From an uncultured Selenomonadaceae bacterium (GTDB taxonomy: Bacteria > Bacillota > Negativicutes > Selenomonadales > Selenomonadaceae), in contig CAJOGS010000011.1 of NCBI GenBank assembly GCA_905234045.1, positions 1 to 33,190 on the forward strand: DNA of 33,190 nucleotides, written 5' to 3'. Of the stretch, positions 1 to 33,190 are shown piece by piece. The notes beneath the pieces were generated by a model, which saw only the letters and a program-made list of their open reading frames with translations, did not search any database and was not told where the DNA came from. The stretch's first letter is position 1. Every line of letters begins with the position of its first letter. Position numbers and translations under genes: made by a program.

Positions 1-569
1 AATATTACCAACTTTGCACAGCCCAACGCCTGTTTATCTCGCGTCAATTCGGCGGTACGTTTTACAACTTCGCCCATTTCTCGAACGCAATCCATATTAA
101 TTCCCGCCTTTGTCGAGGCAAGATTTACCGAACTGCAAACTAAATCGGTTGACGCCAATGCTTGCGGTATCGACTCAATTAAAATCTTGTCGCCTTGCGT
201 AAAACCTTTTTCAACAAGCGCACTGAATCCGCCAATAAAATTAACGCCGACTTCCTTTGCAGCTTTGTCCAAAGTCTCAGCAACAGGCACATAACTTTCA
301 GTTTTGCAACTTTCGGCGGCTATCGCTATCGGCGTTACCGAAATTCTTTTATTAATAATCGGGACGCCGTATTCAGCCTCAATATCTTCGCCGGTTTTTA
401 CCAAAAATTCCGCCGTCTTTGTAATTTTATCGTAAACATTGCGGCAAAATTCGTGCAAGTTGGGATGTGCGCAATCGCGCAGGGAAATTCCCATTGTAAT
501 TGTACGAACATCCAATTTATTCTCCGTTATCATTCGGTTAGTTTCTAAAATATCTTCAATGGTTATCAA
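1..569 (-). CDS. UPF0210 (PFL-like, DUF711) family protein, 5' part only
   Basis: This is the N-terminal 189 codons of a gene that leaves the window at base 1. The translation starts [13 protein letters not shown] and contains [36 protein letters not shown] and [16 protein letters not shown], which match the conserved blocks of the UPF0210/PFL-like family as I remember it. The family resembles pyruvate formate-lyase but its reaction is unknown to me. It often sits beside a small ACT-domain regulator, and none is present in the 190 bases upstream. I chose a TTG start (bases 567-569) because a GGAGG lies 10 bases before it and no in-frame ATG is as well placed. The next in-frame ATG would remove the first 12 residues. 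Confidence 0.85.
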
Positions 570-667
570 AAAGTTTCAGCCTCCATAGAAATTTTTTAAA
601 TTTTATCAAAATCAGTTGCAATGTCAAATTTTTTAGAAAACGTGTTCATAAACATTTATAACAATGA

Positions 668-697
668 TTAGTAGTTAGTAGTTAGCTACAAAACTAC
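668..697. repeat. Short copy of the stop-codon type hairpin repeat
   Basis: The sequence ttagtagttagtagttagct followed by aaaactac is a short 7-bp-periodic array with a complementary end. It is immediately followed by ctttgacaagacaa, which also occurs inside the MITE-like elements at about 17400 and 29070. The 570-760 gap therefore holds repeat remnants and no gene that I can see. Confidence 0.5.
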
Positions 698-760
698 TTT
701 CTTTGACAAGACAATTAAAATTAAATTTAAAAATGAAAATTTCAAGGCGTTGTATAGTTT

Positions 761-2398
761 TTAACTCAATTTAGGTTTAAAATTATCGCCCGTCCATTCT
801 TCCGGCATACCTTCAATTAAAATTACGGGACATTCGGCATTTTCTTTAACGAAATTTGCAACACTGCCGACGCCTTCTTTTGTGAAACCGCCAAAACCTT
901 TTGAGCCCATTATAATTGTGTCGCATTGTTCAAAATTCGCAACCTCAACAATAGTTTCGCCGGGATCTCCAACTTCTACGCGTACTTTTGCTTTAATATG
1001 GCGCGGGATAATTTCTTCCATTAATGAAGACAAAAAATTATAAGCCGCCGCGTTCAATTCGGCTGGAACGTAACCGCTTAAGCTGACTTTTTCAAACGCC
1101 GAAATTTCCTTGTCAAGTTCAACGCACATTAACAAAGTTACTCTTGCGCCGTGTTGTTCGGCGATTTTTATACCTTCAACCGCCGCTTTAAATGCTTGTC
1201 CCGAGCCGTCGGTAGGGATCAAAATATGTTGCAGTTTCGGATCTTCAGTTTTTTCAGTTTCAGAAATTTTTTCTTCAGATTCATCAGTTGCAAGAATTTC
1301 GGCGCGGCTTTTTTCAAATCTCCAACTGAATAAAATTGCAACTATTCCGATATAAACCAAAAACGCGCCGACTTCTGCGCTTATTGCCGATAAACTTGCG
1401 CCGCGTTGAATTATATCCCGCGTGAAATGAAATTGCCACGTCAAAGGGAAAATGTGCGCCAAATTTACAACCCAACCTGCTAAATGGTCAAGCGGCGAAG
1501 TTACGCCGCCGAATATAAAGCCGCCCGGTATAAATAAAATCATTCGGCTTGACGCAATACCGGGATTAGCCGCCGTCCAGCCCATAAATACGCTTAACAT
1601 TCCGATTGTCAACGCCATTAAAAATTGTATGATTAAAAATTCTGTCAGTCGTCCCGAAAAAACTAAATCGCCCCAAACTCTAAGCACTGCCAATCCTAAA
1701 AATGTTGAAACTACCAAACAAAAAATATATGGCGTCAATCGTGCGATTAAATCGAACGGCGTACCATTTTTTAAAGTTCTTTCATATCTGTTTGAAAGTC
1801 TCAAGCGCGGCACCATTCCTATTGTTGCGAATGTGAAAAACATTGCGCCGAAAAAAAATAAAAATCCTTGAGTTTGAGTATTTGAAGTTGAGCCGGCAGG
1901 ATTGAAAAGCACGCGGCTATTTAAAGTTAAACCGCCGCCACTTTCGCCGCCTGCGCTCATTGCGTTATCAATGGCAACCAATTCAGGCATTGCCTCTTTA
2001 ATATCTGCAGTTTGCGCGGTGTTGCTGTTGTCATAAAAAATTCCAATGGGCGCGGTATTTCCCGAATAACGATTTTTTTCAAGACCTTGCGGAAAATAAA
2101 TAACTGCAACAACTTTGTCTCTGTAGCAAAGTTCTTCGGGATTCACGGGCGAATTTATAATATTTTTAACTTCCATATATTCCGACGCATCAATTTTCGT
2201 TATAAGTTCGCGGCTGTATCGTGAATTATCCAAATCAATAATCGCAACCGGCGCATCCTTGCTGAAATTTCCTGACAGCATAACAGACAAAACGACGCTG
2301 ATAACCATTGCAACCATTATGCAAACTTTTTCATAAGGCATTCCCTTGCCGCTGAATAAAAATTTTAATTCGTCCAACAAAGATTTTTTCAAGCCCAT
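761..2398 (-). CDS. ABC-2 type permease fused to a C-terminal universal stress protein domain
   Basis: The 545-residue protein has two parts. Residues 1-360 form an ABC-2 permease of the YhhJ/YbhR kind: one membrane segment at about 26-42, a periplasmic region to about 177 (with VAIIDLDNSRYSREL), then segments near 178-197, 221-240, 255-273, 284-300 and 343-358. A charged linker (365-387) leads to a UspA domain at 388-530 that begins LQHILIPTDGSG. It carries GSKGFGGFTKEGVGS (498-512), an exact fit to the ATP-binding pattern G-x2-G-x9-G-S of nucleotide-binding Usp proteins. The ATG lies 8 bases after the HlyD-type gene, so the two are co-transcribed. No ABC ATPase gene is present here. Permeases of this type normally export a substrate with an ATPase and an adaptor, so the Usp domain is more likely a nucleotide sensor than the motor. 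That last point is inference. Confidence 0.85.
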   Translation of the reverse strand: MGLKKSLLDELKFLFSGKGMPYEKVCIMVAMVISVVLSVMLSGNFSKDAPVAIIDLDNSRYSRELITKIDASEYMEVKNIINSPVNPEELCYRDKVVAVIYFPQGLEKNRYSGNTAPIGIFYDNSNTAQTADIKEAMPELVAIDNAMSAGGESGGGLTLNSRVLFNPAGSTSNTQTQGFLFFFGAMFFTFATIGMVPRLRLSNRYERTLKNGTPFDLIARLTPYIFCLVVSTFLGLAVLRVWGDLVFSGRLTEFLIIQFLMALTIGMLSVFMGWTAANPGIASSRMILFIPGGFIFGGVTSPLDHLAGWVVNLAHIFPLTWQFHFTRDIIQRGASLSAISAEVGAFLVYIGIVAILFSWRFEKSRAEILATDESEEKISETEKTEDPKLQHILIPTDGSGQAFKAAVEGIKIAEQHGARVTLLMCVELDKEISAFEKVSLSGYVPAELNAAAYNFLSSLMEEIIPRHIKAKVRVEVGDPGETIVEVANFEQCDTIIMGSKGFGGFTKEGVGSVANFVKENAECPVILIEGMPEEWTGDNFKPKLS

Positions 2399-2406
2399 AT
2401 TATCAC

Positions 2407-3504
2407 CTAATCAAAATCAACGCGGACAGTTTGCCCTGCCAAAACTTCACTGTCAGGCGAAATATAAATTCTTACTTGGAACGCCGATAAATCAGCCTGT
2501 CCTTTTTCTCTGGACTGTTTTAAATCAGCGAAGCCCGGAGCTTGCGTTAAAAGTCGAATCGTGCCTTTAATTTCTTTATTGTCTGCGATTGTGCGGCAAA
2601 TAATTTCTTCGCCTTCGTGCAATTTTACGGCTTGTTCTTCAGAAACGTAAATATCATAATAAATTCGGCGCGTTTCAAGTAAAACTACGGGAACATTTGG
2701 AGAAATCATTTCACCTTGTTTGCTGAGGACGCTGATAATTTTTCCGTCTTCTGGAGCGTGTAAAGTCAAACGTTCTTTTGAAATTTCCAATTCTTTAAGT
2801 TGAATTTCCAAAGATTTTTTCTGTTGATTGAGTGCGGCAATATCATTTTCGATATTTTTAGCGGCGGCGCGTTCCTGTTCGATTGTCGGCAAGTTCAAAG
2901 AATTTGTAACGCCGTTATCGACGCCGCCCGATAAAAGCCGCTCAAGTAATTGTCTTTGATTTTGAACATTAGCCCGCGCCACGTTCAACGCCATTGTTGA
3001 ATCGTCAAGTTGAGATTTTGCTATTGCGCCTTCGTTCGCCAACGCTAATTTGCGGTTGTAATCAATTTCTGCATTTTTTAAAGTTGCCTCTGCAGAATTT
3101 AATACTGCGCGTTGTGCGTCAATTTGCCTGAAAGTTTGCTGTTCATCGTTAGCCGCTCTGAATAAATTTACATTCATATTTCCTGCCGTCGATTTTATTT
3201 GCGCGTCGAGTTGTGCAATTTGCGCCTTTAATTTTTCTATCGCCAAATTTGTATCAGTCGGATCAATTTCCATTATCACTTCGCCTGATTTTACAAATTG
3301 CCCCTCTTTTACGTTTTCGTTAATCATTCTGCCGCCTACCGAATCGAACGCCAATTTTATTTGTTCTGCTGTCAGTATGCTGTCTTTTTTTTCCACCGCC
3401 AAAATTGTTGCATCGTTGCCGGTGTACATCAGTACCAATCCGCTGATTATCAGTACTGCAATTAAAAAAATTCCTGTTTTTTGTGCTTGTTTGCGCGAGT
3501 TCAT
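2407..3504 (-). CDS. HlyD/EmrA-family membrane fusion (periplasmic adaptor) protein
   Basis: The 365-residue protein has a short cytoplasmic start, one membrane anchor (about 12-28) and a barrel/lipoyl half-motif (GGRMINENVKEGQFVKSGEV). A long alpha-helical hairpin follows (about 85-245, rich in A, Q, L, E and K), then the second half-lipoyl motif (LHAPEDGKIISVLSKQGEMI) and a C-terminal beta region ending GQTVRVDFD. This is the layout of adaptors that link an inner-membrane exporter to an outer-membrane channel, which fits a two-membrane cell. It is the first gene of a pair with the ABC-2/Usp fusion. The start is an ATG 8 bases after a GGGAGG. No outer-membrane channel gene is in the window. 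Confidence 0.85.
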   Translation of the reverse strand: MNSRKQAQKTGIFLIAVLIISGLVLMYTGNDATILAVEKKDSILTAEQIKLAFDSVGGRMINENVKEGQFVKSGEVIMEIDPTDTNLAIEKLKAQIAQLDAQIKSTAGNMNVNLFRAANDEQQTFRQIDAQRAVLNSAEATLKNAEIDYNRKLALANEGAIAKSQLDDSTMALNVARANVQNQRQLLERLLSGGVDNGVTNSLNLPTIEQERAAAKNIENDIAALNQQKKSLEIQLKELEISKERLTLHAPEDGKIISVLSKQGEMISPNVPVVLLETRRIYYDIYVSEEQAVKLHEGEEIICRTIADNKEIKGTIRLLTQAPGFADLKQSREKGQADLSAFQVRIYISPDSEVLAGQTVRVDFD

Positions 3505-3581
3505 TCAAAACTGCCTCCCTTGAAAAATCTGTCGGAAATAATTTTAACACTTTTTTTTTTTGACTGTCAAAGCAGAATAAT

Positions 3582-3840
3582 GTAGTGGGGTAGTGGGGTA
3601 GTGTGGTAGTGGTATAGTGGGGTAGTATTTAGGGGCTGTTGAAAAAGTCTGTTATCAAATTTTTTCTTATTAAACTTACTTTTCTTTGTTGCGTCCAAGA
3701 AAAAAACGCGTCGCCTGAGCCGCGCGTCCTGCGCGGCATCTTAGTTTTTCGTGCTTAGTCAACTTTTTTTACTACCGCACTATCAAACTACCAAACTACC
3801 AAACTACCAAACTATCCAACTACCGCACTACCCAACTACC
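3582..3840. repeat. Octamer hairpin repeat, arms split by a MITE-like insert
   Basis: The left arm (3582-3628) is made of units such as tagtgggg and tagtgtgg. The right arm (3771-3840) is made of complementary units such as actaccgc and actaccaa, again at about 8-base spacing. Between the arms, 3632-3770, lies ggggctgttgaaaaagtc plus a GC-rich hairpin (gccgcgcgtcctgcgcggc), which belongs to the MITE-like family. The whole 3505-3967 gap between the divergent hlyD-type and gamma-subunit genes is filled by this compound repeat and the promoter at 3841. Confidence 0.75.
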
Positions 3841-3869
3841 TTGAAATATTTTTTTATATACGATAATAT
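3841..3869 (+). promoter_or_regulatory. Candidate sigma-70 promoter of the decarboxylase gene pair
   Basis: TTGAAA (3841-3846), a 17-base spacer and TAATAT (3864-3869) lie about 100 bases before the gamma-subunit start. The match is good in an AT-rich stretch, but chance matches are common in such sequence. Confidence 0.4.
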
Positions 3870-3967
3870 TTAATAGGAATAAAAACAATTCAAATAAAGA
3901 ATTTTTATTTTATTCGCACTGTATTTAAAATATATGGAGTTTTTCATAGATGAAGGGAGATTTTTTA

Positions 3968-4348
3968 ATGTCACAACCTGTAACGACTAACCCGTTTATC
4001 ATTATGATGATAAATATGACGGTTGTTTTTATCGTGTTAGTTTCGTTGAGTGTGTTAATTAATGTAATTCACATGATTGACCCGACAAAAGAACCGGAAG
4101 TTAAAGACGCCGGCGGCGGCGATGAAGAAGTTAAAAATGAAACTGCGGCGATAGTTTCAAAACTTCAACAAAATCCTGCGCCCGCGCCTGTGATTGAGGA
4201 AGGCATTTCGCCTGAAGTTATTGCGGCAATTTCGGCGGCTATTGCTTGTTACGGAATTTCGGGACAAGTTCGCGCAGTTCGTGTTGTAAATCCAAATCGC
4301 TCGGCGTGGCGTCAAAACGCGCTTACCGGCGGTTTAACTAATGTTTGA
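3968..4348 (+). CDS. Na+-translocating decarboxylase gamma (delta) subunit
   Basis: The 126-residue protein has one N-terminal membrane helix (about 11-32), an acidic stretch, a Pro/Ala linker (NPAPAPVIEEG), then a helix (EVIAAISAAIACYG) and a C-terminal tail with RSAWRQNAL. This is the usual plan of the OadG/MmdD small subunit, which holds the carboxyltransferase and the membrane beta subunit together. I start at the ATG at 3968, which follows AAGGGAG by 9 bases. An upstream in-frame ATG at 3950 has no good ribosome site. The beta-subunit gene follows after 13 bases. Whether the enzyme is specific for oxaloacetate or methylmalonyl-CoA cannot be read from this subunit. Confidence 0.85.
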   Translation: MSQPVTTNPFIIMMINMTVVFIVLVSLSVLINVIHMIDPTKEPEVKDAGGGDEEVKNETAAIVSKLQQNPAPAPVIEEGISPEVIAAISAAIACYGISGQVRAVRVVNPNRSAWRQNALTGGLTNV

Positions 4349-4361
4349 GGAGGGAATTTAA

Positions 4362-5495
4362 TTGGAATTTTTTAACGCATTTTCAGTATCTCTCCAAGCA
4401 GTTTGGAATGACAGCGGCTTTTCGGCTTTTACCGTCGGTAACGGCATAATGATAGGCGTTGGACTTTTGCTTTTATATATGGCGTTCGTAAAAGAATTTG
4501 AACCGCTTTTACTTGGACCAATCGCCTTTGGTTGTATTTTGGCAAATTTCCCGAATACAGGATTTTTTGGCGATGAAATGAACGTTATGCAAGCCATTCG
4601 ATACGGCATTAATTATGAAATTTTCCCGCCGTTAATTTTCTTGGGAATCGGCGCAATGACTGACTTTGGACCTTTGCTTGCAAGACCTTCAACATTAATG
4701 TTGGGCGCGGCGGCTCAAATTGGCGTATTCGTTGCACTTGCAGGCGCAATGATTGTCGGCTTTGACATTAAAGAGGCGGCGGCAATAGGAATTATCGGCG
4801 GGGCTGACGGTCCTACTTCGATTTATCTTTCAATCAAACTTGCTCCGCACTTACTCGGCGCAATAGCGGTTGCGGCGTATACTTATATGTCACTCGTTCC
4901 AATGATTCAGCCGCCAATTATGAAGGCGTTGACAAGTCAAAAAGAACGTGAAGTTGTTATGACTGAACTTAGACAAGTAACAAAATTTGAGCGCGTAGTT
5001 TTCCCAATCGTTGTAACAATTTTCATCAGCTTGTTACTTCCGCCAATCGCTGCATTGTTGGGAATGTTGATGCTCGGTAATTTGTTCCGTGAAAGCGGCG
5101 TTACCGACAGACTTTCAGACACTTCACAAAATGCACTTTGTAACATTGTCACAATCTTTTTGGCAACGGGTACAGGTATGACGATGAACGCGGACGACTT
5201 CTTGAGAGCGGACACATTGTTAATTATTTTTCTCGGACTTGTAGCATTTATGGGCGGTACTGCCGGCGGCGTTATTTTCGGTAAATTTATGTGCCGTTTG
5301 AGCGGTTGGAAAGTCAATCCTTTAATCGGCTCGGCGGGCGTTTCAGCTGTTCCAATGGCGGCGCGTGTCAGTCAAATTGTCGGTATGAAATCTAAACCCG
5401 GCAACTATTTATTAATGCATGCAATGGGACCAAATGTAGCCGGTGTTATAGGTACGGCGGTTGCGGCGGGTACAATGCTTGCAATGCTGAAGTAG
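4362..5495 (+). CDS. Na+-translocating decarboxylase beta subunit (OadB/MmdB family)
   Basis: This 377-residue polytopic protein is the Na+ channel subunit of biotin-dependent decarboxylases, coupling decarboxylation of a carboxybiotin to Na+ export. Signature stretches are GGADGPTSIYLSIKLAPHLL (about residue 147 on), YMSLVPMIQPPIMKAL, and the C-terminal SAVPMAARVSQ and MGPNVAGVIGTAVAAG. The start is a TTG with GAGGAGGG seven bases upstream. The pair lacks the carboxyltransferase alpha subunit and the biotin carrier, which must be elsewhere. The neighbouring fumarate reductase operon suggests a role in succinate/propionate metabolism, but the substrate is unproved. The TAG stop is the first unit of an octamer repeat. 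Confidence 0.93.
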   Translation: MEFFNAFSVSLQAVWNDSGFSAFTVGNGIMIGVGLLLLYMAFVKEFEPLLLGPIAFGCILANFPNTGFFGDEMNVMQAIRYGINYEIFPPLIFLGIGAMTDFGPLLARPSTLMLGAAAQIGVFVALAGAMIVGFDIKEAAAIGIIGGADGPTSIYLSIKLAPHLLGAIAVAAYTYMSLVPMIQPPIMKALTSQKEREVVMTELRQVTKFERVVFPIVVTIFISLLLPPIAALLGMLMLGNLFRESGVTDRLSDTSQNALCNIVTIFLATGTGMTMNADDFLRADTLLIIFLGLVAFMGGTAGGVIFGKFMCRLSGWKVNPLIGSAGVSAVPMAARVSQIVGMKSKPGNYLLMHAMGPNVAGVIGTAVAAGTMLAMLK

Positions 5496-5554
5496 TTCGG
5501 TAGTGTGATAGTTTGATAGTGCGGTAGTGGAGTAGTAATTTGATACAAGACTAC
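5493..5554 (+). repeat. Octamer repeat beginning at the oadB-type stop codon
   Basis: The array starts with the TAG stop codon and continues as tagttcgg, tagtgtga, tagtttga, tagtgcgg, tagtggag and tagtaatt. It ends with a single complementary gactac and is followed directly by a terminator hairpin. Confidence 0.7.
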
Positions 5555-5560
5555 AATAAA

Positions 5561-5588
5561 AAATGCCCGTTTTGAACGGGTATTTTTT
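5561..5588 (+). terminator. Rho-independent terminator after the decarboxylase genes
   Basis: The stem CCCGTT (5566-5571) and AACGGG (5575-5580), closed further by flanking bases, is followed by tatttttttg. It ends the gamma/beta operon. Confidence 0.8.
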
Positions 5589-5613
5589 TGTACTTTATTT
5601 TTTGAAAATTAAT

Positions 5614-5860
5614 CTAGGGCGTGTTGATAAATTCCAAAATCCACAATTTTTTTAAAATCCGCAAAGTGCGGACGTTTTTTAGTGTGGTAGTTCGATAGCC
5701 AATAGCCAATAGCCAATAGCTGATAGCCAATAGCTGATAGCCAATAGCTGATAGCTAACCGCTAACAGCTACTTTTGCTTCGGAAAAAAGAAAGTACATT
5801 TAAATAAATTTCAGTAAATAAATTTCATCAGTAAAATTTGAATTTTTCAATACGCCCTAG
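5614..5860. mobile_element. MITE-like element with ~21-bp terminal inverted repeats
   Basis: The left end CTAGGGCGTGTTGATAAATTC (first 20 bases from 5614) and the right end GAATTTTTCAATACGCCCTA (from 5840) are inverted copies with two mismatches. The element is 247 bp and has no ORF. Inside are a cgcaaagtgcg hairpin, a 7-bp-periodic array (5680-5772: gatagcc, aatagct and similar) and a module reading acttttgcttcgg, which is the reverse complement of a module at about 20080 and 28755. Right of it, 5861-5960 carries more decayed ends (ccaacagcacct, ccaacacgcc). The 5496-6126 gap holds only repeats and terminators. Confidence 0.65.
5680..5772. repeat. 7-bp-periodic array nested in the MITE-like element
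   Basis: Units are gatagcc, aatagcc, aatagct and gatagct, repeated about ten times, then aaccgct and aacagctac as a partly complementary end. It has the same architecture as the octamer arrays but period 7 and another core. Confidence 0.65.
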
Positions 5861-6080
5861 CAAAGAAAAGTAAATCTAAAATAAAAATCTCAGTACCAAA
5901 GATTTTTCCAACAGCACCTGAGTATACTTTTTTCAGAATTTACCAACACGCCTTAATATTTATGCCGACTCAAAATATTATAACTTTTATCAAATTTTAA
6001 GCACAAGCCAAATTATAAATTCGACGATAAAAAAATTATTGCGTCAATGAAAAATAAAAAATCTGCTGACACTACAAAAA

Positions 6081-6112
6081 AATAAAGCCGGTATTCAATA
6101 CCGGCTTTTTAG
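6081..6112. terminator. Bidirectional terminator downstream of sdhB
   Basis: AAAGCCGGTATT (6084-6095) and AATACCGGCTTT (6097-6108) form a perfect 12-bp palindrome around one base. Runs of T follow it on the minus strand (tttattttttt) and, less strongly, on the plus strand. It ends the fum-sdh transcript. Confidence 0.85.
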
Positions 6113-6126
6113 TTTAAAAATTTATT

Positions 6127-6873
6127 TTAGAAATTAAACATATTTCTCAATGCTTGTTTATTGACATCGCGGTTAAGCTGTGCAAGGTAGGTTGTCAGCT
6201 TGATTGACTTCGGACAAACTTCAACGCAGTTTTGACTGTTGCCGCAACTTGTAATGCCGCCTTTTTCCATTAAAGCATTAAGGCGTTTAGGCGCGTCGAA
6301 TTTTCCGAGCGGGTGAAGATTGAAAAGATACGCTTGAACCGTCGGCGCAGGACCAATGAAATCGGATTGAGGTCCTACATTTGGGCAAGCCTCCAGACAA
6401 CAGCCGCAAGTCATGCAGTGTGAAATTTCGTAGGCAGTCTGCGCGGTGTAAGGATTTTGAATCGGCGCATCTTTAACGTCCCATGAGCCGTCCAATTCAA
6501 CCCAACCTTGAATCTTTTTCAAACTTTCAAACATTACTGATCTGTCAATCAGCAAATCACGAATAACTGGGAAAGTTCTTGCAGGTGCAAGGTGTATCGG
6601 CTGTTTAATTTCATCAACAAGCGCACAACATGCTTGACGCGCTTTACCGTTGATAACCATCATGCACGCGCCGCAAACTTTTTCAAGGCAGTTACATTCC
6701 CACGTTACGGGCGCAACTTTTTTACCGTCAACTGTGACGGGATTTTTTTGTATTTCCATTAAAGCGGCGACAACGTTTAAACCCGGGCGATAGTCAACAT
6801 CAAATTCTTGAGTGTATGGCTTTTCGTTAGGACCGTCCTGCCGCTCGATTATAAATCTGACTTTGTCAGGCAT
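6127..6873 (-). CDS. sdhB: Fumarate reductase/succinate dehydrogenase iron-sulfur subunit
   Basis: The 248-residue protein carries electrons between the flavoprotein and the membrane cytochrome b. It has the [2Fe-2S] cysteines C60, C62, C67 and C70 with C82, and the two C-terminal cluster motifs CMTCGCCLEACP (C153, 156, 159, 163) and CGNSQNCVEVCP (C210, 216, 220). Its ligand set is that of the enzyme with 2Fe-2S, 4Fe-4S and 3Fe-4S clusters. It is the last gene of fumA-fumB-sdhC-sdhA-sdhB. The gap from sdhA is entirely an octamer hairpin plus the leader ctacaacgaagggag, which supplies the ribosome site. In an anaerobe it most likely works as a fumarate reductase; direction cannot be read from sequence. 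Confidence 0.95.
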   Translation of the reverse strand: MPDKVRFIIERQDGPNEKPYTQEFDVDYRPGLNVVAALMEIQKNPVTVDGKKVAPVTWECNCLEKVCGACMMVINGKARQACCALVDEIKQPIHLAPARTFPVIRDLLIDRSVMFESLKKIQGWVELDGSWDVKDAPIQNPYTAQTAYEISHCMTCGCCLEACPNVGPQSDFIGPAPTVQAYLFNLHPLGKFDAPKRLNALMEKGGITSCGNSQNCVEVCPKSIKLTTYLAQLNRDVNKQALRNMFNF

Positions 6874-6891
6874 TAAAATTTCTCCCTTCGT

Positions 6892-6970
6892 TGTAGTGTG
6901 ATAGTGTTATAGTGTGGTAGTGGCATAGTAATTTACTATCCAACTATTACACTACCACACTACCGCACTA
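6892..6970 (-). repeat. Octamer hairpin between sdhA stop and sdhB ribosome site
   Basis: Read on the minus strand it starts with the sdhA stop TAG, runs tagtgcgg, tagtgtgg, tagtgtaa, tagttgga, then turns at tagtaaattacta and returns as complementary units to cactacaac. It then runs straight into gaagggag, the sdhB ribosome site. GTAGTGTG and CACACTAC close the stem. It fills the sdhA-sdhB gap. Confidence 0.85.
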
Positions 6971-8779
6971 CTCCTTCTTTGCAACAGCGTAGTTACGGGC
7001 ACGCGGTTTAATCAGTGAGTGATCAAAATCACGATAACTTATAACAGGCTCTTCAGTTTTCGGGTCGTAATTAACGATTGTAACCTTCATAAAGTGTTCG
7101 TCGTCACGTCCCATAAATACCAATTCGCCGTCTTTGTCGTGTTTCTGTTTGCCGTTTTCAAGAACAATTTTAGCATGTGCGCCGCGTGATTCGTCTCTCA
7201 TTCTTGCGCCTTTGGTAATTGCCATTGCGTAAAGAATCATATTGCGAAGTTGGCGAACAAACATAGCTTCTTGGTTGGCAACCGTAGAATGATCGGTAAT
7301 TCCAATGTCGTTCCAACGTTTCAAAAGTTTTTTGAGTTCGACGAGGCAAGTATCTAAGCCGTTGTTATCGCGTTCAATGGCAACATATTTATACATTAAG
7401 TCGCCCATTTCGTGGTGGAGCTTGTGAGCATTTTCCGAGCCGTTCATTGTCAAAATTTTGTCATATTCATTTTGAACTTCACGGCGCGCCGCTTCAAGTT
7501 CAGCATCAGTTAAATCACTGCCTTTGTTGCCGGTTTTCGCCCATTTCATAGCCTCAGGACCTGAAACAGTGCCGGAATATGCCGCGCTCAAAAGTGAATT
7601 TGCGCCGAGACGGTTTGCGCCGTGATACTGATAGTCACATTCGCCGCTTGCCATTAAGCCCGGAATATTTGTATTGTGTACTCTGTCAACCCAAATGCCG
7701 CCCATTGAATAATGGACTGACGGGAAAATTTCCATTGGAACTTTGCGCGGATCTTGTCCTACAAATTCGCTGTACATTTCCAGAATACCGCCGAGTTTTC
7801 TTTCAAGATAGCCGCTGTCAATGTGCGACAAATCAAGATAAACGCGGTTTTCGCCGTTAATACCGAGACCCATATGCACGCAAACTTTGTAAATTGCGCG
7901 GCTTGCAACGTCACGCGGAACCAAATTGCCGTAAGCAGGATACATTTCTTCGAGGAAGTACCAAGGCTTTCCGTCTTTGTAAACCCAAACGCGCCCGCCT
8001 TCACCTCTGCAAGCCTCTGACATCAAGCGGTTTTTATCTGAACCCGGTATAGCTGTAGGATGAATTTGAATAAATTCGGGATTGGCAATTTCTGCGCCTT
8101 GCTGATAGACGGCGGAAACTGCGGAGCCGTTACAGATAGTTGACGCCGTGCAACGTCCAAATACTTGACCGGGACCGCCTGTAGCTAAAATAACAGTGTC
8201 GGCAGTAAAGGCGCGGATTTCCATTGTATTCATATTTTGAGCAACGAGACCGCGACAAATGCCCTCTTTGTTTTTGATAATCTTGATAAATTCCCAAAAT
8301 TCGTATTTGTTGACAGAGCCTTTGACTTCCCAGCGGCGAACTTGTTCATCAAGCGCGTATAAAATTTGTTGTCCTGTAGTTGAACCTGCAAAACAAGTGC
8401 GTTTATGTTTTTGTCCGCCGAAATTTCTCAAGTCAAGGACGCCTTCAGGGGTACGGGTAAAAGGTACGCCCATTCTGTCAAACATTTTAATCAATTTAGG
8501 CGCGGCTTCAACCATGCCTTTAACGGCAATTTGATCAGCCAAAAAGTCTCCGCCGTAAACTGTATCATCAAAATGTTCATAAATGCTGTCATGTTCGCCT
8601 TTGGTATCCATACAGGCATTAATTCCGCCCTGTGCACAAAGGGAATGTGAACGTTTAACGGGGCAGTAAGAAAATAAATCAACTTCGCCGCCCAATTCGC
8701 AAACTTTAATTGTGGCGAGCAGTCCTGAAATACCGCCGCCGACTATTGCAATTTTCTTTTTGCTCATATCTTTAGCCAT
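6968..8779 (-). CDS. sdhA: Fumarate reductase/succinate dehydrogenase flavoprotein subunit
   Basis: The 603-residue catalytic subunit interconverts fumarate and succinate. It has the N-terminal FAD fold (IAIVGGGISGL, 10-20), the covalent-flavin histidine in RSHSLCAQGG (H45), the substrate/active-site stretch HPTAIPGSDKNRLMSEACRG and the later FAD motif GANRLGANSLLSAAYSG. The sequence resembles the type-B enzymes of Wolinella and Bacillus. The ATG follows gaggtgag; an internal ATG four codons on is less well placed. The sdhC gene ends 12 bases upstream. The TAG stop codon belongs to the octamer repeat that fills the gap to sdhB. Confidence 0.96.
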   Translation of the reverse strand: MAKDMSKKKIAIVGGGISGLLATIKVCELGGEVDLFSYCPVKRSHSLCAQGGINACMDTKGEHDSIYEHFDDTVYGGDFLADQIAVKGMVEAAPKLIKMFDRMGVPFTRTPEGVLDLRNFGGQKHKRTCFAGSTTGQQILYALDEQVRRWEVKGSVNKYEFWEFIKIIKNKEGICRGLVAQNMNTMEIRAFTADTVILATGGPGQVFGRCTASTICNGSAVSAVYQQGAEIANPEFIQIHPTAIPGSDKNRLMSEACRGEGGRVWVYKDGKPWYFLEEMYPAYGNLVPRDVASRAIYKVCVHMGLGINGENRVYLDLSHIDSGYLERKLGGILEMYSEFVGQDPRKVPMEIFPSVHYSMGGIWVDRVHNTNIPGLMASGECDYQYHGANRLGANSLLSAAYSGTVSGPEAMKWAKTGNKGSDLTDAELEAARREVQNEYDKILTMNGSENAHKLHHEMGDLMYKYVAIERDNNGLDTCLVELKKLLKRWNDIGITDHSTVANQEAMFVRQLRNMILYAMAITKGARMRDESRGAHAKIVLENGKQKHDKDGELVFMGRDDEHFMKVTIVNYDPKTEEPVISYRDFDHSLIKPRARNYAVAKKE

Positions 8780-8791
8780 ATTTTACTCACC

Positions 8792-9412
8792 TCAATAAAC
8801 AAAATAACTAGCCATAAATGCAACAGTTAAAACGCAGAGACCTGCGCACATCATCATGCTGATTGCGCTGATAACATTTTGAGAGCGCGGACCTTTTGTA
8901 ATACCCCACGTCATGCAGAAGGTTGTAATACCGTTGCAGAAGTGGAAAATTGCCGCCCACATACCGAGAACATAAAGAATAGTTACTATTGGATTTTGGA
9001 ACATATTTTGGAGCAATTCAAATGACATTGGAGTTCCCGTAATACCTTTAATGTAAATACGAAGATAACCGACGTGCCAAATCAGAAATACTACCAAATA
9101 CCACGCAGTCCAGCGTTGAAGTGTAAAATTCCAGTTACGAATATAGCCGAAACGTTCGGGATTGTTTTTGGCCTGCAATGCAATGTAAATACCATAAATG
9201 CCATGAAATAAAATCGGTATGGCGTACATTCCAATTTCAATAGCGTAGAAAACGGGTTTTGGAATTTCCTCAACCATTCCCATTACTTGATTGAAAATTT
9301 CAGGTCCTGCCATTGCTACTGAGTTTGTTATCATGTGTTCAATTATAAAAAAGCCTAGTACCAACAAACCACACAGCGAATGAAGACGCCTTAAATAAAA
9401 AGTAGTGTGCAT
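8792..9412 (-). CDS. sdhC: Fumarate reductase/succinate dehydrogenase cytochrome b subunit (type B)
   Basis: The 206-residue membrane anchor has five hydrophobic segments. Histidines H26, H70, H113 and H157 sit at positions expected for the two b-haem ligand pairs of type-B SdhC/FrdC. It passes electrons between menaquinone and the iron-sulfur subunit. Its ATG follows AAGGAGG closely, and the sequence upstream of that is the right arm of a period-8 repeat. It opens the sdhCAB part of the operon. Confidence 0.94.
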   Translation of the reverse strand: MHTTFYLRRLHSLCGLLVLGFFIIEHMITNSVAMAGPEIFNQVMGMVEEIPKPVFYAIEIGMYAIPILFHGIYGIYIALQAKNNPERFGYIRNWNFTLQRWTAWYLVVFLIWHVGYLRIYIKGITGTPMSFELLQNMFQNPIVTILYVLGMWAAIFHFCNGITTFCMTWGITKGPRSQNVISAISMMMCAGLCVLTVAFMASYFVY

Positions 9413-9431
9413 TTTTGCCCTCCTTGTTTTT

Positions 9432-9519
9432 GTAGGGGCTAAGGAAATAGGGAGATAGGGTTACAGAGAAAATTTTTCAATTCCCTCTATCCCTATATCC
9501 ATATTCCCCTATATCCCTA
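9432..9519 (-). repeat. Octamer hairpin between fumB stop and sdhC
   Basis: Read on the minus strand, the fumB stop TAG begins a period-8 array with a different core (tagggata, tataggg), which returns as cctatctc, cctatttc, cttagccc. It ends in ctacaaaaacaaggagggc, the sdhC ribosome site. The architecture is that of the tagtgtgg family; the unit sequence is not. Confidence 0.75.
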
Positions 9520-10089
9520 GATTTTACTCATATCGAAATTTCGATAAGGTTTTTGTCCAATTTCATAAAAGTTATTGCCTTCGCAGTCAATGACGACGAT
9601 AGCAGGGAAGTCAACAACTTCCAACGCCGCCACTGCTTCAGGTCCAAGTTCGGGATAAGCCAAAACAGTATAACTTTTAACAGATTTAGCGATTAACGCC
9701 GCCGCGCCGCCGACTGCCGCAAAATAAGTTGCGCCGTTGCGTTTCATAGCCTCGACAACTTCAGGCGTGCGGGAACCTTTGCCGACCATGCCTTTAATAC
9801 CTTGATCAAGCATGGTAGGTGTATAGGCGTCCATTCTGCCGGAAGTTGTAGGACCGCATGAACCGATCGGATCGCCGGGTTTGGCAGGTGTAGGTCCTAA
9901 ATAATAAACAATTTGGTTAGTCCAGTCAACAGGCAATTTTTCGCCGCGTGCAAGTGCCTCTGTCATTGCTTTATGCGCCGCGTCTCTTGCGCTGATGATT
10001 GTACCTGTTATTAAAACACTGTCACCGGCTTTAAGTTTGCGTGACATTTCTTCTGTAAAAGGCGTTGTAATTCTGATACTTTCAGCCAT
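9517..10089 (-). CDS. fumB: Class I fumarase, beta (C-terminal) subunit
   Basis: The 190-residue protein matches the C-terminal domain of iron-sulfur fumarases and L-tartrate dehydratase beta subunits (GPTTSGRMDAYTP, MVGKGSRTPEVVEAM, YFAAVGGAAALIAKS). With the alpha subunit encoded just upstream it interconverts malate and fumarate, feeding fumarate to the reductase encoded next. Tartrate dehydratase is the alternative, less likely beside sdhCAB. The ATG follows gagcgactgaaaggagc, a leader also found before fliG. The TAG stop belongs to a repeat array. Confidence 0.92.
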   Translation of the reverse strand: MAESIRITTPFTEEMSRKLKAGDSVLITGTIISARDAAHKAMTEALARGEKLPVDWTNQIVYYLGPTPAKPGDPIGSCGPTTSGRMDAYTPTMLDQGIKGMVGKGSRTPEVVEAMKRNGATYFAAVGGAAALIAKSVKSYTVLAYPELGPEAVAALEVVDFPAIVVIDCEGNNFYEIGQKPYRNFDMSKI

Positions 10090-10116
10090 TTTATTCGCTC
10101 CTTTCAGTCGCTCGTT

Positions 10117-10192
10117 TTAGATGGTCAGATTGTCAGATTGTTAGATTGTCAGTATTTACTAACCACTAGCCATCTAATCATCTAGCCATCTA
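10117..10192 (-). repeat. Octamer hairpin between fumA stop and fumB
   Basis: Read on the minus strand it starts with the fumA stop (tagatggc, tagatgat, tagatggc, tagtggtt), turns at tagtaaatactga and returns as caatctaa, caatctga, ccatctaaa. It then joins acgagcgactgaaaggagc, the fumB ribosome site. Period 8; the core is agatgg. Confidence 0.8.
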
Positions 10193-11032
10193 TAAAATTC
10201 TGTGAGAATGACGCATTGCATGACAACAAATCGTAACTGCAACAGGCAAGCCCGCAATGTGTGTAGGTCCCCATTCAACATTAACAGCAAGCGCGGAAGT
10301 AGTGCCGCCGAGTTGGGGTCCAATTCCTGTAGAATTTATAAGTTCAAGTAATTCTTCTTCAAGTTTTGCATATTCCGGCATAGGATTTCTTTCATCAATA
10401 GAACGAGTCAACGCCTTTTTTGAAAGTAAAGCCGCTCTGTCCATAGTGCCGCCGATACCGACGCCGACAACCATTGGCGGGCAAGGATTCATACTGGCAT
10501 GCAAAATAATTTCCATAACAGCTTTTTTGACGCCTTTAACGCCGTCAGCAGGTACAAGCATTTTGACGCCGGATTTATTTTCCGAGCCAAAACCTTTCGG
10601 CGCAATGGTAATTTCCAACTTGTCGCCGGGTACAATTTCGGTATAGATAACACCGGGCGTATTGTTTTTAGTGTTGACGCGATTAAAAAGCGGTTCGCCG
10701 ACAACAGATTTTCTCAAATAACCTTCAGTGTAACCTTTTGCAATACCGTCGTTAATGGCTTGTGTGAAATCGCCGCCGACAATGTGTAAATCCTGTCCGA
10801 GTTTGACAAATACAATCGTCATACCCGTATCTTGACAATAGGGACGATCCTCCGCCTTCGCAATTTCGGCATTTTTGATGATTTGGTCGAGAACGATTTT
10901 GCCGACTTCAGATTTTTCAGTTTCACGTCCGCGCTTAAGCCCGTTGTAAACATCTTCGGGCAAATAATACGCCGCCTCTTTGCACATTTCGGCAACGTTT
11001 TCAGTTATAACTTTTACGTCTAACTCTCTCAA
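10190..11032 (-). CDS. fumA: Class I fumarase, alpha (N-terminal) subunit
   Basis: The 280-residue protein carries the 4Fe-4S dehydratase cysteines: C66 in RPYCQDTG, C184 in SMNPCPPM and C269 or C270 in TICCHAMR. SENKSGVKMLVP and LGGTTSALAVNVEWGPTHIA are also typical of fumarate/tartrate hydratase alpha subunits. It is the first gene of the five-gene fum-sdh operon. The start is a TTG eight bases after GGAGG; I see no in-frame ATG near it. It is an oxygen-labile enzyme type, consistent with an anaerobe. Confidence 0.93.
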   Translation of the reverse strand: MRELDVKVITENVAEMCKEAAYYLPEDVYNGLKRGRETEKSEVGKIVLDQIIKNAEIAKAEDRPYCQDTGMTIVFVKLGQDLHIVGGDFTQAINDGIAKGYTEGYLRKSVVGEPLFNRVNTKNNTPGVIYTEIVPGDKLEITIAPKGFGSENKSGVKMLVPADGVKGVKKAVMEIILHASMNPCPPMVVGVGIGGTMDRAALLSKKALTRSIDERNPMPEYAKLEEELLELINSTGIGPQLGGTTSALAVNVEWGPTHIAGLPVAVTICCHAMRHSHRIL

Positions 11033-11060
11033 CGTTAATCCCTCCTGTAGAAAATTTTTA

Positions 11061-11090
11061 ATACTACTTGCAATTTATTAGCCGTGACAA
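11061..11090 (-). promoter_or_regulatory. Candidate promoter of the fum-sdh operon
   Basis: On the minus strand TTGTCA (11085-11090), an 18-base spacer and TAGTAT (11061-11066) lie about 30 bases before the fumA TTG start. It is the only reasonable match in this short gap. Confidence 0.4.
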
Positions 11091-11119
11091 AAAAAAATCC
11101 TGCCGCGCCGTAAAATTAT

Positions 11120-11458
11120 TTATCTGTAACCGAGCCAAACATATCTGTAAATATTGTATTCTACAACTCCATTTTCTGATACTCTTATCGGATTTTTATT
11201 GGCATTGCTACTGTAATAAAAATCATTGCCTTTTTGACGAAAATAATAATCTACGTAATAGGGGTTGCTTTTATGGTAATAAACAACCGTACAATCAAAG
11301 CCGTCTTCATATTTTTTGATAGTTTCGGTTATCAAAAATGCCGGAAGTCCGCTTGTAGGATAAACTCCCATATCAACTTCTTCAGCTTCAGCAAAATTAT
11401 TTTGACTGCAGAAAATTATTGCCACTGCAATTAAAAACGTAGCGCAAAATTTTTTCAT
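11120..11458 (-). CDS. Small secreted protein of unknown function
   Basis: The 112-residue protein starts with a clear signal peptide (MKKFCATFLIAVAIIF, probable cut after about AEA at residue 25). The mature part of about 88 residues is rich in Tyr and Asn (KSNPYYVDYYFRQKG). I recognise no family. Its GGAGG lies inside the 3' end of the phosphatase gene, four bases separate the two genes, and they are probably co-transcribed. Confidence 0.7.
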   Translation of the reverse strand: MKKFCATFLIAVAIIFCSQNNFAEAEEVDMGVYPTSGLPAFLITETIKKYEDGFDCTVVYYHKSNPYYVDYYFRQKGNDFYYSSNANKNPIRVSENGVVEYNIYRYVWLGYR

Positions 11459-11462
11459 AATG

Positions 11463-11882
11463 TTAAGCCTCCTTCAATGTTTTTAACAATTTTTGACAGC
11501 CGCGCAAAATATCATCATAAGTTTTGGCGAATCCGTTTTTGTCCCATGGAATATCATTTTCAAGCAACATTTGAATTTTGTTGTCTCTGTCGCCGCCGCA
11601 AATAGTTTTTACCTGCTCAACATTGCCCGCGTCCATGCAAATTATTTTGTCAAATTTTTCATAATCAGCCGCCGTAATTTGCCGCGCCGTGTGCTTAGTG
11701 TAGGGAATATTTTCCTCGCGCAGTTTTGCCGCAATTCCTGCGTGTAAATCGCCGCCTTCAGTCGGTTTTGACGCCGCCGACTCAATTACAAAATTTTTGT
11801 CATCGCCTACAAGTTTTTTTAAAATAAATTCCGCCATTGGCGAACGCCCTGTATTTCCGCTACAGACAAATAAAATTTTCAT
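11463..11882 (-). CDS. Low-molecular-weight protein-tyrosine-phosphatase family protein
   Basis: The 139-residue protein begins MKILFVCSGNTGRSPMAE, with the phosphate loop C-x5-R-S at C7-R13. This is the LMW-PTP/YwlE (arginine phosphatase) fold, cytoplasmic. The usual C-terminal Asp-Pro general acid is not obvious; the equivalent stretch reads NDIPWDKNG (D114). I start at the ATG after GGAGGTGTAACG; a longer frame to 11954 would run over its own promoter. The exact substrate (phosphotyrosine or phosphoarginine) is unknown. Confidence 0.85.
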   Translation of the reverse strand: MKILFVCSGNTGRSPMAEFILKKLVGDDKNFVIESAASKPTEGGDLHAGIAAKLREENIPYTKHTARQITAADYEKFDKIICMDAGNVEQVKTICGGDRDNKIQMLLENDIPWDKNGFAKTYDDILRGCQKLLKTLKEA

Positions 11883-11912
11883 CGTTACACCTCCAAAAAA
11901 ATTTTTCGCGTC

Positions 11913-11942
11913 ATTATAACACTGCTTATAAATGATTGTAAA
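11913..11942 (-). promoter_or_regulatory. Strong candidate promoter of the phosphatase gene
   Basis: On the minus strand TTTACA (11937-11942), 18 bases and TATAAT (11913-11918), with a TG one base before the -10 box. The -35 box lies a few bases from the -35 box of the opposite promoter at 11946. Confidence 0.6.
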
Positions 11943-11945
11943 ATG

Positions 11946-11974
11946 TTGACACATAATAAGTCAGCAGTTATCAT
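11946..11974 (+). promoter_or_regulatory. Strong candidate promoter of the broken lipoprotein gene
   Basis: TTGACA (11946-11951), a 17-base spacer and TATCAT (11969-11974), about 20 bases before the ATG at 11996. It is divergent from the phosphatase promoter. Confidence 0.6.
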
Positions 11975-11995
11975 TTGGTACAAGAGGTGATTTTT

Positions 11996-12561
11996 ATGAA
12001 AAAATTTTTAGTAGCAATTTTAACAACTGGATTATTATTTACAGGTTGCAGTGATGAAAATCCAGAAACTGTAAATGAAACAAAAAAGCCTGTAGAAAAA
12101 ATTGAAAACCTGTAGAATCAGTTTCAAGTATACCGACCAAAATTAGTAACTTGCCGGGTATTGGTTCAACACGCGCAGAATTTGAAAAATATCACGTAAA
12201 AAGCAATGAATATGGTAAAAATCGAATTGCCTATGACGATGATACTATTTTGGTTGATTTTTATGATTCAAATTGGGAAGAATCCGGAAGTATGGACAGC
12301 CGCGCTTGTATGATAGTTTTTCAAACATTGCCTGAAAGACGCTTAAATGGTATAAAAATTGAAGATTATATACCTTTAGATACTGAAAATTTTACACAAA
12401 AAAATAACTATCAAGATTCTATGATGATAACGTCAGAATATGAAGGGTACAGTTCTGCTTTAGAAAAGATATTTCCAACTTGGAAAGGAAAATTTGGTGT
12501 AGGTATAACATATGATGCGCCGACTGGTGATTTTATTGGAGCTACGTTTTCAGCGATGTAA
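11996..12561 (+). pseudogene. Lipoprotein gene with a single frameshift
   Basis: The first frame (11996-12115) gives a lipoprotein signal MKKFLVAILTTGLLFTGCS with the lipid-acceptor Cys at residue 18, and stops after KPVEKIENL. The following frame (from about 12109 to 12561) continues without interruption as PVESVSSIPTKISNLPGIG to the end. Adding one A in the aaaa run at 12105-12108 restores a single frame of about 188 residues. The promoter and ribosome site (caagaggtg) are intact. It may be a recent mutation, a phase-variable run, or a sequencing error. I recognise no family in the mature part. Confidence 0.7.
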
Positions 12562-12615
12562 AAATATAATTTGTGGCTACGAAATTAATTACCACTTTTT
12601 TATTTACAATAAAAA

Positions 12616-12644
12616 TTCACAAAACTAGATATAAAGTGTATAAT
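12616..12644 (+). promoter_or_regulatory. Candidate promoter of the leucine-rich-repeat gene
   Basis: TTCACA (12616-12621), a 17-base spacer and TATAAT (12639-12644), just before the GAGGTG ribosome site. Confidence 0.5.
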
Positions 12645-12666
12645 TGCCATTGAGGTGATTTTTTTT

Positions 12667-13119
12667 ATGACAAAATTTAAATACGAGAAAAACAGCGAAG
12701 GCGTTACAATTACAGGTTACAGCGGCAAAAGTGAAATTATTGAAATACCCGCTAAAATTGACGGCTTGTCGGTAACTGAAATTGGCGTCGGAGCTTTTTT
12801 AGATTACAAAAATTTGAAAGAAATTATTTTTCCGGATTCAATAAAAAAAATTGGCGATTATGCTTTTTGTGACTGCGGCAATTTGGAAAAAGTCAATATG
12901 CCGAATCGTTTAAAAGAAATTGGCGAATGTGCTTTTTACAGATGTGAGAGTTTGGTTGAAATTGAAATTCCAAAGTCTGTAGAAAAAATCAGCTACAATG
13001 TTTTTGACAGTTGCGGCGCGTTGGATAGAGTTTATATTGACGTTTCAAAATGGAGCGGCGAAGAAATTAAAAAAATTTTTGACGAAATGCCGGAATTGGA
13101 AATTGTGGCGTTGAATTAA
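12667..13119 (+). CDS. Small leucine-rich-repeat (BspA-like, LRR_5) protein
   Basis: The 150-residue protein is built from about four repeats of roughly 23 residues with the pattern L..I..P.S...IG..AF..C (for example IKKIGDYAFCDCGNLEKVNM), typical of the LRR_5/BspA group. It has no signal peptide or membrane segment, so it is probably cytoplasmic, unlike the large surface BspA proteins. The ATG at 12667 follows gaggtg; an in-frame GTG at 12655 lies inside the ribosome site. The cstA-type gene follows after 28 bases. Function unknown; such repeats bind proteins. Confidence 0.8.
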   Translation: MTKFKYEKNSEGVTITGYSGKSEIIEIPAKIDGLSVTEIGVGAFLDYKNLKEIIFPDSIKKIGDYAFCDCGNLEKVNMPNRLKEIGECAFYRCESLVEIEIPKSVEKISYNVFDSCGALDRVYIDVSKWSGEEIKKIFDEMPELEIVALN

Positions 13120-13147
13120 ATAGATATTTTGGAGGTGAAAATTTTTT

Positions 13148-14569
13148 ATGCTGACTTTTTTGGTTGCATTGGCAACATTGCTGATTGGATTTTTTATTTA
13201 CGGCAGTATCGTTGAAAAAATTTTTAAACCGACGAACAAGCCGACGCCCGCAATAACGAAAGAAGACGGCGTTGACTTTATACCTTTGCCGACATGGAAA
13301 ATATTTTTGATACAACTTTTAAACATTGCGGGACTTGGACCAATTTTTGGCGCGTTAGGCGGCGCAATGTGGGGTACAAGCGTTTATATTTGGATTGTAT
13401 TGGGTACAATTTTCGCCGGCGGCGTCCATGATTATTTTTCAGGAATGGTCAGCATGCGCGAAGACGGCAAATCTTTATCTGAAATTATAGGAAAATATTT
13501 GGGCAACTCGTTACTAATTGTTATGAGAATTTTCCTTGTTGCGTTACTTGTTTTGCTTAGCGCAGTTTTTACAGTTGGTCCTGCAGGACTTTTGGAAATG
13601 CTGACGGGTATTTCATTAAAAATTTTGGTTATAATGATTCTGATATATTATTTTCTGGCGACAATGTTGCCTGTAGATAAAATAATTGGCAGTTTGTACC
13701 CGATTTTCGGAATTTGTTTTATAGCAATGGCGTTAGGCGTAATGGCAGGAATGTTTTTAGGCGATGCGCCGATGCCTGAATTGCAACTTGAAAATTTGCA
13801 TCCGAAAGGCGAAGAAATGCCGATATTTCCATTTATGTTTATAACGGTAGCTTGCGGAGCGATTAGCGGCTTTCATGCCACGCAGTCTCCAATAATGTCA
13901 CGTTGCGTACCTAATGAACATTTGGCGCGTCCGATATTTTATGGCGCAATGGTTTGCGAAGGCGTCATTGCATTAATTTGGGCGGCGGCAGGTATTACTT
14001 TCTTTCACGGCACAGATTCACTTGCGGCGGCAATGTCTTCAAGCGGCGCAGGCTCTGTAGTTTATCAAATTTGCCATGGTTCTATGGGCGACGGTATTGG
14101 AATGTTGTTGGCAATGATTGGCGTTATAATTTGCCCGATAACTTCCGGCGATACCGCGTTAAGAAGTTCCAGATTGATTCTTTCTGACTGGATTAATCTT
14201 CCTCAAGCCAAAATTAAAAATCGCTTAGTCTTTGCCGTTCCAATGATAATTGCCGTTTGGATTATAACTCAACTGGATTATAATTCTGTTTGGAGATATT
14301 TTGCATGGACTAATCAGGTTGTTGCAACTATTGTACTTTGGATGGGCGCGGTTTATATGACGAAAGAATTTAATTCGCGCGGTTTTTTGATTCCGCTGAT
14401 TCCCGCAATTTTTATGACTTTCGTTACAATAACCTATATTATACAAGCTCCGGAAGGTTTAAAATTGCCGGCTTTAGTCGGTAATATGGTCGCGGCAATT
14501 TGTACGGCGGTTTGTATTTTTAAATTTGAAAAAACTTGTAAACCTAATTTTAAATTAGAAGTTAATTAG
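13148..14569 (+). CDS. cstA: CstA-family transporter (short form)
   Basis: The 473-residue protein is almost entirely membrane helices. It has the CstA signatures AGLGPIFGALGGAMWG (61-76), GGVHDYFSGMVSMREDG (91-107) and ISGFHATQSPIMSRC. CstA proteins are linked to peptide or pyruvate uptake during starvation in enterobacteria. This one is the short form seen in anaerobic Firmicutes, against about 700 residues in E. coli. The ATG follows GGAGGTG. The TAG stop overlaps the left end of a MITE-like element. The actual substrate here is unknown. Confidence 0.9.
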   Translation: MLTFLVALATLLIGFFIYGSIVEKIFKPTNKPTPAITKEDGVDFIPLPTWKIFLIQLLNIAGLGPIFGALGGAMWGTSVYIWIVLGTIFAGGVHDYFSGMVSMREDGKSLSEIIGKYLGNSLLIVMRIFLVALLVLLSAVFTVGPAGLLEMLTGISLKILVIMILIYYFLATMLPVDKIIGSLYPIFGICFIAMALGVMAGMFLGDAPMPELQLENLHPKGEEMPIFPFMFITVACGAISGFHATQSPIMSRCVPNEHLARPIFYGAMVCEGVIALIWAAAGITFFHGTDSLAAAMSSSGAGSVVYQICHGSMGDGIGMLLAMIGVIICPITSGDTALRSSRLILSDWINLPQAKIKNRLVFAVPMIIAVWIITQLDYNSVWRYFAWTNQVVATIVLWMGAVYMTKEFNSRGFLIPLIPAIFMTFVTITYIIQAPEGLKLPALVGNMVAAICTAVCIFKFEKTCKPNFKLEVN

Positions 14570-15130
14570 TGCGTGTAGGTAAAATGTTTTTTATTTTTCT
14601 TTGTTAATCAAAATTCAGATTGTCAGTAATTAGGACATTTTGAAAAAATCATTTAAAAAAATTTCTATTTGCAGATTTTAATTTTTAGATTTACTTTTCT
14701 TTGTCCGAGCCACAAAAGCAAATGCTCCTACTCGTCGCATTTGCAAGTAACAAAAGAAAAGGCGTTCAAACCGCCAGAGATTCAATCCTTGAATCATGCG
14801 CGGTTGCGAAGCAAACGTGCTCTTTAGTTGCGGCGGCGCGCGTCCTTGCGCGCCGGGCTCGAAAAATTTACACAGGTTGCAATAAATAATTTATTAATGG
14901 TTAGTGAAAAAATTTTGTTAGATAAGAGCGAAGAACTAAGATGCCGCGCAGGACGCGCGGCGCGGGCGGTGCGTTTTTTTCGCGGACGAAAAAACAGCAC
15001 CGCTAAAAGCACTTTCTTTTTGGTACTTTTTCTTTTTGCTTTGGAAAAGAAAAAGTACGTTCAATTAAAATAATTCAAGAAAATAATTCAAGAAAATATT
15101 TTTAAAACAGAATTTTTTAACAACACTTAG
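14566..15130. mobile_element. Compound MITE-like element with internal hairpins
   Basis: It begins TTAGTGCGTGTAGG at the cstA stop codon and ends near a degenerate ttaacaacacttag. The interior has no convincing gene. It is a string of hairpins: gcaaatgctcctactcgtcg with its complement, gattcaatccttgaatc, ccgcgcaggacgcgcggc, and gcggtgcgtttttttcgcgg paired with a downstream cagcaccgc. A ggtactttttctttttgctttggaaaagaaaaagtac hairpin comes last. Several of these modules recur at about 3715 and 28930. It fills nearly all of the 14570-15306 gap. Confidence 0.6.
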
Positions 15131-15196
15131 CAACAATAAAAATTTTAAAAATTCTTCAATACTCCATAGGCTTGAAATTCGCCGTAAATGCCCAAA

Positions 15197-15225
15197 TTTG
15201 CGGCTTTATTTTTTTTTGATATAAT
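15197..15225 (+). promoter_or_regulatory. Candidate promoter of the hypB operon
   Basis: TATAAT at 15220-15225 with a weak TTTGCG 17 bases upstream (15197-15202), about 80 bases before the hypB ATG. Confidence 0.35.
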
Positions 15226-15306
15226 TTATCTAAAAATATCTTTGAAGGCTTTTACAGGCAAATTAAAGACCTTCAAATTGATTTTAAAATTGCGGAGGAA
15301 AAAATT

Positions 15307-15954
15307 ATGGAAGTTAAAGTTATGAAAAATATTTTGGGCGAAAATGATAAAATCGCTGATGAAAATCGAAAAATTTTTGGCGAAAAAAATATTTGCGTTA
15401 TAAATTTAATGGGTTCGCCCGGCAGCGGTAAAACTTCACTGCTTGAAAAAACTTTGTCGAAACTTGCAGACAAAATTAACGTGGCAGTCATTGAAGGCGA
15501 TTTATTTACTGCGAAAGACGCGGAAAGAATTGAACGCCAAAATATTCCCGTGATTCAGATTAACACGGCGGGCGGCTGTCATTTAGATGCGGCAATGGTT
15601 AGACGCGCCGCCGAAAGTTTGAATCTTGATGAATTGGATTTAATCATTGTTGAAAATGTCGGCAATTTAGTTTGTCCCGCTGAATTTGACGTCGGCGAAA
15701 ATTTCAAGGCGGTTGTACTTTCAATCACTGAAGGCGATGACAAGCCTTTAAAATATCCGCTGATTTTCAAAGAATCCGCCGTTACTTTGCTGAATAAAAT
15801 TGACTTGTTGCCATACACAAATTTTAATCTTGAAAACGCGCGCGCAGATTTAACGACGATTCACCCGAATTTAAAAATTTTTGAAACTTCCTGCACAAAC
15901 GGCGCGGGGCTTGATGATTTTTGCGATTGGATTTTAAAAAATTTGAAGAGGTGA
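15307..15954 (+). CDS. hypB: Hydrogenase nickel-insertion GTPase HypB
   Basis: The 215-residue protein is a SIMIBI-class GTPase that, with HypA, delivers nickel to NiFe-hydrogenase. It has the P-loop GSPGSGKT (36-43), the metal-site C91-H92 in GGCHLD with C123 in NLVCPAEFDVG, and the guanine motif NKID (163-166). It lacks the N-terminal CxxCGC nickel motif and His-rich stretch of some homologues, so it is the short form. The ATG follows gcggaggaa. Its stop TGA lies inside the ribosome site (gaggtga) of mntA, so the two are translationally coupled. Structural hydrogenase genes are not in the window. Confidence 0.95.
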   Translation: MEVKVMKNILGENDKIADENRKIFGEKNICVINLMGSPGSGKTSLLEKTLSKLADKINVAVIEGDLFTAKDAERIERQNIPVIQINTAGGCHLDAAMVRRAAESLNLDELDLIIVENVGNLVCPAEFDVGENFKAVVLSITEGDDKPLKYPLIFKESAVTLLNKIDLLPYTNFNLENARADLTTIHPNLKIFETSCTNGAGLDDFCDWILKNLKR

Positions 15955-15958
15955 AATT

Positions 15959-16264
15959 ATGGGTAAAGCACGTTTCACGATTGAAGAAATTAAAGAAAAA
16001 GCAATTCCCATTGCGAAAAAGTACGGCGTAAAAACATTGTGGCTTTTCGGCAGTTACGCACGCGGCGACGCTGATTCTGAAAGCGACGTAGATTTCTTGA
16101 TTGATCGCGGAAAAATTTTTGGAATGGAATATTTGGGCTTTGTTTTAGATTTGGAAGATGTTTTTCAATGTCATATTGATGTTGTAATGACGGGAAGTTC
16201 CGACAAAGAATTTTTGGCAGAAATTGAAAGTTACGAGGTGTTACTTTATGAGGAGACCGCGTGA
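15959..16264 (+). CDS. mntA: MntA-type minimal nucleotidyltransferase antitoxin
   Basis: The 101-residue protein has the nucleotidyltransferase motif GS-x10-DxD (GSYARGDADSESDVD, 31-45) near its start. MNT proteins of this kind pair with HEPN toxins and, in studied systems, silence them by adding AMP units to a tyrosine near the catalytic histidine. It begins 4 bases after hypB and overlaps hepT by 17 bases. The partner gene makes an antitoxin role very likely. Confidence 0.9.
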   Translation: MGKARFTIEEIKEKAIPIAKKYGVKTLWLFGSYARGDADSESDVDFLIDRGKIFGMEYLGFVLDLEDVFQCHIDVVMTGSSDKEFLAEIESYEVLLYEETA

Positions 16265-16601
16265 AACAAACAGAGTTGTAATTCAAAAAATGATTGGCTA
16301 TTGCGAATCCATTGAAAATATAATAATAAAATTCGGCAACACGTTCGAGGCGTTCAATACTGATTTTACATTTCAAATGGCGTGCAGTGCCTGTATCATT
16401 CAAATTGGCGAACTTACGACGCACCTTACAGACGCTTTTAAAAATCATCATAAAGAAATTGCGTGGCGGCAGATAAAAGAACTTCGCAATATTCACGCGC
16501 ACGATTATGAAAGCGTGCGTTTTGATGTTATGTGGGAAATTTTAACTACAAATATTCCTGAATTGAAAAAATCTTTGCAGAAAATTCTTGAGGTGATGTA
16601 A
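16248..16601 (+). CDS. hepT: HepT-like HEPN-domain toxin (predicted RNase)
   Basis: The 117-residue, mostly helical protein carries the HEPN motif R-x4-H-x-Y as RNIHAHDY (R80, H85, Y87), the predicted RNase site, with Y87 as the expected AMP-acceptor of MntA. The ATG at 16248 follows gaggtg; an in-frame TTG at 16224 lies upstream of that ribosome site and is rejected. Its stop codon overlaps the next ATG by one base (taATGg), so toxin and hydrogenase protease translation are linked. Confidence 0.9.
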   Translation: MRRPRETNRVVIQKMIGYCESIENIIIKFGNTFEAFNTDFTFQMACSACIIQIGELTTHLTDAFKNHHKEIAWRQIKELRNIHAHDYESVRFDVMWEILTTNIPELKKSLQKILEVM

Positions 16602-17107
16602 TGGAAAGTTTATTTGTCAGCGAAATAACAGTTTTGGGAATCGGCAACACGATTTTAACTGATGAAGGTTTTGGCGTCCGCGTGGTTGAATATCTGCAAC
16701 AAAATTATAATTTTCCGGAAAATGTGGCGTTGATTGACGGCGGGACTTTAGGAGTTGAACTGCAACATTTTATAATCGGTACCGAAAAACTTTTGATAAT
16801 TGATTCGATAGACGGCGGCGCGGCGGCAGGTACTACATTTCATTTGAACGGCGGCGAAATTTTAAAACATTTTACGCAGAAAATTTCAGCGCATGAAATA
16901 GGTATTCAAGATATTTTGACAATGTTGGAAATTACGGGTAAAAAAATTCCCTGCGTGGAACTTTTGGGCGCGCAACCTTACAGCCTTGACGCAGGTACAA
17001 ATTTAACTGAACCAATGCAAAAACTTCTTCCGATTTTCGCAGATAAAGCACTTGAAATTTTGAAAAATTGGGGCGTCAATTACAGCTTTAGAGAAATTAG
17101 TCAGTAG
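16601..17107 (+). CDS. hybD: Hydrogenase maturation protease (HyaD/HybD/HycI family)
   Basis: The 168-residue endopeptidase trims the C-terminus of the NiFe-hydrogenase large subunit after nickel insertion. It has GIGNTILTDEGFG (13-25) and the three expected nickel ligands: E22 in TDEGFG, D68 in IIDSIDGG and H98 in SAHEIG. It is the last gene of hypB-mntA-hepT-hybD. Its ATG overlaps the hepT stop by one base. The exact subtype (HyaD, HybD or HycI) is not resolved, so the symbol is approximate. Confidence 0.93.
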   Translation: MESLFVSEITVLGIGNTILTDEGFGVRVVEYLQQNYNFPENVALIDGGTLGVELQHFIIGTEKLLIIDSIDGGAAAGTTFHLNGGEILKHFTQKISAHEIGIQDILTMLEITGKKIPCVELLGAQPYSLDAGTNLTEPMQKLLPIFADKALEILKNWGVNYSFREISQ

Positions 17108-17183
17108 CGAATAAAAAATCAGATTAAGCACTGGAAAATTTTTTTTGTTACTTTTCAACGGTCAGCAAAGAAAAGTAATTTTA

Positions 17184-17472
17184 TTAGTGCGTGTTGAAAA
17201 ATAGCAAAAATTAGCCGGTTAAAATTACCTAACCTTTAGCAAATTTCTTTCTGTTGGATTACCCGCGCCCCAGCCCGTCTCTGTTTTTGTCTGTTATTAA
17301 AAATGCTGTAAAAGGTGGAACGCGGCTGTATTGCTGACCTGTTACCTCGTCAAACGCGAAAAACCTGACGGGCAGCAGCGTCTTTCTTTTTGGTACTTTT
17401 TCTTTGACAAGACAAAGAAAAAGTACGTTCAATAATAAAAAATTTTAAACAGACTTATTCAACACGCACTAA
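17184..17472. mobile_element. 289-bp MITE-like element with 15-bp perfect inverted ends
   Basis: TTAGTGCGTGTTGAA (17184-17198) and TTCAACACGCACTAA (17458-17472) are perfect inverted repeats. There is no ORF. The interior contains an unrelated GC-richer block (17270-17380) and a hairpin (ctttgacaagacaaag) shared with other copies. Left of it, 17108-17183 holds a remnant with cagcaaagaaaagtaa. Together with the promoter at 17487 this accounts for the 17108-17550 gap. Confidence 0.7.
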
Positions 17473-17486
17473 AAATCAAATAACAC

Positions 17487-17515
17487 TTGATTAATTTTAG
17501 AAATTTTGCTAACAT
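17487..17515 (+). promoter_or_regulatory. Candidate promoter of the coiled-coil lipoprotein gene
   Basis: TTGATT (17487-17492), a 17-base spacer and TAACAT (17510-17515), about 25 bases before the GGAGG of the lipoprotein gene and just outside the MITE-like end. Confidence 0.5.
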
Positions 17516-17550
17516 AGCACGTCGAAATTAATTATTTGGAGGTTTTCTGA

Positions 17551-18192
17551 ATGAAAAAAACATTTGCGATAATGGCAGTTGCAATGATGATGTTTGCTAC
17601 AGGTTGCGGAAAAAATACGCCGCCTGCCGCTCAAGAAGTTCAACAAAACGCCACAAACGCAGTTGAGCAAGCTAAAGAAAAAGTTGACGAGGCAAAAGAA
17701 AAAATTGACCAAGCCAAAGAAAATGCAACTCAAGCAGTAGAAACTGCACAGTCAATGCTTGAAGACGCTAAATCACTTATGGCAAAAGTCAAAGATAAAA
17801 CTGCCGACAAAACTGCCATTGCACTTGACGGCATTGTCCCGGGCATAAATATTGAAACTGTAAACGAATTACTCGGCGAACCTGTTGACAGCGACGGCAC
17901 AAATTTTGCATATTCCAACGGCATTGACGTAAAAGTTAAAGATAACATCGTTCAAGAAGTTTCAACCGCTTATAACGGACTCAATACGCCGGGAGCTGCT
18001 GCTGTCGGTATGGCTGAAGACGCACTTAAAGCAGTTTACGGCGACGGTATGACTGTTTCAACAAATGACAATGGCGAAAAAATTTATAAATTCGTCGGCA
18101 CAGACAGCCGCCGCGCCATTGAATTTACTGTAAAAGACGGTTCAGTTTCAAAAATTTCTGCTACTAATAAAATTTTTTTAGTTTTTATTTAA
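17551..18192 (+). CDS. Coiled-coil lipoprotein of unknown function
   Basis: The 213-residue protein has a lipoprotein signal ending FATGCGK (acceptor Cys 19). A heptad-like A/E/K/Q helix follows (about 30-80, with repeats like AKEKVDEAKEKIDQAKENA), then a C-terminal domain with ALDGIVPGINIETVNELLGE and GDGMTVSTNDNGEKIYKFVG. The C-terminal part resembles the small SmpA/OmlA-like fold in pattern (a GxxxxxVxxxLGxP-type start), but I would not assign it. The ATG follows ggaggttttctga. Confidence 0.75.
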   Translation: MKKTFAIMAVAMMMFATGCGKNTPPAAQEVQQNATNAVEQAKEKVDEAKEKIDQAKENATQAVETAQSMLEDAKSLMAKVKDKTADKTAIALDGIVPGINIETVNELLGEPVDSDGTNFAYSNGIDVKVKDNIVQEVSTAYNGLNTPGAAAVGMAEDALKAVYGDGMTVSTNDNGEKIYKFVGTDSRRAIEFTVKDGSVSKISATNKIFLVFI

Positions 18193-18294
18193 GTTGTAAA
18201 AAAAAATTAACGATATATTTATGCTTGTTTTACCGGATCCATAAAATCTTAGATTTTCAAGAAATTTTTTAGTTGTTTTAAGGAGGAATTTTTT

Positions 18295-18528
18295 ATGATA
18301 CCTGTACCTGTTATTGTAAGCGGTCTGGTTACACTTGGCGGGGCACTGATTAAAGAATACTTCGACACTAAAAGAAATCGTGATAATAACATTGCAAGCG
18401 TTGTCAAAACCGGAATTATAGTAGTTACCACAGGAGTTACCGTCTCTAAAATTTTTGGAAATAAAAGTGAAACATCAATGAAGATAGGACACGGCGATTC
18501 ATATTTACAGCTACAAGGCAGAAAATAA
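18295..18528 (+). CDS. Small protein with hydrophobic N-terminus, unknown
   Basis: The 77-residue protein (MIPVPVIVSGLVTLGGALIK at the start) has a hydrophobic stretch at 3-20, a short charged segment with EYFDTKRNRDNN, and a second Val/Thr-rich stretch at about 38-54. A strong AGGAGG eight bases before the ATG supports expression. It is flanked by a lipoprotein gene and a terminator. I recognise no family. Confidence 0.65.
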   Translation: MIPVPVIVSGLVTLGGALIKEYFDTKRNRDNNIASVVKTGIIVVTTGVTVSKIFGNKSETSMKIGHGDSYLQLQGRK

Positions 18529-18550
18529 TAAATATTATAATTTTTCAGTA

Positions 18551-18597
18551 AAAAAGCGGCTCAACCTTCAAGGTTAAGCCGCTGATTTTTTTTGTAA
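18551..18597. terminator. Bidirectional terminator between convergent genes
   Basis: AGCGGCTCAACCTT (18555-18568) pairs with AAGGTTAAGCCGCT around one base, with one mismatch. Poly-T follows on the plus strand and a preceding aaaaa run serves the minus strand. It separates the small plus-strand gene from the GltD-like gene. Confidence 0.85.
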
Positions 18598-18599
18598 AT

Positions 18600-19829
18600 T
18601 TAAGCGCGTTTTGATTGTAAATATTCGTCGATAGCCTTTGCAACTTGTTTTGAATAGTTGACGGCAAGCACAACATTTTTTGAACCGACAACAACGTCGC
18701 CGCTTGCAAAAACGCCGTCTATTGAAGTGCGTCCCTGTTCGTCAACCACGATTAAGCCTTTTTCCGAAACTTTCAAAGAACGGCTTGTATTGACGATTTT
18801 ATCTTTTGGACCTTGACTGATGGCAATAATCGTGCTGTCCGCCTTCATCAGTACCGGCTCTTCTTCACGAACTAAATTACCTTCGTCGTCATAAATACGC
18901 GGCGTCAAAATTGGTCCTTCTTCGGTAAATTCTTTAATCGCCATACCTTGTTGAATTTCGATTCCGTCAACTGCGGCGTAATCTAATTCACGTTGACTGG
19001 CGGCGATTCTTTGGCGGCGGGCATAAAGTGTAACATGACGGCTGCCCATTCTTACAACAGTTCTTGCAACGTCGATAGCCGAATTGCCCGCGCCGATTAT
19101 TGCAACCGTGTCGCCCAAGTCATAAGCCTCAGGATTTTGCAAATAGTCAACTGCAAAATGAACGTTGCCGAGAGATTCGCCCTTGCAGTGCGTGCGATTT
19201 GGACGCCAAACGCCTGTACCGATAAAAATTGCGTCGTAGCCGTCCATAAATAAATCTTCCAAATGCAACGCGCCGCCGATTGAAGTATTTGGGCGGAAAT
19301 GTATTCCCCATTCGCGCAACTTCGCTTGGTATCTGTCAAGGATAATTCGCGGCAGACGAAATGCAGGAATACCATAACGCATCATTCCGCCGATTTTGTC
19401 CATACGTTCAAAAATAGTGATTCTGTGTCCGAGTGCGGCAAGTTTTATCGCAATGGTAAGCCCTGCAGGACCTGCGCCGATAATCGCCACGCGCTGTCCG
19501 GTGTCAGGCAATTTTTCAAGTTTTGCTCTGTCAAAATATGAATCTGAAATGTAATGCTCAATGTTTGGAATTTGAACGGCTGTACCTTCCTTGCGTTTGC
19601 CTTGAATACAGTTGCCTTCGCATTGGTGTTCGTGGTCACAGACAAGCGAACAAACTATTGACAGAGGATTATTATCAAAAAGCATTTGCCCCGCTTCTTG
19701 CGTTTGCCCTGCAAGAAACAGCCGTATCATTTCGGGTATATTTGTTTGAATTGGACAACCTTTTAAGCGGCACAGCGGCTTTTTACATTGCAAGCATCGC
19801 CGCGCCTCTTCAATTACGTGCATTGCCAT
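18600..19829 (-). CDS. GltD-like FAD/NAD(P)-dependent oxidoreductase
   Basis: The 409-residue protein has an N-terminal iron-sulfur domain (C12, C15, C20, C25 and C60, C64, C70, C74). A FAD-binding site (VAIIGAGPAGL, about 114-124), an NAD(P) site (VAIIGAGNSAIDVA, near 250) and the C-terminal flavin motif DGVFASGDVVVGSKNVV follow. This is the glutamate synthase small-subunit/NfnB/SudA architecture. It transfers electrons between NAD(P)H and a partner, but no gltB or NfnA gene is adjacent, so its partner and reaction are open. It is shorter than typical GltD (about 470). The start follows ctacaacgaagggag, the leader also seen before sdhB. Confidence 0.85.
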   Translation of the reverse strand: MAMHVIEEARRCLQCKKPLCRLKGCPIQTNIPEMIRLFLAGQTQEAGQMLFDNNPLSIVCSLVCDHEHQCEGNCIQGKRKEGTAVQIPNIEHYISDSYFDRAKLEKLPDTGQRVAIIGAGPAGLTIAIKLAALGHRITIFERMDKIGGMMRYGIPAFRLPRIILDRYQAKLREWGIHFRPNTSIGGALHLEDLFMDGYDAIFIGTGVWRPNRTHCKGESLGNVHFAVDYLQNPEAYDLGDTVAIIGAGNSAIDVARTVVRMGSRHVTLYARRQRIAASQRELDYAAVDGIEIQQGMAIKEFTEEGPILTPRIYDDEGNLVREEEPVLMKADSTIIAISQGPKDKIVNTSRSLKVSEKGLIVVDEQGRTSIDGVFASGDVVVGSKNVVLAVNYSKQVAKAIDEYLQSKRA

Positions 19830-19849
19830 TAGAATTTCTCCCTTCGTTG

Positions 19850-19886
19850 TAGTGGGGTAGTTGTGTAGTGGGATAGTGTTGTAGTT
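19850..19886 (-). repeat. Single arm of an octamer repeat before the GltD-like gene
   Basis: Plus-strand units are tagtgggg, tagttgtg, tagtggga and tagtgttg. Only the arm next to the ribosome site is present; where the other arm would be, a MITE-like sequence begins (about 19912). Confidence 0.7.
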
Positions 19887-19911
19887 AAAATTTTTGTAAC
19901 GTTTGCAAATA

Positions 19912-20280
19912 TTGGAAAGTTTTTCTTTTGTTACTTTTCAACAGTCAGCAAAGAAAAAGTACTTTAAATTAAAATAATTCAAGAAACAAATTTAAAAACA
20001 GTCTTTTTCAACACGCCATAGGTGCTGTTGGATAATACAAATTTTTTTATTTTTTTAAATGTACTTTCTTTTTTCCGAAGCAAAAAAAGTACTAAAGAGC
20101 ATGCCTTGCTACGCAAGCCACGCAAGTACCAAAGAAAAAGTGCTTTTTGGAATGGTTGCGGCACGCTCTTAGTAGGTAAGCTCCTTGCGCGGTTGCGTAG
20201 CAAGCGTGCTCTCCTAAGGTCGCACGAACATTACCGCACGCCCTTAGTAAGTAATTTCCGTCCGCACTTTGCGGATTTTT
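19912..20280. mobile_element. Two abutting MITE-like elements
   Basis: A right-hand end (tttttcaacacgccata, to about 20019) directly meets a left-hand end (taggtgctgttggataatac, from 20019). The second one contains the module aatgtactttcttttttccg and hairpins made of gcaagc/gcttgc-type repeats, and ends in a gtccgcactttgcggat hairpin. No gene is seen in the 19830-20332 gap. Confidence 0.55.
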
Positions 20281-20308
20281 GAGAAATATTTTGAATTATT
20301 CAAAACTT

Positions 20309-20343
20309 CCTAACCACTATCCATCTAGCCATCTAACCACTAA
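20309..20343 (-). repeat. Octamer repeat arm overlapping the mnmA stop codon
   Basis: On the minus strand the units tagtggtt, tagatggc, tagatgga and tagtggtt begin inside the last codons of mnmA, so that Ile-Ser-Gly-stop is encoded by attagtggttag. Only one arm is present. Confidence 0.7.
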
Positions 20344-21394
20344 TCACCGCGCCGCCCAAAACTTCATCGCCGTCATAAAAAACTACAGACTGTCCGGCAG
20401 TAATTGCGCGTTGCGGTTCATTAAATTTTACTGTAAGATTGTTTTCAATTTGCTCAACGGTACAATCAGCAACTCTGAAACCGTAGCGAATTTTGCATTG
20501 AAGGCGCGCAGGAAATTCAGGCTGATAAATCCAGTGAACATTTTCAGCAGTCAAACTTTCTGAAAAAGTTTCAGCATTACTGCCGACAATTACGCGCCGT
20601 TTTTCCACGTCCAATCTTAAAACGTACAGAGGATTTTCCGCCGCAATTCCCAAGCCTTTGCGTTGTCCAATCGTATAATTTGCTACGCCGTCATGATGTC
20701 CCAAAACTTTTCCGGCAGTGTCTACAATTTCGCCTGCTTCCAAAGCGTCCGCGTCTTCGGCGCGTTCCAAAATAAAATTTTTATAATCGTCATTCGGCAC
20801 AAAACAAATTTCTTGACTGTCTTTTTTATGCGCGGAAATTAATTTCAAATTTTCGGCAAGTTCCCGCGTTTTTGTTTTGGAAAATTCGCCCAAAGGCAAA
20901 ATAATTTTTGAAAGTTTTTCCGGCGTCAAATTGTAAAGCACGTACGACTGATCTTTTTTCAAGTCAACGGCTTTTTTTAATTTGAATCTGCCGTCTTCAA
21001 AAATAACGCGGGCATAATGTCCCGTTGCCAAATAATCCGCGCCCGATTCGATTGCAAAATCTAAAAGTTTGCCGAATTTAATTTTTTTGTTACATTCAAC
21101 GCAAGGGTTAGGCGTACGCCCGCGCAAATATTCTTCAACAAAATAATTTTCAATTTCTGCGCGAAAAATTTCTCGGAAGTCCGCCACGTAATGTTTAATT
21201 CCCAACTGCGCGGCAACCGTTTTGGCGTCTCGAATTTCGGCAGAACTGCAACAACTGCGCTCATTAAATTCATCAGTCTCAAGCCACATTGTCACGCCGA
21301 AAACTTCAAAGCCCTGTTGAATCAAAAGAGCCGCCGTCAGTGAACTGTCAACGCCGCCGCTCATTGCAACGGCAACTTTTTTTTTGCCTTCCAT
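20333..21394 (-). CDS. mnmA: tRNA-specific 2-thiouridylase MnmA
   Basis: The 353-residue enzyme thiolates U34 of Lys, Glu and Gln tRNAs. It has the PP-loop SGGVDS (12-17), the catalytic cysteines C98 in NPCVECN and C197 in EICFVPNDDY, and the GHYAR and IGQRKGLG stretches of the family. Length is normal. The ATG at 21394 follows gaggagac; a TTG at 21412 in the same frame falls within the ribosome site. The last residues (VISG) and the TAG stop are encoded by repeat sequence, so the native C-terminus may have been replaced. Confidence 0.95.
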   Translation of the reverse strand: MEGKKKVAVAMSGGVDSSLTAALLIQQGFEVFGVTMWLETDEFNERSCCSSAEIRDAKTVAAQLGIKHYVADFREIFRAEIENYFVEEYLRGRTPNPCVECNKKIKFGKLLDFAIESGADYLATGHYARVIFEDGRFKLKKAVDLKKDQSYVLYNLTPEKLSKIILPLGEFSKTKTRELAENLKLISAHKKDSQEICFVPNDDYKNFILERAEDADALEAGEIVDTAGKVLGHHDGVANYTIGQRKGLGIAAENPLYVLRLDVEKRRVIVGSNAETFSESLTAENVHWIYQPEFPARLQCKIRYGFRVADCTVEQIENNLTVKFNEPQRAITAGQSVVFYDGDEVLGGAVISG

Positions 21395-21446
21395 AAAAAA
21401 ACGTCTCCTCAAAAATTTGTAAGTGGACGCCGAAAATTTTAAAGTT

Positions 21447-21527
21447 TCATTGAATAAAAAGAGCCGCTGTCAATGAGCTGTAAACACCGCCACTCATTGC
21501 AACGGCAACTTTTCTGAAGTTCGCCAT
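21447..21527 (-). pseudogene. Duplicated 5' fragment of mnmA
   Basis: Just upstream of mnmA, on the same strand, a second copy of its first ~26 codons reads MANFRKVAVAMSGGVYSSLT followed by AALFIQ and a stop. It matches KVAVAMSGGVDSSLTAALLI of the intact gene, but the PP-loop Asp is Tyr and the frame ends at TGA. There is no ribosome site. It lies between mnmA and the chemotaxis gene and cannot encode an enzyme. Confidence 0.85.
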
Positions 21528-21533
21528 ATTAGA

Positions 21534-22061
21534 TTATCTCATTGCCTCGATATAATTTTGCAAATCTTCAATAGCTTTCATTGCGCGTTTGAGGTTATCC
21601 AAAATTTCTGACGTGGAAGTAGCCTGTTCGGAACTGACTTTGCCGGTATGTTCAATAGTCTTTGAAATTTCAGCAACTGCAACGTTCATTTGATTCAAAG
21701 TCTGTTGAATCTTTTCCGTAGCTTCGCGGGATTGTTCGGCAAGTTTACGAACTTCTTCAGCAACGACAGCAAAACCGCGTCCTTGTTCACCTGCGCGCGC
21801 CGCTTCAATAGCCGCGTTCAAACCGAGCAAATTAGTTTGTCCCGCAATGTTTGTAATGAAGTCGATAACTTTAACTGTATCGTCATTTTTTTCTTGCAGG
21901 AATTTTGCCTGTTTGATAGCCTCTTGACCGGCAGTAGCGAGAGTGTTTGCACTTTTGGCAACGCTTGCAACCGCGTCTGTAACGGTATTGGTTACGTGTA
22001 CAATTTCATCAATAGAGTTTTTCAAGCGATCATACGCCTTGTCTTGATCAATATCTGCCAA
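21534..22061 (-). CDS. Short soluble methyl-accepting chemotaxis signalling domain
   Basis: The 175-residue protein is all helix. It contains the conserved receptor tip (about 69-98: [20 protein letters not shown] and [15 protein letters not shown]) that contacts CheA and CheW. It has no membrane segment and no recognisable sensor or HAMP domain, so it is about the size of the signalling hairpin only. The start is a TTG after aggggga; no in-frame ATG lies upstream. It may be a cytoplasmic receptor sensing through a partner, or a truncated receptor. The frame is clean and the ribosome site intact, so I treat it as a gene. Confidence 0.8.
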
Positions 22062-22199
22062 AGTAATTTCCCCCTATAAATTAATCTACAAAGATATTCA
22101 ACATTTGATATAAAAATCCTTTCGTAAAAAAAAAAGTTGTTGCAAACTGTCAGTAAAATTCAGAATTTTATATTTACAGGAATGTTTGAAAATTTTTTA

Positions 22200-22336
22200 T
22201 TAGTGTGTGTTGAAAAATGCTATTTTTACTGATGAAAATTTTTTTATTTTGAAATGTACTTTTCGTTGTTGCGTCAAAGAAAAATTTACCAAAATACACC
22301 ACTATCACACTATCACACTACCGCACTACCACACTA
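22200..22336. repeat. MITE-like left end followed by one octamer-repeat arm
   Basis: tagtgtgtgttgaaaaatgc (from 22200) with an internal tgtacttttcgttgttgcgtc resembles the copy at 3632. From 22299 comes accactatcacactatcaca and further units of that arm, with no matching left arm. The rest of the 22062-22406 gap is AT-rich with a terminator; no gene is seen. Confidence 0.55.
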
Positions 22337-22386
22337 AAAAAGCCGCGTTTTCATCGCATTAAACGATTAGAGCGCGGCTTTTTTAA
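22336..22386 (-). terminator. Terminator of the carboxylesterase pseudogene
   Basis: aaaaaagccgcg (about 22336-22347) pairs with cgcggctttttta (about 22373-22385) around a 25-base loop, giving a GC stem followed by T on the minus strand. Confidence 0.7.
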
Positions 22387-22406
22387 ATATTTTAGTCTAA
22401 AATTTT

Positions 22407-23975
22407 TTAGCTTTCATAAACATAGCGCAAGGCATTTAAATTTTCTGTGTTTAAATCTTTGTGACAAATGCAACCTTTAGAATTTAATTCCATAGTTTGG
22501 CGATTGTCGGCAGAATATTTTTCCCAGTGCGGAATCAATTCATTGTCAGGGTTTCCGGTTTTTGCAAACGCTGTCCACGTCTTTTGAATAATGGTTGAAA
22601 ATTTTTTATCGGGATTGGGACAAAATGCCTCATCGGGATTGTAAAAAGTAAACGCTAAATCTAAGCCGTGACACGAACGCAAGCCTTCAGTTGAAGACTG
22701 TTCACTGAACAAATAATAATAAACATCGTTAAATTGAGATTGATATTCAGCCGCCAATTCTTGACTGACGCGCCAATCTAATTGCGTTAAAAAGTCGCCG
22801 TAAGTGTCGGAAGTATCGGGGCGATTGTTAAGCCAACCTTTGTAAATTTCTTCCGCAGTGCGTTTTTTATATCTTGAAAGAATCGCAGAATTAACTTGCG
22901 GATTTTCTCTAAATATGTCAAAAAGATTTTCATCAGCCAACAGGAACGCCCGCCATTCATCGGCAGTAGTTCCCAGTAAAATTTTAATTTCACGCGCCGC
23001 GCCGTCTTTGTATGCCTTGAAAGGATCGCTGGGAATAAATTTACCGTCGCAAGTCGGCATAAAATCCATTAACCTGATACCGCGTGCTTCTGCAAATTTT
23101 GCGTAAATATTTTTAAGTTCGGCGGCAGATTTTTTCATAAGGTCGTTCATATTTTTTGCGCCGCTTAATGCCATAAAATCTTTTGCAACTTCAGCTGAAA
23201 ATTCCGGCAAAGTATACAAACCTGAAGTGCCATTGCAAAATTGCTTTATCGAAAAGACCTTTGGCGGCAGGCATAACCGTCAACAACGAACATGAAGCAG
23301 AGCCGGCACTTTCGCCAAAAATTGTAATGTTGTCAGGATTCCCGCCAAATTCTGCGATATTTTCTTTAACCCACTTCAACGCCGCCAGTTGATCCTTTAT
23401 GCCGAGATAGCCGGTATCTTCAAAGGCGGGATCAATGCTTGCGAAATTCATAAAGCCGAAAATGTTCATTCGATAATCAAAACTTACCAAAACAACATCA
23501 TTAGCCGCCGCAAAATTACTGCCGTTATAAATTGCGTCGCTTGCACTTTCAAAAGCAAATGCGCCGCCGTGAATAAAGAACATTACCGGCTTATTTTTGC
23601 CTTCGCCGCGTGTCCAAATATTCAGCGTCAAACAATCTTCACTTTGAGCGATTTTTGGGGAATTTTTATCAGAATCAATAATCATAACGGCCTTATTGCC
23701 GAATTTTTTAGTGTCGAAAGTTTTATTTACGGTTTCAAAGGTTGAGGAGCTTGCCAACGTAATTTTTTTACAGGCGGTTGAGCGTAGGGAACACCCAGCC
23801 ACGTTTTTACGCCGTTTTTATCAAGAAAACCGTTAAAAGTGCCGTAACGAGTTTTGACACTGCAATTATCTGCGGCAAAAACTTTTTCGTCCGGCAAAAG
23901 TCCAACTGCATTGACTGCCAAAAATCAAACTGCGGCAGTTTTTATAAAGTCTCTGCGGTTTAATTTTTGAGTCAC
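22407..23975 (-). pseudogene. Tat-exported type-B carboxylesterase, broken by three lesions
   Basis: The pieces together give a PnbA-like carboxylesterase of about 520 residues. A GTG at 23975 opens a twin-arginine signal (MTQKLNRRDFIKTAAV), then an in-frame TGA (23925-23927) where a sense codon is expected. The frame resumes through WLGVPYAQPPVKKLRW. A frameshift near 23738 leads into EDCLTLNIWTRG, FFIHGGAF and the nucleophile motif GESAGSAS. A second frameshift near 23230 (after DKAILQ) leads into GTSGLYTLPEFS and on to a normal C-terminus with the likely catalytic His in CHGLDLAF. Such enzymes cleave esters. Three independent lesions argue for real decay, although long stretches are still well conserved. 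Confidence 0.88.
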
Positions 23976-24002
23976 AATAACACAACCTTTAAAATAAATT
24001 TT

Positions 24003-24126
24003 TAGATGACCAGATGGTTAGATGGTTAGATAGTTAGTGGTTAGTGGTTGGTAAAAAAAATATTTTAGTGAATAAATTTAACACTAAAGATTTTACCAAC
24101 TAACAACTACCTGCTACCTGCTACTA
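24003..24126 (-). repeat. Hairpin repeat at the fliG stop codon
   Basis: On the minus strand the fliG stop TAG starts tagtagc, aggtagc, aggtagt, tgttagt (24093-24126). After an AT-rich loop the complementary arm accaacc, actaacc, atctaacc, atctggtc follows (24003-24052). TTGGTAAAA and TTTTACCAA close the stem. The period is 7 in part and 8 in part. Confidence 0.75.
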
Positions 24127-25152
24127 AACCATCATTTCATCAGACTGACCGCGATTAATGACAATTTCGCCCTTGTCTTCAAGTGAACGAATGACATTTA
24201 CAACTTTCATCTGTGCTTCTTCAACGTCACGGATTTTAACAGGTCCCATGTAAGAAAGTTCTTCTTTGAGCATTTCGGCGGCACGTTTTGACATATTTTT
24301 GAAAATTTTGTTTGTGGCGTCTTCGGTCGTCGCCTTCATTGCAAGTGCCAATTCTTTTGTATCGACTTGACGTAAAACAATTTGCATGGAGCGGTCGTCC
24401 AAAAGTACAATATCCTCGAATACGAACATAAGTTTTTTGATTTCTTCCGCAAGTTCCGGATCGTCCACTTCCAAAGATTCGATAATTGCTTTTTCCGTCG
24501 AACGGTCTACGCGGTTCAAAACTTCGACAATCGCAGGTACGCCGCCGGCGGTTGTAAAATCTTGAGTAAGCATTGAAGAAATTTTCTTTTCCAAAACGCG
24601 CTCAACTTCACGAATAACATCAGGCGAAGTTCTATCCATCATTGCAATTCTTTTTGCAACGTCGGCTTGCATTTCGGTTGAAAGTCCCGACATAATAATT
24701 GCCGCTTGGTCGGGTTCAAGGTACGCCATAACCAATGCTATTGTTTGCGGGTGTTCGTTTTGTATGAAGTTCAAAAGTTGCGACGGGTCTATTTTCTTCA
24801 AGAAATCGAACGGGCGAACTTGCAGACTTGTTGTCAAGCGGTTCAAAATGCCGGTTGCGCGTTCCGAGCCCAATGCTTTTTCCAAAACGCCCTGCGCGTA
24901 TTCCAAGCCGCCGGTTGAAATATAATCGCTTGCCATTGCCATTTGATAAAATTCGCTGATAACTTCGGCTTTATCTTCCGCGCTGACTTGCTTATTGTTT
25001 GCAATTTCCAGTGTGATACTTTCTATTTCGTCGTCGTCCAAATGTTCAAAAAGTTTAGCTGCGTATTCGCCGCCTATCGCTATAAAAAGTATGGCGGCTT
25101 TTTCGTGTGCCGACATATTTTTAGATTCGCCGTACATATCTTCTTTAGGCAT
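24124..25152 (-). CDS. fliG: Flagellar motor switch protein FliG
   Basis: The 342-residue C-ring protein couples the rotor to the stators. It has the EHPQTIAL motif (133-140) of the middle domain, GGVPAIVEVLNRVDRSTEK, and the charged C-terminal torque helix region (FVFEDIVLLDDRSMQIVLR). I start at the ATG at 25152, which follows gagcgactgaaaggagc; the longer frame to 25233 would translate an octamer repeat. It is the last flagellar gene here: the usual next genes fliH and fliI are missing and a dead carboxylesterase follows. Confidence 0.95.
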   Translation of the reverse strand: MPKEDMYGESKNMSAHEKAAILFIAIGGEYAAKLFEHLDDDEIESITLEIANNKQVSAEDKAEVISEFYQMAMASDYISTGGLEYAQGVLEKALGSERATGILNRLTTSLQVRPFDFLKKIDPSQLLNFIQNEHPQTIALVMAYLEPDQAAIIMSGLSTEMQADVAKRIAMMDRTSPDVIREVERVLEKKISSMLTQDFTTAGGVPAIVEVLNRVDRSTEKAIIESLEVDDPELAEEIKKLMFVFEDIVLLDDRSMQIVLRQVDTKELALAMKATTEDATNKIFKNMSKRAAEMLKEELSYMGPVKIRDVEEAQMKVVNVIRSLEDKGEIVINRGQSDEMMV

Positions 25153-25200
25153 AAAAATTGCTCCTTTCAGTCGCTCATAGCGAGAGAATTGTACAGTTTT

Positions 25201-25261
25201 ATAGTGGGGTAGCGGTCTAGTAATTGCTACCACACTATCCCACTACCCCACTATTACACTA
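25201..25261 (-). repeat. Octamer hairpin between fliF stop and fliG
   Basis: On the minus strand the fliF stop TAG starts tagtgtaa, tagtgggg, tagtggga, tagtgtgg, then returns as actagacc, gctacccc, actataa. TAGTGGGGTAG and CTACCCCACTA form an 11-bp perfect stem. The fliG leader follows after a short AT-rich stretch. Confidence 0.85.
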
Positions 25262-26881
25262 TTCATCTTCTGAAAGCCATTGTTTGATAAGCATAGCCAT
25301 ATCAGCAGGTTTTTCATCAATGAGTTTTAGAATTGCTTTTTTCTCGTCACGTTGCTGACGTTCTTCGTCCGTAAGGCTGTCTTCAGGAAGTTTATCCGCT
25401 TCAATAGCCATAGCGCGTTCTTCTTCTTCAATGCGGCGTTGTTCTTCCTCTTCGGCGCGGCGGCGTTCTTCTTCAATTCGCCGTGCCTCTTCTTGTGCCT
25501 CACGTTCTTGCTGTTTTTTGCGACGATTCATAAAGACACCGCCCGCAATCAGCGCAAGAAGCAAAATTAATGCTCCAATTTCCATATAAAGAATCCTATC
25601 CTTGCGTTCTTGTTCAGCCGCTTCTTCAGCCGCCTGTTTATCGCGTTTTTCGGTATTAAACGGCAAAGGCTCAACTGAAATTGTATCGCCGCGCTCTTCA
25701 TTAATACCGGCGGCGGAACTTACAACTCTAAGCAAACTTTCTTGTTGCAACGCGGTAACAGTGTCATTAACCAAAACTGCAACAGTTAAGCGGCGAATTG
25801 AACCGGGCGACGATATAACTTTTTGATTTTCTTCGTTGACTTCGTAATTTTTGGTAGATTCTTTGCGCTCATACGCGGCATTTGAATTTCTGTCTTCAGC
25901 CACGTAACCGGGAATATTTCCTTGAACGCCTGCAGGACCGCCGGGCGTGTTTGATTCGCCGTTGTAAGATTCGCTGATGTCTTGTTGACTGCGAATAATA
26001 CCCGATTCATCAACAACCGGCGTGAATGTCTGCTTATCAACCGAACGTGCGTCGAAATCCAATTCGACACTGACACGAACAAAAGCATTTCCTTCGCCCA
26101 ATGAATTATCTAAAAGTGTCTGAATATTATCTTGAATGTGATCACGAACTTTGCGCGTCATTTCAATTTGCGTCAAAGTTTGAAGGTTCATTCTTTGTCC
26201 CTTCATAAATTCTTCGTCGTTTTCTTCATTCAAGATATTTCCTGCCTCGTCAACGATTGTGACATTTTCCGGCGTCAATCCTTGAATACTATGACTTACT
26301 AAATTAACAATTCCTTTTACTTCAGCCGCTGTGAGTTGTTCATTCGGCTTAAGCATAAGCATAATTGACGCGGTTGCAGGTTTTTCATTTTTCTTGTAAA
26401 GGCTGTCTTCAGGCAAAACGATATGAACGCGGGCTTTTTGTACAATTTCAATTTGTTCAATAGTGCGCGTCAATTCGCCTTGAAGTGCTTGCAGATAATT
26501 AACTTTGTTTTGAAACTCTGTAACGCCCAATTTGCTGTCGTCAAAAAGTTCAAAACCTTTGTTGCCGCGCGGCAGACCGGCTGTTGCCAATTCTAATCTT
26601 ACATCGTGAACTTGAGTAGCCGGAACATAAACAGTTGAGCCGCGTTTTGTTTCTGTAATTTGATATTGTACGCCGGATTCTTTCAAGTTGTTTACAACGT
26701 CGCCGGCGTCTTTTGCTTCTAAATTGGTGTACAACGGCACAAAATCAGGCTTACTGCCGTACCAAAAACTAATACCAAAAATTGATATGAGAATTGCCGC
26801 AATAACGCCGATAAAAATATACCGTTGCCGTTGAGTATATCCGTTCCACAGTTCTTGGAATCGCTCTCTCCAAGCCGCCAA
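25259..26881 (-). CDS. fliF: Flagellar MS-ring protein FliF
   Basis: The 540-residue membrane ring protein has a membrane helix at about 24-42, ring-building motifs (VPLYTNLEAKDAGDVVNNLK, ARVHIVLPEDSLY, VTIVDEAGNIL) and a second helix at about 432-450. A very long Glu/Arg-rich tail follows, then the FliG-binding end (PADMAMLIKQWLSEDE). The start is TTG, 12 bases after GGAGGG; no ATG is available. Its TAG stop belongs to an octamer repeat. It sits between fliE and fliG in the usual order. Confidence 0.95.
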   Translation of the reverse strand: MAAWRERFQELWNGYTQRQRYIFIGVIAAILISIFGISFWYGSKPDFVPLYTNLEAKDAGDVVNNLKESGVQYQITETKRGSTVYVPATQVHDVRLELATAGLPRGNKGFELFDDSKLGVTEFQNKVNYLQALQGELTRTIEQIEIVQKARVHIVLPEDSLYKKNEKPATASIMLMLKPNEQLTAAEVKGIVNLVSHSIQGLTPENVTIVDEAGNILNEENDEEFMKGQRMNLQTLTQIEMTRKVRDHIQDNIQTLLDNSLGEGNAFVRVSVELDFDARSVDKQTFTPVVDESGIIRSQQDISESYNGESNTPGGPAGVQGNIPGYVAEDRNSNAAYERKESTKNYEVNEENQKVISSPGSIRRLTVAVLVNDTVTALQQESLLRVVSSAAGINEERGDTISVEPLPFNTEKRDKQAAEEAAEQERKDRILYMEIGALILLLALIAGGVFMNRRKKQQEREAQEEARRIEEERRRAEEEEQRRIEEEERAMAIEADKLPEDSLTDEERQQRDEKKAILKLIDEKPADMAMLIKQWLSEDE

Positions 26882-26932
26882 TTTTTAATCAGTCCCTCCA
26901 AACCGTCCTTGTAAATTTTTTCTATCCTAGAA

Positions 26933-27238
26933 TCAGACTTGCATACGCATAATTTCTTGATATGCAGAGACAGCGCGATTCCTTAACTGAAGTGTCAGTT
27001 GAATTGCAATATCCGCTTTTTGCGACGCCACAACAACTTGCGAAATATCTTCAACACGCCCTGCGGCAAGTGCCATATTCAATCTATCAGATTCAAGTTG
27101 AAGTTCATTAGTTTTTTTAAGAGCATCTTTCAGCATTTCGCCAAAACTTTGCGCGGGTTCTTCCACTGTAGTTTGTTCCTCAAAATGACTACGTGCACTC
27201 ATTTTGACGGGCGTCATTTCTAATGGCGCAATTTCCAT
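26933..27238 (-). CDS. fliE: Flagellar hook-basal body protein FliE
   Basis: The 101-residue protein joins the MS ring to the rod. It ends QLTLQLRNRAVSAYQEIMRM, the family's typical C-terminus, and has SFGEMLKDALKKTNELQ. The ATG follows gaaggaagtg. It lies between flgC and fliF, and the 232-base gap to flgC is unusually long for this cluster. Confidence 0.93.
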   Translation of the reverse strand: MEIAPLEMTPVKMSARSHFEEQTTVEEPAQSFGEMLKDALKKTNELQLESDRLNMALAAGRVEDISQVVVASQKADIAIQLTLQLRNRAVSAYQEIMRMQV

Positions 27239-27428
27239 TTTGTCACTTCCTTCAAAAACATCGTCCTTAACTTTTACACGGAAACAGATTTTAGAAAATA
27301 ACTAAATTCCTGATCACCAAATATTAATCCTTAATTTGCGCCATAGCGTTTTTTTTATCGCCAATCGCAATTTTTATTATCGAAAATTTCGACATAAAAT
27401 AAAAAATTTCATTCGTAAACCAAATAAT

Positions 27429-27434
27429 ATTATA
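27429..27434 (-). promoter_or_regulatory. Possible extended -10 promoter before fliE
   Basis: On the minus strand TGTTATAAT lies in the AT-rich flgC-fliE gap, an extended -10 box without a clear -35. It could start a separate fliE-fliF-fliG transcript. The rest of 27239-27470 shows no gene. Confidence 0.25.
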
Positions 27435-27470
27435 ACATTTGACAAAATAATTTCTACCGAAAAATAAAAA

Positions 27471-27920
27471 TTATTTTCCAATTTCCAGAGTTTTTAAAGC
27501 CATAGCCTTAGCCGCATTAATGACGGTAGAATTTGCTTCATAGGCGCGGTGTGCGGTTATCATATCGACCATTTCGGTAACCATATTTACATTTGGTTTT
27601 TCGACGTAACCGTCGGCATTTGCGTCGGGATGTCCGGGATCATAAACGAGCGGACCTTGTGAAGTATCCTCGACAATAGAAACTGCGCGCACACCTTCGC
27701 CGATTTTTTTCTTGGTACCCATTGCATTTCTTAAAGATTTTTCAAAACTTTCGGATTGACGTTCACGCGGCGTAAAAACAACATAGCGGCGATGATACGC
27801 CCCGCCGTTTTCAGTGCGCGTTGTATTTGCATTTGCAATATTGTTTGAAATGACGTCCATTCTTAGCCGCTCGGCAGTCAAGCCGCTTGCTGAGGTGTCA
27901 ATTCCCAAAAACATTCCCAT
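27471..27920 (-). CDS. flgC: Flagellar basal-body rod protein FlgC
   Basis: The 149-residue rod protein has the N-terminal ANNIANANTTRTENGGAYHR motif region and a C-terminus VTEMVDMITAHRAYEANSTV typical of FlgC. The ATG follows cgaaggagcg, preceded by ctacaa, the repeat-linked leader also used by sdhB. It is second in the cluster. Confidence 0.95.
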   Translation of the reverse strand: MGMFLGIDTSASGLTAERLRMDVISNNIANANTTRTENGGAYHRRYVVFTPRERQSESFEKSLRNAMGTKKKIGEGVRAVSIVEDTSQGPLVYDPGHPDANADGYVEKPNVNMVTEMVDMITAHRAYEANSTVINAAKAMALKTLEIGK

Positions 27921-27939
27921 TTTTTTCGCTCCTTCGTTG

Positions 27940-28034
27940 TAGTCGGGTAGTATTGTAGTTGTGTAGTGGTGTAGTAAAAACTACCAAACTATCTCACTAT
28001 CACACTACCCAACTACCCAACTACCCAACTACTA
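27940..28034 (-). repeat. Octamer hairpin between flgB stop and flgC
   Basis: On the minus strand the flgB stop TAG opens seven units (tagtagtt, gggtagtt repeated, gggtagtg, tgatagtg, agatagtt). A ttt turn follows, then five complementary units (actacacc, actacaca, actacaat, actacccg, actacaac), then gaaggagcg, the flgC ribosome site. It is the longest array in the window. Confidence 0.88.
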
Positions 28035-28460
28035 ACTTTGTCCGCTGGTAATGGCGTTACGCATTTTTGTAACGTAGCCGCCAAGTTGAGTAGCAGCCGC
28101 GTTGTAATAAATCTGATTTTTTGCAAGCGTCGCCATTTCCATATCAACATCAACGTTATTATTATCAACGCGCATTATTGTAGTTTTATCGTCAACAACC
28201 GAAGGCACGGCATGAATATTGAGCGGTTTAAATGGCAAATGTTTGCGGTGTGTCTGTACCATTTTTAATTTACCTTCAGAATTGTTTTCGCCGTAAATTT
28301 CCCTTGCCAATACGTCTTCAAATTCCAGATTTTTTTTGCGATAGTTGGGCGTGTTGACATTTGCAATATTATTTGCAATGACTTCTTGACGCATACTTGC
28401 AGCAGTCATTGCGCGTGGCAGATAATTAAAATTTGTAGAGTTCATAATTTGATTGAGCAT
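28032..28460 (-). CDS. flgB: Flagellar basal-body rod protein FlgB
   Basis: The 142-residue rod protein has the family's ANNIANVNTPNYRKKNLEFED region (shown here in part) and DVDMEMATLAKNQIYYNAA near its end. The ATG follows gaaaggtcggtga. It is the first flagellar gene in the window. The TAG stop is the first unit of an octamer hairpin. Confidence 0.95.
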   Translation of the reverse strand: MLNQIMNSTNFNYLPRAMTAASMRQEVIANNIANVNTPNYRKKNLEFEDVLAREIYGENNSEGKLKMVQTHRKHLPFKPLNIHAVPSVVDDKTTIMRVDNNNVDVDMEMATLAKNQIYYNAAATQLGGYVTKMRNAITSGQS

Positions 28461-28536
28461 ATAAAATCACCGACCTTTCAGTTTGAAAATATCTAAAAAA
28501 ATTTTCTACGCAATGCCAAAAAATCCTTCATTTAAG

Positions 28537-28681
28537 TTATTTATCTGCAAAGAAATTTATCGAACGCGGGACATTTTTAATTTTAAGCGGCAGAGTATCG
28601 CCAATTTCGTCCTCAAGGTCGCTGATTAAATTTTCTGCCGATGATATTTCAAAATTCGCCGCTTGAATGTAAAAAATATTT
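28537..28681 (-). pseudogene. Duplicated 3' fragment of the lipid kinase gene
   Basis: About 145 bp repeat the 3' end of the gene at 29186 with few changes. The reading frame is still open and gives FYIQAANFEISSAENLISDL followed by EDEIGDTLPLKIKNVPR and SINFFADK, then TAA. The parent has K for N and DG for ED. It has no start, and its left limit abuts sequence leading into a MITE-like end at 28703. The copy lies about 650 bp from its parent, in the same orientation. Confidence 0.88.
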
Positions 28682-28702
28682 TTCAAATCGAAAAATTTTA
28701 TT

Positions 28703-29145
28703 AGGTGCTGTTGAATAATACAAGTTTTTTTATTTTATTAAATGTACTTTCTTTTTTCCGAAGCAAAAGTAGTTTGATAGTGTGATAGTGCGGTAGTAAA
28801 AACTATCAAACTACAACACTATCGAACTACCACACTAAAAACCGCCCGTACTTTGCGGATTTTTTTATTATTCAACCCGCAATAGTGATTAGCGAAAAAA
28901 ATTTTGCAGACTAAGCACGAAGTACTAAGATGCCGCACAGGACGTGCGGAGCAAATGCTCGTACTCCTCGCATTTGCAGGCAGGTGCGTTTTTTTCGAGG
29001 ACGAAAAAACAGCACCGCAAAAAGCGTCTTTCTTGCAAAGGCGACGAATAGGAGCGTTTGCTCTTTGACAAGACAAAGAAAAAGTACTTTAAATAAAAAT
29101 AAATTCTAAAAAATGTATATTATTTTAAAATAACCAACAACACAT
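28703..29145. mobile_element. MITE-like elements containing an octamer hairpin
   Basis: From 28703, ttaggtgctgttgaataata and the module aatgtactttcttttttccg lead into an octamer hairpin (28769-28836), then a gtactttgcggat stretch and a right end attattcaacccgc (to about 28884). A second unit, about 28895-29145, has ctaagatgccgcacaggacg and the long hairpin ggtgcgtttttttcgaggac paired with cagcaccgc, also seen at about 14950. No gene is convincing in 28461-29185 apart from the kinase fragment. Confidence 0.6.
28769..28836. repeat. Octamer hairpin nested in a MITE-like element
   Basis: Units tagtttga, tagtgtga and tagtgcgg, a tagtaaaaacta turn, then atcaaact, acaacact, atcgaact, accacact. It is not next to a stop codon, unlike most other copies. 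Confidence 0.8.
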
Positions 29146-29185
29146 AATTTTCCGTAGTCACAAAAAAAGCATTACACTATAAAAA

Positions 29186-30067
29186 TTATTTATCTGCAAA
29201 GAAATTTATTGAACGCGGAACATTTTTAATTTTAAGCGGCAGAGTGTCGCCAATTTCTCCGTCAAGGTCGCTGATTAATTTTTCTGCCGATGATATTTCA
29301 AAATTCGCCGCTTGAATGTAAAAAATATTTTCGTCGTCAATGAAGTTGCCGGATAAAATTTTTTGAGCAAGCCCAATCAAATTGAGCGGACTGAATTTTT
29401 TCAAGGCTATTAAATCTAATTTGCCGTCGTCAATTTGGGCGAACGGCGCAACTTTTTTCATACCCGCAACCGCCGAACTGTTCAATACCAAAAAGAAAAA
29501 AGCGTCAAATTCAAAATTTTCACCGTCAGCAGAAATTTTCAGCGGTACGGATTTAAAATTTGGAATTTCGCCAATTCCATGAATGTAATATGCAATTTTG
29601 CCGAGAGAATTTTTTTGGCGGGCGTCCACTTCGTGGGCAATGGAAGTTAAAGCCCCCGCGCTTGCCACATTTATAAAATATTCTTTGCCGTTTACAATTC
29701 CCAAATCTACAGGGCGGATTTTATTTTCGGCAACGGCGGCAATGGTTTTTTCTGTATCAAGTTCAAATTGCGTTGCAAAATCGTTTGAAGTGCCGCTGCC
29801 AATTACGCCGACAGGTAAATTTATTTCAGCTTTCATCAGATAATTTATAACCGTGTGCAAAGTTCCGTCGCCGCCCGCCGCTATGACGCCTTCGGCATTT
29901 GAATTTTTCACACATTCAATAAAATCTTCAAAAAAATTTCCCGCCTGTGTTCGATAAATTGTCAGTAAAATATTTTTACGCTGAAACTTTTCTATAATTT
30001 CGTCGAGATTTTTTTTGAACGCCGCACTTCCCGAAACGGGATTATATATCAGTAAAATTCTTTTCAA
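29186..30067 (-). CDS. Diacylglycerol/lipid kinase family protein (YegS/DgkB-like)
   Basis: The 293-residue soluble kinase phosphorylates a lipid such as diacylglycerol. It has the ATP motif GGDGT (65-69), GSGTSNDFA (90-98) and a C-terminal beta domain ending INFFADK. Length fits the family. The start is a TTG about eight bases after gagg; no ATG is near. Its upstream region overlaps the candidate promoter of the divergent diguanylate cyclase gene. A copy of its last ~48 codons lies at 28537. Confidence 0.9.
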   Translation of the reverse strand: MKRILLIYNPVSGSAAFKKNLDEIIEKFQRKNILLTIYRTQAGNFFEDFIECVKNSNAEGVIAAGGDGTLHTVINYLMKAEINLPVGVIGSGTSNDFATQFELDTEKTIAAVAENKIRPVDLGIVNGKEYFINVASAGALTSIAHEVDARQKNSLGKIAYYIHGIGEIPNFKSVPLKISADGENFEFDAFFFLVLNSSAVAGMKKVAPFAQIDDGKLDLIALKKFSPLNLIGLAQKILSGNFIDDENIFYIQAANFEISSAEKLISDLDGEIGDTLPLKIKNVPRSINFFADK

Positions 30068-30071
30068 TGCG

Positions 30072-30101
30072 TTTACCTCACTATAATTTCTTGTTATAAT
30101 A
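30072..30101 (+). promoter_or_regulatory. Candidate promoter of the diguanylate cyclase gene
   Basis: TTTACC (30072-30077), an 18-base spacer and TATAAT (30096-30101), about 36 bases before the ATG. It overlaps the ribosome site region of the divergent kinase gene. Confidence 0.4.
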
Positions 30102-30137
30102 AGTCAAATTCTTATCGAACGCAAGGGGCGAATTGAT

Positions 30138-31628
30138 ATGCTACCTGAAATATACGAACTTGCAACCGAATTAAATCATATGGCAGTTTTTGAATGGGAT
30201 ATTGTGAACGACAAATTATTTTTCGATAATCGAATTAAATTGATTGTACCGAACGAATTGCCGACTGAAAATGTAAAAAAACATTTATTAAAGGCGCGCT
30301 TAGTTCACCCTGAAAATAGAATCGAATTTCAAAATCACATTAAAGAAATTTTGCAGACGAAAATGCAACGCAAGAATCCTTTTCAAGATGACGAATTGGA
30401 ATTTAGAATTTACACGCGCAACCGATATTATATTTGGGTAAAATTGCAATATCGAATTAAATTTGTTGACGGCGCGGCGCAAAAAGTTTCAGGTTTCCTG
30501 CAAAATATTGACAGCGTACGGCAGAAAGAAGCGCAACTTAAAGAAACTATTGAACGCGATGCAATGACGGGGCTTTACAGCAAAACTCACGCGACTTACC
30601 TCGTCAATCAAATCATCAGCGACAAAAATAAAATGCACGCGCTTTTAGTTTTGGATTTGGACAATTTTAAATCCGTCAATGACAAACTCGGTCACTTAAT
30701 CGGCGACGCCGTTATTATGGATATGGCGATGAATTTAAAAACCACTTTCCGCAAGTGCGATATTTTGGGTCATATCGGCGGCGATGAATTTATGGTTATG
30801 ATGAAAGATATTGAATCGCCGGAAATTGTTTTGAAAAAATGTTCGCAACTTCGTGACATTCTGCGAAAAATTTACACGCACGAAGGCGAAGAAGTTTCAG
30901 TTTCTGCAAGCATTGGAATTGCGCTGTCTCCTGAACACGGAGCGAATTACAATCTTTTATTCTCTCGCGCAGATGCCGCACTTGCCGAAAGTAAACGAAA
31001 CGGCAAGGACACTGAAACTATTTACAATGAAAATATTGAAGACGCCGAAAAAAAAGCCGCCGACAATGCCGAATTGCCTTCTCAAAATTTCCGCAAAATG
31101 TTATCAAGTCCAATGGAATATATTTTTCAAATGGTTTTCAATTCAAATGATACGTCTTTGGCAGTACAACTTTTACTGCAGATTTTTGCAAAATATTTCA
31201 AAGTTAATCGCGCCTACGTTTTTTGGCATATGGATGGTCCTCACTGGCCAAAAATTTTATTTGATTATGTGCATGGCGATTTCAAAAAAGCCGAAATTGC
31301 ACACGATCCGCCGCTTAGACTTCATATCAGAAAACGTTACCGCAATACCAAACGCGGCAGATTCAGCGAATGTGCCGACACTTCAAAACTTATTGAACGG
31401 GCGCGCCGAGACTTTGAACGCCGCAATATTCATTCTTACATTGAATGTGCCGTAATGGACGGCGAAAATTTTATCGGTTGCGTAGGATTCGACGATTGCA
31501 AAAAAGCCCGCACATGGACGAAGGAAGAACACGAAATTTTATTTTCATTTTCTGAAATAATGCGGCGTTTTTTATTTGGGCAAATTTATTTTGAAATGAA
31601 AAAGCACAACGGGCGTTGGAGCTTGTAA
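30138..31628 (+). CDS. Diguanylate cyclase with N-terminal PAS-like and C-terminal GAF-like regions
   Basis: The 496-residue soluble protein makes cyclic di-GMP. Residues 10-125 look PAS-like (VFEWDIVNDKLFFDNR, YYIWVKLQYRIKFVDGAAQK). The GGDEF domain covers about 138-300 with an intact active site GGDEF (214-218), VLDLDNFKSVND upstream, and an inhibitory site RKCD (205-208) five residues before the active site. The C-terminal 180 residues resemble a GAF sensor (SYIECAVMDGENFIGCVGFD). No EAL domain is present. The ATG follows gcaagggg. It overlaps or nearly touches the PTS gene downstream. Confidence 0.92.
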   Translation: MLPEIYELATELNHMAVFEWDIVNDKLFFDNRIKLIVPNELPTENVKKHLLKARLVHPENRIEFQNHIKEILQTKMQRKNPFQDDELEFRIYTRNRYYIWVKLQYRIKFVDGAAQKVSGFLQNIDSVRQKEAQLKETIERDAMTGLYSKTHATYLVNQIISDKNKMHALLVLDLDNFKSVNDKLGHLIGDAVIMDMAMNLKTTFRKCDILGHIGGDEFMVMMKDIESPEIVLKKCSQLRDILRKIYTHEGEEVSVSASIGIALSPEHGANYNLLFSRADAALAESKRNGKDTETIYNENIEDAEKKAADNAELPSQNFRKMLSSPMEYIFQMVFNSNDTSLAVQLLLQIFAKYFKVNRAYVFWHMDGPHWPKILFDYVHGDFKKAEIAHDPPLRLHIRKRYRNTKRGRFSECADTSKLIERARRDFERRNIHSYIECAVMDGENFIGCVGFDDCKKARTWTKEEHEILFSFSEIMRRFLFGQIYFEMKKHNGRWSL

Positions 31629-31642
31629 AGGTAGTGTTGGAA

Positions 31643-32962
31643 ATGACGGACAAACAAGAAATTTTCGACAGATTTATAGAATTGGTCGGCAAATTTGGGC
31701 AAATTCGTTCAGTGCAATCCGTGCGCGAAAGTATGGCTTTAACTATGCCGTTTACTATTGGCGGCTCAATCTTTTTGCTTATTGCAAATGTGCCGATAAG
31801 CGGTTATTCTGAATTTATGGCGGGAATTTTCGGCGCAGGTTGGACAGATTCATTAAACGCGGTTGCAAGCGGAACTTTTGGCGCGTTGGCTTTAATTATC
31901 GTTGTCGGAATTACTTACAATTACGTTTACATTGACGGCGGCGACGCAAGTATAGCCTCAATGATAGCGTTGGCGACTTTTTTAATTTTACTGCCGCCGG
32001 AAATTGTAACTGAAAGCGGCGAAAGTATAGGCGGCGTTATTCCGCGAAATTGGATTGGTTCTAATAGTATTCTTACGGCTATATTGGTTTCGTTTTTCGT
32101 GTCTTCTATTTGCGTTTACTGTCGAAAAAAAAATTGGGGCATAAAATTGCCGGACTCCGTGCCGATGGAAGTTGTGCGTTCCTTTGAGGCGTTTACGCCG
32201 TGCATAATTTGTTTTACATCAGCGGCGATTGTCTACGGCATTTGCCACCATTTATTTGAAACAAGTTTGCCGGAATTATTTTTCACGGTAATTCAATCGC
32301 CGTTACAAGGGCTGTCAGATACGCTGATTGGCGGAATAATAATCACGGCTTTACAGAGTATTTTATTTTGGGCGGGTATTCATGGTCCAAACGTAGTAAA
32401 CGGCGTAGTTGCTCCGTTAGTTTTGGCGAACACGTGGGAAAATCAGCAACTTTTGGAAGCAGGACAGCAATTAATGGGAAATCCTGCGGCGCATATTTTT
32501 ACAATGCAATTAAACGAAGTTTTCACAAAAAGCGGCGGTTGCGGCTTTACAATGGGTTTTTTAATTGCCTGTTACATTGCGGCGAAATCCGAGCAAATGA
32601 AAACCGTTTCAAAAATTGCGCTTGTACCGGGAATTTTTAATATTAACGAGCCAATAATTTTTGGTCTGCCGATAGTCTTCAATCCTTATATGATTGTACC
32701 GTTCATTCTTGCTCCGACTTTTGCAATGATAATAACTTATTTGTCGATAGACTTGGGATTTATGCCGCCGTTCAGCGGTACGCAAGTTCCATGGACGACG
32801 CCGACAATTATTTCGGGATTTTTATTGAACGGTTGGCAGGGCGCAATAATTCAGATTATAAATTTAATCGTGGCAACGCTTGTATATTTACCCTTCGTGA
32901 AATTGTACGATAAAGTTTTACTTGAAGAGGAAGACGCTCAAAAAGGTCTTGCAGATGAATGA
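31643..32962 (+). CDS. PTS cellobiose/lactose-type EIIC permease
   Basis: This is the membrane sugar channel of a phosphotransferase system, about 440 residues and ten hydrophobic segments. It has GIHGPNVVNGVVAP and the substrate-site motif NINEPIIFGLPIVFNP characteristic of the cellobiose/diacetylchitobiose (CelB/ChbC) group. EIIA and EIIB genes are not nearby. The start is uncertain: I prefer the ATG at 31643 (aaagg upstream). In-frame TTG/GTG codons at 31616, 31634 and 31637 are possible, the first overlapping the cyclase gene. Its TGA stop is followed directly by the TAG of an octamer repeat. The placement after a GGDEF gene is notable, but a link is speculative. Confidence 0.9.
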   Translation: MTDKQEIFDRFIELVGKFGQIRSVQSVRESMALTMPFTIGGSIFLLIANVPISGYSEFMAGIFGAGWTDSLNAVASGTFGALALIIVVGITYNYVYIDGGDASIASMIALATFLILLPPEIVTESGESIGGVIPRNWIGSNSILTAILVSFFVSSICVYCRKKNWGIKLPDSVPMEVVRSFEAFTPCIICFTSAAIVYGICHHLFETSLPELFFTVIQSPLQGLSDTLIGGIIITALQSILFWAGIHGPNVVNGVVAPLVLANTWENQQLLEAGQQLMGNPAAHIFTMQLNEVFTKSGGCGFTMGFLIACYIAAKSEQMKTVSKIALVPGIFNINEPIIFGLPIVFNPYMIVPFILAPTFAMIITYLSIDLGFMPPFSGTQVPWTTPTIISGFLLNGWQGAIIQIINLIVATLVYLPFVKLYDKVLLEEEDAQKGLADE

Positions 32963-33000
32963 TAGTGCGGTAGTAAAAACTATCACACTACCCACTACAC
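32963..33000 (+). repeat. Octamer hairpin after the PTS gene
   Basis: tagtgcggtagt, an aaaa turn, then actatcacacta and cccactacac. It begins at the base after the TGA stop and may act as a transcript end. Confidence 0.75.
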
Positions 33001-33063
33001 CGTGACCGCCGTTTCTTATAAATGCAAGTGTTACACTAATTTTTTTGACTTTAACAACAAGCC

Positions 33064-33094
33064 CTAGGGCGTTTTGAAAAATTGATTGAAATTG
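33064..33094. repeat. MITE-type end remnant beside the insertion sequence
   Basis: ctagggcgttttgaaaaatt is a left-end-like sequence, immediately before a second end (ctaggtgctgttgg) at 33095. Confidence 0.5.
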
Positions 33095-33130
33095 CTAGGT
33101 GCTGTTGGTAAAATCAGTAGAAATAGAAAA

Positions 33131-33185
33131 CATAAGCAATTCTTTGATACAATAAGTTTGAAAAAGCTTGAAAGGATTGCTTATG
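33131..33185 (+). promoter_or_regulatory. Inverted repeat covering ribosome site and start codon of the edge gene
   Basis: cataagcaattcttt (33131-33145) is complementary to aaaggattgcttatg (33171-33185), 15 pairs with one G-T. The right arm contains the ribosome site and the ATG, so a transcript from outside would hide the start. A start inside the loop (possible -10 tacaat, 33148-33153) would omit the left arm. This is a known control scheme for transposases such as those of IS10 and IS50. Confidence 0.6.
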
Positions 33186-33190
33186 TCAAA
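33183..33190 (+). CDS. First codons of a gene leaving the window (probable transposase)
   Basis: ATG TCA AA after aaagga. Only two full codons are visible (MS, then an incomplete codon). The call rests on the position just inside a transposon-like end. Confidence 0.4.

Follow-up and report, generated by a model that had tools for sequence, protein, structure and literature searches.

A putative HlyD-coupled ABC-2-fold exporter with a fused universal stress protein domain and no ABC ATPase gene in its operon

Universal stress proteins (Usps) are widespread, and to our knowledge few have a known target. Usps are on record in KdpD, Na+/H+ antiporters, Cl- channels and amino acid permeases, and ABC-2 permeases are not listed among these membrane proteins (PMC8214093). 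Two Usps have been linked to transporters in other ways. TeaD modulates the TRAP transporter TeaABC of Halomonas elongata (PMC9006882), and Rv2623 of Mycobacterium tuberculosis binds the exporter Rv1747, with inhibition or negative regulation proposed (PMC5549992). Attachment of a Usp to a membrane protein and Usp control of an exporter are already known, and the pairing with an ABC-2 permease would be the new element at the locus described here. In the open-licence literature, no report of an ABC-2/Usp fusion was found, which is weak evidence of absence, and nothing to the point on ABC-2 exporters without an ATPase.

The whole stretch of DNA analyzed, referred to below as the window, comprises 33,190 nucleotides from an uncultured Selenomonadaceae bacterium. 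The features of the locus are as follows.

761..2398, minus strand: fused permease-Usp gene, a single ATG-started open reading frame (ORF) of 545 residues
1271..2398, minus strand: ABC-2 permease part, residues 1–376, from Pfam ABC2_membrane_3, the AlphaFold2 model, fold match and hydropathy
1736..1819, minus strand: TM2-TM3 cytoplasmic loop, residues 194–221, in which the ExExG[TS] motif is missing
1232..1303, minus strand: acidic linker 3' of TM6, residues 366–389, with partly low model confidence
815..1231, minus strand: Usp domain, residues 390–528, from Pfam Usp and structure matches
863..907, minus strand: predicted nucleotide-binding motif GSKGFGGFTKEGVGS, of the form G-x2-G-x9-G-S
2407..3504, minus strand: HlyD-type periplasmic adaptor of 365 residues, directly upstream of the fused gene
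2403..2408, minus strand: Shine-Dalgarno-like AGGTGA, 4 nt before the permease ATG and overlapping the HlyD stop codon

The preliminary description had placed the permease and the Usp in one clean frame, and this holds: within the single ORF, both domains score above the curated Pfam cut-offs, ABC2_membrane_3 over residues 27–357 (E=1.6e-26, 93.7 bits against a cut-off of 31.6) and Usp (PF00582) over residues 390–528 (E=1.7e-20, 74.4 bits against 24). The HlyD partner gene that it named is also present, on the same strand and separated from the fused gene by 8 bp. The best NCBIfam model for the permease is that of the permease part of RbbA, with a score far below its cut-off. TIGR03061 and TIGR03062, which describe the ABC-2-like YhgE/Pip family, had no match in the window protein and gave weak, sub-cut-off matches only, in tandem-permease proteins. 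Divergently upstream of the HlyD gene, at 3950–5495, the window encodes gamma/delta-like and beta subunits of a sodium-pumping decarboxylase. The intergenic region at 3560–3860 contains runs such as gtagtggggtagtg and actaccaaactacc that form a dispersed repeat, with 69 full or partial matches in the genome, including the window copy.

The AlphaFold2 model (mean pLDDT 83.8, pTM 0.62) consists of an amphipathic N-terminal helix, TM1, a periplasmic alpha/beta domain (approximately residues 41–171), TM2–TM6, a poorly ordered linker and a Usp fold; hydropathy also gives six transmembrane segments in the permease part. The membrane part matches the membrane domains of ABCH-9C, ABCG2 and ABCA in fold, with Z of about 17–19. 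The best fold match of the Usp part is TeaD (3hgm, Z=19.9), which is also its nearest solved structure by sequence (E=2.6e-9). Because the N-terminus and the TM2-TM3 loop are positively charged, both are assigned to the cytosol and, with them, the C-terminal Usp. The model and the charge pattern together thus predict that the Usp lies on the cytosolic side, directly after TM6. With this modest pTM, the orientation of the domains relative to each other is uncertain.

Homologues were searched for in 189 genomes of Selenomonadaceae, the family of the window; the named relatives are uncultured members of this family, mostly ruminant-derived. Fused homologues were readable in 31 genomes (window included), all belonging to the window's own genus and sharing 60–84% identity. 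In other genera, the matching region is divided between two ORFs, one for the permease and one for the Usp. Of the 99 homologous loci compared, 31 carry the fusion. At another 52, the Usp is the immediately following gene in the same orientation, and the remaining 16, including one (L094) where the contig ends, have no adjacent Usp; the Usp is thereby fused or adjacent to the permease in 83 of the 99. The unfused loci examined carry a MarR-type regulator gene 5' of HlyD, with a MarR match at 52 of 69 unfused loci and at none of the fused loci. Most fused relatives have HlyD immediately 5' of the fused gene in the same orientation; at some loci of the fused genus it is displaced, lying either on the other strand or some 3 kb off, with the permease and Usp still joined.

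A cultured bacterium, Selenomonas ruminantium TAM6421, carries the unfused operon on plasmid pSRC1 (SELR_RS16485-RS16470), annotated as MarR regulator, biotin/lipoyl-binding protein, ABC transporter permease and universal stress protein. The operon (L263; NC_017078.1 168218-171565) adjoins a putative sulfate exporter gene on this 285-kb plasmid. Its HlyD, permease and Usp are orthologous to those of the fused locus, in the same order and without an ATPase; however, the permease and Usp are separate, and the upstream MarR gene is one not found at the fused loci. Judged from these gene orders, the ancestral arrangement is one of separate genes, MarR - HlyD - permease - Usp.

The reading that we prefer, with a probability of roughly 0.5, is that of an HlyD-coupled exporter of the ABC-2 fold that is modulated by a cytosolic Usp and probably powered by something other than an ABC ATPase. 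The gene product would be the inner-membrane part of an HlyD-coupled efflux system with an ABC-2 (type V) fold, and its cytosolic C-terminal Usp would be a nucleotide-responsive modulator of the permease. It would descend from a MarR-regulated HlyD - permease - Usp operon in which the last two genes became fused in one genus of Selenomonadaceae. We infer export as the direction of transport, a homodimer, probably without an ABC ATPase, as the working form of the permease, an ion gradient or the substrate's own gradient as the energy source, and nucleotide binding and regulation as the properties of the Usp; the substrate may be a toxic small molecule, the efflux of which would fit MarR control of the ancestral operon.

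A complete nucleotide site in the Usp, another element of the preliminary description, is present in the window protein, where GSKGFGGFTKEGVGS matches G-x2-G-x9-G-S with PTDGSGQA upstream, but it is not universal. PTDGS is found in all fused proteins, whereas G-x2-G-x9-G-S is complete in 22 of the 31 and deviates in nine. The 22 include G088 and G089 (loci L025 and L022), where the motif is visible beyond an N-run; an apparent frameshift or decay of these two Usps was traced to this run, which lies in the assembly inside the Usp part. The 9-residue loop differs from the FRSLLMGS type seen in many adjacent Usps. Nucleotide binding by the window Usp is plausible from its sequence, and an obligatory dependence on ATP is unlikely because nine fused proteins deviate from the motif. 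The motif sequence alone decides little, since TeaD binds ATP although its motif is listed as degenerate (PMC3673472), and the ligand need not be ATP, since the Usp domain of KdpD binds c-di-AMP (PMC4686210). In 15 of the genomes with a Usp-less locus, those that were checked, no other Usp of more than 42% identity was found, and relocation of the Usp elsewhere in these genomes was rejected on this basis. Together with the 16 of 99 loci that have no adjacent Usp, this result implies that the exporter can work without it; a Usp missing from about one-sixth of the loci fits a modulator rather than a motor.

The same variability would also suit a Usp that is a structural or stabilizing appendix without nucleotide-dependent control, joined to the permease by a selectively neutral chance event between two translationally coupled genes. 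Neighboring genes with small gaps fuse easily, and both the altered motif of the nine fused proteins and the Usp-less loci are in keeping with such an appendix. We regard this alternative as rather unlikely, as the Usp shows the marks of constraint. In ten pairs, dN/dS is 0.01–0.11 for the permease and 0.04–0.19 for the Usp, with synonymous changes exceeding non-synonymous ones by about five- to ninety-fold in both halves alike, a pattern which indicates that purifying selection acts on both. Furthermore, PTDGS is invariant among the fused proteins and the full site is retained in most of them, the Usp is kept in most genera, and it stays fused where HlyD has moved. By analogy with TeaD-TeaABC, Rv2623-Rv1747 and KdpD, control of transport by the nucleotide or stress state, which the preliminary description had suggested, appears to be the best reading of the Usp.

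No ABC ATPase gene adjoins the fused gene in the window, as the preliminary description had stated. The HlyD-permease-Usp operon contains no ATPase gene at the homologous Selenomonadaceae loci, to which one genome (G113, see below) is an exception by position only, and the loci of two distant relatives, which belong to the same phylum but to other families, comprise a regulator, HlyD and a single permease, with neither ATPase nor Usp. By this comparison, the lack of an ATPase in the operon is ancestral to the permease family and unlinked to the fusion. Several ATPases near the loci of relatives were considered and set aside: they are of ProV/MlaF-like (L079), amino-acid importer (L117), FecE-like (L051) and PstB (L258) types, and for those at L049, L098, L104 and L053, NCBIfam gave no strong match and the genes are not part of the HlyD-permease-Usp unit.

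The TM2-TM3 loop provides a second line of evidence. The motif E-x-E-x-G-(T/S) is present in this loop in YhhJ, RbbA, YbhS and YbhR of E. coli and in three ATPase-linked permeases from relatives. Among ABC2_membrane_3 permeases of at least 330 residues, it was found in 40 of 40 that are ATPase-linked, in none of 42 that are ATPase-less, and in none of the 99 members of the permease family described here; the one apparent exception adjoins an unrelated PstB gene. The Fisher value of 2e-24 overstates this separation, since the loci are related and often paired per genome, and 20 stretches were chosen mostly for tandem pairs. Ten permease genes (at L215, L218, L225, L228 and L229) seemed at first to have the motif without an ATPase, but their ATPases were found just outside the first stretch. 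The association does not extend to all ABC-2 permeases, as a 229-residue ATPase-linked permease (G000 C45) lacks the motif. In ABCG transporters, the TM2-TM3 loop holds a coupling helix that touches the nucleotide-binding domain (PMC7756502), and by analogy we infer that ExExG[TS] makes the same contact in bacterial permeases. Tandem long ABC2_membrane_3 permeases without an ATPase in the examined stretches are also found in many Negativicutes (L233-L249, L251, L187 and L195), all of them without ExExG[TS]; their sequences possibly define a wider class of ATPase-free ABC-2-fold exporters.

The main rival to an ATPase-free exporter supposes an ABC exporter that is powered in trans by an ATPase from another part of the genome, for which a lone DrrA-type ATPase conserved in the genus is the candidate. 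The permease has the fold of an ABC membrane domain, and all of its solved relatives have an ATPase. In G113, the fused gene is followed by a terminator-like stem-loop and, at a distance of 120 bp, by the start of a lone DrrA/RbbA-type ATPase gene with no adjoining permease. Homologues at least 73% identical to this ATPase are widespread in the genus (46 of 66 genomes), and at the 14 lone-ATPase loci that were read, no ABC-2 permease was recognized alongside. As a DrrA-type ATPase needs a partner, the fused permease is a candidate for this role. Most of the lone-ATPase loci have a LysR-type regulator on one side and a prephenate-dehydratase-like gene on the other, as judged from the sequence starts rather than from a family search. 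Lone DrrA-type ATPase genes lie, for example, at L020 2870-3580, at G079 C10:22829-23530 and in other genomes of the genus. The adjacency in G113, however, is confined to one species, with the stem-loop in between. Moreover, the ATPase is present without the fused gene in, for example, the well-assembled genomes G075 and G077 (94% complete), and was not found in G063, which is 94% complete and has the fused gene. In the window genome, its nearest relative (63%) adjoins a short DrrB-like permease, homologues of which are present in 11 of 11 genomes tested and which would be a more natural partner of the ATPase. Finally, the fused family has no ExExG[TS] motif, and nowhere in this family does the operon contain an ATPase. 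An ATPase in trans is therefore a doubtful, if serious, alternative to the ATPase-free exporter.

A bolder extension of the ATPase-free reading is that long ABC-2-fold exporters shed their ATPase and became gradient-driven, and that in the present family a pair of nucleotide-binding Usps has moved into the position below the membrane domain that the ATPase pair usually occupies, where it would gate rather than drive transport, in a change from ATP-powered to ATP-sensed export. We offer this as a speculation that is probably wrong.

The origin of the fusion can be traced within the family. In a tree built from the permease part, one starred set contains the fused proteins plus two unfused ones from the same genus, and the fused or unfused state requires two changes, compared to 26 in shuffles. 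In the same-genus genomes G068 and G069, the permease is without a Usp, which may reflect loss or primary absence; the tree leaves their branching relative to the fused set unsettled. The fusion may have a single origin. The fused Usp derives from the Usp of the operon, since the window Usp shares up to 60% identity with adjacent Usps of other genera and 28% with the other Usp of its own genome. A KG-x-P-x-(D/E)W-like C-terminal tail is common to many fused and adjacent Usps. Sequence comparison thus indicates a fusion of two adjacent ancestral genes that is specific to one uncultured genus of Selenomonadaceae. The preliminary description had envisaged separate genes in relatives, joined here by a sequencing error: separate genes are indeed found in other genera, but an assembly or sequencing artefact deserves practically no credit, as 31 species, sequenced in several projects as far as titles are given, share the same fusion, far beyond chance for a one-frame architecture, and a coding-type substitution pattern runs across both halves.

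With the Usp fused to one permease, the fusion itself names the target of the Usp. By analogy with known Usp-transporter pairs, the fusion probably lets the energy or stress state of the cell adjust the exporter directly, and the same permease-Usp pair is available unfused in the cultured S. ruminantium, where Usp control of transport is directly testable. The loop motif was a side finding that may matter as much as the fusion: in all cases examined, one cytoplasmic-loop motif distinguished the long ABC2_membrane_3 permeases that have an ATPase gene from those that have none, and this division suggests that some ABC-2-fold exporters form a class in which ATPase docking has been lost.

Among known systems, YhiI-RbbA-YhhJ and YbhG-YbhF-YbhS-YbhR of E. 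coli resemble the locus in having an HlyD adaptor and an ABC2_membrane_3-type permease. They differ from it in that each includes an ATPase of its own and two permease domains and carries the ExExG[TS] motif, and they share 14–18% identity with the window permease; RbbA-YhhJ-YhiI and YbhFSR-G combine two permease domains with a double ATPase, whereas the window operon has one permease and no ATPase. The HlyD - ABC2 - ABC2 loci of Negativicutes also have ABC-2-fold permeases without an ATPase gene or the loop motif; they differ in having two different permeases (14–17% identity in the pairs compared) and no Usp was seen in them. On the Usp side, TeaD is likewise transporter-linked, is the closest solved Usp by both sequence and fold, and itself binds ATP and modulates transport, but TeaABC is a TRAP importer and TeaD a separate polypeptide. 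Rv2623-Rv1747 resembles the proposed model in that a Usp acts on an ABC exporter, although there a tandem Usp acts in trans via an FHA domain and Rv1747 has its own nucleotide-binding domain. KdpD, the antiporters, the Cl- channels and the amino acid permeases carry a Usp on a membrane protein, as here, with other membrane folds.
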